NCBI GenBank assembly: GCA_945861665.1
Contig: CAMAVS010000005.1
Location: 1-64,000, forward strand
DNA length: 64,000 bases
Direction: 5' to 3'
Origin: Chitinophaga pinensis
GTDB taxonomy: Bacteria; Bacteroidota; Bacteroidia; UBA4408
In this document: one piece after another, positions 1 to 64,000 of the stretch
Layout of the letters: each line of letters starts with the position of its first letter
Position numbering within the stretch: the first letter of the stretch is position 1
Made by a program: the position numbers and the translations under genes
Notes under the pieces: generated by a model
What the model saw: only the letters and a program-made list of their open reading frames with translations
What the model was told of the DNA's origin: nothing
The model's database searches: none

Positions 1-50
1 TGAATACATAAAAAATCAAATGCTAAAACTGTATGATTATACCAAATTTG

Positions 51-149
51 CTGGGGTCAATTTGCTCCGGAAAACTGGGGTCAGTTTACTCCGAAGAAGT
101 GGGGTCAGTTTCGGGCGAAGAAGTGGGGTCTGTTTTGTCGGAATTTCCA
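51..149. mobile_element. End of an IS21-like insertion sequence (terminal repeats)
   Basis: Four copies of ggggtc(a/t)(a/g)ttt start at 53, 77, 101 and 125, an exact 24-bp period. Multiple short repeats of this kind at a terminus are typical of IS21-family elements, where the transposase binds them. The outer tip is probably the CA at 148-149, because the opposite strand then starts with TGGAAATTCCG, the TG...CA end of that family. The transposase genes would lie to the left of the window and are not seen, so the family call is inference. Confidence 0.6.
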
Positions 150-830
150 CCTTTTTGACTCTTCTAACTTTTTAGAAGAAAAATATCTAAGGAGAAAAAA
201 AACACATATTAAAAACACGAGAATAAGTAATCCTAATAATAATTTCAAACCAAATCCATTGTCTTGCTCCCTTTCTATTTCTTTAGGACTTTTAATATCA
301 TCTTTAGGTAATGTTATTGTATTCACATTCAATTTTATTTTTAAATTTTTATCAGTAATTCTGTCTCCTTCACCAACAATTAGCAACTTACCGTTTTGCT
401 TATAGAACAATAAATATGAAGGATATTCTTTTGTTAAACGTTTAGTTTTAACCTTTTTGGTGAATGAGACTAATGTTACGCCATTTGAATATTGGTAATA
501 TTCAATTTTGGATATAATTTTTTGATTGAATATTTCATTTGGCTTTAATAAAGTAGACTTTAACGAAATACATTTTTGTTTACTTAATTGTTGACAGTAG
601 AAATATACATCATCAGCATACATCAGACTAAACTTTTCTAAGTCCCAATGATTATGAGCTTCAGACCAGTCCTTCACCATACCTTCAATTATTATTTTGT
701 CTGCCCACCTTAAACTTGCCCCAAGACAATTTAAAGCATCAAAAAATGCTATTGAAACTATAATAACAAAAATTTTACTAGATAATCTCAAACAATTCGC
801 ATTAAATTTCCTATTTTCTTTAAACCTCAT
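105..830 (-). CDS. NTF2/SnoaL-like membrane protein, 3' end replaced by IS sequence
   Basis: The 241-residue reading frame has a hydrophobic N-terminus (about 19-38), an NTF2/SnoaL-like domain at roughly 50-165 (WSEAHNHWDLEKF, MYADDVYFY, ending at a GEGDRITDKN segment), and a C-terminal membrane helix at about 195-214. Proteins with this domain and one anchor are common in Bacteroidota but have no assigned reaction. Residues from Trp228 onward (WKFRQNRPHFFARN) are translated from the IS terminal repeats, so the native C-terminus has been lost or replaced. The membrane anchor is intact, so the protein could still be made. The domain call is from motif resemblance only. Confidence 0.55.
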   Translation of the reverse strand: MRFKENRKFNANCLRLSSKIFVIIVSIAFFDALNCLGASLRWADKIIIEGMVKDWSEAHNHWDLEKFSLMYADDVYFYCQQLSKQKCISLKSTLLKPNEIFNQKIISKIEYYQYSNGVTLVSFTKKVKTKRLTKEYPSYLLFYKQNGKLLIVGEGDRITDKNLKIKLNVNTITLPKDDIKSPKEIEREQDNGFGLKLLLGLLILVFLICVFFLLRYFSSKKLEESKRWKFRQNRPHFFARN

Positions 831-896
831 TTGTTAATGCTGCATTTAGGACGAAATTTAATATTCATTACATTTTAAAGTGAATATGTCTATTTT

Positions 897-1394
897 TTAG
901 TTTCCGAATGCATCAAATGGTTTTGGAAAGAAAACCCATCGTCCATTAATGTTAACCCAATATTTATATGAATTGCCCGCTTCAGCACCTTTTACTTTCA
1001 AAAAGGTAATCTCATAAAATGTAACGTATGGTTGTAGTTTATCGACAATACTTTTCATTCCCCCTGCATAATTCCCTTTGCCTAACTCAATATCTTGCGT
1101 TGAAAATACCTGGACTCTATTCTCAACAAACACTTGGTTCTCCCTTTGAACTCCTGAACCAATCTGACTTTTTATGTCTTCAAGTTTGCCGAAATAGGTA
1201 TACGCATTATCTCCCTTAAAAACCAATTTACAATCATCAAGAGTTGGAAAGGACTTTACAATTATTTCAACAACTGAATTTGAGGACGAGCATTTACTAA
1301 AATATGTTTTTGCTTGATCGGAATAGTTCTGAGCTTTTGCATTAGTTAACGCAAGTAGGACAATGATTGTCAAATGAAGGATTTGTTTTTTCAT
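897..1394 (-). CDS. Hypothetical secreted protein
   Basis: The 165-residue protein has a clear signal peptide (about residues 1-21, ending AKA before QN), so it should be exported to the periplasm or outer surface. The mature part is soluble-looking, with two cysteines near the N-terminus (SKCSSSN and DDCKL) that could form a disulfide, and an aromatic C-terminal segment (YWVNINGRWVFFPKPFD). I do not recognise a family. It lies alone on the minus strand, 66 bp from the gene truncated by the IS, in a loosely packed AT-rich block that looks accessory. No promoter of the TAnnTTTG type was found directly upstream. Confidence 0.55.
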   Translation of the reverse strand: MKKQILHLTIIVLLALTNAKAQNYSDQAKTYFSKCSSSNSVVEIIVKSFPTLDDCKLVFKGDNAYTYFGKLEDIKSQIGSGVQRENQVFVENRVQVFSTQDIELGKGNYAGGMKSIVDKLQPYVTFYEITFLKVKGAEAGNSYKYWVNINGRWVFFPKPFDAFGN

Positions 1395-1522
1395 AGTTAG
1401 TTTTAAATTAAAATTTTATTTCGAAAATACTCATATGGGATTCTATTTCAATTCGCAATTGAAATAGCTAAGCAAATTTCTTCTTAATTACAAATATACT
1501 AAAATGACTATTAAGTTTACTA

Positions 1523-1762
1523 TTACTTAATGTTTTCTATAATTTGTTTCCTGAATGTTCTATAAATGTAAATATGGTGATTAAATAAAGCCTTTAGCCT
1601 TATAACATATTCATTCATCCTTTGATTTTTTGAAACTAGTTGATTGTCAGTATAAATTTCCAGATTTTCACCCTTGTTTAATCCATCACAATTTGATATG
1701 TAGGAAAAGGCAATTCCAGCAATAGATATATAGAATCTGGTAAGAAAATTGAAGCGAATCAT
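1523..1762 (-). CDS. Short hypothetical ORF, possibly a fragment
   Basis: This is a 79-codon frame on the minus strand starting with ATG and rich in Ile, Tyr and Asn. It has a weakly hydrophobic start (FYISIAGIAFSYIS) that could be a poor signal or anchor segment, and a basic C-terminus. No motif is recognisable. It sits just downstream of the DUF2971 gene in the same orientation (27 bp apart) in AT-rich sequence where frames of this length can occur by chance. It may be a real small gene, the remnant of a longer one, or noise. Confidence 0.25.
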   Translation of the reverse strand: MIRFNFLTRFYISIAGIAFSYISNCDGLNKGENLEIYTDNQLVSKNQRMNEYVIRLKALFNHHIYIYRTFRKQIIENIK

Positions 1763-1789
1763 ATGAGATCTTTATTATGCTTAGATATT

Positions 1790-2737
1790 CTAATAATATC
1801 TTTTTAGGTCTGTAATTTTAATTTTTACATCATTAAATTTATCGCCAATTTTACTTTGAATGTTTATTCGGTCTTCCTCGGAATACCTATAACCTAATAT
1901 TATCTCCGTGATTTTAATTTTAGGAATCTCAAAAGCTTCTCCTTGCATATTTGGCGCAAGATAAGCTTCATTGCTATTATTAAAATTTATAAGTGGGATT
2001 TGGAAATAGAAAGTATTCTCTTTCTTATGCAATTTATCCGGATATGTAATAGGATAAATTTTGCCCTTATCAATATCAGTAACAGTTACAGGATTGGTGT
2101 TGTCAAATACTAAACGGATCTCATTTTCAAATTCATAAATTGGATGTTTAATAAAGCAACAAATTTTATTGTCAAGCATCTCTATATCGATATCAGTATT
2201 AAATTTTTTTATTGCTAAGAATCTTTCTATTCCATACGATACTTTGGATAAATGATAAAGATACCACTTGTCTAAATTATTTTCAATACATACTCTGATG
2301 ATTGCCCCTCTTCCATCTCTTCCGTGTAATTTCCATAGCAAATGTTCTTTCGTTTCATCTAATAATATTTTTTCGGAAGAACACATTGAGAAGCAATATA
2401 ACTCCTCTTTAGCTTTTTCGGAGGATTGCTTAAATGATAATTCAGCAAGTGCATATTCCATCTCAAGTTTATCGTCCATATTATGAAAATTATAAAGGCG
2501 AATGAACCCTGTATTAATAATATAATATAAGGAATCTAATGAGGTGAAATGAATAAAATCGTTTTCGTTGCTATGAAAAAAGGGAGTACCTTTTAATTTG
2601 TGGTTTTCTCCAGGATGCTGCCAATAACGGGAAGAGAAATTTTGCTTGTCTAATTCTTCTTTGTCTTTATAGTAAGTGGCACCGATTTGATAACCGAACT
2701 TTTTAATTTCATCATACAAGTTTTCTTCTGGATTCAC
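1790..2737 (-). CDS. DUF2971-type protein
   Basis: The 315-residue soluble protein resembles the DUF2971 family. An N-terminal segment around residues 60-85 (FIHFTSLDSLYYIINTGFIR) matches the start of the family's 'hY.s...l..Il' pattern. It is followed by a conserved Trp region near 133 (LLWKLHGRDGRGAI) and a late E.E.R element around 200 (YEFENEIRLVF) that is characteristic of the family. The biochemical function of DUF2971 is not established; members occur often in accessory regions and near phage-related genes. Here it sits among hypotheticals between an IS end and tRNA-Val, which fits a mobile or defence-type cargo gene, but that role is inference. Confidence 0.6.
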   Translation of the reverse strand: MNPEENLYDEIKKFGYQIGATYYKDKEELDKQNFSSRYWQHPGENHKLKGTPFFHSNENDFIHFTSLDSLYYIINTGFIRLYNFHNMDDKLEMEYALAELSFKQSSEKAKEELYCFSMCSSEKILLDETKEHLLWKLHGRDGRGAIIRVCIENNLDKWYLYHLSKVSYGIERFLAIKKFNTDIDIEMLDNKICCFIKHPIYEFENEIRLVFDNTNPVTVTDIDKGKIYPITYPDKLHKKENTFYFQIPLINFNNSNEAYLAPNMQGEAFEIPKIKITEIILGYRYSEEDRINIQSKIGDKFNDVKIKITDLKRYY

Positions 2738-2787
2738 TTTTATAACAGATCAGATATTTATATAATTAACTTAGATTTATTATGTAT

Positions 2788-3081
2788 TTAGCCATTTTGA
2801 AGTTTAGGTTGGGTTTTAGCTTTCTTTGGTTTCTCTTTGGTGAAAAGGTCGGCTGTGTATTTTTCGTAAAGTTCAAATAAGTATTCCATTCTTTTAGCTT
2901 CTGTTGTAAAAGGTTGTGAACGGTAAGCGGAATCTACCGCTTTACCAAATAGGAATGCTCCTGGCTCTTCGTGAGTTTCCATTACATAGGCAATATATCC
3001 ATGCTCATTAGACAAGCCATGAATAGCTTCATCAATAGTTATCCAGTAACTAATATCTTTGTGTATAATTTGTTTTCTCAT
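2788..3081 (-). CDS. Small hypothetical protein
   Basis: The 97-residue protein has no signal peptide or membrane segment. It has a mixed N-terminal half (SYWITIDEAIHGLSNEHGYIAYVMETHE) and a highly basic tail (KEKPKKAKTQPKLQNG). Composition looks like real coding sequence, with even codon use and an ATG start. It is in the same orientation as the DUF2971 gene, 51 bp upstream of it, so the two could be co-transcribed. I do not recognise the family and assign no function. Confidence 0.5.
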   Translation of the reverse strand: MRKQIIHKDISYWITIDEAIHGLSNEHGYIAYVMETHEEPGAFLFGKAVDSAYRSQPFTTEAKRMEYLFELYEKYTADLFTKEKPKKAKTQPKLQNG

Positions 3082-3174
3082 ATTTTGTATGTTTGAACAT
3101 AAATATAAGAATAAAATTCAAACTGAGACACTACCGTAGATTGAGTGAGTAATCAATTTTTAAAAACTAATAAA

Positions 3175-3678
3175 TCAATAATATTTTGCTAAACCATCGC
3201 CTTCCAAAGATTCAATAAACCTAAATGTAAAATTTCCTTTTACGTTGTTCTCCGGATTATTTATAATTGTAACCAACGAATGACTATGACTATTAGTATA
3301 TTTATTTTCCCAATTATGAACGTAACATTGGAAATTAGAGAATATTAATCTATAATCATCATTATTATTTATTTGTACTTTGTGCAAATCGGAATGACCA
3401 CTAAAATCTGAATTTCCCCATTGATCGGCTGCATAAAAAATTTCAGTATCGCTAATAAAATAATATGCATTAAGATTATTTTCATCACCCGAGAATTTAA
3501 TGATAATATAGTAGAATGGAGATTTCTCCTTTAAACCCGCCCACATTTTTATGAAGCCAAAAAAATCAATTTTTATTGATTGCTTATTGTTAAATATAAA
3601 AGTAGTCTTAGGAGTCCAATCAGCTTCGTTTAGTCTATAGGCATAAATTCCATTTGTCTTTGGCAAATTTTTATTCAT
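3175..3678 (-). CDS. Hypothetical protein
   Basis: The 167-residue protein is cytoplasmic by appearance, with no signal peptide or transmembrane stretch. It is rich in aromatic residues and Asn (IYAYRLNEADW, FYYIIIKFSGDENN, DQWGNSDFSGHSD). The pattern of alternating hydrophobic residues suggests a beta-rich fold. I do not recognise it. It is the first gene of the minus-strand run and lies about 350 bp from tRNA-Val. The low GC and the lack of recognisable neighbours suggest acquired DNA. Confidence 0.5.
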   Translation of the reverse strand: MNKNLPKTNGIYAYRLNEADWTPKTTFIFNNKQSIKIDFFGFIKMWAGLKEKSPFYYIIIKFSGDENNLNAYYFISDTEIFYAADQWGNSDFSGHSDLHKVQINNNDDYRLIFSNFQCYVHNWENKYTNSHSHSLVTIINNPENNVKGNFTFRFIESLEGDGLAKYY

Positions 3679-3956
3679 AGTTAAATTATTATTAGTTATT
3701 ATTTTGAGAATAATTATTCTCTTATGTTTCGTGGTGCAGTTCAGCGATGTAAAAAGGAATACTAATGGTCTGGTTGAAAGTCTTTGGCAGTTGCTCCAAT
3801 CTCTTAAATACTTTAATGAACTTTCGGTTTAACGCAATGTAAAGGGAATAGAATTACCACCATTTATTGTAATAAATATTTATCCAATTGATTGGAAGCA
3901 AAACAAAATTAATCTAATTACTTAACAAATCTGTATAGAGATTAAAAAGGACTAAA
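3679..3956. other. Gene-poor stretch with a remnant-like frame
   Basis: No complete gene is visible. On the minus strand an open frame of about 43 codons without an ATG ends at the TAA near 3724 (it contains LEQLPKTFNQTISIPFY), which reads like the tail of a decayed gene. The rest is AT-rich and featureless. The stretch separates the hypothetical gene block from tRNA-Val. Confidence 0.3.
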
Positions 3957-3978
3957 TGTTGTACCATTGTTGTACCAC
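3957..3978. repeat. Tandem 11-bp direct repeat next to tRNA-Val
   Basis: TGTTGTACCAT is followed directly by TGTTGTACCAC. It lies about 50 bp from the 3' end of tRNA-Val. Short direct repeats beside a tRNA gene are sometimes arm-type recombinase sites, but no integrase gene is in the window, so this remains a description only. Confidence 0.45.
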
Positions 3979-3987
3979 GCTAAAAAA

Positions 3988-4019
3988 AACAAGCCTCTCA
4001 GTTTCCCGAAAGGCTTGTT
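3988..4019 (-). terminator. Intrinsic terminator of tRNA-Val
   Basis: A 9-bp stem, AACAAGCCT paired with AGGCTTGTT, encloses a 14-nt loop. Read on the minus strand it is followed by a run of T (the A-run at 3982-3989), giving a canonical terminator just downstream of the tRNA. Confidence 0.7.
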
Positions 4020-4029
4020 TTCATTGGTG

Positions 4030-4104
4030 TGGGAACTACTGGGTTCGAACCAGTGACCCTCTGCTTGTAAGGCAGATGCTCTGAACCAGCTGAGCTAAGC
4101 TCCC
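4030..4104 (-). tRNA. tRNA-Val (anticodon UAC)
   Basis: The minus strand folds into a full cloverleaf of 75 nt. The acceptor arms are GGGAGCT and AGTTCCC, the D-stem is GCTC/GAGC, the anticodon arm is TCTGC-CTTACAA-GCAGA with anticodon TAC, and the T-arm is ACTGG-TTCGAAC-CCAGT, with discriminator A. The 3' CCA is not encoded directly after the discriminator. It reads valine GUN codons. A -7 promoter element lies upstream near 4225 and a terminator follows at 3988. Confidence 0.95.
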
Positions 4105-4120
4105 AATGCACTCTTAATCT

Positions 4121-4181
4121 TTGCACCCCTTGGGTTGATGCTCTGCCCCGATAGCTATCGGGGCAGCTGAGCTAAGCTCCC
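4121..4181 (-). pseudogene. tRNA-Val 5'-half remnant with a palindrome in the D-loop
   Basis: On the minus strand, GGGAGCTTAGCTCAGCTG and CAGAGCATC are identical to the 5' half of the neighbouring tRNA-Val. The three bases GTT between them are replaced by an 18-bp palindrome at 4146-4163. After CAGAGCATC the sequence no longer matches a tRNA, so the anticodon and T-arms are missing. It lies 17 bp upstream of the intact gene and would be the leader of its transcript. Confidence 0.75.
4143..4166. repeat. 24-bp perfect palindrome
   Basis: The sequence is its own reverse complement, with core CCCCGATAGCTATCGGGG at 4146-4163 extended by three pairs on each side. It is far more GC-rich than its surroundings. 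Its core resembles intergenic palindromes that recur in some Bacteroidota genomes; this is from memory. I saw no second copy in the window. Confidence 0.8.
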
Positions 4182-4224
4182 AATGAAATAATGAACTCTT
4201 TAATTGCTTCCTTTTTTGGGAGTG

Positions 4225-4254
4225 CAAATATAGCCACTTTTCCTTTCCCACAAA
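4225..4254 (-). promoter_or_regulatory. Promoter of the tRNA-Val transcript
   Basis: On the minus strand TATATTTG (4225-4232) matches the Bacteroidota -7 consensus TAnnTTTG, and TTTTG (4250-4254) lies 17 bp upstream as the -33 element. Transcription would run through the tRNA remnant into tRNA-Val. Confidence 0.65.
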
Positions 4255-4341
4255 ATATTTTAAAAATATTTTCAAGCTTTTATGGAATTCGACAACAATA
4301 AACATCTATAGAGCAGAGTTAACCCTTAAAACCTATAAGCT

Positions 4342-5160
4342 ATGAAAAACCAAGCTCCCAATCAAAAAAATTTCGATGAGATTGTTTTTGAAAACAGAAA
4401 CCAGCAATATGGTGCTTATGCTTTAAGAACAGGATACGATACGCACGTAACTTCTTCCTTGTTTTTAACTTTTGGCTCTTTTGCTTTATTGGTGCTTGTA
4501 ACTATATTCATTCAATTTATGGTAAGCAAAAACAACATAGACCTTGGCGATTTAATTGAACCCAAAGAAGATAATAGCATTCACGAATACAGAGATATTG
4601 AAATTCCCAAAACAATAAAAGTAGATATCATACCCGAGCAAGGTGGAGCGGCTGCGAAAACTGCAGATGCTGCTGCCACTTTCAAAATTGTAACCGATAC
4701 CGCTTCTGCAACCGGAAAAACCTTTGACCCTTTAGCCAACACCGGCACAGGGAAAGGCAATGATAATCCCACTAACAATGGCGGTGTTGGCGGAACAGGT
4801 GGCGGAGGCGGAACCAAAAAGGACAGTGTGCTGGTTGAAAATAACGACCCTGTCGATTTTTCTGAAGTAAATCCTGAATATCCGGGTGGTGAGACCGAAA
4901 TGTTTCGCTTCCTTTCAAAAAACATTAAATACCCCGAAAGTGCTAAAGAAGGCCGACAAGGTTCTGTATATGTATCTTTTGTAATCGATAAACTTGGTAA
5001 AGTAAAAGATGTTCAGTTACTAAAAGGTTTACGAAATGCTTGCGACAACGAGGCAATGAGAGTCATCAATTCCTTTCCGAATTGGAAACCGGGCTTAAAT
5101 AATGGTAAAGCGGTAAACGTACGCTTCAACATTCCAATTAAATTTGTTTTAAGAGGTTAG
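4342..5160 (+). CDS. tonB: TonB energy transducer
   Basis: The 272-residue protein couples the inner-membrane proton motive force to outer-membrane TonB-dependent receptors. It has the N-terminal signature seen in Bacteroidota TonB proteins (FDEIVFENRNQQYGAYALR, residues 11-29), one membrane helix at about 38-61, a long Gly/Asn-rich periplasmic linker instead of the usual Pro-rich one (about 100-160), and a C-terminal TonB domain at about 178-272 (PEYPGGETEMFRFL, then GSVYVSFVIDKLGKV). It is followed by exbB, exbD and a second TonB-like gene, so the full energising complex is encoded here. A strong hairpin separates it from exbB. Confidence 0.93.
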   Translation: MKNQAPNQKNFDEIVFENRNQQYGAYALRTGYDTHVTSSLFLTFGSFALLVLVTIFIQFMVSKNNIDLGDLIEPKEDNSIHEYRDIEIPKTIKVDIIPEQGGAAAKTADAAATFKIVTDTASATGKTFDPLANTGTGKGNDNPTNNGGVGGTGGGGGTKKDSVLVENNDPVDFSEVNPEYPGGETEMFRFLSKNIKYPESAKEGRQGSVYVSFVIDKLGKVKDVQLLKGLRNACDNEAMRVINSFPNWKPGLNNGKAVNVRFNIPIKFVLRG

Positions 5161-5171
5161 TTTTTAAAACC

Positions 5172-5217
5172 AATTGAACTAACATCAGCCTGTTTATAAG
5201 TTGATGTTAGTTCAATT
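5172..5217 (+). terminator. Perfect 16-bp hairpin between tonB and exbB
   Basis: AATTGAACTAACATCA at 5172-5187 pairs exactly with 5202-5217 across a 14-nt loop. There is no long T-run directly after the stem, so it could be a terminator, an attenuator or an mRNA-stabilising 3' end for tonB. A weak -7-like element, TACCTTAG (5239-5246), follows it and could start a separate exbB transcript. Confidence 0.55.
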
Positions 5218-5269
5218 TAATGGAGGTATCAATGTCCCTACCTTAGCAACGGTTTAAAAAATAAAAAAT

Positions 5270-5986
5270 ATGTTATTATCTCTCTTATTACAAATTACAA
5301 GTCCTGCAATCGATTCTGCCGCAAAAGCAACTACTGCAGTTACTGAAACTATTGCCCCGATACAAGATTCGTTGTCTTTATTAGACCTTATGATGAAGGG
5401 TGGTTACATTATGATACCTATTGGAATACTTTCCATACTTAGTATATATGTGTTAATTGAAAGATACATTACCATAAAAAAAGCATCTAAAATTGACGAT
5501 AATTTTATGAATAATGTTCGTGATTTTATCTTGCAAGGGAATATTGATTCTGCAAAATCAATTTGTAAAAACGCACAACATCCTGTCGGTAAAATGATTG
5601 AGAAAGGAATTGTTCGCATTGGCAAACCAATGAAAGAAATTGAGGGTTCGATGGAGGCTGTGGGGAAAATAGAAATTGGAAAACTGGAAAAAAACACTGG
5701 TATTCTGGGTATTATAGCAGGAATTGCACCTATGTTTGGTTTTATTGGAACCATTTCCGGAGTTATTAAAATATTTTATAAAATATCCTTGGCAGATAAC
5801 ATTAGTATTGGTTTAATATCAGGAGGATTGTACGAAAAAATGATAACTAGTGCTGCAGGTTTAGTAGTGGGGGTATTTGCTTTTGTAGGATATCATTGGT
5901 TAAATATGTTGATTGATAAACTTAGCTTTAAAATGGAAATAAGTTCAATGGAATTTATTGATATGCTTCAAGAGCCTTCTAAATGA
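5270..5986 (+). CDS. exbB: ExbB/MotA/TolQ proton channel protein
   Basis: The 238-residue inner-membrane subunit forms the proton channel with ExbD and drives TonB. It has an N-terminal segment, a first membrane helix at about 45-66 (YIMIPIGILSILSIYVLIER), a cytoplasmic region, and two C-terminal helices at about 144-168 (GIIAGIAPMFGFIGTISGV) and 186-212, the standard MotA/TolQ/ExbB layout. The GFIGTISGV segment is the conserved pore region. Its stop overlaps the exbD start (ATGA at 5983-5986), which indicates translational coupling. Confidence 0.93.
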   Translation: MLLSLLLQITSPAIDSAAKATTAVTETIAPIQDSLSLLDLMMKGGYIMIPIGILSILSIYVLIERYITIKKASKIDDNFMNNVRDFILQGNIDSAKSICKNAQHPVGKMIEKGIVRIGKPMKEIEGSMEAVGKIEIGKLEKNTGILGIIAGIAPMFGFIGTISGVIKIFYKISLADNISIGLISGGLYEKMITSAAGLVVGVFAFVGYHWLNMLIDKLSFKMEISSMEFIDMLQEPSK

Positions 5987-6390
5987 ACTTAAGAACAAAA
6001 AAGCATCGCTTTGCGGCTGAAGTAGGCGCCTCTTCAATGAGTGACATTATGTTCTTTCTAATGTTATTTTTTTTGATTGTGTCAACCTTGGTAAACCCAA
6101 GTGTAATAAAATTGATGTTACCGAAAGCTAAGTCTTCCCAGACTTTAAGTAAACAGCAATTTACAATTGACATTTCAAAGAGTAAACTTATCTTCCTTAA
6201 TAACAAACCCGTAGTATTCGACCAATTAGAAATTCAGCTAGCATCTTTGGTAAGCGGTGTAGACGAAGCTACTGTTGTGCTGAGAGTGGATAACAGTTTG
6301 GTGATACAAGACTTAGTTGATATATTAGAAATCGGAAACAGATTAAAAGTAAAAATGGTAATGGCAACCAAATCACCTACTAAACAATAA
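5983..6390 (+). CDS. exbD: ExbD/TolR biopolymer transport protein
   Basis: The 135-residue ExbD has a short cytoplasmic N-terminus, one membrane helix at about 20-38 carrying the essential acidic residue (Asp21 in SSMSDIMFF), and a periplasmic domain. The membrane aspartate is the proton-carrying residue in this family. The start codon overlaps the exbB stop by 4 nt. The downstream TonB-like gene starts 31 bp later, so exbB-exbD-tonB2 probably form one transcript. Confidence 0.92.
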   Translation: MNLRTKKHRFAAEVGASSMSDIMFFLMLFFLIVSTLVNPSVIKLMLPKAKSSQTLSKQQFTIDISKSKLIFLNNKPVVFDQLEIQLASLVSGVDEATVVLRVDNSLVIQDLVDILEIGNRLKVKMVMATKSPTKQ

Positions 6391-6420
6391 ATAGTAGAAT
6401 AAAGCCGTTTTAAACTAACA

Positions 6421-7257
6421 ATGACCACGAGCAACGAAAACAATAAAACTATAGCAGCGTTAGCAGCCTTGTGTTTTCACGGATTACTGGCGCTATTGTT
6501 CTTTTTAGTTGTTTTTAAAACACCCATACCTCCATTTCCTGAAGCAAGTACACCCGGTATAGAAATAAATCTCGGAACTTCCGATGATGGTACTGGCGAT
6601 GTGCAACCAGAAGACAACTCAAACACAGAGAATTTCAGCTCTTCTACTAGCGAAAATAACACAAAAACAACAAACAACGAAGCCAAATCTGAGCCAAAGA
6701 ATTATATTACACAAAACACTGAGGAAGCACCTGTTTTAGAAAAAAACCCAACAAAGACCACTGAAAACACATCTGAAAATACTGCTGCAAAGGAAAACAA
6801 GAACACTCAACCTACCGTAAATGCCAGTGCATTGTACAAGGGAAAAACCAAAAACAATTCAACTGGCGAAGGAGAAACAGGTAAGCCGGGCGACCAAGGT
6901 TTAAAAGACGGATCGGTGAATGCTAAATACCATGGTAAAGGAAGTGGAAATGGTAATACTCCAAATTCAGACGGGAAAGATAAAGGACCCAGAATTAACC
7001 TCGCTAATAGAAAAAAAATTAGTTTAACAATACCTAAATCAAACTCCAACGAAGAAGGTAAAGTGGTGGTACAAATTACCGTAGATAAAAATGGAACTGT
7101 TATCAATGCAAGAGCAGGAATAAAAGGAACCACCAATACAAACCCTTCACTCCTTGCAATCGCTCGACAAGCTGCTATGAATTCGAAGTTCAATGTTGAT
7201 TCGGAAGCTCCTGAAGAGCAAACAGGATTTATTACCTACGAGTTTATCAATCAGTAA
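6421..7257 (+). CDS. Second TonB-like energy transducer
   Basis: The 278-residue protein has one N-terminal membrane helix (about 11-32), a long low-complexity linker rich in Asn, Thr, Glu and Lys (about 50-180), and a C-terminal domain with TonB-type beta elements (GKVVVQITVDKNGTVI around 219-235 and FITYEFINQ at the end). It differs from the first tonB in its N-terminus and linker. A TonB-like protein directly after exbD is a common arrangement in Bacteroidota. It may serve a different set of receptors, or act as a TolA-like partner; the sequence does not decide this. folC starts 5 bp downstream. Confidence 0.85.
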   Translation: MTTSNENNKTIAALAALCFHGLLALLFFLVVFKTPIPPFPEASTPGIEINLGTSDDGTGDVQPEDNSNTENFSSSTSENNTKTTNNEAKSEPKNYITQNTEEAPVLEKNPTKTTENTSENTAAKENKNTQPTVNASALYKGKTKNNSTGEGETGKPGDQGLKDGSVNAKYHGKGSGNGNTPNSDGKDKGPRINLANRKKISLTIPKSNSNEEGKVVVQITVDKNGTVINARAGIKGTTNTNPSLLAIARQAAMNSKFNVDSEAPEEQTGFITYEFINQ

Positions 7258-7261
7258 ATAA

Positions 7262-8557
7262 ATGACTTACGGTGAAACGTTACAGTATATGTATGAGCGT
7301 TTGCCTATGTTTCAACGCATTGGCAGTGTAGCTTATAATGCGAATCTCGATAATACAATCGTCCTTTGTAAACTATTAAAAAATCCTGAAAAGAAATTTA
7401 AAAGTGTTCATATTGCCGGAACAAATGGAAAGGGTTCTACATCGCACTACTTAGCTTCTATATTGCAATCTGCAGGCTATAAAGTAGGCCTGTATACTTC
7501 CCCACACTTAAAAGATTTTAGGGAGCGTATTCGTATAAATGGCAAGAAAATACCGAAAAAAAATGTAGTTGAATTTGTTGCTAGTTACAAAAATAAATTC
7601 GAAAAAATTGAACCCTCTTTTTTTGAAATTACCGTTGGTTTGGCTTTTAATTATTTTGCCGATGAAAAAATTGATATAGCAATTATTGAGACAGGTTTAG
7701 GGGGCAGGCTTGACTCAACAAATGTTATAAAACCTTTAATTTCTGTGATTACAAACATTAGCCTCGACCACCAGAATTTATTGGGAAATACTATTGAAAA
7801 AATCACTCTTGAAAAAGCAGGAATAATAAAACTAAAGACGCCTGTGGTAATAGGAGAAACTAATGCCACTACCAAAAATATTTTTAAGGCAAAAGCGAAA
7901 AAAGAAAGTGCTACAATACATTTCTCTGATAGTGTTTATAGTACTCAAAATTTGAGACATTTAGAAGGTAGAAAATTGCAATTGAAAATGGATATTTATA
8001 AACAAAAAAAACTACTCTTTAAAAATTTAAACACCGAACTTTTGGGATTCTATCAGCAAAAAAATATTCCTACCGTATTGCAAACAATTGACATTTTACG
8101 TTTAAAAAAATTCAGCATACTCGACAAGCACATACGGGCTGGAATTTGCAACGTAATAGGTAAAACAAGCTTGCTTGGAAGATGGCAAATACTACGCAAA
8201 AAACCACTTGTAATTTGCGACACGGCACACAATGAGGCAGGAATACGTTTGGTGCTTTTGCAACTGAGCCAAACACCTCACAAGCAATTGCATATAGTGT
8301 TTGGAATGGTTAACGATAAAGATTGCAGTAAAATACTGTCGCTGCTTCCCAAAAATGCTATTTACTATTTTTGCAAAGCATCTATACCAAGAGCTTTAAA
8401 CGAAGATGAATTAAAACAACAGGCTAAAGCATTTAAACTAATAGGAAATAGTTACAAATCGGTTGCCGAAGCGTATAAAAAAGCCCTTATGAATGCTATG
8501 AAAAATGATCTTATTTTTATAGGAGGATCTACTTTTACGGTCGCAGAAGTAGTTTAA
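7262..8557 (+). CDS. folC: Folylpolyglutamate synthase / dihydrofolate synthase
   Basis: The 431-residue cytoplasmic ligase adds glutamate to folates, and usually also makes dihydrofolate from dihydropteroate. It carries the Mur-ligase-type P-loop HIAGTNGKGSTS (about 49-60), the TSPHLKDFRERI segment just after it, the IIETGLGGRLDSTN element and a Mur ligase C-terminal domain (FGMVNDKDCSKIL, FIGGSTFTVAEV at the end). Length fits bacterial FolC. It follows the second TonB gene by 5 bp, so it is likely co-transcribed although functionally unrelated. Confidence 0.93.
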   Translation: MTYGETLQYMYERLPMFQRIGSVAYNANLDNTIVLCKLLKNPEKKFKSVHIAGTNGKGSTSHYLASILQSAGYKVGLYTSPHLKDFRERIRINGKKIPKKNVVEFVASYKNKFEKIEPSFFEITVGLAFNYFADEKIDIAIIETGLGGRLDSTNVIKPLISVITNISLDHQNLLGNTIEKITLEKAGIIKLKTPVVIGETNATTKNIFKAKAKKESATIHFSDSVYSTQNLRHLEGRKLQLKMDIYKQKKLLFKNLNTELLGFYQQKNIPTVLQTIDILRLKKFSILDKHIRAGICNVIGKTSLLGRWQILRKKPLVICDTAHNEAGIRLVLLQLSQTPHKQLHIVFGMVNDKDCSKILSLLPKNAIYYFCKASIPRALNEDELKQQAKAFKLIGNSYKSVAEAYKKALMNAMKNDLIFIGGSTFTVAEVV

Positions 8558-8652
8558 TAACTTACAATTCCCCTTTTTTTCTTTCAATTTTTTTAGTACT
8601 TTCGGCTCTCTTTAGATATAAAATTATTTCATTACTGTAATATAGATTTAAA

Positions 8653-9267
8653 ATGCATATAGCAATTGCCGGAAATATCGGATCAGGAAAAACAACATTG
8701 ACAACAATGTTATCGAAACATTATAAATGGCAGGCGCATTTTGAAGACGCTGATGATAACCCATATTTAAATGACTTTTACGAAGATATGCAACGCTGGT
8801 CTTTTAACCTACAGATATACTTCTTGAATAGTCGCTTTACTCAAATAAAAGAAATACACAAAAGCGGTAAAAAAGTAATTCAAGACAGAACCATTTTTGA
8901 GGATGCATATATCTTCGCTCCCAATCTGCACGCAATGGGTTTGATGACTACTCGAGATTTCGAGAACTATTTTACGCTTTTTAACTTAATGGATTCTTTC
9001 ATTAAACCGCCAGATTTGTTGATTTACTTAAGAGCATCCGTTTCTACCTTGGTCGGACAAATTCAAAAAAGAGGAAGAGATTACGAAGCAGCAATCCGAT
9101 TAGACTATCTAAAAAGATTGAATGAACGTTATGAAGCGTGGATTACAAACTACACACAAGGGAAGCTACTCATCATTGATGTCGACACCAATAAATTTGC
9201 TGAAAACAACGAGGACCTTGGTATAATTATCAATAAAATTGATGCTGAAATCCACGGATTATTTTAA
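8653..9267 (+). CDS. Deoxynucleoside kinase
   Basis: The 204-residue P-loop kinase phosphorylates deoxynucleosides for salvage into dNTPs. It shows Walker A GNIGSGKTT (residues 7-15), the FEDADDNPYL substrate segment, the QDRTIFEDAYIF (DRS-like) motif near 75-86 and the lid region QKRGRDYE near 139-146. The set fits the deoxyadenosine/deoxyguanosine kinase family; the exact base preference cannot be read from sequence. An imperfect -7 element, TACTTTCG, lies about 50 bp upstream (8597-8604), so it probably has its own promoter. Confidence 0.88.
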   Translation: MHIAIAGNIGSGKTTLTTMLSKHYKWQAHFEDADDNPYLNDFYEDMQRWSFNLQIYFLNSRFTQIKEIHKSGKKVIQDRTIFEDAYIFAPNLHAMGLMTTRDFENYFTLFNLMDSFIKPPDLLIYLRASVSTLVGQIQKRGRDYEAAIRLDYLKRLNERYEAWITNYTQGKLLIIDVDTNKFAENNEDLGIIINKIDAEIHGLF

Positions 9268-9373
9268 GTTTTATATGATATTCTGAAATTAATCTATTAT
9301 ACTACATTATTTACCTAAAACATTTTATCCAATCTGTTTATTATTCCTTAATTTGCACCTTAAATGAAAAAAA

Positions 9374-11539
9374 ATGAAAAAAATTTTATTCCTTCTTACC
9401 CTTATCACCAACATACAATTTTCAAATGCAACTAGTCCCGATGAAGGAATGTGGTTACCTATGTTGGTTAACCGATTAAATGCCGATGATATCACCAAAC
9501 ACGGATATAAACTAAGTACGAATGAAATATATGATATTAACCATTCTTCCATGAAGGATGCAATCGTATCCTTGGGATTTTGTACTGCAGAAATTATATC
9601 CGAAAATGGCCTCCTTTTAACGAACCACCATTGCGCATTTGATGCCATTCAAACACACAGTACTGTTCAGCACAATTATTTGGATGATGGTTTTTGGGCA
9701 AAAAATTATTCCGAAGAACTTTCTATTCCCGGGCAAACAGCTTCCATATTGGAACGAATGGACGATGTGACAAAAAAAGTATTGGAAGGTGTTACTGATG
9801 AAATGAGCTATACTGACAGGTATAAAAAAATAAAAGAAAACTCTAAAATAATTGAACAAGAAGCAAGCGTAAATGGTAAATACAAAGCTACTGTAAAAGA
9901 TATGTTTAATGGCAATGAATATTATTTATTTGTTTACATCGTTTATAAAGATGTTCGCCTTGTGGGAGCCCCACCCTCATCGGTAGGTAAATTTGGAGGA
10001 GATACTGATAATTGGATGTGGCCACGACATACAGGTGACTTTTCATTGATGAGAATCTATACAGCAAAAGATGGCAGTCCGGCTGACTTTTCTCAAGAAA
10101 ATATTCCGTACAAACCAAAATATTCTTTTCCTGTTTCTATTAAAGGTTACAAAGAGGGTGATTTTGCGATGGTATTTGGATTTCCCGGCAGAACAAATCG
10201 TTATATAACCGCTTCTGCTATGGCAGTAAATTTAAACTACTTAAATCCTGCTATGATTACATTGTTTCAAACTAAGTTGGAAACATGGAAAACGAATATG
10301 GATAAGGATGAAAAAACAAGAATTCAATATGCATCCAAATATGCTAATTTGGCAAATAGCTGGAAATATTATATTGGCCAAAATAAAGGATTGGAAAAAT
10401 TACATTCTTTGTCGGAAAGACAAAAACAAGAAGATGATTTTCAAAAATGGACCGAAGCAAGTAACGAAACAAAGAAAAGATATGGTAATATACTTTCAAC
10501 TTTAAAACAAACATATAATGAAAACACAGAATCGCTGTTAATGGCAACTTATGCACAGCTGGCGGGCTTTGGTTCGGAGGCTGGCGTTTTCTCCACATCT
10601 GTTGCGCCACTTGCTTCACTTCTTGAAAAACCAGAAGAACGAAAAGCGGATATTGATAAATTAATTACTGAGTTAAAAATACAGGCAAAAGAATTGTATA
10701 AAGATTATAACGAGGAAGTTGACAAACAAGTATTCGCAAAATTATTGTTAAAATATATAACAGCATTCCCTAAAGAAAAACTACCTCCCCTTGTTGCTGA
10801 AATATTGAATAAAAATGGTAAAACAGTAGAAGAAAAAGTAATAAAGTATGTAGATGCTTTTTACAAAAAATCAATTTTTAGTAGCGAAAATAAATTCAAT
10901 GCATTTATAGCATCACCTAAATTAAAGGTATTGCAAAATGACCCTTCTATTAAGTTCTTTTCTGCACTTAACCGCTATTTAGGAGAAAGCGTGTACCCAA
11001 CAATACAAAAAAACAATCCTGTTATTGAATTGCAAAAACGTCTATATTTAGAGGCATTGATGAAATATAAAAAAGATGCTAAATTTTACCCCGATGCTAA
11101 CTCAACCCTACGACTTAGCTATGGAAATGTGATGAGTTATGATCCTGCTGATGCATTGCATTATAATTTTTTTACAACTACTGATGGTATAAATGAAAAA
11201 TATAAAGCCAAAGACCAAGAGTTTGATGTGCCACAGCGGCTGCTCGATTTAATTGAGAAAAAAGATTTTGGTAGGTATGCTGAAAATGGAGCCATTCGTG
11301 TTTCATTCCTTACCAACAATGATATTACCGGTGGCAATTCGGGTAGCCCAGTAATTAACGGAGATGGTGAAATTATTGGTGTTGCCTACGATGGAAATTG
11401 GGAAGCAATGACGGGTGATATGGTATTTGATGCTAAGCTAAAACGAACTATTTGCTGCGATATTCGTTACGTACTTTTCATTATTGATAAGTATGCCGGA
11501 GCACAAAACATTATCAATGAATTAAAAATAAAAAATTAA
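9374..11539 (+). CDS. S46 family dipeptidyl-peptidase, DPP7-like
   Basis: The 721-residue exported serine peptidase removes dipeptides from peptide N-termini in the periplasm. A signal peptide covers residues 1-19. The catalytic triad is visible: His in TNHHC (84-87 region), Asp222 in HTGDFSLMRIY, and Ser656 in GGNSGSPV. In S46 enzymes the residue equivalent to position 673 sets specificity, Gly in DPP7 (hydrophobic P1) and Arg in DPP11 (acidic P1). Here it is Gly674 (AYDGNWEAM), which points to DPP7-type. Length matches the family. It overlaps the convergent arginase-like gene by 4 nt. Confidence 0.9.
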   Translation: MKKILFLLTLITNIQFSNATSPDEGMWLPMLVNRLNADDITKHGYKLSTNEIYDINHSSMKDAIVSLGFCTAEIISENGLLLTNHHCAFDAIQTHSTVQHNYLDDGFWAKNYSEELSIPGQTASILERMDDVTKKVLEGVTDEMSYTDRYKKIKENSKIIEQEASVNGKYKATVKDMFNGNEYYLFVYIVYKDVRLVGAPPSSVGKFGGDTDNWMWPRHTGDFSLMRIYTAKDGSPADFSQENIPYKPKYSFPVSIKGYKEGDFAMVFGFPGRTNRYITASAMAVNLNYLNPAMITLFQTKLETWKTNMDKDEKTRIQYASKYANLANSWKYYIGQNKGLEKLHSLSERQKQEDDFQKWTEASNETKKRYGNILSTLKQTYNENTESLLMATYAQLAGFGSEAGVFSTSVAPLASLLEKPEERKADIDKLITELKIQAKELYKDYNEEVDKQVFAKLLLKYITAFPKEKLPPLVAEILNKNGKTVEEKVIKYVDAFYKKSIFSSENKFNAFIASPKLKVLQNDPSIKFFSALNRYLGESVYPTIQKNNPVIELQKRLYLEALMKYKKDAKFYPDANSTLRLSYGNVMSYDPADALHYNFFTTTDGINEKYKAKDQEFDVPQRLLDLIEKKDFGRYAENGAIRVSFLTNNDITGGNSGSPVINGDGEIIGVAYDGNWEAMTGDMVFDAKLKRTICCDIRYVLFIIDKYAGAQNIINELKIKN

Positions 11540-12708
11540 CTCAACTTTTGAAATGTTTGCCACCAACGGTCAGGCATATCTTCATTACAAGCTGTTTGAT
11601 AATCGCTGTAGGAGCAAGGCACTAAGTGGTGTCTCTCGTATTTTATTCTTTTGTTTGGTGGATACGGAACTTCCATCCACCAACGTTCACTTTTATTACT
11701 CTTATAGAACACAAGTTCGTGTTTCTGTTCTTGCAGTATAACACTGTATTTAGTGTAATCCGTTTTGTCACCAATAGGAAAATCCTTTTTACGGCTATAA
11801 AAACCGTCAATAAAATACCAAATCATTTGAGCAACCAAATGGGTAGTTTGACTACGGTTATCTAATGACGGGTTAGTTTCATAAAATCCGATGGAAGAAA
11901 GTTTGTCGCTAAATCCTGCATAACGGGCTATTTGGCAAGCTTCCTCGCCATAAAAACCATTGGGCGATGAATTATTATTTGCGGGGGCATCGGGTTGTCT
12001 AATGGCTGAAATATCAAAACTTAAAATATCTGCATTGCGAACAATGGGTTCAACCTCTTCAATATTCGCCCTTACTTGTCCAAGTCGATAAGAATCAAAA
12101 AACAATTTGGTCATCAAGTCCAACGCCTTAGTATCTACAAAATAACTCTGGTAACCTATATTACTAAAATTAAACAAATAATTAGGCTGGTGCAAAATAA
12201 TTTTACCCAAATAAGTTTGTGAATTAAGATCTCCATCAGCATCTCCAATATCCAAACGAGAGTCAATAGCAACAATGTTTACTATTTGCTCTAACTTTTC
12301 ATACGCAATATAATTTGCATACGTTAAATCCTGACTACCACCTATGACAATTGGAACAATGTTTTTTTTAACCAATTCTTGAATGCTTGAACTTAGTGCA
12401 AAATAAGTATCTTCAATGGAATATCCTGGGTTTATATTTCCTAAGTCGGCAATATTTAAATCATAGCCACCCTTCATCAATCTATACAAACTTTTACGCA
12501 CTTCATCGGGAGCATTTCCACAACCGTTATTATTTATCGCTTGCCTTTCTTCATTCACTCCAATAATAGCAAGTTTAACACCCTTCATATCCGGGAAACC
12601 CAATTTTTCAGTGTATACAGCAAAAACAGTGGCGAGGGAGTTTTCTATTTCTTCCCCAACAATATTTCCCAAATCAATGGGCGCAAAATATTCGGCAATG
12701 GATTGCAT
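11536..12708 (-). CDS. Arginase/formimidoylglutamase-fold protein with degenerate metal site
   Basis: The 390-residue protein has the ureohydrolase fold, with all three metal motifs in the expected order but altered. GGDHS is GGSQD (123-127, His replaced by Gln126), DAHxD is DSRLD (149-153, His replaced by Arg151), and SFDxD is SFDIS (second Asp replaced by Ser234). Three of six canonical manganese ligands are therefore missing, so ureohydrolase activity is doubtful and a structural or regulatory role is plausible. About 70 residues follow the fold, rich in Trp and Arg. It overlaps the topA stop by one base (TAATG), so it is translationally coupled to topA. Confidence 0.8.
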   Translation of the reverse strand: MQSIAEYFAPIDLGNIVGEEIENSLATVFAVYTEKLGFPDMKGVKLAIIGVNEERQAINNNGCGNAPDEVRKSLYRLMKGGYDLNIADLGNINPGYSIEDTYFALSSSIQELVKKNIVPIVIGGSQDLTYANYIAYEKLEQIVNIVAIDSRLDIGDADGDLNSQTYLGKIILHQPNYLFNFSNIGYQSYFVDTKALDLMTKLFFDSYRLGQVRANIEEVEPIVRNADILSFDISAIRQPDAPANNNSSPNGFYGEEACQIARYAGFSDKLSSIGFYETNPSLDNRSQTTHLVAQMIWYFIDGFYSRKKDFPIGDKTDYTKYSVILQEQKHELVFYKSNKSERWWMEVPYPPNKRIKYERHHLVPCSYSDYQTACNEDMPDRWWQTFQKLS

Positions 12709-15134
12709 TATTTTTTCTTAGTTGTTGTTTTTGCTTTCTTTTTCGCTACTGTTTTCTTTTTGGTAGCAGGCTTTTTCTTTGCTGCACTTGGCGCTTTTTT
12801 CACAGCCGTTACCGCACCTTGTTTTTTCTTGAACTTATTTCCTTTGCTTGCCGCTTTAGGGTCGTTTGAAATATCAATACACTCTTGCATGGTTAAAGCC
12901 TTGGGATCAACACCTTTGGGTAATTTAAAGTTGTCTTTTCCTATAACCAAATAAGGTCCCCATCGTCCATTCAGCAATTGTACTTCTGTATTTTCAGGAA
13001 ATGTTTTAATAAATTTATTTGCATCTGCTTCACGCTTTGCATGTATCAATTCAATAAGACGTTCAGTGCTTACTGTCATCGGATCATCTTCCTTTTTCAA
13101 GGAAACAAATTTACCATCGTGCTTCACATAAGGGCCAAATTTTCCAATGGCAACCATCATTTCCTTGCCTTCAAATTCACCTGCTGTTCTAGGTAATTTA
13201 AACAAATCAAGTGCTTCTTCTATCGTTATGCTTTCCAATCGTTGTCCTGCACGTAAACTTGCAAAGCGCGGTTTGTTTTCAGCATCATCTCCTTCACCCA
13301 ATTGCACCAAGGCACCAAAACGACCAATTCGTGCATAAATGTTCTTTTTCGTTAAGGGGTCAACGCCCAACAATCTTTCGCCCGAAGCACGCTCACTATT
13401 GTCCATAGTATTTTCAACGTGCTTGTGAAAAGGCTTGTAAAAATCAGCAATCATTTTCTGCCATACGACTTTTCCTTCCGCTATTTCATCAAACTCCTCC
13501 TCAACTTTTGCCGTAAAATTATAATCTAGCACTTCATGAAAATTCAATACCAAAAAGTCGGTTACAACTGTACCTATATCTGTAGGAAACATTTTTGATT
13601 TTTCGGCACCTGTATTTTCACTTTTTACTTCTTCCGTTACCTTATCATTTCTTAAATTCAAAAACTGATAATTGCGTTGTCTTCCTTCTCTATCTTCTTT
13701 CACTACATATCCTCTTTTTTGAACTGTAGAAATAGTAGGTGCATAGGTCGAAGGTCTACCAATACCAAGCTCTTCCAACTTCTTTACCAAACTCGCTTCA
13801 GTGTATCTTGGCGGATGATAAGAAAAACGTTCTACTGCATTTATTTCTTGAAGTGAAATTGTTTCTCCTTTATTAATTGCAGGGAGCATTCCATCTTGTT
13901 CCTCAGTATTTTCATCATCCGTCCCTTCCATATATACCTTTAAAAAACCATCGAATTTTAATACTTCACCTTGTGCAACAAATTTTTCATTCGTACTTGA
14001 AATACCAATGGTGGCAACCGTTTTTTCTAATTGTGCTTCGGCCATTTGTGAAGCAATTGTACGTTTCCAAATCAAATCATACAACCTCATTTCTCCGCCT
14101 TCACCTTCAACCGATTGCTGATTCATATAAGTAGGACGTATCGCTTCGTGCGCTTCTTGTGCACCTTTCGACTTCGTTTTAAATTGCCTAAATTGATAAT
14201 AGTTTGCACCATAGGAAGAATTAATCTCTTCTTTTGAAGCATCAATTGCGGTTTGAGAAAGATTCATTGAATCGGTTCTCATATAGGTAATTTTACCGCT
14301 TTCGTATAAACGTTGAGCAATCGTCATCGTTTGCGCTACAGAAAACCCTAACTTTCTACTCGCTTCTTGTTGCAAAGTTGAAGTAGTAAAAGGTGCAGCA
14401 GGACTTCTTTTTCCCGGTTTCACCTCTATATCTTCAATTATATAATTAGCACCAATACATTTTTCCAAAAATGCCTTTGCTTTATCCTTTGCAGCAAATT
14501 TTTCTGACAAGTCTGCTTTCAAAATGCTTTTGCCTTTCACCTCAAAAATTGCAGTTACTTTAAATGAAGAAACCGATTTAAAATCATTTACTTCTCTTTC
14601 TCTTTCCACAATTAATCGAACAGCAACCGACTGAACCCTACCAGCAGACAATGACGGCTTTATCTTTTTCCACAAAACAGGTGATAATTCAAAACCAACC
14701 AATCTGTCTAAAATCCTTCTCGCTTGTTGCGCATCTACTAAATGCTTATCAATCGTTCGCGGATTTGATATGGCTTGTAATATAGCATGTTTAGTAATTT
14801 CATGAAAAACAATACGTTTCGTTTTTTTTTCATCCAAATTCAGCGTTTCCGATAAGTGCCAAGATATGGCTTCTCCCTCACGGTCCTCGTCCGTTGCTAA
14901 CCAAACAACTTCAGCCCCCTTTGCCAACTTTCTCAATTCCGCTACTATCTTTTCTTTATCAGCAGACACTTCATAAGTTGGTGTAAATTGATCTTCTATA
15001 TTAATAGCCATCCCCTTTTTTACCAAATCACGCACGTGACCAAAACTCGATTTCACTAAGTAGTCTGTACCTAAAAAGCCTTCAATAGTTTTTGCTTTTG
15101 CAGGTGACTCAACTATTACTAAATTTTTTGTCAT
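12708..15134 (-). CDS. topA: DNA topoisomerase I
   Basis: The 808-residue type IA topoisomerase relaxes negative supercoils. The Toprim domain is at the N-terminus (VIVESPAKAKTIEGFLG, then DEDREGEAISWHL), and the active-site tyrosine is Tyr284 in GKITYMRTDSMNLS. Two C-terminal repeats (GRFGALVQLGEGD, GKFGPYVKHDGKFVSLKK) replace zinc fingers, and the protein ends in a Lys/Ala-rich tail of about 45 residues that should bind nucleic acid non-specifically. It is divergent from miaB and leads a two-gene unit with the arginase-like gene. Confidence 0.95.
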   Translation of the reverse strand: MTKNLVIVESPAKAKTIEGFLGTDYLVKSSFGHVRDLVKKGMAINIEDQFTPTYEVSADKEKIVAELRKLAKGAEVVWLATDEDREGEAISWHLSETLNLDEKKTKRIVFHEITKHAILQAISNPRTIDKHLVDAQQARRILDRLVGFELSPVLWKKIKPSLSAGRVQSVAVRLIVEREREVNDFKSVSSFKVTAIFEVKGKSILKADLSEKFAAKDKAKAFLEKCIGANYIIEDIEVKPGKRSPAAPFTTSTLQQEASRKLGFSVAQTMTIAQRLYESGKITYMRTDSMNLSQTAIDASKEEINSSYGANYYQFRQFKTKSKGAQEAHEAIRPTYMNQQSVEGEGGEMRLYDLIWKRTIASQMAEAQLEKTVATIGISSTNEKFVAQGEVLKFDGFLKVYMEGTDDENTEEQDGMLPAINKGETISLQEINAVERFSYHPPRYTEASLVKKLEELGIGRPSTYAPTISTVQKRGYVVKEDREGRQRNYQFLNLRNDKVTEEVKSENTGAEKSKMFPTDIGTVVTDFLVLNFHEVLDYNFTAKVEEEFDEIAEGKVVWQKMIADFYKPFHKHVENTMDNSERASGERLLGVDPLTKKNIYARIGRFGALVQLGEGDDAENKPRFASLRAGQRLESITIEEALDLFKLPRTAGEFEGKEMMVAIGKFGPYVKHDGKFVSLKKEDDPMTVSTERLIELIHAKREADANKFIKTFPENTEVQLLNGRWGPYLVIGKDNFKLPKGVDPKALTMQECIDISNDPKAASKGNKFKKKQGAVTAVKKAPSAAKKKPATKKKTVAKKKAKTTTKKK

Positions 15135-15283
15135 ACTATAAAATTAAGTGGTTTTTGAGAATATTTTTTTTGCAAAGAAAAACAAACAAAAGCATTAACT
15201 CCAAATCTTTTGTCAAAACTTGACTCCATATATATATAAAATATATATATTTTTTTAATATGCAATTTTTTTAAAAAACGACA

Positions 15284-15315
15284 TTTTGTCACAGTTTTGT
15301 TTTTAACTATCTTTG
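15284..15315 (+). promoter_or_regulatory. miaB promoter
   Basis: TTTTG (15284-15288), a 19-bp spacer and TATCTTTG (15308-15315) match the Bacteroidota housekeeping promoter exactly. The ATG at 15325 is only 9 nt past the -7 element, so the leader is very short. This also rules out the TTG at 15313, which lies inside the -7 element, as a start codon. Confidence 0.8.
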
Positions 15316-15324
15316 CAATCCTTA

Positions 15325-16761
15325 ATGAATGAAATGGAAAACAAAGTAATTGACGAGAGCAATCAAGGAGAGGCACTTTTAATAGAAGACCCATCACATC
15401 CAAACGGTAAAAAACTGTTTTTGGAGAGTTACGGTTGTGCAATGAATTTTTCGGACAGTGAAATTGTTGCGTCTATTCTAAAGGACAAAGGATTTAGTAC
15501 AACCCAAAATTTTTTTGAAGCCGATGTTATTTTTGTAAATACCTGTGCTATCCGAGAAGGTGCCGAACAACGTGTTCGTAAGCGGTTAACCGAATATAGA
15601 AAAGCAAAAAAGTTAAAACCCGATTTAATAATAGGAGTATTAGGCTGTATGGCCGAACGCTTGAAATCACAATTTTTAGAACAAGAAAAGTTAGTAGATA
15701 TAGTGGTTGGGCCAGATGCTTACCGCAGTTTACCAGAACTAATTGAAATTGCTGAAACCGGACAAAAAGCAGTAAACGTGCTTTTATCAAAAGAAGAAAC
15801 CTATGCCGATATTGCACCGGTGCGATTAGGATCTAACGGAGTTACAGCATTTATAAGCATTACACGAGGGTGTGATAACATGTGCTCATTTTGTGTTGTT
15901 CCCTTTACCAGAGGCAGAGAACGCAGCCGCGACCCACAAACAATTGTAAACGAAGCTACCGATTTATTTAATGAAGGGTATAGAGAAGTAACGTTGCTTG
16001 GACAAAATGTAGATTCGTATTTGTGGACGGGAGGAGGATTAAAAAAAGAAAACGTTTCTGATGAAGAATTAAAAAATGCTACCACATTTTCACAATTGCT
16101 TGAAAAGGTAGCATTAATACATTATGATTTAAGAGTACGTTTTAGCACATCGCATCCAAAAGATATGCTTGATGATGTACTTCACACCATTGCCAAATAT
16201 GAAAATATTTGCAATTACGTTCACCTACCGGTACAATCAGGAAATTCCCGAATTTTAGAAATGATGAACCGGGGATATACTCGTGAATGGTATCTGAACA
16301 GGATTGATGCTATTCGCAGAATCATTCCCGATGCGGGTATTTCAATGGATATTATTTCAGGATTTTGTTCAGAAACGGAAGAGGAACACAAAGACACATT
16401 GTCTTTAATGGAAACTGTAAAATATGATTTTGGCTATATGTTTGCGTATAGTGAACGTCCAAAAACATTAGCAGAACGCAAATTAAAAGATGATGTTCCC
16501 GTTGAAGTAAAAAGCAGAAGGTTAGCTGAGATAGTTGAATTGCAATTAAAACATTCGGCCTATAGAACAAAACAAGGTGTTGGAAAGGTTCACAAAGTTT
16601 TGGTGGAAGGAACATCTAAAAAATCAAAAGAAGAATTATTTGGAAGAAACTCACAAAGCACTGTAGTTGTATTCCCAAAAGAAAATTATAAAAAAGGAGA
16701 TTATGTAAATGTATTGGTTACAAATTGTACAGGGGGAACATTAATTGGAACAGCTTTATAG
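15325..16761 (+). CDS. miaB: tRNA-2-methylthio-N6-isopentenyladenosine synthase
   Basis: This radical-SAM methylthiotransferase modifies A37 of tRNAs that read UNN codons. It has three N-terminal cysteines for an auxiliary 4Fe-4S cluster ([35 protein letters not shown]), the radical-SAM motif [21 protein letters not shown], and a C-terminal TRAM domain ([20 protein letters not shown]). I placed the start at the ATG 15325, 9 nt after the -7 element; the ATG at 15334 is an alternative. It heads a plus-strand run with a sigma-54 activator, lptE, a hypothetical gene and secG, without obvious terminators between them. Confidence 0.94.
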
Positions 16762-16884
16762 AGGCAGGCATTGAATCTAATTACAGAAACACAAAAAATG
16801 ATATTTAAATTTAGAGAAAATATTAAAAATGACTAAACTATTACATTTTAATTCTTGGTACTTATATCTTGATTCTATTATGAT

Positions 16885-18117
16885 ATGACAGTTCAAGAAA
16901 TTAAAAACAGATTTGGAATAATTGGAAGCTCCCCATCACTCGACAGGGCAATTGATATTGCAATGCAAGTTGCTCCAACAGATTTAACGGCATTGATCAC
17001 TGGTGAAAGTGGGACAGGAAAAGAAGTATTTCCACAAATAATACATAACCTTAGCACACGTAAACACGGTCAGTACATTGCTGTAAACTGCGGTGCAATT
17101 CCTGAAGGAACAATTGACTCCGAACTATTCGGCCACGAAAAAGGTTCATTTACAGGGGCACACGAAGCGCGTAAAGGATATTTTGAAGTTGCTAATGGAG
17201 GAACTATTTTCTTAGATGAAGTGGCCGAAATGCCAATTGCTACGCAAGCACGTTTATTGCGTGTTTTGGAAAGTGGCGAATTTATAAAAGTAGGTGCATC
17301 AAAAGTATTGAAAACGGATGTACGAGTTGTTGCCGCCACAAATGTTAACATTCAACAAGCCATTGAAAAAGGCAAATTTCGTGAGGACTTATATTACCGC
17401 CTTAATACAGTTCCTATTGTTATTCCTCCTTTACGAGAAAGAAAACAGGACATACATTTACTTTTCAGAAAATTCGCTACGGATTTTTCTTCCAGGTATC
17501 GAATGCCGAACATTAAACTAAATACTGATGCCGAACAACTTTTGGCTAATTACTATTGGCAAGGCAATGTTCGTCAACTAAAAAATATTACTGAGCAAAT
17601 TTCTGTGATTGAAAAAACGCGCGACATCAATGCAGAAATATTATTAAAGTACTTGCCAATGGTTTCAAAATCATCGCTACCAATGTTATTTAATAATTCT
17701 GGAAACACTGAATACTCAGAAAGAGATTTGCTGTATAAAGTACTTTTTGAAATGAAAAAAGATTTAACTGATTTAAAAAAAATAGTTGTAGATATAATTA
17801 ATAGCGATGGAAACCTAAACAATGATATTATCAATAATAACTCGCAAACACTTAAAAAATTATATCAAGATGTACAAACTTCAGATAACAATGAAACGAC
17901 TTCCATTCAACTTCATCAACCTATTATAAAACAAAAAGAAATTGTGCAAATGCCACCTATTGAAATTGAAGATTCATTGTCGTTAGAAGACAAAGAATTA
18001 GAACTTATTAAAAAAGCCTTACAAAAACACAATGGTAGAAGGAAAAATGCTGCAAAGGAATTGGGGATTTCAGAAAGAACCTTGTACAGAAAAATAAATG
18101 AACACAGCATTAAGTAA
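16885..18117 (+). CDS. Sigma-54-dependent transcriptional activator without receiver domain
   Basis: The 410-residue AAA+ enhancer-binding protein begins almost directly with the ATPase domain. It has Walker A GESGTGKE (about 40-47), the sigma-54 contact loop GSFTGA (87-92, Ser in place of the usual Ala), Walker B GGTIFLDEVAEMP, and the arginine-finger region REDLYYRLNTVPI. A variable linker (about 235-365) is followed by a C-terminal Fis-type helix-turn-helix (NAAKELGISERTLYRKI). With no sensory domain, its activity must be set by expression level or a partner protein. It sits 123 bp after miaB and 32 bp before lptE; its targets are unknown. Confidence 0.92.
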   Translation: MTVQEIKNRFGIIGSSPSLDRAIDIAMQVAPTDLTALITGESGTGKEVFPQIIHNLSTRKHGQYIAVNCGAIPEGTIDSELFGHEKGSFTGAHEARKGYFEVANGGTIFLDEVAEMPIATQARLLRVLESGEFIKVGASKVLKTDVRVVAATNVNIQQAIEKGKFREDLYYRLNTVPIVIPPLRERKQDIHLLFRKFATDFSSRYRMPNIKLNTDAEQLLANYYWQGNVRQLKNITEQISVIEKTRDINAEILLKYLPMVSKSSLPMLFNNSGNTEYSERDLLYKVLFEMKKDLTDLKKIVVDIINSDGNLNNDIINNNSQTLKKLYQDVQTSDNNETTSIQLHQPIIKQKEIVQMPPIEIEDSLSLEDKELELIKKALQKHNGRRKNAAKELGISERTLYRKINEHSIK

Positions 18118-18149
18118 ATAGTTATAAATAATTAGTTATAAGTTTAAAA

Positions 18150-18689
18150 TTGAAACAAACAAAAAATATATTATTGTTTAGCTCTCGGCTCTTGCTTATT
18201 GCTTATTGGCTCTTGCTTATTGGCTCTATTAGTAGTTGCAAGTTAAATTATTCATTCACCGGAGCAAGCATTCCGCCCGAAGTAAAAACGGTTTCTATTC
18301 AGTATTTCCCTAACAATGCATCTATTATTAAGCCAACATTAAGTCAATCTTTTACCGAAACTCTAAGGGATATTTTTACGTCACAAACAAATTTATCATT
18401 GATAAACAAAGGGGGCGATTTAAATTTTGAAGGTTCAATTACCGGCTATACTGTTAGCCCTATTGCAATACAAAGCAACGATGCAGCAGCATTAAACAGA
18501 TTAACCATTACTGTAAACGTAAAATTCACCAACAAAAAAAATGAAAAGCAAAATTTCGAAACGTATTTTTCGCGTTTTGCTGATTACGGCAGTTCGCAAA
18601 ACTTGTCAGCTGTAGAGGATCAATTGATAAAGGATATAAATACGCAACTCACGCAAGATATATTTAATAAATCAGTTACAAATTGGTAA
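18150..18689 (+). CDS. lptE: LptE-type LPS assembly lipoprotein
   Basis: The 179-residue lipoprotein is probably LptE, which plugs the LptD barrel to deliver LPS to the outer leaflet. The lipoprotein signal ends at Cys30 (IGSISSCKLNYSFTGASIPP); the KLNYSFTGASIP start of the mature protein and the pattern of the remainder fit Bacteroidota LptE. No ATG precedes the signal peptide in frame, so the TTG at 18150 is the likely start. The hydrophobic core contains an in-frame 21-bp duplication (see 18187-18222). Its position between a sigma-54 activator and secG is an arrangement I recognise from this phylum. Confidence 0.8.
   Translation: MKQTKNILLFSSRLLLIAYWLLLIGSISSCKLNYSFTGASIPPEVKTVSIQYFPNNASIIKPTLSQSFTETLRDIFTSQTNLSLINKGGDLNFEGSITGYTVSPIAIQSNDAAALNRLTITVNVKFTNKKNEKQNFETYFSRFADYGSSQNLSAVEDQLIKDINTQLTQDIFNKSVTNW
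18187..18222 (+). repeat. 21-bp tandem duplication in the lptE signal peptide
   Basis: GGCTCTTGCTTATTG occurs at 18187-18201 and again at 18208-18222. The 21-bp offset is seven codons, so the frame is kept and the hydrophobic core reads LLLIAYW-LLLIGS. It lengthens the signal helix without breaking it. Confidence 0.75.
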
Positions 18690-18699
18690 TGCAGAGGTT

Positions 18700-19560
18700 A
18701 TGAATAAGCAACAATTTATTCAATTTATACTTTCGCCTGAAAAATTAAATTCCGAGACTGTTAATCAGCTAGGTAGTTTAATTAACGACTTTCCTTATTT
18801 TCAAACAGCACATTTACTTTACTTAAAATCACTTCACAATCAAAGTAGTATACATTACAATTCTCAATTAAAAATTACAGCCGCTTATGTAACAGATAGA
18901 AAGGTACTATATAATTTAATCACCGATAAATACACAATAGAGCAACCTTTTACAGAAGATAAAAAACAAACAGGTGCATTAACTGATGTAACAAAAAAAA
19001 CTGAGCAAGAAACTGAAAATATTGATTTTATTACTGATAATAACATATATGAATCAATAGAAAAAAAATTAAATGCTCAAATTCTTTCAGAAATTATTAA
19101 TACAACAACAATTCAAGAAATCGTTGAGACAAATACACTTGCTGAAATAAATTTTGAAGACAAATCGAAAACGGAAGAAATAACAATTACAGTACCACAA
19201 CTAAACACAAGCGGGCAAAATACTTTTTCAGATTGGCTGAAGCGAACTAAAAACACACATAATAATCAAATAAACATTGAAACTAGTAAGCAAAATGCTT
19301 TAGTCAATTCGTTTATTACTACAGAACCAAGACTGTCCAAAAAAACGGCATTCTACTCCCCTGTTGATATGGCTCGAAAAAGTGTAACAGAAAACATTTC
19401 AATTATTACCGAAACACTAGCCAAAGTATATATGCAACAAGGCAACCTTATTACTGCAAAAAAAGCCTATGAAAATTTAAGTTTGAAATTTCCCGAAAAA
19501 AGCGTTTACTTTGCAGCCCAAATAAAAAGTATAAACAAACAACTAAATAGTAAAAAATGA
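18700..19560 (+). CDS. Hypothetical protein with a TPR-like C-terminus
   Basis: The 286-residue protein has a conserved-looking N-terminal helical part (QQFIQFILSPEKL, NDFPYFQTAHLLYLKSL), a Thr/Glu/Asn-rich central region with little predicted structure (about 90-215), and one C-terminal tetratricopeptide-like hairpin (ETLAKVYMQQGNLITAKKAY). No signal peptide is present. Its last codon overlaps the secG start (ATGA at 19557), so it is coupled to secG, and it follows lptE by 10 bp. That placement between envelope genes hints at an assembly or chaperone-like role, but no function is known to me. Confidence 0.75.
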   Translation: MNKQQFIQFILSPEKLNSETVNQLGSLINDFPYFQTAHLLYLKSLHNQSSIHYNSQLKITAAYVTDRKVLYNLITDKYTIEQPFTEDKKQTGALTDVTKKTEQETENIDFITDNNIYESIEKKLNAQILSEIINTTTIQEIVETNTLAEINFEDKSKTEEITITVPQLNTSGQNTFSDWLKRTKNTHNNQINIETSKQNALVNSFITTEPRLSKKTAFYSPVDMARKSVTENISIITETLAKVYMQQGNLITAKKAYENLSLKFPEKSVYFAAQIKSINKQLNSKK

Positions 19561-19931
19561 GCACAGTAATCTCTATATTAATTATATTTGTATGTGTACT
19601 CCTAATATTGGTAGTATTGATACAAAACTCAAAGGGCGGTGGCTTGTCAGCTAACTTTTCAGCTTCCAACCAAGTATTGGGAGTAAAAAAAACAACCGAA
19701 ACGATAGAAAAAATAACTTGGGGATTAGCAATCACATTGATGGTATTGTGCGTTTCTTCTTCTTTTGTGTCAAACAATAGTTCTGCTACAGGCGAATTAA
19801 AAGACACTGAGTTGAGAGAAAAAATAGAAAGCGCACCCACTACTAAACCTTTGCAAGGTCTTTCTAAAGGAGCTGAGAACGAGGCAGGAACGCCTCCCTC
19901 TGCAGGTGAGTCAAAAGGTACAGAAGATTAA
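19557..19931 (+). CDS. secG: Preprotein translocase subunit SecG
   Basis: The 124-residue SecG has two membrane helices (about 3-22 and 58-78) joined by the family motif LIQNSKGGGLSANFSASNQ, which stimulates SecYEG-driven export. The C-terminal tail (about 80-124) is long, polar and low-complexity, as often seen in Bacteroidota SecG. The start overlaps the previous gene by 4 nt. A 170-bp gap follows before groS. Confidence 0.92.
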   Translation: MSTVISILIIFVCVLLILVVLIQNSKGGGLSANFSASNQVLGVKKTTETIEKITWGLAITLMVLCVSSSFVSNNSSATGELKDTELREKIESAPTTKPLQGLSKGAENEAGTPPSAGESKGTED

Positions 19932-19940
19932 AAATAATTA

Positions 19941-19972
19941 AACTGTCATAAAGACACAATAATCTGACAGTT
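19941..19972. repeat. 8-bp inverted repeat downstream of secG
   Basis: AACTGTCA (19941-19948) and TGACAGTT (19965-19972) are exact inverted copies 16 nt apart, in the secG-groS gap. No T-run follows, so it is not a classical terminator. It is also not the CIRCE element known upstream of many groE operons. It could be an operator or a transcript end. Confidence 0.4.
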
Positions 19973-20101
19973 CAATACTCATTAAGTAGCTATTGCTGAC
20001 AATTTATCTGTAACTTAACCAATATGAAGTTTGGCATTATTAATGACAAATTTGATTAGCATTATTTAATTTTAACTGTTTAACTAAAACACACAACAAA
20101 T

Positions 20102-20392
20102 ATGGCAAAAATTAGTATAAAACCAATAGCAGGAACCCAAAACAGGGTAGTTGTAGAAGCTGCTGCTGCAGAAGAAAAGACGGCAAGTGGGATTATCATC
20201 CCGGATACAGCCAAAGAAAAACCTCAAAAGGGTAAAGTTATTGCCGTTAGTGAAAAAGACGAAAAAAACAATAAACCAGAAGTTAAAATAGGAGACACTG
20301 TTTTGTATGGTAAATACGCAGGAACAGAAGTTCAAATAGCAGGAAAAGATTACTTAATAATGAGAGAAAGCGATATTTTCGCTATAGTATAA
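20102..20392 (+). CDS. groS: Co-chaperonin GroES
   Basis: The 96-residue GroES caps the GroEL chamber. It shows the typical start ([16 protein letters not shown]), the mobile loop region ([19 protein letters not shown], about 23-41), the [10 protein letters not shown] segment and the ending [13 protein letters not shown]. Length is normal. groL follows 56 bp downstream in the same direction, so they form the usual groESL operon. I see no CIRCE repeat upstream. Confidence 0.96.
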
Positions 20393-20427
20393 CTTCCTGT
20401 GAGTTAAGAAACAATCAATAATAATAA

Positions 20428-22089
<1,662 letters not shown>

Positions 22090-22107
22090 AATCCTTTATA
22101 TATTATT

Positions 22108-22151
22108 AATCAAAAAAAAGGAAGCTTTAAAAAGTCTTCCTTTTTTTGATT
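22108..22151 (+). terminator. groESL terminator
   Basis: A long stem, AATCAAAAAAA-GGAAG pairing with CTTCC-TTTTTTTGATT, encloses a short A-rich loop, with the T-run inside the 3' arm. It works in both directions by sequence and closes the groESL transcript. Confidence 0.8.
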
Positions 22152-22183
22152 ATAGCGATTGTTATAGCTAAAAATAATTTATT

Positions 22184-22191
22184 TACCTTTG
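22184..22191 (+). promoter_or_regulatory. -7 element upstream of the 143-aa secreted protein
   Basis: TACCTTTG matches TAnnTTTG. A TTG lies 22 bp upstream, slightly farther than usual. The leader CCTAAAAATTAAAA that follows (22195-22208) is shared with the rpsO leader. Confidence 0.6.
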
Positions 22192-22217
22192 TACCCTAAA
22201 AATTAAAACTTTATATA

Positions 22218-22649
22218 ATGAAAAAAATAATAGGACTAATTACTATTTGTTTACTTATTGCTTCAACAAGCGTAACATTAGCACAAAAAAAAGTAAAACA
22301 ACCGAAATATTTAGAAAATAAAATTTTCATAATCGGAATGAACGAAACCGGAAAAAAGGATATTCCGGACGAATTAACTTTCAGAAGCTTTAAATTAAAA
22401 TCGAATTTTATGACCACCAAGTTCGGATTTCAACCTGGCGCTTATACATTTGAAGTCGACTCATCGGATGCAGAAAATCCTTATTTTTCTTTTGAAGCGA
22501 CTTCTACGTTAGGGAAAGAAGAAGTAAAATACACAGGTACTATTACCGCTGATGAAATAGAAGGCACTGCCTCTATTAGTAAAGGTGGTAAGATAAAAAA
22601 GGAGTTTAACTTTGCAGGAACATTAAAAAACCCTAAAAAGAAAAAATAA
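22218..22649 (+). CDS. Small secreted hypothetical protein
   Basis: The 143-residue protein has a signal peptide (about 1-22, cleaved after TLA) and a basic mature protein that begins QKKVKQPKY and ends PKKKK. The middle is beta-rich, with a KYTGTITADEIEGTASI segment resembling repeats in small periplasmic barrel-like proteins. I do not recognise the family. It has its own promoter (-7 at 22184) and stands between the groESL terminator and the desaturase gene, 24 bp before the latter. Confidence 0.7.
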   Translation: MKKIIGLITICLLIASTSVTLAQKKVKQPKYLENKIFIIGMNETGKKDIPDELTFRSFKLKSNFMTTKFGFQPGAYTFEVDSSDAENPYFSFEATSTLGKEEVKYTGTITADEIEGTASISKGGKIKKEFNFAGTLKNPKKKK

Positions 22650-22673
22650 TTATATAGTTATCCCAAAACATTA

Positions 22674-23738
22674 ATGTCAAGAGTTACTTTCAACAATAAG
22701 GGGAATTTATTTTTTGTTAATATTAAACAAAAAGTAGACGATTATTTTAAAGAAAATAACTTAAGCCCTTCCGGTAGCTTTAAGTTGTACCACAAGGCAA
22801 TTGTACTATATAGTATTGCTATCGCTTCCTATATTACTTTGGTGTTTTTTACCCCCACCGTACTTATTTCACTTGCATTGTGTGTAATCTTAGGTTTAGC
22901 ATTTGCATCAATTGGTTTTAATGTGATGCACGATGGTGCGCACGGAAGCTATTCGAACAAAGAATGGATAAACAAACTAATGGCGTTTTCACTTAACATT
23001 ATGGGCGGCAGTGCGTTTATGTGGAAAATAAAACACAACATAGTGCACCATACCTTTACAAACATTGATGAAGTAGATGATGACATTGATATTAAACCTT
23101 GGATGAGAGTGAGCAAAACGCAACCACTAAAATGGATTCATCGTTTTCAGCACATTTACTGGATTGCTCTATATGGTATCATGTATATATTTTGGGTTTA
23201 TTACCTCGATTTTCAAAAATACTTTTCTGGTAAAATTGGTGACACAAAAGTGGCAGGAATGACCATCAGCGAACACATTGTTTTTTGGATGACTAAGTTG
23301 ATTTATACGTTTTTTATATTTTTACTTCCTATTATAAACATAGGATTAATAGAAACAATTGTTGGTTATTTAGTAATGGCTACAGTTTGTGGTGTTGTTA
23401 TAAGTACTGTTTTTCAATTAGCACACGTTGTAGAAAACGTAGACTTTCCATTGCCCGATGAAAAAACCAATAAAATTGAAAACGAATGGGCGGTGCATCA
23501 AGTGCTTACAACAGCTAACTTCGCCACAAAAAGTAAAATGGTATCGTGGTTTGTTGGAGGATTAAATTTTCAAATAGAACACCATCTTTTCCCTAGAATT
23601 AGTCATATTCATTATCCGCAAATTAGCCATTTTGTAAAAGAAACCTGCGAGCAATTTAATGTACGTTATAATGAGTTCCCAACTGTACTTAGTGCAATTC
23701 GCTCCCACATTCAACAATTAAAGTATACCGGAGTGTAA
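22674..23738 (+). CDS. Membrane fatty acid desaturase (delta-6/linoleoyl-CoA type)
   Basis: The 354-residue integral membrane di-iron enzyme introduces a double bond into an acyl chain. The three His boxes of the front-end/acyl-lipid desaturases are present: HDGAH (about 88-92), HNIVHH (about 122-127) and QIEHH (about 300-304). Two hydrophobic hairpins separate them. The QxxHH third box is typical of front-end desaturases; here there is no fused cytochrome b5 domain. Such genes adjust membrane fluidity, for example in the cold. It follows the 143-aa gene by 24 bp and may share its promoter. Confidence 0.9.
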   Translation: MSRVTFNNKGNLFFVNIKQKVDDYFKENNLSPSGSFKLYHKAIVLYSIAIASYITLVFFTPTVLISLALCVILGLAFASIGFNVMHDGAHGSYSNKEWINKLMAFSLNIMGGSAFMWKIKHNIVHHTFTNIDEVDDDIDIKPWMRVSKTQPLKWIHRFQHIYWIALYGIMYIFWVYYLDFQKYFSGKIGDTKVAGMTISEHIVFWMTKLIYTFFIFLLPIINIGLIETIVGYLVMATVCGVVISTVFQLAHVVENVDFPLPDEKTNKIENEWAVHQVLTTANFATKSKMVSWFVGGLNFQIEHHLFPRISHIHYPQISHFVKETCEQFNVRYNEFPTVLSAIRSHIQQLKYTGV

Positions 23739-23836
23739 ATTTGAAGTATGAAAGAATTTTTTCGTAAACTTTCACCTTAACTATCAAGCATTTACATATT
23801 TTTCATACAAAGATTCGTATTTTGTCTATTTTTTTA

Positions 23837-23844
23837 TATATTTG
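23837..23844 (+). promoter_or_regulatory. -7 element of the T9SS cargo gene
   Basis: TATATTTG matches the -7 consensus 37 bp upstream of the ATG at 23882. I see no well-spaced -33 element; the TTTTG at 23820 is only 12 bp away. Confidence 0.5.
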
Positions 23845-23881
23845 CCTATCGTAACATTATCGTAATATTATACTAACAATT

Positions 23882-26053
23882 ATGAAAACAAAAGTACTTT
23901 CGAAATTATTTTCTACAATTGCCCTTATGGCAGTTTCGTGCGTAGGCTATGCACAAATACAAACATTAACCTATACGGATTCGTTTAGATTAAATATTGC
24001 TTCAACTGCTGCACAAAAAACTACTTGGGATAATTATAGAGCCACACTAACAGCTAACCATTGTTGGACTTCAGTTCAAATAAAAGGAACATTTAGCGCT
24101 TTGGGAAAAACAACTTCCGACCCTGCTACAGTTGCATCAATTGCTGCTGCACTAAGATCCGGATCAGCCGGTAGTTTTACATTTGGTGCAAATACTTGGC
24201 GTGTTGGTACTTGTGGCACAGGTATTGAATTGTCTTGCAATTCAAATATTTGTAATTGTATAAATCCGGCTTATTCAATCCGTCCGGGTGGTTTAAGTAC
24301 AATTTGGGGTGGTGTTGCTACTACCAATTGTAATGCTCCAACCCAGCGAATTACTGTTGTTTTTAGTTACTTCGGCACCCCATCACCGACACCTGTTGCA
24401 GGTAATACTTCGGTTTGCGAAAACTCAACTCACGTTTATACTTGCGATACTGTGCTTGGAGCTACCTCATATAATTGGTCAGTTCCTCCTGGTGCAACAA
24501 TCCTGTCTGGTCAAACTACTACTACTTTAACTGTAATTTATGGTGGGCCTGTTGTAAGTCAAGTTTCTGTATTTGCTGATGGACCCTGTGGACCAGGAGT
24601 TATTGCTACAAGACCCGTACAAGTTTTCCCTTACCCAGTTATTGTTATGGCTAATTTCCCAGGAACCTGTGACAATGTTGCTCCATTTGCACTTACCGGT
24701 GGGCTACCTCTAGGAGGTACTTATTCAGGAAACGGTGTTGCCGCAGGAATATTTGATCCAATTGCTGCAGGACCGGGAACTCATTTAATAACATATACAG
24801 TAAGTGCTAATGGATGTACTTCTAATTTAGGACGTAACATTACCGTTTACTCTGCAACACCTTGTGTGTTAAGCCCATTTGTTACAAATTGCAGTTATAC
24901 TGCAGCCTATCCGTTAACAGGAGGGTTGCCTGTAGGTGGCGTTTACTCGGGTAATGGTGTTGTTCCTGGACAAATGTTTAACCCTGCTGCAGCTGGTGTA
25001 GGTTCTCATTTAATTACTTACTCTTATCCAAGTCCTTACGGATGCATTTCTACTGATACGCAACGTATTGTTGTAAATCAATCTGCTACTGTTACAATGA
25101 GTCAGTTAAGTCCTGTTTGTGTAGACGCAAACGCTTATGCTTTATCGGGAGGTTTACCACTTGGTGGTACTTATTACGGTAACGGTGTTTCAAACGGAAT
25201 GTTTAATGCAATGGCTGCAGGAGTTGGAACGCATACTATTACTTATATATTTGCAGATACCACTACATGTACAGATACTGCAATTACTACTATAACCATT
25301 TACCCTTTACCACTTGTTACACTATCTGAAATGAGTGCAATGTGTGAAAGCGAAGCGGCCATTTTATTAAATGGCGGAGCACCGGCAGGAGGAGTTTATT
25401 CCGGTACTGGTGTGAATGCAGGTATGTTCGCCCCGGCTGTTGCAGGCCAAGGTGGTCACACGATTACATACACATACACGGATGGAAACGGATGTGTTAA
25501 CAGTTCATATCAAACTGTAATAGTATTACAAGCACCAACAATAACTTTTCCTGTTTTTGCTCCAAGTACTGTTTGTATGGACGCTGCCAATGTTCAAAAT
25601 CAAGTAAGTTTAAACAGTGCATTGCCTGCGGGTGGTAATTATATCGGAAGCGGTGTGGTTGCCAACATCTTCTACCCTGCTATAGCGGGTGCAGGTGCAC
25701 ATGTTGTTACATACATTTATACAAATGGTTTTGGTTGTACTGACTCTGCTCAACGTACCATAACAGTTACAAACTGCACAGGTGTTGAAGAAGGACTTGT
25801 AGCTGTATCAGCTCAAGTATTCCCAAATCCAAACAACGGTGATTTTACTTTATCTATTGATTTAAACACTACTCAAAATGTTAGTTTAACAATGAGCAAT
25901 GCATTGGGTCAGGTAATTTACCAATCAGAACAAAAATTAGCAGAGGGTAATTCTAAATTGAACCTTTCTATTAAGGATCAACAAGCAGGTATTTACTTTA
26001 TGCAAGTTAAGACTGATAAAGGCTTAACCGTAAAAAGAATTATACTGGAATAA
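23882..26053 (+). CDS. T9SS-secreted repeat protein with type A sorting domain
   Basis: The 723-residue exported protein has a signal peptide at residues 1-24 (ending GYA) and an unrecognised N-terminal domain (about 25-170) with several cysteines. A PKD-like domain follows (about 170-250), then five repeats of about 75 residues starting near 253, 327, 402, 478 and 553, each built around GGLPLGGTYSGNGV and an AGxGTHxITY strand. The C-terminal type A sorting domain begins at about 645 (VFPNPNNGDFTLSI) and ends GLTVKRIILE, which directs export through the type IX system and surface attachment. It is probably an adhesin-like surface protein. A terminator follows at 26077. Confidence 0.9.
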   Translation: MKTKVLSKLFSTIALMAVSCVGYAQIQTLTYTDSFRLNIASTAAQKTTWDNYRATLTANHCWTSVQIKGTFSALGKTTSDPATVASIAAALRSGSAGSFTFGANTWRVGTCGTGIELSCNSNICNCINPAYSIRPGGLSTIWGGVATTNCNAPTQRITVVFSYFGTPSPTPVAGNTSVCENSTHVYTCDTVLGATSYNWSVPPGATILSGQTTTTLTVIYGGPVVSQVSVFADGPCGPGVIATRPVQVFPYPVIVMANFPGTCDNVAPFALTGGLPLGGTYSGNGVAAGIFDPIAAGPGTHLITYTVSANGCTSNLGRNITVYSATPCVLSPFVTNCSYTAAYPLTGGLPVGGVYSGNGVVPGQMFNPAAAGVGSHLITYSYPSPYGCISTDTQRIVVNQSATVTMSQLSPVCVDANAYALSGGLPLGGTYYGNGVSNGMFNAMAAGVGTHTITYIFADTTTCTDTAITTITIYPLPLVTLSEMSAMCESEAAILLNGGAPAGGVYSGTGVNAGMFAPAVAGQGGHTITYTYTDGNGCVNSSYQTVIVLQAPTITFPVFAPSTVCMDAANVQNQVSLNSALPAGGNYIGSGVVANIFYPAIAGAGAHVVTYIYTNGFGCTDSAQRTITVTNCTGVEEGLVAVSAQVFPNPNNGDFTLSIDLNTTQNVSLTMSNALGQVIYQSEQKLAEGNSKLNLSIKDQQAGIYFMQVKTDKGLTVKRIILE

Positions 26054-26076
26054 ATAGAATTCTAGATTCTTATTAT

Positions 26077-26106
26077 AAAGAGGCTTCGAAATATCGAAGC
26101 CTCTTT
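26077..26106 (+). terminator. Terminator after the T9SS cargo gene
   Basis: AAAGAGGCTTCG pairs with CGAAGCCTCTTT across a 6-nt loop, followed by a T-rich stretch. This is a canonical intrinsic terminator. Confidence 0.85.
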
Positions 26107-26127
26107 CTTTTTATGCTAATCTATTTA

Positions 26128-26157
26128 TTGTCTAATTGAAAGAATATTGTATCTTTG
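26128..26157 (+). promoter_or_regulatory. rpsO promoter
   Basis: TTG (26128-26130), a 19-bp spacer and TATCTTTG (26150-26157) match the Bacteroidota consensus. The leader begins CCTAAAAATTAAAA and is A-rich, which suits translation without a Shine-Dalgarno sequence. Confidence 0.8.
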
Positions 26158-26193
26158 CAGTCCTAAAAATTAAAAACAAAAAAATTAATACCG

Positions 26194-26463
26194 ATGTACT
26201 TAACAACAGAAGTTAAAAAAGAAATTTTCAAAAAACACGGAAAGGCAGAAACCAACACCGGTAATTCAGAAGGCCAAATAGCATTGTTTACTTTTAGAAT
26301 TAGCCATTTGACAGAGCATTTGAAAAAGAACAAACACGATGTAAATACCCAAAAATCGCTTATAAATTTAGTAGGTAAAAGACGTAGCTTATTGGATTAC
26401 TTAAAAGCTACCGAAATTGGTCGCTACAGAGCAATCATAAAAGAACTAGACTTACGTAAATAA
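26194..26463 (+). CDS. rpsO: Ribosomal protein S15
   Basis: The 89-residue S15 binds the central domain of 16S rRNA. It shows TGNSEGQIALFTFRISHLTEHL and the conserved GKRRSLLDYLKATEIGRYR near the C-terminus, both RNA-contacting segments. Length is standard. It has its own promoter and a terminator at 26481, with pnp 125 bp downstream, the classic rpsO-pnp gene order. Confidence 0.97.
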   Translation: MYLTTEVKKEIFKKHGKAETNTGNSEGQIALFTFRISHLTEHLKKNKHDVNTQKSLINLVGKRRSLLDYLKATEIGRYRAIIKELDLRK

Positions 26464-26480
26464 ACATTTGCGTATCCAAT

Positions 26481-26513
26481 AAAAGGCAATCGTTGATTGC
26501 CTTTTGTTTTTTT
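26481..26513 (+). terminator. rpsO terminator
   Basis: AAAAGGCAATC pairs with GATTGCCTTTT around a GTT loop and is followed by GTTTTTTT. It separates rpsO from pnp, though read-through is possible. Confidence 0.85.
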
Positions 26514-26588
26514 ATAGAAATCATAAACACAATAAATATAAACCCTGTGCAAGCCTAAAGATGAAACTTGCGCTACAATTAAATTAAA

Positions 26589-28724
26589 ATGTCAATAAAA
26601 GCAATTACAAAAACATTTGATATGGGCGATGGTCGCCAAATATCACTTGAAACAGGCAAGTTAGCGAAACAAGCTGATGGCTCGGTGGTATTAAAAATAG
26701 GCGACACCATGTTGCTTGCTACCGTTTGTTCAAACAAAGACGCCAAAGAGAATATGGATTTCCTACCTCTTTCGGTTGATTATCAAGAAAAATATGCTGC
26801 CGTAGGAAGTTTCCCGGGAGGATTTTTCAAAAGAGAAGCACGTTTATCCGACTACGAAGTATTGATTTCTCGTTTGGTAGACAGAGCTATTCGTCCATTA
26901 TTTCCAGACGATTACCATTCTGATACACAAGTATTAATTTACCTTATATCATCCGATTTAGAAACAATGCCCGATAGTTTGGTTGCATTAGCTGCTTCGG
27001 CTGCTATAACTGTATCCAACATTCCATTTAACGGACCCATATCTGAAGTAAGAGTAGCACGCATTGATGGCAAATTTGTAATCAATCCTACACGAACTGA
27101 ATTGGCAAATGCCGATTTAGAATTAATCGTGTCTGCTTCTATTAAGGATATTAATATGGTGGAAGGTGAAATGAAAGAATGCTCGGAAGCCGATATGCTT
27201 GCTGCCATTAAATTTGCACACGAAGCAATTAAAATACAATGTAAAGCACAATTGGAATTAGCTGAAATGGTGGGTGCAGGTACTAAAAGAGAATACTGCC
27301 ACGAGAAAAGCGATGCTGAATTAAAGGAAGCTATTCAAAAAGCTTGTTTCGATAAAGTTTATGCCATTGCTAAAACTGGTAACGACAACAAAAATATCCG
27401 CAAAAAATTATTTGCTGCAGTAAAGGAAGAATTTGTTGCAACGCTTAGCGAAGAAACTAAAAAAGAAAAAGCCTTTTTAATAAACAAGTATTTTCACGAT
27501 ACCGAAAAAGACGGTGTGAGACAATCGGTATTAAATGAGCGTACCCGCTTAGATGGCAGAAAATTAGACCAAATACGACCTATTTGGAGCGAGGTTGATT
27601 ACTTACCAAGAGCACACGGTTCGGCTATTTTTACCAGAGGTGAAACACAATCACTTACTACGGTAACCTTGGGTACCAAACTTGACGAGCAAATCATTGA
27701 CGGTGCTTTTATAGATGGGAAAAATAACTTTTTATTGCACTATAACTTCCCGCCCTTTTCAACGGGTGAAGTAAAACCAATGCGCGGAACTGGACGCAGA
27801 GAAGTAGGACACGGTAACCTTGCGTTGAGAGGATTAAAGAAAGTAATGCCCGCTGAAAATCCATATACCATTCGTATTGTTTCAGACATATTGGAGTCAA
27901 ATGGATCATCGTCAATGGCAACTGTATGTGCAGGAACATTGGCATTGATGGATGCAGGCATTAAAATTACAAAACCGGTTGCAGGTATTGCAATGGGATT
28001 AATTACCGACCACACATCTGGCAAGTACGCAGTGCTTTCAGATATTTTAGGTGACGAGGATCACTTGGGTGATATGGACTTTAAAGTTGTAGGAACACGC
28101 GATGGTATCACTGCTTGTCAGATGGACATAAAAGTAGATGGACTGTCCTACGAAGTATTAACACAAGCATTGGAACAAGCGAAAGCAGGCAGGTTGCACA
28201 TTTTAGGTGAAATGAGCAAAACCATTACCGAAGCGCGCGAAGATTACAAACCATTTGTACCACGCATTATTAAACTTGAAATTCCGAAAGAATTTATTGG
28301 AGCAGTAATAGGGCCGGGAGGAAAAGTAATACAAGAAATGCAACGCGAAACAGGTACCACCATTAGCATTACTGAAGTAGGCGACATTGGAGTAATTGAA
28401 ATTGCTTCGGCCGACAAAGCTTCCATTGATGCTGCAGTTGCTAAAATTAGAGGCATAGTGGCTATACCTGAAGTAGGTGAAGTATACAAAGGAAAAGTAA
28501 AATCAATAAAAGACTTTGGTGCTTTTGTTGAATTTTTACCGGGCAAAGAAGCTTTGTTGCACATATCTGAAGTTAGCTGGGAACGTTTAGCAACTATGGA
28601 AGGTGCATTAAAGGAAGGTGAACTGATTGATGTAAAATTAATTGGTACCGACCCTAAAACGGGTAAGTTTAAATTATCGCGTAAAATATTATTGCCGAAG
28701 CCCGAAGAAAAAGCCAACGCATAA
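26589..28724 (+). CDS. pnp: Polyribonucleotide nucleotidyltransferase (PNPase)
   Basis: The 711-residue 3'-5' phosphorolytic exoribonuclease is central to mRNA decay. Two RNase PH-like cores are visible: an N-terminal one with [21 protein letters not shown], and a catalytic C-terminal one with THE-type segments [19 protein letters not shown] and [19 protein letters not shown]. They are followed by a KH domain ([18 protein letters not shown], about 570-590) and an S1 domain ([20 protein letters not shown], about 635-655). Length and order are normal. A strong terminator follows. Confidence 0.97.
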
Positions 28725-28742
28725 TATTTAAATTATAAATTA

Positions 28743-28779
28743 AAAAGGGGGGCGAGGTTTACACTCGCCTCCCTTTTTT
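28743..28779 (+). terminator. pnp terminator
   Basis: A GC-rich stem (GGGAGGCGAG type, GGGGGGCGAG with CTCGCCTCCC) is flanked by A- and T-runs. It is a strong bidirectional-looking terminator that marks the edge of the accessory spot. Confidence 0.85.
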
Positions 28780-28798
28780 GTGTTTGGCTATTTCTAAA

Positions 28799-29065
28799 CT
28801 AAGGAAATAATTTGTAAATATCTTTACGATGAATAACTCTCGCAAAAAGAACTTTCTGATTCTCATAAAAAAAACCTACTCTATAATCGCCTATTCTAAC
28901 ACGGTAAGCAGACTTATGACCAACCAGTTTTTTGAGATTAGGAATAGCATTTAAATTTTGAGATGACTCAAACAATTGTATTAATTTAATTAAATTCAAC
29001 TTAATGGATTTTTGACTTATACTATCAATATCCTTTGAGAATTTACTTGAAAACTCTACTTGCAT
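28799..29065 (-). CDS. RelE/ParE-family toxin
   Basis: The 88-residue protein matches small RelE/ParE-type toxins: an N-terminal strand-helix (VEFSSKFSKDIDSI), the central LKKLVGHKSAYRVRIGDYRVGF with the conserved YRVRIGDYR element, and a late strand with VIHRKDIYKLFP. Such toxins cleave mRNA at the ribosome or poison gyrase; the YRVRIGDYR-HRKDIY pattern is closest to RelE-like mRNA interferases. The start codon overlaps the antitoxin stop by one base (29065), the standard antitoxin-first coupling. Confidence 0.88.
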   Translation of the reverse strand: MQVEFSSKFSKDIDSISQKSIKLNLIKLIQLFESSQNLNAIPNLKKLVGHKSAYRVRIGDYRVGFFYENQKVLFARVIHRKDIYKLFP

Positions 29066-29262
29066 TAGGATTTAAGCTTTAGCAGAATAGTTTCTCTACT
29101 AACCTTTTTTGTCTTATCAACCGCTTTCAGCATTTTAGATAAACCAATATCCTCTAACTCTTCGGCAGTCATTGTTGAAGTTGTAATTCCGAGTTTTTTT
29201 AACAAATCGTTAATAAACTTAAACTCCGTTTCACTCCGAGGTGTTATTACCATTGCTTTCAT
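29065..29262 (-). CDS. Antitoxin of the first RelE-type pair
   Basis: The 65-residue protein precedes the RelE-like toxin and overlaps it by one base. Its N-terminus (MKAMVITPRSETEFKFINDL) resembles small Bacteroidota antitoxins, and its C-terminus is basic (DKTKKVSRETILLKLKS). It would neutralise the toxin and may repress its own promoter. A -7 element (TATATTTG on the minus strand, 29267-29274) ends only 4 bp before the ATG, so the transcript could be leaderless. Confidence 0.8.
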   Translation of the reverse strand: MKAMVITPRSETEFKFINDLLKKLGITTSTMTAEELEDIGLSKMLKAVDKTKKVSRETILLKLKS

Positions 29263-29266
29263 ACTA

Positions 29267-29274
29267 CAAATATA
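29267..29274 (-). promoter_or_regulatory. -7 element of the first toxin-antitoxin pair
   Basis: On the minus strand TATATTTG matches TAnnTTTG exactly. Only four bases separate it from the antitoxin ATG. No -33 element is evident. Confidence 0.6.
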
Positions 29275-29336
29275 CTAAATAATAGAATATGTTGATTTTT
29301 GGAAATATCTAAGGTGTATCAGGGCCGAACGTGAAG

Positions 29337-29357
29337 AAAATGTACAGTGTACATTTT
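29337..29357. repeat. 21-bp palindrome upstream of the first toxin-antitoxin pair
   Basis: AAAATGTACA and TGTACATTTT are exact inverted copies around a single G. The spacing suits a dimeric repressor. It lies about 75 bp upstream of the antitoxin start, so it could be an operator, but it is also within the scrambled accessory region. Confidence 0.45.
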
Positions 29358-29401
29358 TAGTGAAGGAGCCAGCTTGCGGGAGAGCACGATGTTCTAGAAT
29401 C

Positions 29402-29457
29402 TTTAATTTGCATTATACTTCGGTACATCGTAGATTTACATTCAGAAAAAGCAGAAA
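29402..29457 (+). repeat. Left arm of an inverted repeat
   Basis: The core at 29421-29457 matches the reverse complement of 29889-29925 at 36 of 37 bases. Similarity continues outward at lower identity to about 29402. It leads directly into a tRNA 3' fragment. Confidence 0.85.
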
Positions 29458-29474
29458 TGTATATTTATAAATGT

Positions 29475-29506
29475 TAGGGCCCTGGGTTCGAATCCCAGCG
29501 GGATCA
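29475..29506 (+). pseudogene. tRNA 3'-end fragment (first)
   Basis: A T-arm, CTGGG-TTCGAAT-CCCAG, is followed by an acceptor 3' strand CGGGATC and discriminator A. No D- or anticodon arm lies upstream; the 5' side is the inverted repeat instead. The identity of the parent tRNA cannot be told from this part. Confidence 0.75.
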
Positions 29507-29841
29507 TCGATAATTAATAGCATATGGTCGCTATAGCCGATCCAATCGTTGTAATCTCCTATTTCAACAGATTTTAATTTCTCATTAAATTTTCTTGACG
29601 CAAAACAGTAATCAATATGATATGGTTTATTTATGTTTCGATGCATAAAAAAAGTTGGGTGGACTTCAGTCCCATGCTCCAAAGAAAAATAATTATGATA
29701 TAAACTAAATACAAGCATTTCTTCAAGGAAATTAACGACATCCGTATGGTTTCCAACCCTTCTTTTTTTGTCCAGTGGACTCCACCGATCATAAATTCTG
29801 CCATTTAATCCGCAAAATATCCTACCTATTTTTACATCGAG
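29507..29841 (-). pseudogene. C-terminal fragment of an endonuclease/exonuclease/phosphatase-family gene
   Basis: The minus strand is open across the whole interval, encoding about 110 residues with GLNGRIYDRWSPLDKK, HGTEVHPTFF, PYHIDYCFASR and a final YSDHMLLIID. The PYHIDYCFAS and SDH elements are the C-terminal active-site motifs of the EEP (DNase I-like) superfamily. The N-terminal half, including the catalytic Glu region, is missing; the frame begins at a tRNA fragment and runs into another one. A non-functional remnant is the simplest reading. Confidence 0.75.
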
Positions 29842-29867
29842 TGGAGTCGGAGGGGTTCGAACCCCCG
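29842..29867 (-). pseudogene. tRNA 3'-end fragment (second)
   Basis: On the minus strand GGGGG-TTCGAAC-CCCTC forms a T-arm, followed by acceptor strand CGACTCC and discriminator A. It differs from the first fragment, so it derives from another tRNA gene. Its 5' side is about 20 nt from the right inverted-repeat arm. Confidence 0.7.
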
Positions 29868-29888
29868 TTTTTCCCTATTACATTCATC

Positions 29889-29946
29889 TTTCTGCTTTTT
29901 CTGAATGTAAATCTACGATGTATCGTAGTATATTACAAATTTAACC
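29889..29946 (-). repeat. Right arm of the inverted repeat
   Basis: The 37-bp core (29889-29925) is the inverted copy of 29421-29457, and weaker similarity extends to about 29946. It ends 17 bp from the stop codon of the DDE transposase gene. Confidence 0.85.
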
Positions 29947-29962
29947 AGTATAACGCAAATTA

Positions 29963-31297
29963 TTAAGTATTAGCCAAGCTTTTAGCTTTTTCCTTGGGCT
30001 TCACTTTCTTTTTAAGGACTCTACAACCGGAGCATTGAACACAATCAGCACATTTGTTGCCTTTCACCCTATCGCAAACCGCTTTTTTAACCCTTACTCG
30101 TACATCAAAGTCAAGAGGTATGTCAAAATAAACTTCGTAAGGCGTTCGAGGGCGGTGTTTGTAATGTGGTCTTAACTTATTATAATCCTCCACCACCCAT
30201 TTTAAATAATCACTGAGTGCTTTTATACTTTCAAATTTTCGATTTTTTAAATACCTGCCTTTCACGGTGCGGTGTATTGCTTCCACAGGAGAATTGGAAA
30301 AGCGTATTTCCTTCAAGGCCCTAATCTTGGTAATTTTGTGCTTTGTTAATTTACTTATAAAGGCATCAATGTATTGGTTGTGGTTTTCTTTTCCACCATC
30401 GGTAACCAAGAAACTGTGCTTTTGTTTTGGGTGTTTCATTATTACTTTTAATGCATTGCCAAGGGATTTTTTCACAATATCAAATGTATTGGATTCCGCT
30501 ACGTGATAGCCAAGTATCATTTTTGAATAATTATCCATCACAAAACTGATGAAAACCATTTTCCCATCAATGATTGGATAATAGGTTGTATCCACGTGTA
30601 AATATTCGTTGGAGCAAGTGGCATTAAGACCAACCGTTTTACGAAATTTTTTAACTAATTTTTTAGTAATGCCCCACAGCTTGGCGTATTTATACCAACT
30701 GTACAAACTTGCAACCATGTCCTTTTTACGCAATGCATCAGCTTGCAAGGAGCAAATTGGCCAATGATCGGTTTCGGGGTTTGTTAAAATTGCTTTTATT
30801 TTTTGTATTTCTTTTAGTTGTAATTGTTGCGGATGTCGTTTTACACACAATTGCGTATATGAATCAAAACATTCGAAACGCGATTCCAATACCCATTGAT
30901 AATACAAAGGTTTTGATAGATGAATTAACTTAAGCGTTCTATCCAGTCCGAACTGATTTTTTAAATAATTTACTGCCGTAAGTATTTTAAATTGTGCTGC
31001 TTTATTGTTTCGTGCTGTTTTTACCAGTGGCAAAATTATATGCGACAATGTTAGCCAAGACCTTCCTAAACTAAGGAGCCTGCTTTTTAAGCGATTGTTT
31101 TCGCTTTCCAATTCAAAGCATTTAAAGGCATCGCTAAAATGGTATCGGAATTCGTGTCCGAGGTAATTTCCATAATTTGTTTTGCGCCAAGAGGAAATAG
31201 TTGAGTAGGGGATTTTTTTCCTGAAATCTAGTGGCAATAGCTGTTCTCTGCCAATGGCATACAAGAACACAACGGAGCTGTCGTATTTGTTTTTCAT
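29963..31297 (-). CDS. DDE-type transposase with rve integrase core
   Basis: The 444-residue protein has an N-terminal DNA-binding region (helical, about 1-170) and an integrase-like catalytic core with the acidic triad in order: Asp in YLHVDTTYYPI, Asp in FLVTDGGKENHN and Glu in SNSPVEAIHRTVKGRYL, the last two 39 residues apart. A C-terminal cysteine cluster (CDRVKGNKCADCVQCSGC) should bind zinc, followed by a Lys-rich tail. The core resembles IS3/IS481-like transposases, but the Cys-rich end is unusual for those. No terminal inverted repeats were found. A 16-bp hairpin abuts its start codon. The frame is intact. Confidence 0.85.
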   Translation of the reverse strand: MKNKYDSSVVFLYAIGREQLLPLDFRKKIPYSTISSWRKTNYGNYLGHEFRYHFSDAFKCFELESENNRLKSRLLSLGRSWLTLSHIILPLVKTARNNKAAQFKILTAVNYLKNQFGLDRTLKLIHLSKPLYYQWVLESRFECFDSYTQLCVKRHPQQLQLKEIQKIKAILTNPETDHWPICSLQADALRKKDMVASLYSWYKYAKLWGITKKLVKKFRKTVGLNATCSNEYLHVDTTYYPIIDGKMVFISFVMDNYSKMILGYHVAESNTFDIVKKSLGNALKVIMKHPKQKHSFLVTDGGKENHNQYIDAFISKLTKHKITKIRALKEIRFSNSPVEAIHRTVKGRYLKNRKFESIKALSDYLKWVVEDYNKLRPHYKHRPRTPYEVYFDIPLDFDVRVRVKKAVCDRVKGNKCADCVQCSGCRVLKKKVKPKEKAKSLANT

Positions 31298-31298
31298 T

Positions 31299-31338
31299 GC
31301 TAGTTTTTAAAACAAAATTATTTGTTTTAAAAACTAGC
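31299..31338. repeat. Perfect 16-bp inverted repeat at the transposase start
   Basis: GCTAGTTTTTAAAACA (31299-31314) and its exact complement (31323-31338) enclose 8 nt. The structure ends one base before the transposase ATG (minus strand), and its right arm touches the -33 element of the promoter on the plus strand. It could be a transposon end, an operator, or an mRNA hairpin that blocks translation from external transcripts. Confidence 0.85.
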
Positions 31339-31369
31339 TTGGGGCTTTCATCTAATTTTTGTAAATTTG
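31339..31369 (+). promoter_or_regulatory. Promoter of the second toxin-antitoxin pair
   Basis: TTG (31339-31341), a 20-bp spacer and TAAATTTG (31362-31369) fit the Bacteroidota consensus. The antitoxin ATG at 31384 is 14 bp past the -7 element. Confidence 0.7.
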
Positions 31370-31383
31370 AATGCTAAACATAA

Positions 31384-31620
31384 ATGAAAATGACTAGTAC
31401 AGCTATAAAAAAACAATTCGATGGTTATTTACCTCTATTATCATCTAAGCAACAAACGTTGCTATTAGAAATGGTAAAAAGCTTTTTAAATGTTGATAAA
31501 GAAAATAAGCGAATTTCAAAAAAACAATACAACAAAGAAATCAATGATGCTGTAAGCCGAATTGAAAAAGGAGATTTTGTAACACATCAAAATGCACTTA
31601 AAGAATTATCTAAGTGGTAA
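31384..31620 (+). CDS. Antitoxin of the second pair
   Basis: The 78-residue helical protein (LPLLSSKQQTLLLEMVKSFL, then ISKKQYNKEINDAVSRIEKGDF) has the size and composition of antitoxins found before ParE/RelE toxins in Bacteroidota; the helical EI.DAV.RIE.G.F segment before the C-terminus is often the toxin-binding part. The toxin GTG start overlaps its 3' end by 7 nt. A well-formed promoter lies directly upstream. Confidence 0.8.
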   Translation: MKMTSTAIKKQFDGYLPLLSSKQQTLLLEMVKSFLNVDKENKRISKKQYNKEINDAVSRIEKGDFVTHQNALKELSKW

Positions 31621-31928
31621 AGAATAAATCCTTTAAAATTATTTGGGATAAACAAACACTCGATAATTTTAAAGAAATCCTTACTTTCCTGTCGAAACAA
31701 AGCAGTCAAGCTCCTAAAATTGTAAAAGAGGGTATTCTATCTCGATTAGATATTATAAAAACAAATGCTCTTATTTGTGAACTAGACAAGCTGAAAGATA
31801 ATCCTAATAAAGAGTTCCGAGCATTCACACTATATAGTTATAGAATTACCTACCAAATAAAACCTGAAAGATCGGAAATTAGAATTGTAAGAATTGTTCA
31901 TACCAGCCGTGAACCTCTTGGTTATTAA
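31614..31928 (+). CDS. RelE/ParE-family toxin of the second pair
   Basis: The 104-residue protein begins with GTG at 31614, overlapping the antitoxin by 7 nt. It has the RelE/ParE fold signature: FKIIWDKQTLDNFKEILTFL at the N-terminus, LKDNPNKEFRAFTLYSYRITYQI in the middle and RIVRIVHTSREPLGY at the end, with the conserved Arg/His positions near the C-terminus. It is clearly different from the first toxin, so the two pairs are independent acquisitions. Target (ribosomal mRNA or gyrase) cannot be read from sequence. Confidence 0.85.
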   Translation: MVKNKSFKIIWDKQTLDNFKEILTFLSKQSSQAPKIVKEGILSRLDIIKTNALICELDKLKDNPNKEFRAFTLYSYRITYQIKPERSEIRIVRIVHTSREPLGY

Positions 31929-31973
31929 ACCACCTTTGCTAAAGACTATTGACTAGAGACTAAATACTCCAAA

Positions 31974-32720
31974 CTACCCCACCCTTTGCTTCACCACCTC
32001 GTACAATAGCACACCGCAGGCAACCGAAACATTCAAGGATTGTATTTCGCCCAGCAAAGGAATTTTTGCCTTGTGGTCGCAGAGTTTTAGGTATTCGCCC
32101 GAAATGCCATCTTCCTCGGAGCCCATAATGATGGCAGTAGGTTGTGTGAAATCGAGGGAATAATAATAATCATCGGTTTTTTCGGTGCAGGCAACAATTT
32201 GCACACCGCTTTCCTTTAAAAAAATGATGGTGTTTTTTAAATTCTCTTCGCGGCAAACGGGAATAAGTTGCAAGGCTCCTGCCGAAGTTTTTACGGCATC
32301 GGCATTTATTTGTGCCGAGCCACGCGTTGGAATAATAATGGCATTAACCCCACTGCATTCAGCCGTACGGCATATAGCGCCAAAATTGCGCACATCGGTT
32401 ACCTTGTCTAAAATAAGCAATAATGGAACAGCACCTTTTTCGTAAATGCCGGGCAATAAATTCTCGATATTGTAAAAAGTAATTTCTGAAAGAAAACAAA
32501 TAACACCCTGGTGATTTTTTCCTGTTATTCTATCTAACTTTTCAATGGGCACAAATTGGTGCGGAATGTTTCCATCGGTTATAAGCTTTCTAAGTTCAGC
32601 AAACAGCTCATTGTTAAGACCTTTTTGAATGAATATTTTGTCTACTTCCTTGCCTGCACGTATGGCTTCAATGGCAGTACGTGTGCCAAAAATAAAATTA
32701 CTTTTTTCCTTCTTTATCAT
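31974..32720 (-). CDS. rlmB: 23S rRNA (guanosine-2'-O-)-methyltransferase RlmB
   Basis: The 248-residue SpoU/TrmH-family methyltransferase has the N-terminal substrate-binding domain (FIFGTRTAIEAIRAGKEVDK) and the knotted SAM-binding domain with motif 1 DKVTDVRNFGAICRTAECSG, motif 2 IIMGSEEDGIS and motif 3 IPLLGEIQSLNVSVACGVLL. RlmB methylates G2251 of 23S rRNA in the peptidyl-transferase loop. It overlaps rsmD by 23 nt, so rsmD-rlmB are co-translated. It is the last gene of a three-gene minus-strand unit. Confidence 0.9.
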   Translation of the reverse strand: MIKKEKSNFIFGTRTAIEAIRAGKEVDKIFIQKGLNNELFAELRKLITDGNIPHQFVPIEKLDRITGKNHQGVICFLSEITFYNIENLLPGIYEKGAVPLLLILDKVTDVRNFGAICRTAECSGVNAIIIPTRGSAQINADAVKTSAGALQLIPVCREENLKNTIIFLKESGVQIVACTEKTDDYYYSLDFTQPTAIIMGSEEDGISGEYLKLCDHKAKIPLLGEIQSLNVSVACGVLLYEVVKQRVG

Positions 32721-33252
32721 CGTTTTTAAAAATACTAAAATTTACTTTGCCATATGTTCTTGATTCATAAAAAAAAGGAAGTGCCGATAGTTTTGTTTTG
32801 TCGGAATGCTCTATGATGAGCCATCCTCCAATGTTCAACAATTTTTTTTCAAAAATTATTTCTGCGACACTTTCAATCTTTTCCATTTCGTAGGGAGGGT
32901 CGGCAAAAATAATATCAAATGTAAAAGGTGTAGATTTCAAAAACTGAAACGCATCGTATTTTACTACTTTGATGTTTGCTAATCCAAACTTCTCGGCTGT
33001 TTCCTTTACAAAGGAAGTGCATTTGAAATTATCGTCCACTGCCGTTATTGCTTCTACCCCTCGGGATGCAAACTCGTAACTGATATTGCCTGTTCCGCAA
33101 AATAAATCAAGTACGGTTAATCCGTCATAGTCAATGTGGTTGTTGAGTATGTTAAACAGGCTTTCTTTGGCAAAATCAGTTGTAGGGCGTACAGGCAAAT
33201 TGGTAGGCGCAACAATGGAGCGCCCTTTTAATTTTCCGCTTATTATACGCAC
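32698..33252 (-). CDS. rsmD: 16S rRNA (guanine966-N2)-methyltransferase RsmD
   Basis: The 184-residue class I SAM methyltransferase shows the RsmD start (MRIISGKLKGRSI, RPTTDFAKESLFNIL), SAM motif I VLDLFCGTGNISYEFASRG and catalytic motif IV FADPPYE. It modifies G966 of 16S rRNA. The gene overlaps the upstream DUF3822 gene by 10 nt and the downstream rlmB by 23 nt. Length matches the family. Confidence 0.93.
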   Translation of the reverse strand: MRIISGKLKGRSIVAPTNLPVRPTTDFAKESLFNILNNHIDYDGLTVLDLFCGTGNISYEFASRGVEAITAVDDNFKCTSFVKETAEKFGLANIKVVKYDAFQFLKSTPFTFDIIFADPPYEMEKIESVAEIIFEKKLLNIGGWLIIEHSDKTKLSALPFFYESRTYGKVNFSIFKNDDKEGKK

Positions 33253-34121
33253 AAGTACTGACTTAATACATTATAATAAAAATGATTGGCTACGGTATTA
33301 AAACCATAGCTGTATTCTATTTGCTCGGGTCTGCGAATAAAAGATACCGTACGAATATACTTGTGAAGGATGGAATAGATGGCGGAATTCTTTTCTATCT
33401 CACCACACAACACCAACTCTTGTTCTTCGGGATTCATATTCAGTTGTTCGTAAACAAACAGCACGTAGTAAATAAAATCTTCGGTGGACTGGTATTTGAA
33501 GGAATTAAAAAAGAGTAATTTTTTTCCTTGTGTTACTATCAATTCGAAATGCGATGCTTGAATGTGCACCGTTACTTTTTTTGCCGTTGCATTTTTATGT
33601 TGCAATACCAGCAAGTCGATAAGGCTGGATGATTGGTGTTTAATGGTTACTTTTTTAAACAAGGATTCCACTGCAGTAAGTACTTTTTTAGGAATGGCAA
33701 ACAATAACACGCTGTCGGTATTTTTTAACACATCGTGCAAAATAACTTCCTCCGCTTTATCAATCGGGTGATTAAAATTTAAATAAATATCCTTGTTGCT
33801 TTCATCAAAAAGGGGCGCGGGCACCAAGGTAAACCTGCTTGTTATAAATCCTACACCGATGCTTTTGTAGGAATAGCGCAAAAAATCGTTGGTTTCAACA
33901 AGGTGCTTTAACTCGCTTATTAGCGTTTCAAATCCAAGCACTTTTTTAAGCGTATAGCTTTGAAGAAATACATACTTGTTTCGTTTTGCATCAACGGCAG
34001 CAAAGGATAGGCTATCGTATCCCATTTCAATGGCTAAATGACAGCCCGCTGCATTTTCTTTCGTGAATGTTTCATCACAAATGCTAATAACTGAAAAATG
34101 ATTGTCGACCGTGCTTGTCAT
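33243..34121 (-). CDS. DUF3822-family protein
   Basis: The 292-residue soluble protein belongs to a Bacteroidota family (DUF3822) that is regularly found upstream of rsmD, as here with a 10-nt overlap. It has an actin/hexokinase-like feel in its two halves (LAIEMGYDSLSFAAVDAKRN near the N-terminus and KVTVHIQASHFELIVTQGKK in the middle), as in the PilM/ASKHA fold, though no nucleotide-binding residues are obvious. Function is unknown. A -7 element on the minus strand (34130-34137) ends 8 bp before its ATG. Confidence 0.75.
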   Translation of the reverse strand: MTSTVDNHFSVISICDETFTKENAAGCHLAIEMGYDSLSFAAVDAKRNKYVFLQSYTLKKVLGFETLISELKHLVETNDFLRYSYKSIGVGFITSRFTLVPAPLFDESNKDIYLNFNHPIDKAEEVILHDVLKNTDSVLLFAIPKKVLTAVESLFKKVTIKHQSSSLIDLLVLQHKNATAKKVTVHIQASHFELIVTQGKKLLFFNSFKYQSTEDFIYYVLFVYEQLNMNPEEQELVLCGEIEKNSAIYSILHKYIRTVSFIRRPEQIEYSYGFNTVANHFYYNVLSQYLCV

Positions 34122-34129
34122 CCTTACTG

Positions 34130-34137
34130 CAAAAATA
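34130..34137 (-). promoter_or_regulatory. -7 element of the DUF3822-rsmD-rlmB operon
   Basis: On the minus strand TATTTTTG matches TAnnTTTG, 8 bp upstream of the ATG. No -33 element is clear. It is back to back with the permease promoter at 34180. Confidence 0.55.
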
Positions 34138-34179
34138 GAATTTTAGCGCTTACGCTTTAACATAATTGCTTTTAATTCG

Positions 34180-34187
34180 TAATTTTG
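34180..34187 (+). promoter_or_regulatory. -7 element of the ABC permease gene
   Basis: TAATTTTG matches TAnnTTTG, 8 bp upstream of the ATG at 34196. This makes the upstream TTG at 34166 an impossible start, since it would lie before the transcription start. Confidence 0.6.
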
Positions 34188-34195
34188 ATACGTAT

Positions 34196-35437
34196 ATGGC
34201 AAGTCTGTTAACCGAGAATATTAAAATATCCCTTTCCTCAATTAGAAGCCAGTTACTGCGTACCGTATTAACCGTACTGATAATTGCCATAGGAATTACT
34301 GCATTGGTAGGCATTTTAACTGCCATCGACTCCATAAAACAATCAATCAACAATAATTTCACGAGTATGGGCGCGAATACCTTTACCATTCGTAACCGCG
34401 AAATGAGCATACGTATTGGTAAAAATGGAAAAAGACCGAAAAGATTCAGAAATATTACCTATGATGAGGCAATTGCATTTAAGAACCAATTTCAATTTCC
34501 TTCTTTCACGTCAGTTTCAACAATGGCAAGCGGTGCATCAACGGTTCGTTACCTATCAAAAAAAACAAATCCCAATATACAGGTGTTTGGTGGGGATGAA
34601 AATTATGTGGTAACATCAGGCTACGACCTCCAAAGCGGCAGGGCTTTTTCGATGCAAGAAATTCAGTACAATTCGCATGTAGCCATTATTGGTGACGAAC
34701 TAAAAAACACTTTGTTCGGCTCTTCAATAAACCCATTTAACAAAATTATTTCCATTGGAAGCGGTAAATACAAAGTAATTGGAGTACTTAAACCCAAAGG
34801 CAGCAGTATAGGCTTTGGAGGTGATAAAATTAGCATTGTGCCATTGGGAAATGTAAGGCAGTATTTCGGTAAAGACCAAATGAATTATGTTATCAATGTA
34901 CAGAGCAGAAGTCCGAAACAAATGGACATTGCCACAGGAGAAGCTACAGGTGTATTCAGAAAAATAAGAAAAGTGACAATCGGGGAAGAAACCAATTTTG
35001 AAATAATAAAGAGTGACAGTCTTGCCAACATTTTAATAGATAACATAAAATATGTTACCTGGGCTGCTACCATTATAGGATTTATAACATTAATTGGTGC
35101 AGCCATAGGGCTAATGAACATAATGCTTGTTTCGGTTACTGAACGTACGCGGGAAATCGGTATTCGAAAATCCTTGGGCGCTACGAGAGAAATTATTAAA
35201 AAACAATTTTTAATTGAAGCAATAGTAATTTGTCAAATGGGTGGCTTTTTAGGAATTGTGTTTGGAATAGGAATAGGTAATTTAATATCCCTCCTAATTG
35301 GTTCGGGCTTTATAATACCCTGGATATGGATTATTACCGGAATTATTATTTGTTTGGTAGTTGGATTGGCAGCAGGAATTTATCCTGCCATAAAAGCCAG
35401 TAAATTAGACCCGATTGAAGCATTACGGTTTGAATAA
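34196..35437 (+). CDS. ABC transporter permease, MacB/FtsX type
   Basis: The inner-membrane protein of about 413 residues has the MacB topology: one N-terminal helix (about 20-45), a large periplasmic MacB-PCD domain (ANTFTIRNRE, GYDLQSGRAFSMQEIQYNSH) and three C-terminal helices in an FtsX domain (IGLMNIMLVSVTERTREIGI, ending AIKASKLDPIEALRFE). MacB-type systems use mechanotransmission to move lipoproteins, toxins or drugs, not classic transport. No ATPase gene lies beside it, so the partner is elsewhere. I chose the ATG at 34196 because a -7 element sits 8 bp before it. Confidence 0.9.
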   Translation: MASLLTENIKISLSSIRSQLLRTVLTVLIIAIGITALVGILTAIDSIKQSINNNFTSMGANTFTIRNREMSIRIGKNGKRPKRFRNITYDEAIAFKNQFQFPSFTSVSTMASGASTVRYLSKKTNPNIQVFGGDENYVVTSGYDLQSGRAFSMQEIQYNSHVAIIGDELKNTLFGSSINPFNKIISIGSGKYKVIGVLKPKGSSIGFGGDKISIVPLGNVRQYFGKDQMNYVINVQSRSPKQMDIATGEATGVFRKIRKVTIGEETNFEIIKSDSLANILIDNIKYVTWAATIIGFITLIGAAIGLMNIMLVSVTERTREIGIRKSLGATREIIKKQFLIEAIVICQMGGFLGIVFGIGIGNLISLLIGSGFIIPWIWIITGIIICLVVGLAAGIYPAIKASKLDPIEALRFE

Positions 35438-35456
35438 TTGACATTATATAGACCTT

Positions 35457-36077
35457 ATGAAAAAAACAATTATACTGTTTCTGTTTAGCATATTATACTT
35501 TAGCAATACTGTTAAAGCTCAGTTTATACAAGGATTTGGACTTACGGGAGGACTAACTTACTGCAATCAAAAATTAAAGATTGATAGCACGGGAGATGCT
35601 TTAAAATACAAATACCGATTTGGTGGTAATACCAGTATTTTTGTTGAATACATCAATCATCCTTACGTTCATATGGTAACTGAATTACAATTTAACCAAA
35701 AGGGAGCAAGGGATAAAATAACGAATACACGTTACCGCGTAAATTATTTCTCGTTCAATAATTTTGTAAAACTGCGACAAGAGCTATACGATGTAACGCC
35801 ATATATTCTTGCGGGACCCAGAATAGAATACCATTTTAATTCTGCACCAAGATTGCCTTACAAATTATTCCACTTAACGGCATCCATAGGAACGGGAATA
35901 GAGTTTTTGTATTGGAAAGCCTGGGTTCCTTTTGTGGAAGCACATTGGAATCCTGATGTGATGAAAGCTTACAGAGATGATTTTTATACGCGCAGGCACA
36001 ATGCTTATGAACTTAGAGTAGGAATAAAGTATGTTCCAAGAAAAGCTGCAAATTGTCCGAAAGTTTATGTAAAGTAA
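35457..36077 (+). CDS. Outer-membrane beta-barrel protein
   Basis: The 206-residue exported protein has a signal peptide (1-21, ending VKA) and alternating hydrophobic strands (FGLTGGLTYCNQKL, HMVTELQFNQKG, YILAGPRIEYHF) that fit a small eight-to-ten-strand outer-membrane barrel of the PorT/OmpA-barrel type common in Bacteroidota. The last strand (AYELRVGIKY) is followed by a short tail. It starts 19 bp after the permease gene and is probably co-transcribed. Function is unknown. Confidence 0.75.
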   Translation: MKKTIILFLFSILYFSNTVKAQFIQGFGLTGGLTYCNQKLKIDSTGDALKYKYRFGGNTSIFVEYINHPYVHMVTELQFNQKGARDKITNTRYRVNYFSFNNFVKLRQELYDVTPYILAGPRIEYHFNSAPRLPYKLFHLTASIGTGIEFLYWKAWVPFVEAHWNPDVMKAYRDDFYTRRHNAYELRVGIKYVPRKAANCPKVYVK

Positions 36078-36128
36078 GAGGTGTTGGTAAGATAACAAAG
36101 AGTGAATAACTTAGAAACGAAATCACAC

Positions 36129-37577
36129 TTATATGTCTTGCTGCTTGATTCCTGATTCTTGCTTCTTAGAATGATAAATATCAATGGCTACAATGGCTGC
36201 AATAAATCCCCAAAAAGGAACTGCGGCTTTATCGGTATCCAAAAAATTATTAAGGGAACCGTGTATTACATAAGTTAGTAATCCTAAAAATAGTACTACC
36301 AACAATAATTTCATTTCAGATTTCCCCATTGAATTGTACAAAATAACCACTCGGTAAATAACAATACCAAGTATTAGTATAAATGTTAGCGAGCCCAGTA
36401 TTCCCGACTCACAAAGTGGTCCGATGTACTCGCTATGCGCATTTCCCTTTTCGCCAAAATCGGTACTGATAATTGTTTTCTCATACGATAATTGATAGGG
36501 GGCATATTTAAACTGATAGGTGCCGGGTCCCCAACCAAAAACAGGACGTTCTTTAAACATTTTAAAAGCAGCGTGCCAACGATTTACACGCTCAAGATTT
36601 GAGGCATCGGATGAAATATTTGAAATCGACTGAACGTGTTTAGAAATATCATCGGATGAATCTTGCCTGTTTTTTTCTAATTTCATAACAAGCTGTTCTT
36701 GAAAAGTAAAAAACAATAATACCAATGCGCTAAAAGTAATTGCTAGGGTTCGGAACTTTATTTTCAGTTCCAATACAATGTATACTCCAAATACCATAAA
36801 CAAGCTAAGCCAAGCTGCGCGCGTGTAGGATAAAATAATGGCAAGTGTGTGAATTACAATTAACAGAGATGTGACAAATTTTATGTAAAATGAATAACTG
36901 CTGTTGTAAACAAAACCTATCAATATTGGAAAAAACATAGCGAGTATAGCGGCATACGATGTATGGTCATTGAAAAAAGGATTCATTACCCAATGTGCAG
37001 GTTTATGATCAAAGCCATACATACTATGATGAATAATGGTATAAATAGCAACTCCTGTAAGGGGAATAATGTATATCCAAATAAATCGCTTTATGTTTCC
37101 GTAATTTTCAAACAACTGACTTCCTACAAAATAAAAAGTGATGATGAACCATAATTTAACAAGCAAGTATTTAAAAGAAACCATTGGCATAATACTAGTA
37201 AAACACGTAATAAAAATCCAACATAAATGAGCAATAATAGCAATGGTAACAGGATGGTACAATAATTTTTTATCAACGGGGTTTTTCTCGAAAAACAATT
37301 TCATAAAAAACATCACCATCACTCCAAATATAAAAGGCTCTGTGGGAAGACTCACGCCAATATTAAAATCCTGGTGCTTTATAATTATGGAAAGTGGTGT
37401 AGTAAAAACAATAAACCACATTAGCTTATCGAGCGAAAAAAAGTAAAACAGTACTAGCAATAAAGCAAAGGGAAGCAATACAAACCAGAATACTTCAAAA
37501 TATAAAAAGGCAGCATTGGCGATAATAAATATTGCAGCCAATGCATATACCCATTTTAATTTTTGGCTTTGTAGCAT
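36129..37577 (-). CDS. O-antigen ligase-family membrane protein
   Basis: The 482-residue protein has about eleven hydrophobic helices and the PF04932 (Wzy_C) loop around residues 345-395, with RPVFGWGPGTYQF and EKGNAHSEYIGPLCESG; the conserved His in the HSEY segment is typical of O-antigen ligases and polymerases. It would ligate or polymerise surface polysaccharide at the periplasmic face. It is the last gene of a minus-strand run with the Wzz-like and flippase-like genes, which supports a role in polysaccharide or LPS. Confidence 0.85.
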   Translation of the reverse strand: MLQSQKLKWVYALAAIFIIANAAFLYFEVFWFVLLPFALLLVLFYFFSLDKLMWFIVFTTPLSIIIKHQDFNIGVSLPTEPFIFGVMVMFFMKLFFEKNPVDKKLLYHPVTIAIIAHLCWIFITCFTSIMPMVSFKYLLVKLWFIITFYFVGSQLFENYGNIKRFIWIYIIPLTGVAIYTIIHHSMYGFDHKPAHWVMNPFFNDHTSYAAILAMFFPILIGFVYNSSYSFYIKFVTSLLIVIHTLAIILSYTRAAWLSLFMVFGVYIVLELKIKFRTLAITFSALVLLFFTFQEQLVMKLEKNRQDSSDDISKHVQSISNISSDASNLERVNRWHAAFKMFKERPVFGWGPGTYQFKYAPYQLSYEKTIISTDFGEKGNAHSEYIGPLCESGILGSLTFILILGIVIYRVVILYNSMGKSEMKLLLVVLFLGLLTYVIHGSLNNFLDTDKAAVPFWGFIAAIVAIDIYHSKKQESGIKQQDI

Positions 37578-37595
37578 TGCTTATGTGAGTAAAAA

Positions 37596-38615
37596 CTATT
37601 TTACCTGTTGTAGCCTTTTAAAGTTCTCCATAATGATAATGGACAAAACAGCAAACAAGACAGAAGCCATTGTTGACACTACAACAATTAGCCAACGGAT
37701 AGGGTATGATTTTTTTTCAGCCTTGTATGCATTGTTTACAATAAATTTACTTGGCAAAGATTGCTCAGCATCTACACGCGCCTCTTCGTATTTCGTTTTG
37801 AGTATGGTATATTGTTTTAACTGATTTTCTAATTCCTCACGCAATGAAACATAAGAACCACCGTATTGAGAAAGCACTTGCATTTTCTCCTCTAATTGCT
37901 TGGCTCCTTTTTCGTTCCCTTTAGCTAATGCCATTGCATACTGTTCGTTAAATGCTGCCGATTGTGTTTCATAGTCATTAATGCCCAATTGACGCAATAC
38001 TTTCAATGAATCATTCAACGCCTTTATCTCTGCTTTCATACTAAAAAAAGATCTTTCAACAATTCTTAAACCATCCACTGCACGTGCGTGCGTCATAATG
38101 GTTTTTGTAGAGTCTAACAATGCTGCAATATCATTGGCAATGTCTGCTGCCATTTGAGGATCTTTATCCATTACCGTAATTTTTACCGATAAGAATTCAG
38201 TACGTTCAAAACTAATGTTGCTATCGTACTCCTTAAATAAATTGGTGTATTTGTATTTATCACCGTCATCAATTTTGTAATGGTGTACCAAATCAAATTT
38301 CTGACATACACGTGAACGGATGTTATCGGAATTTAATATTTGAAGCAATTGTTCGGACTCCTCTTCCTCACCAAAACTAAGAATATCCTCGTGCCCAACA
38401 GCATTGTCGTTTAACAAAGCTTTGGAAATAGAGTTGGTTTGTGTAGGAAACATGATTACCGTTGATTTAAACTTTGGGGTAATGGTGTAGGAAACAATAG
38501 CCGATATTGCTGCCGCTGATGCTGCAATAACTAGCAACACTTTTCTCCATTTATAAATAAAGGCAACAAGATTAGTTGAATCGAAATCTGAATTGTTATT
38601 TAACGGTGTATTCAT
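37596..38615 (-). CDS. Wzz-like polysaccharide chain-length regulator
   Basis: The 339-residue protein has a membrane helix at each end (about 28-48 and 311-330) and a long periplasmic coiled-coil region between (SFFSMKAEIKALNDSLKVLR, LREELENQLKQYTILKTKYE), with a PxxP-like segment near the second helix (KKSYPIRWLIVVVST). This is the architecture of Wzz/PCP chain-length determinants. No cytoplasmic tyrosine kinase domain follows. It lies 18 bp before the O-antigen ligase gene in the same operon. Confidence 0.87.
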   Translation of the reverse strand: MNTPLNNNSDFDSTNLVAFIYKWRKVLLVIAASAAAISAIVSYTITPKFKSTVIMFPTQTNSISKALLNDNAVGHEDILSFGEEEESEQLLQILNSDNIRSRVCQKFDLVHHYKIDDGDKYKYTNLFKEYDSNISFERTEFLSVKITVMDKDPQMAADIANDIAALLDSTKTIMTHARAVDGLRIVERSFFSMKAEIKALNDSLKVLRQLGINDYETQSAAFNEQYAMALAKGNEKGAKQLEEKMQVLSQYGGSYVSLREELENQLKQYTILKTKYEEARVDAEQSLPSKFIVNNAYKAEKKSYPIRWLIVVVSTMASVLFAVLSIIIMENFKRLQQVK

Positions 38616-38650
38616 ATTTGTTATTTTAAGGGTACAAAATTAAGAATTTA

Positions 38651-40099
38651 TTATGTATCATTTTTTATTACGTTGTATAATGCTTTTAAATTTATTAGCC
38701 GTATTGTGAACGCAAAAAGTGTACTCATTATTGCCATGATTAAAAATTTTATAATCCAATTATTTACAGGCACTTTTAAGGACACATAATTAAATAAAAT
38801 CACACCCATAATAAATACAAAAAGGGTAATTAAAAAACGATAATTCATCTTAAATTTAAATACCTTTTGACAAAGGTATACCTGAAATAATGCAGTAATA
38901 AATTGTGTAATTAAACTTGAAAGTGCTGAACCATAAGCCTTATAGAGCGGTATTAAAAATATGTTTAACACAATATTGAGTACCATTCCAATACTTGCCA
39001 TAATGTTTAGTTGCATTAAATTACCATTAGCAGTAAGCAGTGTCCCAAAAACATAGGTGATTGATATTGCTATAAAACAGGACATAAGTACACCAAAAAC
39101 TTTTGCCGATTCATCAATGTGGTTGGTATTCAATAATTCCATTATATAATTGCTGTAAAAAAAAGAGCCAACGGCTACTATTATCGACCCAAAAGCTAAA
39201 ATCGAATAGGAAAGTTTAACAAGCTTGTCTACATTGTGTTTTAATTTTATCATTCTTGAAAACATTGGAAGCAATAAACCTGCAAATAAAAATGCAATCA
39301 TATTGACAGAATCAAGCAACCTGTATGCCGAAACATAAATGGAAGTTTGCGCCTTTCCATCGGGCAGCATTCGTTCCAACATCACTGTGTCTATTCTGTT
39401 ATAGAAGGTCATAAGCAACACGAGTACAGCATACGGATAACTCTTTTTTAATACTACCAACAAAAATGTTTTGTTCCAATAAAGTCTTTTAAGTCTCGCT
39501 TTTTTAATAACGATGACAAACGTGATGCAGATGGTTGCTAAATAGGCTGCTGTTTGAGCATACACATACCACCAAATTTCGAAGGGCTGTCCTGTACTTT
39601 CTCTTCCCCACAATAAAAAGGCACATATTCCAATCATTAATGTACGGTCGAGAACAGAAATAATACTATCTGTTTTAAACAAATGTAAGCCTGCAATGTT
39701 TGAGCGTAGGTATAAAATAAAAGAAAGTAAAAACTGATTAAACCCCAATACCATAAGCATCAATAACTCATCCGAGGTGTAACCAATAATAAAACCTGCC
39801 GTTATGGTAATAATAAAATAAACGGCACCCAAGGCTGCGCGCAATAAAACAATGCTCGACAAATGCTTGTTGAGTAGGTTATTATTCTGAGCAATATTTT
39901 TGTTATTGAAATTGGTAATACCAAAATCCAATAATATGTTGAGCAACAATGAAAAACTGAAGATGGCGGAGTAGATACCGAAACTTTGTGGGCTAACCGC
40001 ATTTTGCACCGATCTGTCAATACCTAATATCCAAAACGGCTTAATCAATAAATTAAGCAGCAATAGTAGGGCTAAATTGGTTATAAACTTGCGTTGCAT
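38651..40099 (-). CDS. Polysaccharide flippase (Wzx/MATE-like)
   Basis: The protein of about 482 residues has around 12-14 transmembrane helices and the MVF/Wzx-type layout (FGIYSAIFSFSLLLNILLDF near the N-terminus, LLLPMFSRMIKLKHNVDKLV in the middle, AYGSALSSLITQFITALFQV later). It would flip lipid-linked oligosaccharide across the inner membrane. I start at ATG 40099 (MQRKFITNLALL) because the longer TTG frame adds a non-conserved tail. It lies 59 bp after mfd and heads the three polysaccharide genes; no glycosyltransferase is present here. Confidence 0.85.
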   Translation of the reverse strand: MQRKFITNLALLLLLNLLIKPFWILGIDRSVQNAVSPQSFGIYSAIFSFSLLLNILLDFGITNFNNKNIAQNNNLLNKHLSSIVLLRAALGAVYFIITITAGFIIGYTSDELLMLMVLGFNQFLLSFILYLRSNIAGLHLFKTDSIISVLDRTLMIGICAFLLWGRESTGQPFEIWWYVYAQTAAYLATICITFVIVIKKARLKRLYWNKTFLLVVLKKSYPYAVLVLLMTFYNRIDTVMLERMLPDGKAQTSIYVSAYRLLDSVNMIAFLFAGLLLPMFSRMIKLKHNVDKLVKLSYSILAFGSIIVAVGSFFYSNYIMELLNTNHIDESAKVFGVLMSCFIAISITYVFGTLLTANGNLMQLNIMASIGMVLNIVLNIFLIPLYKAYGSALSSLITQFITALFQVYLCQKVFKFKMNYRFLITLFVFIMGVILFNYVSLKVPVNNWIIKFLIMAIMSTLFAFTIRLINLKALYNVIKNDT

Positions 40100-40158
40100 T
40101 GTGTAAAATAGGGCATAAAAATAAGAAAATTGCTGTAAGTTGAGTTGCAATCGGTCGA

Positions 40159-43100
40159 TTAATGAGGATAAAGCACAAGTAACTTTGTAAGTTGTTTAAA
40201 GGCATCACGAATGTTTCGTACATTTTCAAAGGAAAGCATTAACTTACCCTTTACCTCTTTCATTTTACACACATTCTGATTTTGCTGCACAAAACGCAAC
40301 AAGTTCGTAAATGTATCGGATTGATAGTAAGGTGAATTAGAGTTTGAGATAAAATGGCCTACTAAACGTTGATTTTTTAGAATAATTTTTTCAAAGCCCA
40401 ACTGTTTTGCTAACCACCTCAATCGGATAGCATTGATAAGCTCCAACACCGATACCGGAATTGGACCAAAGCGATCAATCAGTCCGTTCTCGAACTTCAT
40501 TAAGACTTCTTCCTTTTCAATATCGTCCAACTCCTTGTACAAACTCATTCTCTCCGCAATGTTCTGTACGTAATCCGTTGGAATTAATATTTCTAAGTCG
40601 GTATCCATTTGGCAATCTCTCACATACATTGAGCCGATTTGACTTTTTCTTATGTCAACAGACTGCTGCTCATTTTCTGCAAAAACATCTTTAAAATCAG
40701 ACTCCTTTAGTTCTTGAATGGCCTCGTCCAATATTTTCATATACATTTCAAAACCAATTTCACTAATAAAACCACTTTGCTCTGCACCCAATAAATTACC
40801 TGCACCGCGTATGTCTAAATCGCGCATAGCAATATTAAATCCGCTTCCCAATTCCGAAAATTCTTCAATGGCTTTCAAGCGTTTTCTCGCCTCTACTGTA
40901 AGCGTTGAGGCAGGAGGAGTTAATAAATAACAAAATGCTTTTTTATTGGAACGCCCTACCCTACCTCTCATTTGGTGCAAATCACTCAAGCCAAACATAT
41001 GTGCTTGGTTGATAAAAATTGTGTTTGCATTTGGAATATCCAATCCCGATTCGATGATTGTTGTTGCCACCAAAACATCGTACTCTTCATTTATAAAACT
41101 AAGCATTACCTCTTCGAGTTTGTCACCTGGCATTTGCCCGTGACCAACCAAAACACGAGCATCAGGGCATAATCGTTGAATCATTCCGGCAACATCTATA
41201 ATATTGGATACACGGTTATGAATAAAAAACACTTGTCCTCCACGCGATATCTCAAAAGAAACAGCATCTCGGATTAGCTCTTCATTGAAACTGGCAAGTT
41301 CAGTTTGAACAGGATAGCGATTGGGTGGCGGTGTGGTTATTACCGACAAATCACGGGCTCCCATCATAGAAAATTGTAGGGTACGAGGAATTGGTGTTGC
41401 TGTTAAGGTAAGCGTATCTACATTTGTTTTAAAGGCTTTTAGCTTTTCCTTTACGCCTACTCCAAACTTTTGTTCCTCATCAATAATGAGCAAACCCAGG
41501 TCTTTAAATTTAACATCCTTCCCTACAATACGGTGTGTACCAATCAATATATCTACTTTTCCTTCGCTTAATTTTTCGAGTGTTTCCTTTTGTTGTTTCG
41601 CTGTTTTAAATCGGTTTATATAATCAACAGTACAAGGAAAATCCTTTAAGCGTTCGCTAAATGTTTTATAATGTTGCAATGCAAGAATGGTAGTGGGTAC
41701 CAATATTGCAACCTGCTTATTATCGGCTACTGCTTTAAAAGCAGCACGTATAGCAATTTCTGTTTTTCCGAAACCAACATCACCACAAATAAGTCTGTCC
41801 ATAGGATATATATTTTCCATATCCTTCTTAACAGCTGCCGTAGATTTTTCCTGATCGGGAGTATCTTCATAAATGAATGATGCTTCCAATTCTGTTTGCA
41901 TGTAGGTATCGGGCAAAAACTGAAACCCCTTCTGCGACCTTCTTTTTGCATACAACTGAATTAAATCAAAAGCAATTTCCTTGACTTTTGTTTTTGTTTT
42001 TTGCTTTAAATTTTGCCAAGTATTTGTTCCCAGTTTATTTATTTTCGGCTCTTTCCCTTCTTGTCCGGAATACTTTGCAATACGATGCAGTGAGTGAATA
42101 CTCACATATAAAATATCGTTGTCTTTATAAATTAATCGAATAGCTTCTTGCTGTTTCCCATTCACATCTATTTTTTCAAGCCCGGCAAAACGCCCCAAAC
42201 CGTGGTCAATGTGGGTTACAAAATCACCGGGATTCAAACCTTGTAACTCTCTTATGGTAAGCGCTTCTTTGGATTTACTGAATCCTGTTTTTAATTTATA
42301 GCGGTGATAGCGATTAAAAATTTGATGGTCGGTGTAACAAGCAATTTTAAGATTATTATCAATAAAACCTTCGTGAAACGAAAGCATCACGGGTGTCACC
42401 TCTTCCACCGAAAGATGTTCATCACCTTCAATTTTTACATCTTCAATGATGGCATAAAAACGCTCCACCTGCTTGGCTGTATCGGCAAATAAAAGATTCT
42501 TGTATTTTCTTTTGGAATTATTTTTTAAGTCATGAAGAAGTAGCTGAAAATTTTTATTGAAACTAGGTTGCGGTGAAAAATTGAAATTAATTTCAACTGC
42601 ATTTTTAAAATAGCTGCCCAAGCTGAATTCAATAACCGTATGATTGGATAGCTGATGGACTGTTTCTTGCTCATCTAAATAAAGTTCTTCGGGTTTTAAT
42701 TGCTCAATAATAGAATGGTGTTGTGCATATAATTTCTGTGCCTCAATAAACTCCTTGTCTGTTTTCCCTAATAGCAAGGCAGTATTGTGTAACCAAAAGA
42801 TGGTGTTGGAAGGCATATACTCAAAAAACGATTCACGCTTTTCCACCAACAATCGATCCTGCACATTGGGAATAATGTTTATACGTAAGTGTTTCGCAAC
42901 CGATAATTGAGATGTAGTATCGAATGAACGTATAGAATCTACTTCATCGCCAAACATTTCCACACGATACGGATAATCGTTGGAGAATGAAAATATATCT
43001 ACTATACCCCCTCTTACGGCATACTGACCAGGTTCATACACAAAATCGACACGCTCGAATTTATACTCAAACAACAAATCGGTAATGAAATCGATGTTTA

Positions 43101-43554
43101 CTTTTTCGCCTTGTGATAAGGTTAGTGTATTCTCAGTAAGTAATTTTTTAGTAGTAACCTTTTCTATGATGGCTTCGGTATAGCTCACAACTACAATGGG
43201 AGCAGAAGAAGTATTCATTTTATTGAGCACTTCGGCACGCAACAAAACATTGGCATTATCGACCTCCTCTACATCGTATTTCTTTTTGTAGGATTGTGGC
43301 AGAAAAAAAACTTGTTTCTCTTCCAGTAAATTTTGTAAATCGTTGTAAAAATAAATTGCTTGCTCCTTGTCGTCCAGCAAAATTAATTGCGACTGCTGTG
43401 TATGCAGGTGCACGGCAGTCACAAAAAAAGAAGGAGAAGAACCAATGAGTCCGCTTAGCTTAATAGAAGTTTGATTTGTTGCGCGAATTGCATTAACAAG
43501 TACAGCAGTTTTAGGATGTTCGGCATAGGCCGAAAACAGTTCTTTTATGGTCAT
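40159..43554 (-). CDS. mfd: Transcription-repair coupling factor Mfd
   Basis: The 1131-residue ATP-dependent translocase removes stalled RNA polymerase and recruits UvrA. It has the N-terminal UvrB-homology module, the RNA-polymerase-interacting domain (LNPGDFVTHIDHGLGRFAGL, about 440-460), the helicase motor with Walker A GDVGFGKTEIAIR (about 590-602) and DEEQ box (LLIIDEEQKFG), motif VI QMRGRVGRSNKKAFCY, and a C-terminal TRCF domain. Length is typical. It follows an 88-codon gene by 9 bp. Confidence 0.96.
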   Translation of the reverse strand: MTIKELFSAYAEHPKTAVLVNAIRATNQTSIKLSGLIGSSPSFFVTAVHLHTQQSQLILLDDKEQAIYFYNDLQNLLEEKQVFFLPQSYKKKYDVEEVDNANVLLRAEVLNKMNTSSAPIVVVSYTEAIIEKVTTKKLLTENTLTLSQGEKVNIDFITDLLFEYKFERVDFVYEPGQYAVRGGIVDIFSFSNDYPYRVEMFGDEVDSIRSFDTTSQLSVAKHLRINIIPNVQDRLLVEKRESFFEYMPSNTIFWLHNTALLLGKTDKEFIEAQKLYAQHHSIIEQLKPEELYLDEQETVHQLSNHTVIEFSLGSYFKNAVEINFNFSPQPSFNKNFQLLLHDLKNNSKRKYKNLLFADTAKQVERFYAIIEDVKIEGDEHLSVEEVTPVMLSFHEGFIDNNLKIACYTDHQIFNRYHRYKLKTGFSKSKEALTIRELQGLNPGDFVTHIDHGLGRFAGLEKIDVNGKQQEAIRLIYKDNDILYVSIHSLHRIAKYSGQEGKEPKINKLGTNTWQNLKQKTKTKVKEIAFDLIQLYAKRRSQKGFQFLPDTYMQTELEASFIYEDTPDQEKSTAAVKKDMENIYPMDRLICGDVGFGKTEIAIRAAFKAVADNKQVAILVPTTILALQHYKTFSERLKDFPCTVDYINRFKTAKQQKETLEKLSEGKVDILIGTHRIVGKDVKFKDLGLLIIDEEQKFGVGVKEKLKAFKTNVDTLTLTATPIPRTLQFSMMGARDLSVITTPPPNRYPVQTELASFNEELIRDAVSFEISRGGQVFFIHNRVSNIIDVAGMIQRLCPDARVLVGHGQMPGDKLEEVMLSFINEEYDVLVATTIIESGLDIPNANTIFINQAHMFGLSDLHQMRGRVGRSNKKAFCYLLTPPASTLTVEARKRLKAIEEFSELGSGFNIAMRDLDIRGAGNLLGAEQSGFISEIGFEMYMKILDEAIQELKESDFKDVFAENEQQSVDIRKSQIGSMYVRDCQMDTDLEILIPTDYVQNIAERMSLYKELDDIEKEEVLMKFENGLIDRFGPIPVSVLELINAIRLRWLAKQLGFEKIILKNQRLVGHFISNSNSPYYQSDTFTNLLRFVQQNQNVCKMKEVKGKLMLSFENVRNIRDAFKQLTKLLVLYPH

Positions 43555-43563
43555 AACAACATA

Positions 43564-43830
43564 TCAAAAACGCTGTAAACTATTTTCACAGCGTTCTTTT
43601 GCATCATTGTATTCTTGTTCCGTAATAACAACCCAACGGCTTTCTTCATTTAACAACATATCGTTAATGAAATTTCGGTCGGGTAAAATTTTCGCAGCAA
43701 AGGTAGTATAAGAATACTTACTGACAACAATATTAAGCTCTTCGAAAAGAACAAGAGAACTTATTTTAAAATAAGTACGGTTATGCGCGTACTTTCGATA
43801 CTGCGGGAAGGACCCTTGAAAAAATGACAT
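43564..43830 (-). CDS. Small hypothetical protein between the response regulator and mfd
   Basis: The 88-residue cytoplasmic protein is aromatic and basic at the start (MSFFQGSFPQYRKYAHNRTY) and has a polar C-terminus (EQEYNDAKERCENSLQRF). It lies 2 bp from the response regulator gene and 9 bp from mfd in the same direction, so it is almost certainly translated from the same transcript. I do not recognise a family and assign no function. Confidence 0.7.
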   Translation of the reverse strand: MSFFQGSFPQYRKYAHNRTYFKISSLVLFEELNIVVSKYSYTTFAAKILPDRNFINDMLLNEESRWVVITEQEYNDAKERCENSLQRF

Positions 43831-43832
43831 CT

Positions 43833-44993
43833 TTACAAGGGGCGCGCATAGGCTGCTATATCCTTATCGGAAATAGTTTTATCGCACAATATAATAAGGC
43901 GCTCCACCACGTTGCGAAACTCACGAATATTTCCGGTCCAGTTTAATTTTTGTAGTTCTTTAACTGCCTCTTTGCTGAATAATTTAGGAGCAATACCGTG
44001 TTCTTCACAAATGGTATTCATAAAATGCTCGGCAAGTAATGGAATATCTTCTTTACGCTGACTCAAAGATGGAACGTGAATAAGTATAACACTTAAGCGG
44101 TGGTATAAATCCTCTCTAAAATTCCCCGCAGCTATTTCCTTTTGCAAATCTTTGTTAGTAGCTGCCAATACACGCACATTTACTTTTATCTCTTTGTCGC
44201 CACCCACCCTGCTTATTTTATTTTCCTGTAAAGCACGCAATACTTTTGCTTGTGCCGAAAGGCTCATATCACCAATTTCATCTAAAAATATGGTGCCACC
44301 TTCTGCTTGTTCAAATTTTCCTTTTCGTTGTGCTACTGCCGAAGTAAAAGCCCCTTTCTCGTGTCCGAACAATTCGCTTTCAATAAGTTCACTGGGGATG
44401 GCTGCACAATTTACTTCAACCAAAGGAGCTGCCGAACGATTGCTTTTTTCATGCAACCAACGTGCAACCAATTCCTTCCCTGTTCCATTTCCACCGGTTA
44501 TCAAAACACGCGCATCTGTTGGAGCAACACGTTCAATCATTTCCTTTATTTTTTGAATGGCTTCCGAATCGCCAATCATATCAAATGTTTTATTTACTTT
44601 TTTCTTCAGCACTTTGGTTTCTGTAACCAAGGTGGTTTTTTCCATTGCATTGCGGACGGTAACCAACAAACGGTTTAAATCCAAAGGCTTTTGTATAAAA
44701 TCAAATGCTCCGCGTTTTACTGCTTCCACAGCTGTTTCAATATTTCCGTGACCGGATATCATTACAATCGGAGTATCGGGTTGCAAAGCGTGTACTTTAT
44801 TCAGCAACTCCAGTCCGTCCATTTTAGGCATCTTAATATCACATAAAACAATGTCGTATTTCTCTTTCTGTATCATCCCAAAACCTTCCATTCCATCTTG
44901 CGCTTCATCTACCTTAAAGCTCTCGTATTCCAATATCTCGCGCAAGGTTTTGCGGATGCTTTTTTCATCGTCAATTACTAATATTTTAGGCAT
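43833..44993 (-). CDS. NtrC-like response regulator without a DNA-binding domain
   Basis: The 386-residue protein has a receiver domain (Asp8, Asp9, phosphoacceptor Asp52 in LCDIKMPKMDG) and a sigma-54-type AAA+ domain with Walker A GGNGTGKE and Walker B GGTIFLDEIGDM. Two features are unusual. The sigma-54 contact loop reads GAFTSA (214-219, Gly replaced by Ser), and the protein ends at about 386 with DIAAYARPL, without the Fis-type helix-turn-helix. It may act from solution, pair with another activator, or not use sigma-54 in the usual way. It heads the mfd transcription unit. Confidence 0.9.
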   Translation of the reverse strand: MPKILVIDDEKSIRKTLREILEYESFKVDEAQDGMEGFGMIQKEKYDIVLCDIKMPKMDGLELLNKVHALQPDTPIVMISGHGNIETAVEAVKRGAFDFIQKPLDLNRLLVTVRNAMEKTTLVTETKVLKKKVNKTFDMIGDSEAIQKIKEMIERVAPTDARVLITGGNGTGKELVARWLHEKSNRSAAPLVEVNCAAIPSELIESELFGHEKGAFTSAVAQRKGKFEQAEGGTIFLDEIGDMSLSAQAKVLRALQENKISRVGGDKEIKVNVRVLAATNKDLQKEIAAGNFREDLYHRLSVILIHVPSLSQRKEDIPLLAEHFMNTICEEHGIAPKLFSKEAVKELQKLNWTGNIREFRNVVERLIILCDKTISDKDIAAYARPL

Positions 44994-45197
44994 AGGGTGT
45001 AGAATTATGTGTATGCGAAAGTACTAAAAGTATACAAGCAAGTTTACTGTTTTATTAATCGTTTATTAAACGATTGGTTTGCTCCACTAATATTCAACAT
45101 ATAAATATCATTGGGTTAAATATTAGGACCTATTGTTAGCTAAGATACAAAAATAACTTGTTAAGACAACCCTTTGCAACTTAGTAAAGCCAACACA

Positions 45198-46946
45198 TTA
45201 AAACACACTCACAATACCAAAGTGTATTTTTGCCGAACGTATTAAAATAGGATTGTTGAGCTGTTTACCTACAGCATAGGTTAAAGTAAAAATACCGGGT
45301 TTGGTTTGAAAGTTTAGTCCTGCTCCAAAACCATATGGTCTGTCACTAAAATGACCCGATACCGTATTTTTTTCGTAATAACAACCGTTAAAGAACAATA
45401 AGAAATTGGAATTTTTTTCGAATAAATAACGGTACTCAACATTCCCGATTGCATAGATAGATGCACTGAGTGATTCTTCGTCAAAGCCGCGCAATGTATT
45501 CAAACCGCCAAAACGCAACAATTCATTTTCAAAGGTAGTTGCACCTATTAAAGCTGCCGATTTTATGCCAATGTTCACCGTTCCCTTTTTAAGAATAGGA
45601 ATGAAAATATCGGAGAGCAATAAGAAATTATATTGAACCGATTTCAATTGGATGTTATCATATACCACAGGATTTATTCTCGCATTTTTAATAATATTTT
45701 TATTTCCCACACTACCCGTAGCATTAATCCGATAGCCTCTTCTGGGATTTATTCGGTAATCTAATTTTTCGTTCTTTATGCCTAATCCGTAGGAAATTAT
45801 TTTAACATCGGCATAGGATGGAAGCACCGTAATGTTTTCAAAACCTTTGGTTGAAATAAGTGAAACCGTTCGATTATTAATAAACACTTTTAAATAATTA
45901 CCTCCTCGCAACAAATATTGTATTCCGGCATTTTGAGTAACATCGGTAAAGGTTGTATCCTTTTTATACAACTTAAAATTTAAGTCGTTACCGAAAGGCG
46001 TATTGAGAATAAAAGGGAAATTAAATTTTGCCGTTATATCTTGCGATAGAGGTTGTAACTTTCTCCAATCAACATCAATGAGTTCACCATGATTAAATGA
46101 GTTCAACAACCTTAAATGTGCCTGACCGGTAATTAATAATTTGCCCGTTACATCGTCCGGTAAAAAACCCAAAATACCATCAAACTGATTTGCTTTTTTG
46201 TTATCGAGGTACAATATCAAACTGGTGTATTTCGGTGTAAAAACAATGTTGAAGGGTTTTATTTCCTTTAAAAATGGAATTTCTTGAATTCGGTTGTGAA
46301 TAGCAGCTATTGAACTTTCTTTATAGAGGTCTTTTTCTTTAATACCGATATAATTACACACATATTTTTCGGAAATTTTTGCTCCGCCCTTAATCACAAC
46401 ACTGTCTATTTTTACACGTATGTTTTTTGATAAATTGAGTCGAGCAGAGATGCCGTTCTCTTGAATTTTTACACTGTCTAAAAACACAGCGGCAAAAGGA
46501 TAGCCGTTATTTTCGGCATATTGTAAAGTTCGTTCTTCGAGCTTTGCCAATTGAGAAGGAGAGAATTTTTTGTTTCGATACAATCGTTCCCGAAAGCCAC
46601 TTTTAACAATCATTTCCTCATCAATGCCATTGTTCTTTAAAGATGCCCAAGTGTATTTATTTCCAATAGTTAAATACGCAGTAGCGTGCAAGCTGTCCGA
46701 TGACAAGGTACTATCGATGCTTGATAAGAGATAACCACTTTCGTGTAACTGAAAAATAACAGATTGTAATTGCGCATTTACTTGGTTATAGGGAACTACC
46801 TTTTTATATGCATTGAGCTTTTTAAATAAACGGGCATCTGCAACTGAATCGGAGAGCAACAATTTAATTTCACACCCTTGTTGCGCTTTCACCACAAAAG
46901 TTAGGAGGCACAAAAAGAAAAATGTTATTATTTTTAACTGCCGCAA
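45198..46946 (-). CDS. BamA/TamA-like outer-membrane protein
   Basis: The 582-residue exported protein has a signal peptide (1-21), POTRA-like domains in the N-terminal half (SVVIKGGAKISEKYVCNYIG near 185-205) and a C-terminal Omp85-type barrel. The barrel includes the lid motif LRFGGLNTLRGFDEESL, equivalent to the GGxxLRGF loop of BamA and two-partner transporters, and ends with a strand (KIHFGIVSVF). It is shorter than BamA, with fewer POTRAs. It starts 2 bp after ung on the same strand and is probably co-transcribed. The client is unknown. Confidence 0.82.
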   Translation of the reverse strand: MRQLKIITFFFLCLLTFVVKAQQGCEIKLLLSDSVADARLFKKLNAYKKVVPYNQVNAQLQSVIFQLHESGYLLSSIDSTLSSDSLHATAYLTIGNKYTWASLKNNGIDEEMIVKSGFRERLYRNKKFSPSQLAKLEERTLQYAENNGYPFAAVFLDSVKIQENGISARLNLSKNIRVKIDSVVIKGGAKISEKYVCNYIGIKEKDLYKESSIAAIHNRIQEIPFLKEIKPFNIVFTPKYTSLILYLDNKKANQFDGILGFLPDDVTGKLLITGQAHLRLLNSFNHGELIDVDWRKLQPLSQDITAKFNFPFILNTPFGNDLNFKLYKKDTTFTDVTQNAGIQYLLRGGNYLKVFINNRTVSLISTKGFENITVLPSYADVKIISYGLGIKNEKLDYRINPRRGYRINATGSVGNKNIIKNARINPVVYDNIQLKSVQYNFLLLSDIFIPILKKGTVNIGIKSAALIGATTFENELLRFGGLNTLRGFDEESLSASIYAIGNVEYRYLFEKNSNFLLFFNGCYYEKNTVSGHFSDRPYGFGAGLNFQTKPGIFTLTYAVGKQLNNPILIRSAKIHFGIVSVF

Positions 46947-46947
46947 T

Positions 46948-47640
46948 TTATTTTTTTGTTAAGTCCCAATCAATAGGTGATTTCCCTTGCGCTTTTAATA
47001 TTTCATTGGTTTTAGAAAAATGCTTGCTTCCAAAAAAAGCACCTCTCGCCAAAGGCGAAGGATGTGCCGCCAAAAGTATATGGTGTTTATTCGCATCTAT
47101 AAATTCTGCCTTGCACTGGGCAAATTTCCCCCACAATAAAAAAACAAGCCCTGCTTTATGTTGAGACAAGCTCTTAATGGCAGCATCAGTAAAATTTTCC
47201 CAGCCCTTTTTTTGATGCGAACCTGCCTCATTTGCCCGAACGGTTAAAATTGCATTTAACAACAATACTCCTTGTGTTGCCCATTTTTCAAGATTGCCGG
47301 ATGTAGGAATGTCGGCACCAAGGTCGTTTTTTAACTCTTTAAATATGTTAACCAAGGAAGGTGGAACTTTCACCCCCTCTGTAACGGAAAAACTTAAGCC
47401 ATTTGCCTGTCCTTCATTGTGATATGGATCCTGACCGATAATTACCACTTTTACAGAATCAAAGGGTGTTTTATTAAATGCAGCAAAAATGTTGCTTGCC
47501 TTGGGATAAACGGTGAATTTCGACCTTTCGTATACCAAAAACTGTTTTAAGGCTTTAAAATAATCTTGGGAAAATTCATTTAAGAGGACATTTTTCCACC
47601 CCTGTCCCAAGCTTGTTTCTTTTATTTCGATCACCTTCAA
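46948..47640 (-). CDS. ung: Uracil-DNA glycosylase
   Basis: The 230-residue family 1 UDG removes uracil from DNA. It has the water-activating loop VVIIGQDPYHNEGQANGLSF (Asp71), the Pro/Ser-rich region TEGVKVPPSLVNIFKEL, and the minor-groove loop HPSPLARGAFFGSKHFSKTN near the C-terminus. Length is standard. A -7 element (TACCTTTG on the minus strand, 47656-47663) lies 15 bp before the ATG. Confidence 0.96.
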   Translation of the reverse strand: MKVIEIKETSLGQGWKNVLLNEFSQDYFKALKQFLVYERSKFTVYPKASNIFAAFNKTPFDSVKVVIIGQDPYHNEGQANGLSFSVTEGVKVPPSLVNIFKELKNDLGADIPTSGNLEKWATQGVLLLNAILTVRANEAGSHQKKGWENFTDAAIKSLSQHKAGLVFLLWGKFAQCKAEFIDANKHHILLAAHPSPLARGAFFGSKHFSKTNEILKAQGKSPIDWDLTKK

Positions 47641-47655
47641 TAATATAATTTAGTA

Positions 47656-47663
47656 CAAAGGTA
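47656..47663 (-). promoter_or_regulatory. -7 element of ung
   Basis: On the minus strand TACCTTTG matches TAnnTTTG, 15 bp before the ung ATG. No clear -33 element is found at 17-20 bp. Confidence 0.55.
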
Positions 47664-47701
47664 TCAAAGAGTAATATTTTTAATAAACAATTGGTCATTT
47701 C

Positions 47702-47733
47702 TTTTGGAACTTTTCAAAAAAGTTCTACTTTTG
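47702..47733 (+). promoter_or_regulatory. Promoter of the small lipoprotein gene
   Basis: TTTTG (47702-47706), a 19-bp spacer and TACTTTTG (47726-47733) match both halves of the consensus. It faces away from ung and reads toward the 42-residue lipoprotein and ytxJ. Confidence 0.75.
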
Positions 47734-47792
47734 CAATAGTGTTAAATTAAAGATTGATTTATACTTACGATTAAACTTTAGACCAACGGATT

Positions 47793-47921
47793 ATGAAAAA
47801 GACTTTTTTAATTATATTATTAGTTTCTTTTACTGCTACTTTTCTTAGTTCTTGCAAAACCTACGAACGTTGCCCTGCATACGGAAAAGTGGATACTAAA
47901 AAGTCTGAAAAATCAGTTTAA
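47793..47921 (+). CDS. 42-residue lipoprotein
   Basis: The ATG at 47793 opens a 42-codon frame ending at TAA 47921. The N-terminus is a clean lipoprotein signal (MKKTFLIILLVSFTATFL then SSC, Cys21), leaving a mature peptide of 22 residues, CKTYERCPAYGKVDTKKSEKSV. A second cysteine (Cys27) could form a disulfide. It has a textbook promoter upstream, starts 60 bp after the -7 element, and ends 12 bp before ytxJ. Short lipoproteins with a CPAY-type core are familiar in Bacteroidota; the role is unknown. Confidence 0.7.
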   Translation: MKKTFLIILLVSFTATFLSSCKTYERCPAYGKVDTKKSEKSV

Positions 47922-47933
47922 TTCCCCTTTATA

Positions 47934-48299
47934 TTGAATTGGATAGCGCTACAAAACAGCGAACAATTATCACAATTAATTTCTGAATCAAAAATCCCCG
48001 ACAAGTTTGGTGTGTTAGTCTTTAAACACAGTACACGTTGTTCCATAAGCAATATGGCACTTTCACGTTTAGAAAGAAAATGGAATTTTACCACAGAAAA
48101 ATTATCGACCTATTATTTAGATTTACTTAATTATAGAGAACTCTCTTCTAAAATCGAAAATATTTTCAGGATTGAACACCAATCGCCTCAAATTTTACTG
48201 ATACAAAATGGAATTTGCACCTTTTCGCGAACCCACAGTGATATTGACGTATTGGAAATTGAAAATTTTATTGGAAGAACTACTGGTACTGAAAGCTAA
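47934..48299 (+). CDS. ytxJ: YtxJ bacillithiol-linked monothiol protein
   Basis: The 121-residue thioredoxin-like protein has the YtxJ signature, with the redox Cys36 in KHSTRCSISNMAL and the later cis-Pro region SPQILLIQNG. YtxJ proteins are thought to act with bacillithiol as monothiol (bacilliredoxin-like) reductants. The start is TTG at 47934: homologues begin MNWI-like, which matches here, and no ATG is available. It overlaps the convergent OsmC gene by 20 nt at the 3' ends. Confidence 0.88.
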   Translation: MNWIALQNSEQLSQLISESKIPDKFGVLVFKHSTRCSISNMALSRLERKWNFTTEKLSTYYLDLLNYRELSSKIENIFRIEHQSPQILLIQNGICTFSRTHSDIDVLEIENFIGRTTGTES

Positions 48300-48687
48300 G
48301 TGTTTGTAATAGTTCTGGATTCAAACTTTTTGCTACCGGGCAAGTCCTTGCGGCATTTTCCAGGATTGATTTATCCTTTTCCGAAAAATTATTGGCTGGC
48401 ATAAAAAACTCCAATTTAACTTCCCCTACCCTGCGTGGATTTGCTGCCATTATTTTGGTTACAACAACACTTGTTCCATCTATATTAATTGTATGCGTAT
48501 TGGCTGTAATACCCATAATGGTAAGCATACAACTTGCCAAGGAAGAGCACAACAAATCTGTTGGTGAAAACGCTTCCCCTTTTCCGTGATTGTCTACAGG
48601 AGCATCCGTAATGATTGTAATACCCGAAGCACTATGAGTAGATTGTGTTCTTAATTCACCTATATATTTTAGTTTCATTGTTTCCAT
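48280..48687 (-). CDS. OsmC-family thiol peroxidase-like protein
   Basis: The 135-residue OsmC/Ohr-fold protein carries the two conserved cysteines, one in LCSSLASCML (Cys53) and one in ARTCPVAKSLNP. OsmC proteins reduce organic hydroperoxides with these cysteines; this member is closer to OsmC/YhfA than to Ohr, so the substrate is uncertain. It is convergent with ytxJ, with overlapping 3' ends, which places two thiol-redox genes side by side. Confidence 0.88.
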   Translation of the reverse strand: METMKLKYIGELRTQSTHSASGITIITDAPVDNHGKGEAFSPTDLLCSSLASCMLTIMGITANTHTINIDGTSVVVTKIMAANPRRVGEVKLEFFMPANNFSEKDKSILENAARTCPVAKSLNPELLQTLSFQYQ

Positions 48688-48714
48688 AACTGCCTATATT
48701 TATTGTAATATTGT

Positions 48715-48722
48715 TATATTTG
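48715..48722 (+). promoter_or_regulatory. -7 element of the 264-residue outer-membrane protein gene
   Basis: TATATTTG matches the -7 consensus and ends 12 bp before the ATG at 48735. A well-spaced -33 element is not seen. It also shows that the TTG at 48711 cannot be the start. Confidence 0.55.
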
Positions 48723-48734
48723 TATAGCTTAACG

Positions 48735-49532
48735 ATGCAAATGTACAAGTATATAAATACACTTTCAATATACCTCGCGCTACAAATTTTTGTAGGAACT
48801 CTTGCATTTTCTCAAATAAACCAAACAGCAGCCGAAATTGCTAAAGCAACTTCAGGAGACAATGCTAAACTATTATATCGCCACGATAAAACTACAGGAA
48901 TAATATTTCATTCCAATGGTTGGGGAATAAACCACCGTAGGGGAAAACACTTAACAGGTAGCAAAAAAAAGCAGTTTGAATTTGAGTATGTATCAATGCG
49001 CAACCCGAAAGAAACAAAAACCGGAATTGTTGGTTCAGGAAAACCCAAGTCGATTGTTTTTGGCAAAATAAATTCTGTTGGTATTTTCAGGACAGGAATC
49101 GGGGTTCAAAAAATTATTTATGGGAAAGAGAATAAAAATTCCGTTGAAGTACGTTACTCTTTATACGGTGGTGGTTCTCTGAGTTTTTTAAAACCTATTT
49201 ATTTGGAAATTTCATATCCGAATGCAAGTTCTACTGACAATGAAATTATACTGCTGGAAAAATATGATCCTGCGAAGCACACAAACTTAAACATAGTTGG
49301 CAAAGCGCCATGGGGCAGAGGATTTAGTGAAGTAAATATACATCCTGGAGTATACGGTAAATTCGGATTAAGTTTTGAATTTGGCTCATACGATGATGTG
49401 TTGCGCATATTGGAAACAGGCGTAGTTGTTGATTACTACCCAAAACCAGTAGAAATTATGGCTTTTAATCCTACCTCTCCTTACTTTTTTTCTTTTTATA
49501 TAAATATGTTAGTGGGTAGAAAATGGTTTTAA
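48735..49532 (+). CDS. Probable outer-membrane or exported hypothetical protein
   Basis: The protein of about 265 residues starts with a signal-like segment (MYKYINTLSIYLALQIFV, cleavage likely near FSQ). The mature part is beta-rich, with TGIIFHSNGWGINHRRGKH and a late aromatic strand YFFSFYINMLVGRKWF that ends in Phe, as outer-membrane barrel proteins do. The family is not one I can name. I start at ATG 48735 (or 48741) because a -7 element ends at 48722. lipA starts 13 bp downstream, so the two genes are co-transcribed. Confidence 0.65.
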   Translation: MQMYKYINTLSIYLALQIFVGTLAFSQINQTAAEIAKATSGDNAKLLYRHDKTTGIIFHSNGWGINHRRGKHLTGSKKKQFEFEYVSMRNPKETKTGIVGSGKPKSIVFGKINSVGIFRTGIGVQKIIYGKENKNSVEVRYSLYGGGSLSFLKPIYLEISYPNASSTDNEIILLEKYDPAKHTNLNIVGKAPWGRGFSEVNIHPGVYGKFGLSFEFGSYDDVLRILETGVVVDYYPKPVEIMAFNPTSPYFFSFYINMLVGRKWF

Positions 49533-49545
49533 TTTAATTTGTTGA

Positions 49546-50406
49546 ATGATGATAGCGGAAGAATCTAAAATTAAAAAACCCGACTGGCTACGCGTAAAAC
49601 TCCCTACAGGAAAGGAATATGCGGAAGTACGCAAATTGGTTTCCGAACATAAATTGCATACCATTTGTGAAAGTGGCAACTGTCCTAATATGGGTGAATG
49701 CTGGGGTGCGGGCACTGCAACCTTTATGATTTTAGGAAATATTTGTACACGTTCCTGCGGATTTTGTGCCGTTGCAACCGGTCGTCCAAAAGCAGTGGAA
49801 GTTGACGAGCCTACACGTGTGGCTGAGTCTGTAAAACTGATGAAGGTGATGCATTGTGTTATCACATCGGTCGACAGAGACGATTTAAAAGACGGTGGTT
49901 CTATTATTTGGGAACAGACAGTAAATGCCATTCGTTCAATAAGTCCGGGAACCACTATGGAAACATTGATTCCCGACTTTCAGGGGAAATGGGAAAACCT
50001 TCAACGCATCATTGATGTAGCACCTGAAATTGTTTCGCATAATTTAGAAACCGTAAGAAGGTTAACCAAAGAAGTACGCATACAAGCCAAATACGATAGA
50101 AGCTTAGAGGTACTGAAACGGTTAAAGGAAGGCGGATTAAAAACAAAGTCAGGGTTGATGTTGGGCTTGGGCGAAACGGAACAAGAGGTATGTGAATCAA
50201 TGGACGATTTACGTTCAGTAAAAGTAGATATATTAACACTTGGACAATACCTTCAACCTACCTTTAAGCATTTGCCTGTAAAAGAATTTATTCATCCCGA
50301 TGTCTTTGCTAAGTACAAAGAAATTGCTTTATCAAAAGGGTTCAGGTATGTTGAAAGCGGACCTTTGGTTCGATCATCTTACCACGCTGAAAAGCATTTG
50401 TTTTAG
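49546..50406 (+). CDS. lipA: Lipoyl synthase
   Basis: The 286-residue radical-SAM enzyme inserts two sulfurs into octanoyl chains to make lipoyl cofactor on E2 subunits. It has the auxiliary cluster cysteines [14 protein letters not shown], the radical-SAM motif [16 protein letters not shown], and the conserved end [14 protein letters not shown] that supplies the serine ligand. Length is standard. It follows the outer-membrane protein gene by 13 bp. Confidence 0.96.
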
Positions 50407-50450
50407 AACTTTCTAAAATTTAAGTATTCAAACTTTGTAATTAAATGTAA

Positions 50451-50479
50451 TTGCAATCCTCTTTGAACACTTATCTTTG
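50451..50479 (+). promoter_or_regulatory. Promoter of the four-gene HMA operon
   Basis: TTG (50451-50453), an 18-bp spacer and TATCTTTG (50472-50479) match the consensus. The ATG at 50484 is only 4 bp past the -7 element, so the first mRNA may be leaderless. No metal-repressor dyad was recognised. Confidence 0.75.
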
Positions 50480-50483
50480 TACA

Positions 50484-51545
50484 ATGAATTTATTCAAGTA
50501 TCTTTTCTTTTTACTTTGTATACTGCATTTATCGTGTAAAAAGACGAATGTATCAACGGGAATAAGCATTGATTATCCTGCTGCTTATATTATTAATGGA
50601 GGCGACAATTCTATTTCTGTTTTAAATTTATCTACTAATACAATTGATGCCAGTATACAATTAAGCGATGCAACATTTCCACATCATATATATTTAAGTC
50701 CTGATAAAAAAACATTGGCAATAGGTGTACCCGGCAGCGATCTAAGTGGTGGACACAGCAGTGCAGGAGTGCATTCACACGGGACCTCACAATCAGGTAA
50801 AGGCCATAAAGAAATGGGTGAAATACTTGTGTTAAACGCTGTAACATTGCAAGAACGAGCCCGTACAAAAACCCCATCAATGTCTCACAATGCTGTTTAC
50901 ACAACAAATGGAAAACAAATATGGAGTGCAAAAATGGTGAAGCAGGGACAAATTATAATTTATAGTAATGATGAACTACGTGAATTAAAACACATCAACA
51001 CAGGCAATACACCTCTTGAAGTAACAATGTCGGCAGATGGAAGTACTGCCTTTGTAGCAAACAGTGGAAGTAATACAGTGGAAGCATTTGATGTTACAAG
51101 TTACAAATCAAAAGCAATTATATCGGTTGGGAAAACACCCGTAGGGGCTTGGGCGGCATCCAACAATAAAATGTATGTCGACAATGAAGCGGGGAAATCC
51201 ATTTCTGAAATTGATGTTGCTTCCTTAAAAGTTACAGCTACCATAGCGCTTAATTATACTCCGGCTATGGCTAAGTATAATAAAGTATACGATGAATTAT
51301 GGGTGAGCAATGCAACAAATGGCGCTATTCATTATTACAAAAAATTAAATAGCGTATGGACAGAAAATGGCAGTATAAATACGGGAGCCGATGCACACGC
51401 TCTCGCTTTTTCAGCGAATGAAAAAACTTGTTATATTACCAACCAAGGAGCTGCCACAGTATCCATCTTGGATGTGATAAATCACACTAAAATAAAAGAT
51501 GTTTCTGTTGGAAGTAAACCGAATGGAATTGTACTGAGAAATTAA
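50484..51545 (+). CDS. YncE-like beta-propeller lipoprotein with a His-rich segment
   Basis: The protein of 353 residues has a lipoprotein signal (LLCILHLSCKK, Cys18) followed by repeated blades of a YVTN/YncE-type propeller (SADGSTAFVANSGSNTVEAF, ISVGKTPVGAWAAS, TCYITNQGAATVSIL). Between blades, at about residues 87-108, lies a His/Ser/Gly-rich segment, GGHSSAGVHSHGTSQSGKGH, with five His residues, suited to binding Cu, Ni or Zn. The start ATG 50484 is fixed by the promoter. It is the first gene of an operon with two HMA-domain proteins and a predicted barrel, so a metal-binding exported role is inferred. Confidence 0.85.
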   Translation: MNLFKYLFFLLCILHLSCKKTNVSTGISIDYPAAYIINGGDNSISVLNLSTNTIDASIQLSDATFPHHIYLSPDKKTLAIGVPGSDLSGGHSSAGVHSHGTSQSGKGHKEMGEILVLNAVTLQERARTKTPSMSHNAVYTTNGKQIWSAKMVKQGQIIIYSNDELRELKHINTGNTPLEVTMSADGSTAFVANSGSNTVEAFDVTSYKSKAIISVGKTPVGAWAASNNKMYVDNEAGKSISEIDVASLKVTATIALNYTPAMAKYNKVYDELWVSNATNGAIHYYKKLNSVWTENGSINTGADAHALAFSANEKTCYITNQGAATVSILDVINHTKIKDVSVGSKPNGIVLRN

Positions 51546-51547
51546 AA

Positions 51548-52258
51548 ATGAAAAGTAGTTATACAATACAAGGAATGACTTGCTCAAATTGTGAAAGCAC
51601 AGTGAGGCAAAAACTAATGCAAGTAAGCGGAGTAAAAGAACTTGCTATTGACCTCACTAAAAATGAATTAGAAATAGAAAGTGCAAAAACGCTTTCGTTC
51701 TCTGAGTTGCAAAAAGGCTTAAAGGACTCAAAATACAGTCTTATAGAAAAAACAGCAAATACAATGGAAGAGACAGACGCTCCGAAGTCAAGCTACGCTC
51801 CTTTGTTTCTTGTGTTTTCCTTTATATTAGGCATCAGCTTCATTACATCCTATAAAAATGAAACCATCGATATGATGTTGTTTATGAATCATTTTATGGC
51901 GGGATTTTTTATTGTCTTTTCATTTTTTAAACTACTCAATCTTCGAGCCTTTGCCGATTCTTATGCTATGTATGACATCATTGCTAAAAAAATACCGGTG
52001 TACGGCTACATATATCCATTTATGGAATTATTACTTGGAATTGCTTTTTTAACTGCATTCAATCCTTTTTTAACCAATGTTGTAACATTAATAATAATGG
52101 GAATAAGCAGTATAGGTGTTATTGAAAGTGTAATCAACAAAAAGAAAATTCAATGTGCCTGCTTGGGTACAGTATTTAATTTGCCTATGAGCAACATTAC
52201 CATCGTAGAAGATTTATTGATGGTGGGTATGAGTTTAACAATGATAATAATCTTATGA
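51548..52258 (+). CDS. HMA domain fused to a MauE/DoxX-like membrane domain
   Basis: The 236-residue protein begins with a heavy-metal-associated domain (1-70) carrying the metal-binding MTCSNCES (Cys12, Cys15). It continues into about four transmembrane helices (from about 88) resembling MauE/DoxX proteins, with a CACLGTVFNLP segment near 203-213 that is the typical Cys-containing loop. No ATPase motifs are present, so it is not a P-type metal pump. It could pass metal or reducing power across the inner membrane. It begins 2 bp after the propeller gene, and its stop overlaps the next start (ATGA). Confidence 0.88.
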   Translation: MKSSYTIQGMTCSNCESTVRQKLMQVSGVKELAIDLTKNELEIESAKTLSFSELQKGLKDSKYSLIEKTANTMEETDAPKSSYAPLFLVFSFILGISFITSYKNETIDMMLFMNHFMAGFFIVFSFFKLLNLRAFADSYAMYDIIAKKIPVYGYIYPFMELLLGIAFLTAFNPFLTNVVTLIIMGISSIGVIESVINKKKIQCACLGTVFNLPMSNITIVEDLLMVGMSLTMIIIL

Positions 52259-52800
52259 AAATGAAAACACTTAAAAAAATTATTGCACTCTTCTTTATAC
52301 TAACTATAAATTCTGCGATAGCAAATGCTCAATTTGTATCGGTAGAAATAAAAGCAAGCGGATTAACCTGCTCGATGTGTTCTAACTCCATTGACAAAGC
52401 CCTTCGAACTCTTACTTTTGTAAAAGAGGTTACGGTTAATTTACAAACAACCTCCTTTACGGTTACTTTTAAAACCGATGCACCTGTTCAATTAGAGGAT
52501 ATGAAGAATAAGATAGAGGGGGCAGGTTTTTTTGTTGCAGGAATGACAGCAACTTATCATTTCAATAACCAAAAAATAACAAACGATTCGCACCTATCCA
52601 TTGAAAAGAATGATTATCACTTTGTGGATGTGAGCGAACAAATTTTGAACGGTGATGTTGCTTTCAAAGTAATGGACAAGGGCTATATGCTGACAAAAGA
52701 ATACAAAAAACATAAAAAGAAAAGTGCTATTCCTTGTATAAAAAACGGTACAAGTTGTAGTCCAACTGCAGGAACTAAAACCTATCACGTTACGCTGTAA
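52255..52800 (+). CDS. Secreted HMA-domain protein
   Basis: The 181-residue exported protein has a signal peptide (1-25, ending ANA) and an HMA domain (about 28-100) with Cys39 and Cys42 in GLTCSMCSNS. About 80 residues follow, with a basic His/Lys stretch (EYKKHKKKSAIPC) and two more cysteines (PCIKNGTSC). HMA domains normally bind Cu(I) or similar soft metals and are mainly cytosolic; an exported one suggests periplasmic metal capture or delivery. The start overlaps the previous stop by 4 nt (ATGA). The next gene follows 9 bp later. Confidence 0.87.
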   Translation: MKMKTLKKIIALFFILTINSAIANAQFVSVEIKASGLTCSMCSNSIDKALRTLTFVKEVTVNLQTTSFTVTFKTDAPVQLEDMKNKIEGAGFFVAGMTATYHFNNQKITNDSHLSIEKNDYHFVDVSEQILNGDVAFKVMDKGYMLTKEYKKHKKKSAIPCIKNGTSCSPTAGTKTYHVTL

Positions 52801-52809
52801 ATAACCCCT

Positions 52810-53631
52810 ATGAAATACCTTGCAAGTATATTACTTTCAGTGTTTTTTCACTTTTCGGGACTTGCACAAGAGTTGTTTCCAATGACGGAGCCTGCCAGTA
52901 ATATGGCAAGCGATGCACTCGGCTTGCGTTTAGGAATAAGCAATTATCAAAGTAATAATTACAATATAAAATCGCAAATAAAATCGGAAGTGATGTATGG
53001 AATAAATGCACGTTGGATGTTTCACATCAATGGGTATTTTTCGGATTTCTACAGTAAGGCATTTTTATTTCAAGGAGTGGGTTCATATTTCAAGTACCGA
53101 TTTCTTTCTATGGATAGTGAACACAGGCATACCCGAATGGCAGCATTTGGAAGAGTGACATACAACCCAACTAAAAATTATACCAGCGACCTGAACATTG
53201 AAGGGGCACAATCTGGACTTGCAGCGGGATTGGTTATAACACAGTTATTGCACAGACTTGCTTTATCAGTAACGCTTAATGAAACAAAAGCTTATTCATC
53301 GACAGGTATAATTCCTGAGAATTCATTCAATTACAACCTATCGGCAGGATACCTTATTTACCCCAGAAAATATACCAACTACAAACAAACAAATTGTAAT
53401 TTGTATGTTGAGGCAATGGGTAAAACAATTACAGCTAATCCTGAAAACAATTTTGCCGCAGGCTCTTCTTTGGACATTATACCATCCATTCAGTTTATAT
53501 TTAATTCACAAACCAGGCTCGACATAAGCTATAAAAGATCTGTTTATAATACCATTGTATACAATGCTCACCAATCCATCATGGTAAAAGTAGAACACAA
53601 TATTTTCAATGCTTTTCGTAATAGAAAGTAA
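52810..53631 (+). CDS. Predicted outer-membrane beta-barrel protein
   Basis: The 273-residue exported protein has a signal peptide (1-19, ending GLA) and repeated amphipathic strands (LGLRLGISNYQS, YGINARWMFHINGYFSD, NYNLSAGYLIYP, IPSIQFIFNSQTRLDISYKR). The pattern fits a barrel that resembles transporter-like or metal-associated proteins of Bacteroidota. As the last gene of the HMA operon it could be the outer-membrane exit or docking component; that is inference. It converges on lysC with only 4 bp between stop codons. Confidence 0.72.
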   Translation: MKYLASILLSVFFHFSGLAQELFPMTEPASNMASDALGLRLGISNYQSNNYNIKSQIKSEVMYGINARWMFHINGYFSDFYSKAFLFQGVGSYFKYRFLSMDSEHRHTRMAAFGRVTYNPTKNYTSDLNIEGAQSGLAAGLVITQLLHRLALSVTLNETKAYSSTGIIPENSFNYNLSAGYLIYPRKYTNYKQTNCNLYVEAMGKTITANPENNFAAGSSLDIIPSIQFIFNSQTRLDISYKRSVYNTIVYNAHQSIMVKVEHNIFNAFRNRK

Positions 53632-53635
53632 GCAC

Positions 53636-54952
53636 TTATAATTCAAACACCCCTTTGTTCAAGGCGCGCAATGCTTCTATTTTATGTTCCTTTTTAATGA
53701 GCAAAGAAATATTGTTTTTACTTCCTCCATAGGATATCATACGTATAGGAATACTTTTTAGCGATTCAAATATTTTCAAGGCGTAGCCTTCCTTTTCTTC
53801 TAAAAAATCTCCCACTATACAAATAATGGTTTGATCGTGATCGACTTCCACAGTACAAAATTTTTGTAACTCGGCTACTATCTTTTTCAAGTTTTTAATA
53901 TCGTCAATGGTTACAGAAACAGCCACCTCCGAAGTAGTAATCATATCGATGGGCGTTTTGTACCTTTCAAATATTTCGAACACATTGCGTAAAAAACCAT
54001 AAGCCAATAACATTCGTCCCGATTTTATTTTAACAGCAACAATCCCATCCTTGGCTGCAACGGCTTTGATATTAGCACCTTTAGGCTTTTCACAAATCAA
54101 AGTTCCTTTTGCGGAAGGTTGCATAGTATTTAACAAACGCACCGGAACATTGCGCAGCATTGCCGGAAACACACTGGAAGGATGCAATATTTTTGCTCCG
54201 AAATAAGCCAACTCAGCTGCTTCGTCAAAAGAAAGTTGTGCAATGGGATAGGTCTTGTCTACATAACGCGGATCGTTATTATGCATCCCATCAATGTCTG
54301 TCCAAATTTGAACCTCTTCGCTGTAAATAGCAGCACCCACCAAAGATGCAGTGTAATCGCTTCCTCCACGTTTTAAATTATCAATCTCACCAAATGCATT
54401 GCGACAAATATATCCTTGTGTAATAAAAATGTTATCGGTGGAATGTTGTGCCAACTCCTTTTTCAAATGTTCTTCAATGTATGCCAAATCGGGTTCATCG
54501 TTTTCATCGATGCGCATAAAATTGAGTGCAGCCAACAGCACAGAAGGCACTTTTATTTCTTGCAAATAGTAATGAAACAAAGCTGTTGATATTAACTCCC
54601 CTTGTGCTAAAATAGCACGTTCCTCATAAACTGTAAATAAATCGTTGGTAAAACTTTGTATGTATTCGAAATGTGTTACAATCAGTTCGTGTCCTTTCTT
54701 TTTATATTCCTCGCTGCTAAATAATTCGTTTACAAACACTGTGTACTTACTTTCTAAAGCTAAAATTTGCTCTTTGGCAAGCGACTTATGTCCGATGTAC
54801 AAAGAGTTGGCAATTTCAACCAAACTATTTGTTGTGCCAGAAACGGCAGACAATACAACCAATACCGGTCGTTTTTGATTTACCAGTTCAACCAATGCGT
54901 GCATACGTGTAGGAGAGCCTACCGATGTACCACCAAACTTCATTATTTTCAT
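53636..54952 (-). CDS. lysC: Aspartokinase
   Basis: The 438-residue kinase phosphorylates aspartate, the first step to Lys, Thr and Met. The N-terminal kinase domain shows KFGGTSVGSPTRM and the later GSDYTASLVGAAI with EVQIWTDIDG. Two C-terminal ACT domains (about 300-438, with GRMLLAYGFLRNVFEIFERY and TICIVGDFLEEKEGYA) suggest feedback control by an end product. It is not fused to homoserine dehydrogenase. A -7 element lies on the minus strand at 54982-54989. Confidence 0.93.
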   Translation of the reverse strand: MKIMKFGGTSVGSPTRMHALVELVNQKRPVLVVLSAVSGTTNSLVEIANSLYIGHKSLAKEQILALESKYTVFVNELFSSEEYKKKGHELIVTHFEYIQSFTNDLFTVYEERAILAQGELISTALFHYYLQEIKVPSVLLAALNFMRIDENDEPDLAYIEEHLKKELAQHSTDNIFITQGYICRNAFGEIDNLKRGGSDYTASLVGAAIYSEEVQIWTDIDGMHNNDPRYVDKTYPIAQLSFDEAAELAYFGAKILHPSSVFPAMLRNVPVRLLNTMQPSAKGTLICEKPKGANIKAVAAKDGIVAVKIKSGRMLLAYGFLRNVFEIFERYKTPIDMITTSEVAVSVTIDDIKNLKKIVAELQKFCTVEVDHDQTIICIVGDFLEEKEGYALKIFESLKSIPIRMISYGGSKNNISLLIKKEHKIEALRALNKGVFEL

Positions 54953-54981
54953 ATAATCCTTTTTGTGAAATAATCTTGTTA

Positions 54982-54989
54982 CAAATTTA
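54982..54989 (-). promoter_or_regulatory. -7 element of lysC
   Basis: On the minus strand TAAATTTG matches TAnnTTTG, about 30 bp before the ATG. No well-spaced -33 element is seen. Confidence 0.5.
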
Positions 54990-55054
54990 AACTATTTGCA
55001 ACAAAAACGTCATCGGTTAGAATACCGATGTCGTTTTGTTGTTTAGTAAGTCAA

Positions 55055-57244
55055 TTATTTAGTAAACAATAACTCTCTGTATTTTGGCAATGGCCAAGCT
55101 TCATCGTCAATTAACAACTCCAATTCATCTGCATGCTTTCGTATCACTTCAAAATATTCTTTCACCTTTTCGCAATACTCAATGGCTTGTTTTTTTACAT
55201 CATTAATGGTATTTGCCCTTTTGCGTGCTTCGGTCATTTCATCCACTTTTGTTTTAATACCGTTGATGTGTCCCGATATTTCATTTATCATTTGCAACTG
55301 TATGTTGGCTACTTTTTTAAAATCAGTATCATTCATTATTTCCTTTAAGCCTTTTACATTTTCAATCAATGAACTTTGATACTTTATGGCAGTAGGAATT
55401 ATATGACTAAGTGCAATATCGCCAATTACACGCGACTCAATTTGTATTTTCTTTGTGTAAGTTTCTAAATAAATATCATAACGTGCGTATTGCTCACGCT
55501 CACTCATAATGTTAAGTCGTTCAAACAAGTCAACCGTTTGTTTCGATACAAAAGCTGCCAATGCTTGTGGTGTAGTTTTAATGTTTGAGAGCCCCCTTTT
55601 TGCTGCTTCCTTCACCCACTCATCACCATAACCGTTTCCTTCGAAACGAATTTTTTTCGAGTCAACAATGCATTGTCTTAATGCCTGAAAAATAGCTTCG
55701 TCTTTCTCTACATCCTTCGCAATCAAGGCATCTACATCACTTTTAAATTTAATCAACTGGTCGGTCATAATCGCATTCAACACTGTCATTGGTCCGGAGC
55801 AATTAGCCGATGAACCCACTGCACGGAACTCAAATTTATTTCCCGTAAAGGCAAAAGGAGATGTTCTATTTCTGTCGGTATTGTCCAATAAAATATCTGG
55901 TATTTTTCCTACACCTAATTTAAGTGCCGTTTTTTCATCGGGACTCATTTTACCCGATTTTACTTTTGACTCCAACTCATCCAACACTTCCGATAATTGC
56001 GTACCCAAAAAGATAGATACAATTGCTGGTGGTGCTTCGTTAGCACCCAAACGGTGATCATTGTTTGCCGATGCGATGGATGCACGCAATAAGTCGGCAT
56101 TATCGTGCACCGCTTTTACGGTATTGATAAAGAAGGTTAAGAATTGTAAATTTGTTTTAGGAGTTTTACCCGGACTCAATAAATTTTTTCCCGTGTTGGT
56201 ACTCAAGCTCCAGTTGTTGTGCTTACCACTTCCGTTTACACCCGCGTATGGTTTCTCGTGCAAGAGTACACGGAAATTATGCCTGCGTGCAATTTTTTCC
56301 ATCACGTCCATCAACAATTGGTTGTGGTCGACTGCTAAATTACATTCTTCAAAAACGGGAGCACACTCAAACTGATTCGGTGCAACCTCATTGTGACGGG
56401 TTTTTACAGGGATACCTAATTTTAAGGATTCAATTTCAAAATCACGCATAAAAGCAGTAGCTCTATCGGGAATAGAACCAAAGTAATGGTCTTCCAATTG
56501 CTGTCCTTTAGCAGGTGAGTGGCCAAACAAGGTACGTCCTGTCATTGCCAAATCGGGACGAGCGTAATACAAGGCTTCGTCCACCAAAAAATATTCCTGC
56601 TCCCAACCTAAGGTTGCGGTAACTTTAGTTACACTTTTATCAAAATATTGGCACACATCTACGGCAGCCTTATCCAAGGCAACCAATGCTTTTAATAACG
56701 GTGTTTTAAAATCGAGTGCTTCACCCGTGTAGGAAACAAATATAGTTGGGATGCACAATGTTTTCCCAATAACAAAGGCAGGTGATGAAGGGTCCCAGGC
56801 AGTATAACCGCGCGCTTCAAATGTATTACGTATTCCTCCGTTTGGAAAAGAAGATGCATCGGGCTCTTGTTGTGCAAGCTGACTGCCACCAAAACGCTCA
56901 ATAGCTCTACCGCCTTCGGCAGGTTCAAAAAAAGCATCGTGCTTTTCGGCAGTAGCACCTGTTAAAGGCTGAAACCAATGAGTATAGTGCGTTGCACCTT
57001 TTGAACTTGCCCATGATTTCATAGAGGCAGCTACCTGGTCGGCCATTTTACGGTCAATGCGGGTACCTTTATCCATTGCATCCATTACATTTTTGAATGC
57101 CTCTTCCGAAAGAAATTCTTTCATTGCATCGATGCCAAATACATTTTCGCCAAAGAATTCGGATACTTTAATACTGGGTAATATCACCTCAATGGGCGTT
57201 CTTGAAAGAACAGTTTCTAATGCTTTAAATCTGTGAAATGCCAT
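55055..57244 (-). CDS. glnN: Glutamine synthetase type III
   Basis: The 729-residue enzyme makes glutamine from glutamate and ammonia. The length and sequence identify the GSIII class, well known in Bacteroidota: GATHYTHWFQPLTGATAEKHD near the start, the acidic metal-binding HNEVAPNQFECAPVFEE, HEKPYAGVNGSGKHNNWSL and GANEAPPAIVSIFLG. GSIII is larger than GSI (about 470 residues) and unrelated in detail to GSII. It has its own promoter at 57295-57326 and no adjacent regulator. Confidence 0.96.
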   Translation of the reverse strand: MAFHRFKALETVLSRTPIEVILPSIKVSEFFGENVFGIDAMKEFLSEEAFKNVMDAMDKGTRIDRKMADQVAASMKSWASSKGATHYTHWFQPLTGATAEKHDAFFEPAEGGRAIERFGGSQLAQQEPDASSFPNGGIRNTFEARGYTAWDPSSPAFVIGKTLCIPTIFVSYTGEALDFKTPLLKALVALDKAAVDVCQYFDKSVTKVTATLGWEQEYFLVDEALYYARPDLAMTGRTLFGHSPAKGQQLEDHYFGSIPDRATAFMRDFEIESLKLGIPVKTRHNEVAPNQFECAPVFEECNLAVDHNQLLMDVMEKIARRHNFRVLLHEKPYAGVNGSGKHNNWSLSTNTGKNLLSPGKTPKTNLQFLTFFINTVKAVHDNADLLRASIASANNDHRLGANEAPPAIVSIFLGTQLSEVLDELESKVKSGKMSPDEKTALKLGVGKIPDILLDNTDRNRTSPFAFTGNKFEFRAVGSSANCSGPMTVLNAIMTDQLIKFKSDVDALIAKDVEKDEAIFQALRQCIVDSKKIRFEGNGYGDEWVKEAAKRGLSNIKTTPQALAAFVSKQTVDLFERLNIMSEREQYARYDIYLETYTKKIQIESRVIGDIALSHIIPTAIKYQSSLIENVKGLKEIMNDTDFKKVANIQLQMINEISGHINGIKTKVDEMTEARKRANTINDVKKQAIEYCEKVKEYFEVIRKHADELELLIDDEAWPLPKYRELLFTK

Positions 57245-57294
57245 TTGTTTGTGTTTTTTAGGGAAGCGCGAGTATTTTTTAATAATTTTCGAGA

Positions 57295-57326
57295 CAAAGG
57301 TACAATTTTAGGGGGTACAGTCAAAA
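57295..57326 (-). promoter_or_regulatory. glnN promoter
   Basis: On the minus strand TTTTG (57322-57326), a 19-bp spacer and TACCTTTG (57295-57302) match both promoter elements. The leader to the ATG at 57244 is about 45 nt. Confidence 0.75.
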
Positions 57327-57444
57327 AAAAGTCATTATTTCTTATTAACCGTCAAAAATAAAAGGGGGCATAATAGAAAGTTTTGAAAACAAGACACCCA
57401 ATTTTCCCTAATTTTATGAATAACCTTTTCCTAGTAAATAAGGG

Positions 57445-57452
57445 TATATTTG
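57445..57452 (+). promoter_or_regulatory. -7 element of the decayed gene
   Basis: TATATTTG matches the -7 consensus and ends 8 bp before the ATG at 57461 of the broken gene. It shows the gene lost its frame but kept its promoter. Confidence 0.5.
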
Positions 57453-57456
57453 ATAA

Positions 57457-57720
57457 GATTATGAAAATAGAAAAAATGCTACAATAAAACTTAAATCATT
57501 TTTAGGAACTTTGAGTTCTAAAAATAAAAATGAAAGTAATGAAGATTATTGGAAATTAATTGGAGAAAAGGGAATAGTGATTAATGATAACGAAATTAAT
57601 GATGAAAAAGTTTTATTTTTATTTGACAAAAATTTAGATGATTTTAAAGTTAAAAACCACAATCCAATTAAGAACTGATTGTGGATTAACAAAACTGAAT
57701 TAGAAATTGACATCAAATAA
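57457..57720 (+). pseudogene. Decayed gene for a small hypothetical protein
   Basis: A frame with clear coding character (DYWKLIGEKGIVIND, VLFLFDKNLDDF, NHNPIKN then LWINKTELEI) runs from 57457 to a TAA at 57718-57720. It is broken in two ways. The ATG at 57461 is out of frame, explained by one base lost from the A6 run at 57471-57476, and a TGA interrupts the frame at 57676-57678. The original protein would have been about 87 residues. I do not know its function. Together with its promoter it occupies most of the 700-bp gap between glnN and the lipoprotein gene. Confidence 0.65.
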
Positions 57721-57952
57721 AACACTTCAATCAATATCTGTTTGTGTCAGTATCTTTGGTATTGTATTATTCTAAATATTATATTGAATTGACGTTATAG
57801 CATAAAGTTGGCTAAAATTAATTAAAGCAAACTAGTGTTTCCCAAAAAAACATTTTTTATATTAAACTTGAAAACATCCACCAAATATGTAAAATAGTTA
57901 CTTTTGTATAACAATAAAGAAAAAATAAAATTCTCAGTTTATACAAAACAAA

Positions 57953-58462
57953 TTATTCTTTTACAACAGTCGCTGTTTCTATTACACGAAACTTTTTAGC
58001 AGCATCAAACATTGCCATAGCCTGCTCTTCGGTATAAATTTTGTCTCCCTTTTTATCTTGTATTTCATAAGTTGTTTTACCTGCTTTTAGAATGAAATAA
58101 AAGTGGAACTCTGAATCCAATATTTTTGATTCGTACAATAAAGCATTATCTTCCTCCTCAACATAACGTTGAAATTTATTTACTTCATTGCCTGCAATAT
58201 CCTTTTTTATCTGTTCCACATTACCTTCACCTTCTACTATGTCTATTTGAAATTCATTGCTGCATTTCAAGTTGTATATACCAGCTGCAGTATTTTCAAC
58301 AATAGGTTCACTAGGGGCACTTACTACCATTGAAAGTCCACTCTTTGATAAATCATATTCACTTGGAACCAATTTAATTTCATTCTCTTTTTTATCGCCA
58401 TTGCCACAAGCACTTAAAAGCGCAATACATGAAACAGCAAGGATTAAGGCAATTTTTTTCAT
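57953..58462 (-). CDS. Hypothetical lipoprotein
   Basis: The 169-residue protein has a lipoprotein signal (LILAVSCIALLSACGNGDKK, Cys19) and a soluble mature domain, about 60-160, with alternating strands and a C-terminal helix (EEQAMAMFDAAKKF). Nothing in it points to a reaction. It is divergent from the peroxiredoxin gene, with a shared 56-bp intergenic region that carries a -7 element for the lipoprotein on the minus strand. Confidence 0.7.
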   Translation of the reverse strand: MKKIALILAVSCIALLSACGNGDKKENEIKLVPSEYDLSKSGLSMVVSAPSEPIVENTAAGIYNLKCSNEFQIDIVEGEGNVEQIKKDIAGNEVNKFQRYVEEEDNALLYESKILDSEFHFYFILKAGKTTYEIQDKKGDKIYTEEQAMAMFDAAKKFRVIETATVVKE

Positions 58463-58494
58463 ATTTTTATTTTTATTTTAATTAATATTGTGAG

Positions 58495-58502
58495 CAAATA
58501 TA
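58495..58502 (-). promoter_or_regulatory. -7 element of the hypothetical lipoprotein gene
   Basis: On the minus strand TATATTTG matches TAnnTTTG, about 32 bp before the ATG. The short divergent region also has to hold the peroxiredoxin promoter, which I could not place. Confidence 0.5.
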
Positions 58503-58518
58503 AAAAACAATTTTACGT

Positions 58519-58986
58519 ATGATACTTAATAAGGGAGATAAAGCTCCATTTTTTAAACTTTACAATTCAAATAAAAAAGAAATATCCACAGATACTTTTA
58601 ATGGAAAAACGTTCGTTATACACTTTTTCCCCCTTGCATTTACAGGCACTTGTACAAAGCAATTGTGCACTTTACGTGACGACTTTTCTTTTTATAGTGA
58701 CTTAAATGTTGATGTTGTGAGTATTTCAGTAGATTCATTGTTCGTATTGAATAGATTTAAAGATGAGCAAAACCTTACTTTTGACTTGTTAAGTGATTTC
58801 AATAAAGAAACCTCGCTTGCTTATGGTGCCTTATACAATGAATTTCTTTATGGGATGAAAGGAGTTTCGAAAAGAGCGGCCTTTGTAATTGATAAAAATG
58901 GAATAATCCAATATGCCGAAGTGCTTGAATCGGCATCCGATTTACCTAACTTTGAAGCAATAAAAGAATTATTGAAAGTAATTTAA
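58519..58986 (+). CDS. Peroxiredoxin (AhpE/PrxQ-like)
   Basis: The 155-residue thioredoxin-fold peroxidase has the peroxidatic cysteine in FFPLAFTGTCTKQLCTLRDD (Thr and Cys of the PxxxTxxC motif) and a C-terminal strand (AAFVIDKNGIIQYAEV). A second cysteine five residues after the first (TCTKQLC) resembles resolving-cysteine placement in PrxQ proteins, but it could be structural. It reduces hydroperoxides. aspS starts 10 bp downstream, so they form one transcript. Confidence 0.88.
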   Translation: MILNKGDKAPFFKLYNSNKKEISTDTFNGKTFVIHFFPLAFTGTCTKQLCTLRDDFSFYSDLNVDVVSISVDSLFVLNRFKDEQNLTFDLLSDFNKETSLAYGALYNEFLYGMKGVSKRAAFVIDKNGIIQYAEVLESASDLPNFEAIKELLKVI

Positions 58987-58996
58987 ATCATAAAAA

Positions 58997-60751
58997 ATGT
59001 TACGATCACATACCTGCGGAGAATTACGCAAAGCACACCTTGGACAAACAGTTACTATTAGTGGCTGGGTGCAGGGAATGAGAGATAAGGGCTCATTGCT
59101 TTGGATAGATTTGCGTGACCGTTATGGCATAACACAAATAACCATTGAAACTGAAAATGCATCCACCGAACTTGTAACTATTGCTAGAAGTTTGGGGCGT
59201 GAATTTGTAATAAGTGTTACAGGAAAAGTAACTGAACGTTATTCAAAATCAGACAAGATTGAAACAGGCGATATAGAAATTAATCCTGCAAAAATTACTG
59301 TGTTAAATTCTGCCATTACCCCTCCTTTTACAATTGAAGATGAAACCGATGGTGGAGATGATATACGTATGAGATATCGCTACTTGGATTTGCGAAGAAA
59401 CACAGTGCGTAAAAACTTAGAATTACGCCACCGAATAGCGATTGAAACTCGTAATTATCTAGATAAATTAAATTTTCTAGAAGTAGAAACTCCTGTTTTG
59501 ATTAAGTCGACACCCGAAGGTGCACGCGACTTTGTGGTACCCTCCCGAATGAATCCAGGAGAGTTTTATGCCTTGCCACAATCACCGCAAACTTTCAAAC
59601 AATTGTTGATGGTTGGAGGATTTGACCGTTACTATCAAATTGTAAAATGTTTTCGTGACGAAGATTTGCGTGCCGACAGACAACCTGAATTTACACAAAT
59701 AGATTGTGAAATGGCTTTTGTGGAACAGGAAGATATTTTGAATACGTTTGAAGGAATGGTACGTCATTTATTCAAATCGGTAAAAGGAATTGACATTCCA
59801 GCACTTACAAGGATGACTTATGCAGACGCAATGAAATTTTATGGAAACGACAAACCGGATATTCGTTTTGAAATGACATTCATTGAATTAAACTATTTGG
59901 TAAAAGGGAAAGACTTTAAAGTTTTTGATGATGCACAATTGGTTGTTGGTATTTGCGCAAAAGGTGCTGCAGAATATACACGCAAGCAATTGGATGAATT
60001 AACTGAATTTGTTAAACGTCCGCAAGTAGGCGCAACAGGATTAGTATATGCACGGTACAATGCAGACGGCACAATAAAATCATCGGTAGATAAATTTTAC
60101 AACGAGGATGAGTTAAAAAAATGGGCAATAGCATTTAATGCAGAGCCTGGTGATTTGATAATGATATTGGCGGGAGAAGAACATAAAACACGTAAAGCTT
60201 TATCTGAATTGCGTTTGGAAATGGGAACACGATTGGGCTTACGCGACAAAAGTAAATTTGCTTGTCATTGGGTTATTGATTTCCCCTTGCTGGAATGGAG
60301 TGGGGAGACAAGTAGATGGCACGCAATGCACCACGCATTTACATCACCGAAGCCCGAAGATATTCCATTACTTGATTCGAATCCCGGAGCGGTGAGGGCG
60401 AATGCTTACGATTTGGTGATTAATGGAGTTGAAATTGGTGGGGGATCAATTCGTATATTTAATAAAGAGATGCAAGCTAAAATGTTTGAATTATTAGGTT
60501 TTACAAAAGAAGATGCGCAATCACAATTTGGGTTTTTAATGAATGCCTTTGAATATGGTGCGCCTCCACATGGAGGAATTGCATTGGGCTTCGATAGATT
60601 ATGTTCATTATTTGGAGGCGCTGACGGCATACGTGATTTTATTGCTTTCCCAAAAAATAATTCGGGACGCGATGTGATGATTGATTCACCTTCGATAATT
60701 GCTGAAGAGCAACTAAAAGAGTTAAACATTAAGCTATCACATCAAAAGTAA
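58997..60751 (+). CDS. aspS: Aspartyl-tRNA synthetase
   Basis: The 584-residue class II synthetase charges tRNA-Asp. It has the OB-fold anticodon domain ([20 protein letters not shown]), class II motif 2 ([20 protein letters not shown]), the bacterial GAD insertion in the middle, and motif 3 ([20 protein letters not shown]). Length fits the bacterial discriminating/non-discriminating type; which one is not visible. It follows the peroxiredoxin gene by 10 bp. A weak terminator follows. Confidence 0.96.
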
Positions 60752-60763
60752 AAGCCACATTTT

Positions 60764-60784
60764 TAAACTTTTTAGTTTATTTTT
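60764..60784 (+). terminator. Possible aspS terminator
   Basis: TAAACT and AGTTTA form a 6-bp stem around a 4-nt T loop, followed by a T-run. The stem is AT-only, so termination would be weak. Confidence 0.35.
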
Positions 60785-60850
60785 GTTGGTCATTAGAAAG
60801 TCTGTTATAGAAAAACGACCTTGTTTGTAATAATATTTAAATTATTTGAT

Positions 60851-61225
60851 TTGATTTCTAAGTTTTCTATAAAAGATATTGAGCGATTATCGGGAATAAA
60901 ATCCCATACACTGCGTATTTGGGAACAATGCTAAAGTATTATAAAACCTGAGAGAACAGGCAACACTTATATTTACTTAGGACAATCAGTACCTTTGGAT
61001 GATTTATTAGCAATAATAAAAACAAGAAACCCTGATTGCTTGGTTTCGATATTTACCTACAACGATAAAAACTTTGAAATAGAAAAATATATTCAACATA
61101 TTGCTTCACTGTTTCGAAAAGTTCATTTTCTTGTTTCCGGTTTTAAATTAATGGAATCTTCCTTTAAAACCGAAAAAAACATTTCCTTATTTAAAACACC
61201 TATGGAATTTAAAAAAATTCTGTAA
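60851..61225 (+). pseudogene. MerR-type regulator with B12-binding-like domain, internally deleted and stopped
   Basis: One frame encodes the start of a MerR helix-turn-helix (FSIKDIERLSGIKSHTLRIWEQ), then a TAA stop (60932-60934), then IIKPERTGNT joined directly to YIYLGQSVPLDDLLAIIKTR. The last part is the start of the second subdomain of a cobalamin-binding-type C-terminal domain, as in CarH/LitR-like regulators. The rest of the HTH, the linker and about half of the C-terminal domain are missing. Loss of the WEQRYG region and the stop show the gene is dead. It lies immediately upstream of the sigma factor and photolyase genes, where an intact regulator is normally found. Confidence 0.85.
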
Positions 61226-61319
61226 AAGCAATCCCAATAAGGTATTCAAAATCCCAATACTCCTTTAATTGCTGTCATTTAACAATTTTTATCTTAAAAA
61301 AAGATTACTGATTCTTTTT

Positions 61320-61353
61320 TTTGTTTAACTTTTTAATACATTTGTTAAACAAA
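61320..61353 (+). promoter_or_regulatory. Inverted-repeat operator and promoter of the sigma factor gene
   Basis: TTTGTTTAAC (61320-61329) and its exact complement GTTAAACAAA (61344-61353) are 14 bp apart. The -7 element TACATTTG (61337-61344) lies between them. The ATG at 61364 follows 10 bp later. The layout fits a dimeric regulator controlling the sigma factor-photolyase unit. Confidence 0.7.
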
Positions 61354-61363
61354 TTAAAATAAT

Positions 61364-61873
61364 ATGACTGCAATAGAGTTTAATTCGCATCTAACACAAC
61401 AAAGTACTGCCCTAAAATATTTTGCATTAAAACTTACTATGAATGGTGAAGATGCAAATGATTTGGTACAGGACACTTTCTTAAAAGCAATAATGTATAA
61501 AGACAAATTCAAAGATGTCACTAATATAAAAGCTTGGCTTTATACTATAATGAAAAACACCTTCATAAATAATTACCATAGAACTACAAAAATGAGAAGG
61601 ATACTGAAAGATGCAGAAGAAGTTCAAAAAGCGCCTATTACGGCTAAGATATCAACCAATAATGCTGATTCAAATTTGAAAGTTAAAGAAATTGAAATGG
61701 CTATTCAAAAACTAGACGATGTGTATAAAATTCCTTTTATAAAACATATTGATGGGCACAAGTATCAGGAAATATCGGATGAATTGGAGTTACCAATTGG
61801 GACAATAAAAAGTCGCATTTTTCTTGCTAGAAAAAGATTGATGAACGAATTAAATGAGTTTGCCTTTTCATAA
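61364..61873 (+). CDS. ECF-type RNA polymerase sigma factor
   Basis: The 169-residue sigma-70-family factor has region 2 (FALKLTMNGEDANDLVQDTF, IKAWLYTIMKNTFINNYHR) and region 4 with an HTH (HKYQEISDELELPIGTIKSR). It lacks regions 1 and 3, so it is of the ECF class. No anti-sigma gene is adjacent. Its position between a CarH/LitR-type regulator (now broken) and a photolyase, 21 bp before the latter, matches light-responsive sigma factors of Bacteroidota photo-gene clusters. Confidence 0.9.
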   Translation: MTAIEFNSHLTQQSTALKYFALKLTMNGEDANDLVQDTFLKAIMYKDKFKDVTNIKAWLYTIMKNTFINNYHRTTKMRRILKDAEEVQKAPITAKISTNNADSNLKVKEIEMAIQKLDDVYKIPFIKHIDGHKYQEISDELELPIGTIKSRIFLARKRLMNELNEFAFS

Positions 61874-61894
61874 AACACCATTTCTAACAACAGA

Positions 61895-63211
61895 ATGAAA
61901 CAAGAAATAAGTATTTATTGGTTTAGAAGGGATTTACGATTGAATGATAATGCAGCTTTACACTATGCATTAAAAAACAATAACAATGTACTTCCTTTAT
62001 TTATTTTTGATACCGATATACTTGATAAATTGGAAGACAAAGCAGATAAACGTGTAGAGTTCATTCACAGCAGCTTGCAAGAGATAGAAAAAAGTTTAGG
62101 AAAAATAGGTAGTTCCATTTTGGTATTGTATGGAGAGCCGAAAAAGATATTCGAAAAAATAATGCATGATTATAAAATAAGGAGTGTTTATGCAAATCAT
62201 GATTATGAGCCAAAAGCCATTCTGCGTGACAAACAAATTGAAGAATTACTAAACACTCACAACATACCTTTTCTCACTTACAAAGACCAGTGTATATTTG
62301 AAAAATCAGAAGTAACAAAAGACGATGGAACACCTTATACTATTTTCACACCCTACTCACGCAAGTGGAAAGCAAAAATAAATAGCTTTTACACAAAAGC
62401 GTATCCGAACGATCTCTATTATTCATCGTTTATCCAATTAAAACAATTTCCTTTTCCTTCACTTGCTGAAATTGGTTTTAAAAGTACAGGTACAGTATTC
62501 CCAAAAAAAACGGTGACTGATTCAGTCATTGAAGAATACACCGAAAAAAGAAACTTCCCCGGTATTGAAGGTACAAGTAAACTTAGTATACACCTTCGTT
62601 TTGGTACAATTAGCATACGTGATCTTGTATCAAAAGCAATTAAATTAAATGAAACTTGGCTAAACGAACTTATTTGGCGAGACTTTTACATGATGATTTT
62701 ATTTCACTTCCCTAAAGTTGAAAACAAAGCTTTCAAAAAAAAATACAATGCTATTCCTTGGCGAAACAATGAAATTGAATTCAAAAAATGGTGTGATGGA
62801 GAAACCGGTTATCCTATTGTAGATGCAGGAATGAGAGAATTAAATGCAACAGGGTTTATGCACAACCGAGCAAGAATGATTACTGCCAGTTTTTTGGTAA
62901 AACATTTATTAATAGATTGGAGATGGGGCGAAGCTTACTTTGGACAAAAGCTATTGGATTATGATTTATCGGCCAACAATGGTGGGTGGCAGTGGGCTGC
63001 AAGCAGTGGGTGCGATGCAGCACCGTATTTTAGAATTTTTAACCCTTACGAGCAAACAAAACGATTTGACCCGACTTTTGAATACATTAAAAATTGGGTT
63101 CCAGAATGGCAAGAGATAAATTATCCGGCCCCTATTGTGGAACATAAAATGGCTCGCGAAAGAGTATTGGCTACATACAAAAAAGCCATAGGCCCGAACA
63201 CATTTAGTTAG
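61895..63211 (+). CDS. phr: Deoxyribodipyrimidine photolyase (cryptochrome/photolyase family)
   Basis: The 438-residue flavoprotein repairs cyclobutane pyrimidine dimers with blue light. The N-terminal antenna domain starts YWFRRDLRLNDNAALHYAL. The C-terminal FAD domain has LSIHLRFGTISIRDL, WCDGETGYPIVDAGMREL, GFMHNRARMITASFL, DYDLSANNGGWQWAASSGCD and the final FRIFNPYEQTKRFDP. These place it in the class I photolyase group, including the WQWAAS region that contacts the lesion. It is co-transcribed with the sigma factor (21 bp gap) and overlaps the convergent recQ 3' end by 8 nt. Confidence 0.94.
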   Translation: MKQEISIYWFRRDLRLNDNAALHYALKNNNNVLPLFIFDTDILDKLEDKADKRVEFIHSSLQEIEKSLGKIGSSILVLYGEPKKIFEKIMHDYKIRSVYANHDYEPKAILRDKQIEELLNTHNIPFLTYKDQCIFEKSEVTKDDGTPYTIFTPYSRKWKAKINSFYTKAYPNDLYYSSFIQLKQFPFPSLAEIGFKSTGTVFPKKTVTDSVIEEYTEKRNFPGIEGTSKLSIHLRFGTISIRDLVSKAIKLNETWLNELIWRDFYMMILFHFPKVENKAFKKKYNAIPWRNNEIEFKKWCDGETGYPIVDAGMRELNATGFMHNRARMITASFLVKHLLIDWRWGEAYFGQKLLDYDLSANNGGWQWAASSGCDAAPYFRIFNPYEQTKRFDPTFEYIKNWVPEWQEINYPAPIVEHKMARERVLATYKKAIGPNTFS

Positions 63212-64000
63212 CTTTTAAAAACAACTCATTTTTATCATTGTAAAAAAGCATATCATCATCCAGCATCAGCTGAACAGTATTTAATATGTACTCTTCCTTG
63301 TAGTTCAAAGCCTTTATTAAATCAGAAAGCATCATTGGTTTAGCGCTCAAAAAAGCAATAACATTTTCTTTTATTTCTATATATGTTTCCTTATTCAACT
63401 CTTTCTTCCTTTCAGCAATACAGACATCGCAGTGGAGGCATTTTTTGGTATTTTGTTCTCCAAAATACCTAAGCAATTGAATATTTCTACATACATTACT
63501 ATTGGAACAATAACTTAAAACTGATTCAACCCTTTCTTGCATTTTGTTTTTTCGATTCGCTAAATTTTCTTTATTAATCACCAACAATTTAATATCGACA
63601 CGTTGTTGAGTATAGGTAATTTGCGGTAATTTTTTTTGGGGCAAATAGCTCACAATTTCTTCTTGATTTAAACGATTGAGGTATGAAATAGTTTCGTCTC
63701 GTTTTATATTGAGTCGTTTCGACAACTCACTTTCATTTATTTTGACATAGTTATCGAACATTCCTGAATAAGAACGCAGAACTATTTTTATAAATTCATC
63801 AAATTTTTTGTTTGCTACTTGAAATCCATAAAGCTCTTCATTATTCACATTAAATTTAATCCGAGAAGGTAAATTTATTTCCTCTGAAACAGATATATAC
63901 TGCTCTTTTTCGAGTACTTTCAAGGAATTAAAAACAGTGTTAGCCTTTAAATCGTAAGCATTACAGAATGTTCTGATATCAAAATCGTATGTGGCATCTA
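63204..64000 (-). CDS. recQ: RecQ-family DNA helicase, C-terminal part (continues past the window)
   Basis: The visible part, about 265 residues, is the end of a RecQ helicase read on the minus strand; the open frame continues through 64000 with TYDFDIRTFCNAYDLKANTV, so the TTG at 63923 is not the start. It contains a winged-helix RQC region (ESELSKRLNIKRDETISYL), the zinc site with CRNIQLLRYFGEQNTKKCLHC and DVC, and a C-terminal helical region. RecQ unwinds structured DNA during repair. The motor domain lies outside the window. Its 3' end overlaps the photolyase gene by 8 nt. Confidence 0.9.
   Translation of the reverse strand, partial: DATYDFDIRTFCNAYDLKANTVFNSLKVLEKEQYISVSEEINLPSRIKFNVNNEELYGFQVANKKFDEFIKIVLRSYSGMFDNYVKINESELSKRLNIKRDETISYLNRLNQEEIVSYLPQKKLPQITYTQQRVDIKLLVINKENLANRKNKMQERVESVLSYCSNSNVCRNIQLLRYFGEQNTKKCLHCDVCIAERKKELNKETYIEIKENVIAFLSAKPMMLSDLIKALNYKEEYILNTVQLMLDDDMLFYNDKNELFLKAN

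Follow-up and report, generated by a model that had tools for sequence, protein, structure and literature searches.

The operon lies on the plus strand of the 64-kb stretch of DNA analysed here (the window) and comprises four ORFs with intergenic gaps of 2, −4, and 9 bp, exactly as the first-pass annotation had described. In order, the genes encode a propeller lipoprotein (prop), an HMA–MauE membrane fusion (hmaMauE), an exported HMA protein (hmaP), and a probable outer-membrane barrel (barrel). In the ORF listing of the window the operon is flanked by lipA and an aspartokinase gene, and no copper efflux or copper oxidase gene adjoins it; genes for an ATPase, an RND pump, an oxidase, DUF3347, or a regulator are all absent from the adjacent positions. 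We place the start of prop at ATG 50484, which yields a lipoprotein signal ending in LHLSC with C18. The upstream TTG 50451 was rejected as a start because ATG 50484 gives the lipobox, the Cys of which is invariant in 14 sequences. This TTG overlaps a promoter-like TTG-N18-TATCTTTG of the Bacteroidota type (50451–50479, plus strand), read from the sequence and ending 4 nt 5′ of the ATG. A single promoter had been proposed for the four genes; the promoter-like element is present, but because TANNTTTG is not commoner than chance in the window, we consider a promoter before prop plausible and go no further. Sigma-70 promoters and terminators in the window likewise show no excess over shuffled sequence.

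Prop (50484–51545, plus strand; 353 residues) is a YncE/YVTN β-propeller lipoprotein (Pfam YNCE 1.4e-12, with YVTN repeats), and its score of 48 bits against a cut-off of 27.1 places it in the YNCE-like propeller family PF21783. In an alignment of prop with 13 homologues, C18 and a set of putative metal ligands are invariant in all 14 sequences: H67–H68 in a PHH motif (50682–50687), H91 in DxSxGH (50754–50756), H135 in HN (50886–50888), E179 (51018–51020), and H305 in AHA (51396–51398), with E179 at the repeat position equivalent to H68 and H305. The His-rich segment noticed earlier is present as described (residues 86–108, including H91, H97, H99, and H108), but the His-rich insert (residues 92–110; 50757–50813) occurs in this copy only; at that position the homologues are shorter and contain Gly and Met, as in TGGMPGMKGM. 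We therefore rejected the insert, which is not conserved among the homologues, as a functional signature. Two described propeller families were considered and rejected by score. AztD is a periplasmic zinc metallochaperone propeller with metal-binding His sites, and is a precedent for propellers in metal delivery (PMC6689063). Its model matched 7 of the 14 propellers weakly, prop itself reaching 21.2 bits against an NCBIfam cut-off of 400; the two proteins have different conserved motifs, and there is no AztABC transporter beside prop. The model for L-NosZ, the clade III lactonase-type nitrous-oxide reductase, was matched by all 14 propellers (up to 1e-21), but prop scores 48.4 bits against a cut-off of 700 and has 353 residues against 480 model positions.

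HmaMauE (51548–52258, plus strand; 236 residues) joins an N-terminal HMA domain (2.5e-10) to a MauE/DoxX-like membrane domain (2.2e-13) with five predicted transmembrane helices. The membrane domain scores 51.1 bits against the MauE gathering cut-off of 27 (PF07291), and the fusion reported in the first reading, including its CAC loop, is borne out. The protein resembles the MauE of methylamine dehydrogenase maturation in this domain, but differs in its fused HMA domain and copper context, and the window listing contains no methylamine genes beside the operon. We examined residue conservation in 40 homologues. The copper-type metal site C12-x-x-C15 (GMTCxxC; 51581–51592) is retained in 39 of them, and C203 and C205 of the CACLG motif (52154–52162), which follows a KKK sequence, are retained in every one, as are M225 and M228 of the last helix. 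Hydropathy and the positive-inside rule predict that both the HMA domain and the CAC loop face the cytosol. The AlphaFold2 model of hmaMauE has a pLDDT of 77. The nearest structural and sequence neighbours of the HMA domain are copper ATPase domains, CopZ, and MerP; Foldseek gave mainly such HMA-domain neighbours, and the MauE part has no sequence match among solved structures.

HmaP (52255–52800, plus strand; 181 residues) consists of a signal peptide and one HMA domain (Pfam 2e-12), and its predicted metal site C39-x-x-C42 (GLTCSMC; 52369–52380) is present in all 20 homologues, each encoded beside a barrel homologue. The two further cysteines remarked upon earlier do exist (C161 and C168), but they are not conserved among these 20 and were discarded as a functional signature. 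The fourth product, barrel (52810–53631, plus strand), is exported, its sequence starting QEL...PASN, and has no Pfam or NCBIfam family, no sequence relative in the PDB, and no match on plasmids. Its AlphaFold2 model, built from a shallow alignment of eight sequences, is weak (pLDDT 54.5) but contains 12 strands, and Foldseek matched it to outer-membrane barrels at low TM. Together with the signal peptide, the model agrees with the outer-membrane barrel predicted at first reading; we call the protein a probable 12-strand outer-membrane barrel, the model being too weak for a finer fold assignment. H107 (53128–53130) is invariant among 21 barrel homologues.

P-type ATPases are the usual route by which Cu(I) leaves the bacterial cytosol. 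The first-pass annotation had noted the lack of a metal ATPase in the operon, and family searches of the host genome, which is 99.8% complete, extend this to the whole genome: there is no match to the E1–E2 ATPase family PF00122. A P-type ATPase is present in 391 of 395 sampled Bacteroidota genomes and in all other carriers of these genes that we found. The only two HMA domains in the host genome are those of the operon. The genome also encodes a CuA-type cytochrome oxidase (COX1, and COX2 with its CuA ligands), two SCO1 proteins, and a CzcA/CusA-type pump that is an RND–TolC fusion; the oxidase and pump genes lie on another contig (C2), away from the operon.

We then compared the operon with the loci of its homologues. 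The most conserved unit is the hmaP–barrel pair: of 21 other loci, 20 have hmaP upstream of barrel, two of them with an intervening TlpA gene, and the pair also occurs in two genomes of the same family. It is conserved in the present operon as well, where the two genes adjoin with a 9-bp gap. In one other Bacteroidota genome (locus L085), a prop–TlpA–hmaP–barrel arrangement has the same order beside CusA, TolC, and DUF3347 genes, with TlpA in the position held here by hmaMauE; altogether, six loci have a TlpA-like gene next to the hmaP and barrel genes or between them. Other genomes yielded only pairs and this one triple; the complete set was found only in the present genome. HMA–MauE and barrel co-occur in seven genomes against 1.3 expected (Fisher test, p = 1e-4), and propeller and barrel alone in one (p = 0.28, not significant), shared ancestry being ignored in both tests.

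The homologues are often found in islands with copper ATPases, RND pumps, and multicopper oxidases. Copper-island families accompany the propeller at 7 of 8 loci, the barrel at 19 of 21, and HMA–MauE at 26 of 40, counts that include DUF3347 and HYC_CC_PP, which are themselves tied to copper by association. Among the families at these loci are the copper P-type ATPase TIGR01511, with a match of 576 bits, and a multicopper oxidase of the copper-resistance type. Members of all four families occur in or beside Bacteroidota copper-resistance islands, which are made up of a copper P-type ATPase, a CusABC-type RND system, a multicopper oxidase, DUF3347, HYC_CC_PP, and an AraC-type regulator. Propeller genes on plasmids have CusA/CzcA-type pumps or heavy-metal ATPases in their vicinity. 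The present operon differs from these islands in having no ATPase, RND, oxidase, DUF3347, or regulator gene at its side, in a genome devoid of P-type ATPases.

The conserved residues and gene neighbourhoods support a soft-metal (copper) system that would span the inner membrane, the periplasm, and probably the outer membrane. Because the CxxC sites and the synteny are conserved, the core of the earlier proposal, a metal relay or capture system across the envelope, still stands as a copper system spanning several layers; the relay itself we infer, along with the identity of the metal, the topology, transport by the MauE domain and its direction, and the role of the barrel. An HMA domain alone cannot discriminate Cu(I) from Ag(I) or Hg(II). 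In the reading that we favour, and to which we give about an even chance, the operon is a reduced Bacteroidota copper-handling cassette whose four products move or buffer Cu(I), export or buffering being more likely than import. HmaMauE would be anchored in the inner membrane, its HMA domain and CAC motif facing the cytosol; it would bind Cu(I) on that side and exchange it with the periplasm through the MauE domain. HmaP would ferry Cu(I) in the periplasm, partnered with the outer-membrane barrel, and the propeller would hold copper in its conserved His/Glu site, with the His-rich loop as an additional scavenger. The operon would thus take the cytosol-to-periplasm part of copper homeostasis in a genome without a P-type ATPase, and the separate CzcA/CusA-type pump would carry out final export.

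The alternative that survives best, though we think it distinctly less probable, is a thiol-redox relay in which hmaMauE is not a metal transporter. The CAC pair would carry electrons from one side of the membrane to the other, either by itself or via a TlpA-like partner, and keep the CxxC of hmaP reduced to hold Cu(I), with the HMA domain tuning or feeding the relay. MauE/DoxX proteins are annotated as redox-associated, and MauE is known for thiol redox and is not known for metal transport. The TlpA-like genes near hmaP and barrel, including the one that replaces hmaMauE in L085, fit such a relay, as does the glutaredoxin domain that homologues elsewhere carry where hmaMauE has its HMA. However, the N-terminal domain of hmaMauE is an HMA of the metal-binding type, it and the CAC loop are both predicted to be cytosolic, the conserved M225 and M228 fit metal ligands, and the present operon has no TlpA gene.

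An unlikely reading is copper acquisition, in which barrel, propeller, and hmaP import copper and deliver it to the CuA/CuB centres of cytochrome oxidase. The genome has a need for copper in its COX1, CuA-type COX2, and two SCO1 proteins, it lacks a P-type ATPase that could supply copper proteins in the periplasm, and AztD is a precedent for a propeller in metal delivery (PMC6689063). Yet the homologues keep company with genes of copper detoxification, for efflux pumps, a copper ATPase, and a multicopper oxidase, or are plasmid-borne; they do not lie beside oxidase assembly genes, and the host oxidase genes are elsewhere, on C2. Mercury uptake or detoxification, with hmaMauE as MerT/MerTP and hmaP as MerP, is very improbable. 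The likeness comprises a membrane part with HMA domains and a periplasmic HMA shuttle, and Foldseek ranks MerP first among the neighbours of the HMA domain, but the Mer models match only the HMA parts and far below their cut-offs (MerTP 35.5 against 180 bits, MerP 29.7 against 92.55), the genome has no HMA-bearing mercuric reductase, and the neighbours elsewhere are copper genes; we rejected it as the best reading on these scores and neighbours. Finally, although the full set is found only here and prop–barrel co-occurrence is weak by itself, the tight spacing with a 4-bp overlap, the conserved hmaP–barrel pair, the L085 triple, and the common copper-island context make chance adjacency of unrelated genes scarcely credible, and judged from sequence, the four genes are not together by chance.

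In a host without a P-type ATPase, the operon may show how copper is handled without one, and this nearly complete genome with its copper oxidase is a natural test case. We found no paper in the open-access literature that names or tests the MauE membrane domain in a copper role, and open-access papers on MauE with copper, HYC_CC_PP with YncE, or Bacteroides YncE lipoproteins held nothing relevant. The domain recurs in the copper clusters of three or more phyla, with HMA in Bacteroidota and with glutaredoxin in Pseudomonadota and cyanobacteria. The glutaredoxin–MauE proteins, encoded in or adjoining copper clusters, retain the CAC motif as CAC(L/V)G and share K, D, E, P, and M positions with hmaMauE, whereas their N-terminal domain has a glutaredoxin-like CPxG in place of the HMA CxxC and identity is about 25–34%. 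On inspection by eye, an archaeal MauE protein (locus L050) seemed to begin with a YHS/TRASH domain, but Pfam did not recognise it and we set it aside. We raise, as a speculation with perhaps one chance in several, that the HMA–MauE proteins and their glutaredoxin–MauE cousins are Cu(I) membrane carriers of a class so far unrecognised, in which a cytosolic thiol domain loads MauE via the CAC motif. Here such a carrier would replace CopA and work alongside hmaP as the periplasmic shuttle, the propeller as a copper binder, and a barrel of a new outer-membrane type. If the MauE domain does move or reduce copper, many copper clusters would gain an explained component, and the barrel would, if the proposal is true, be a new outer-membrane protein family linked to copper.

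The operon consists of four plus-strand genes, prop (50484–51545), hmaMauE (51548–52258), hmaP (52255–52800) and barrel (52810–53631), and their order, strand and gaps of 2, −4 and 9 bp agree with the first-pass annotation. We placed the start of prop at ATG 50484, because this yields a lipoprotein signal with the lipobox LHLSC, whose cysteine is the same in 14/14 aligned sequences. The TTG at 50451, previously taken as the start, sits inside a promoter-like TTG-N18-TATCTTTG motif, and the single promoter claimed for the operon is plausible only, since the frequency of this motif type in the window is not above that in shuffles. The flanking genes, named from their translations, have housekeeping roles: the upstream neighbour, also on the plus strand, encodes lipoyl synthase, and downstream genes on the minus strand encode aspartokinase and glutamine synthetase. 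The window also carries a BrxC/YtxJ-type monothiol bacilliredoxin gene (47934–48299), which hints at bacillithiol use, with an OsmC-like gene nearby on the opposite strand.

The absence of a metal ATPase, first remarked for the operon, extends to the host's entire assembly of 2.49 Mb in 13 contigs, with 99.8% completeness, which encodes no E1-E2 P-type ATPase of any kind (PF00122) and whose only two HMA domains are those of HMA-MauE and hmaP. Such an ATPase is present in 391/395 sampled Bacteroidota genomes and in 43/43 other sampled genomes carrying one of the operon's genes; it is also absent from the genomes G048, G305 and G365 (66% complete), and from G006, a member of the window's family with neither HMA-MauE nor barrel. 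The host encodes a heme-copper oxidase, two SCO1 proteins and a COX2 in which CNKICGAAHYNM fits the pattern of CuA ligands. On another contig (L125:5714–10102), a CzcA/CusA-type RND permease is fused in frame to a TolC-like part (1462 residues), and a CusB-like adaptor gene follows. Together these features indicate that the host needs copper and probably exports metal from the periplasm, but lacks the usual inner-membrane Cu(I) exporter.

HMA-MauE joins an HMA domain (Pfam, 2.5e-10) to a MauE domain (2.2e-13). Its AlphaFold2 model (pLDDT 77) shows a ferredoxin-like HMA and five transmembrane helices; in the PDB, close matches were limited to the HMA part and comprised MerP, domains of Cu ATPases and CopZ. 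The CxxC is conserved in 39/40 homologues, while C203, C205, E160, K128, D143, M225 and M228 are kept in 40/40. Because there is no signal peptide and KKK precedes the CAC motif, an N-in topology is predicted with HMA and CAC both on the cytosolic side, the arrangement that hand-over would need. The hmaP protein has a signal peptide and a single HMA (2e-12) whose CxxC is likewise conserved (20/20 homologues); the two further cysteines singled out earlier are not, C161 occurring in 4/20 and C168 in 0/20.

For the barrel protein, neither Pfam nor NCBIfam gave a family and sequence search gave no match among solved structures, and a scan of 16 homologues gave a single weak OMP_b-brl match in one member (0.0044). 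Its AlphaFold2 model has about 12 strands (pLDDT 54.5) and retrieved outer-membrane barrels in Foldseek (TM 0.2–0.4); an outer-membrane barrel is likely, not established. H107 is invariant in 21 sequences. The prop protein is a YncE/YVTN propeller (Pfam, 1.4e-12, with YVTN repeats also matched) in which H67, H68, H91, H135, E179, H305, W147, W223 and W273 are invariant in 14 sequences. In the alignment, H68, E179 and H305 occupy an equivalent place in successive repeats (PHH-I, PLE-V, DAH-A), with H135 beside that position. In a propeller, residues at this position would be expected to line the central channel, making a metal site there likely. The His-rich segment emphasized in the first-pass annotation is an insert after H91 (H97, H99, H108) found only in the window copy; homologues carry a shorter stretch there, often TGGMxGMxG, so the segment is a variant, confined to this copy, of a loop that may bind metal, and does not characterize the family.

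We compared 395 sampled phylum genomes and 23 named loci, mostly Bacteroidota, added from a contig search of named genomes. Among the 395, homologues of hmaMauE, prop and barrel occur in 26, 7 and 22 genomes, with the window's genome included in these counts. The hmaP–barrel pair recurs: hmaP lies directly upstream or one gene away on the same strand in 20/21 other barrel loci, spaced by <60 bp or overlapping in 18 and with a TlpA-like gene between in two. We saw the full set as one operon only in the window. Two genomes of the window's family have HYC_CC_PP-HMA-hmaP-barrel without propeller or HMA-MauE (L139:5879–8135, L140:5955–8192). Locus L085 has the order prop-TlpA-hmaP-barrel, and its neighbours there are genes for DUF3347 proteins and of CusA/TolC type; in that genome HMA-MauE is at a separate site, where a multicopper oxidase and a regulator of AraC type accompany it. 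In Pedobacter loci HMA-MauE lies about 3 kb downstream of hmaP–barrel. With the window's genome excluded and shared ancestry ignored, HMA-MauE co-occurs with barrel in 7 genomes (1.3 expected, p=1e-4) and with prop in 2 (0.4 expected, p=0.05), and prop with barrel in 1 (0.3 expected, p=0.28).

Copper-island families, a script-defined set, accompany 7/8 prop and 19/21 barrel loci (counts that also accept the AraC-type regulator and TlpA) and 26/40 HMA-MauE loci. Among the representatives, a P-type ATPase for copper matched TIGR01511 at 576 bits, and a multicopper oxidase of copper-resistance type fell short of the cut-off of its own model; the others were identified as HYC_CC_PP, DUF3347 and a TlpA/ResA-like protein. 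On plasmids, the propeller genes of Adhaeribacter, Fibrella and Haliscomenobacter adjoin RND efflux genes, with a heavy-metal ATPase also near those of Adhaeribacter and Haliscomenobacter.

In plasmid relatives of the MauE part, a glutaredoxin-like domain replaces the HMA, whereas the CAC motif and positions K128, D143, E160 and M225 are shared. Copper-resistance genes surround or adjoin these fusions in Pseudoalteromonas, Roseobacter, Sphingobium and Leptolyngbya, and heavy-metal-type efflux genes adjoin the one in Acaryochloris; those of Shinella and Methylobacterium have no adjacent copper-resistance genes, the latter lying near oxidase genes. On a Bernardetia plasmid (L128:5540–6615) a double-HMA protein and a MauE protein are encoded by separate, neighbouring genes, where relatives have one fused gene, with a multicopper oxidase near. 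An archaeal MauE protein (Undinarchaeales MAG, L050:5821–6390) has a short Cys-containing N-terminus in place of HMA or glutaredoxin.

The favoured reading of the operon, at about even odds, is a copper cassette. In it, HMA-MauE would exchange Cu(I) between the cytosol and the periplasm, hmaP would shuttle it and prop would bind it, with barrel as the partner of hmaP in the outer membrane. The glutaredoxin fusions, and a TlpA gene occupying the corresponding position in other operons, support a rather unlikely alternative, that MauE is a thiol-redox relay holding periplasmic Cu(I) sites reduced. Copper acquisition supplying the oxidase is improbable; the three readings are not fully exclusive. 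The operon's components are those of a known kind of island, yet they seem unnamed and untested, and we found nothing on them among open-access papers. What we regard as new here is a reduced cassette within a P-type-ATPase-free genome.

An AraC-type regulator (L035:3664–4224 and relatives) lies within four genes of HMA-MauE in 28/42 loci. Pfam recognized the HTH alone and no HMA in L035:3664–4224; its N-terminal stretch MILHIKNMVCNRC is HMA-like and CxxC-bearing, and the protein is possibly a copper-sensing regulator.
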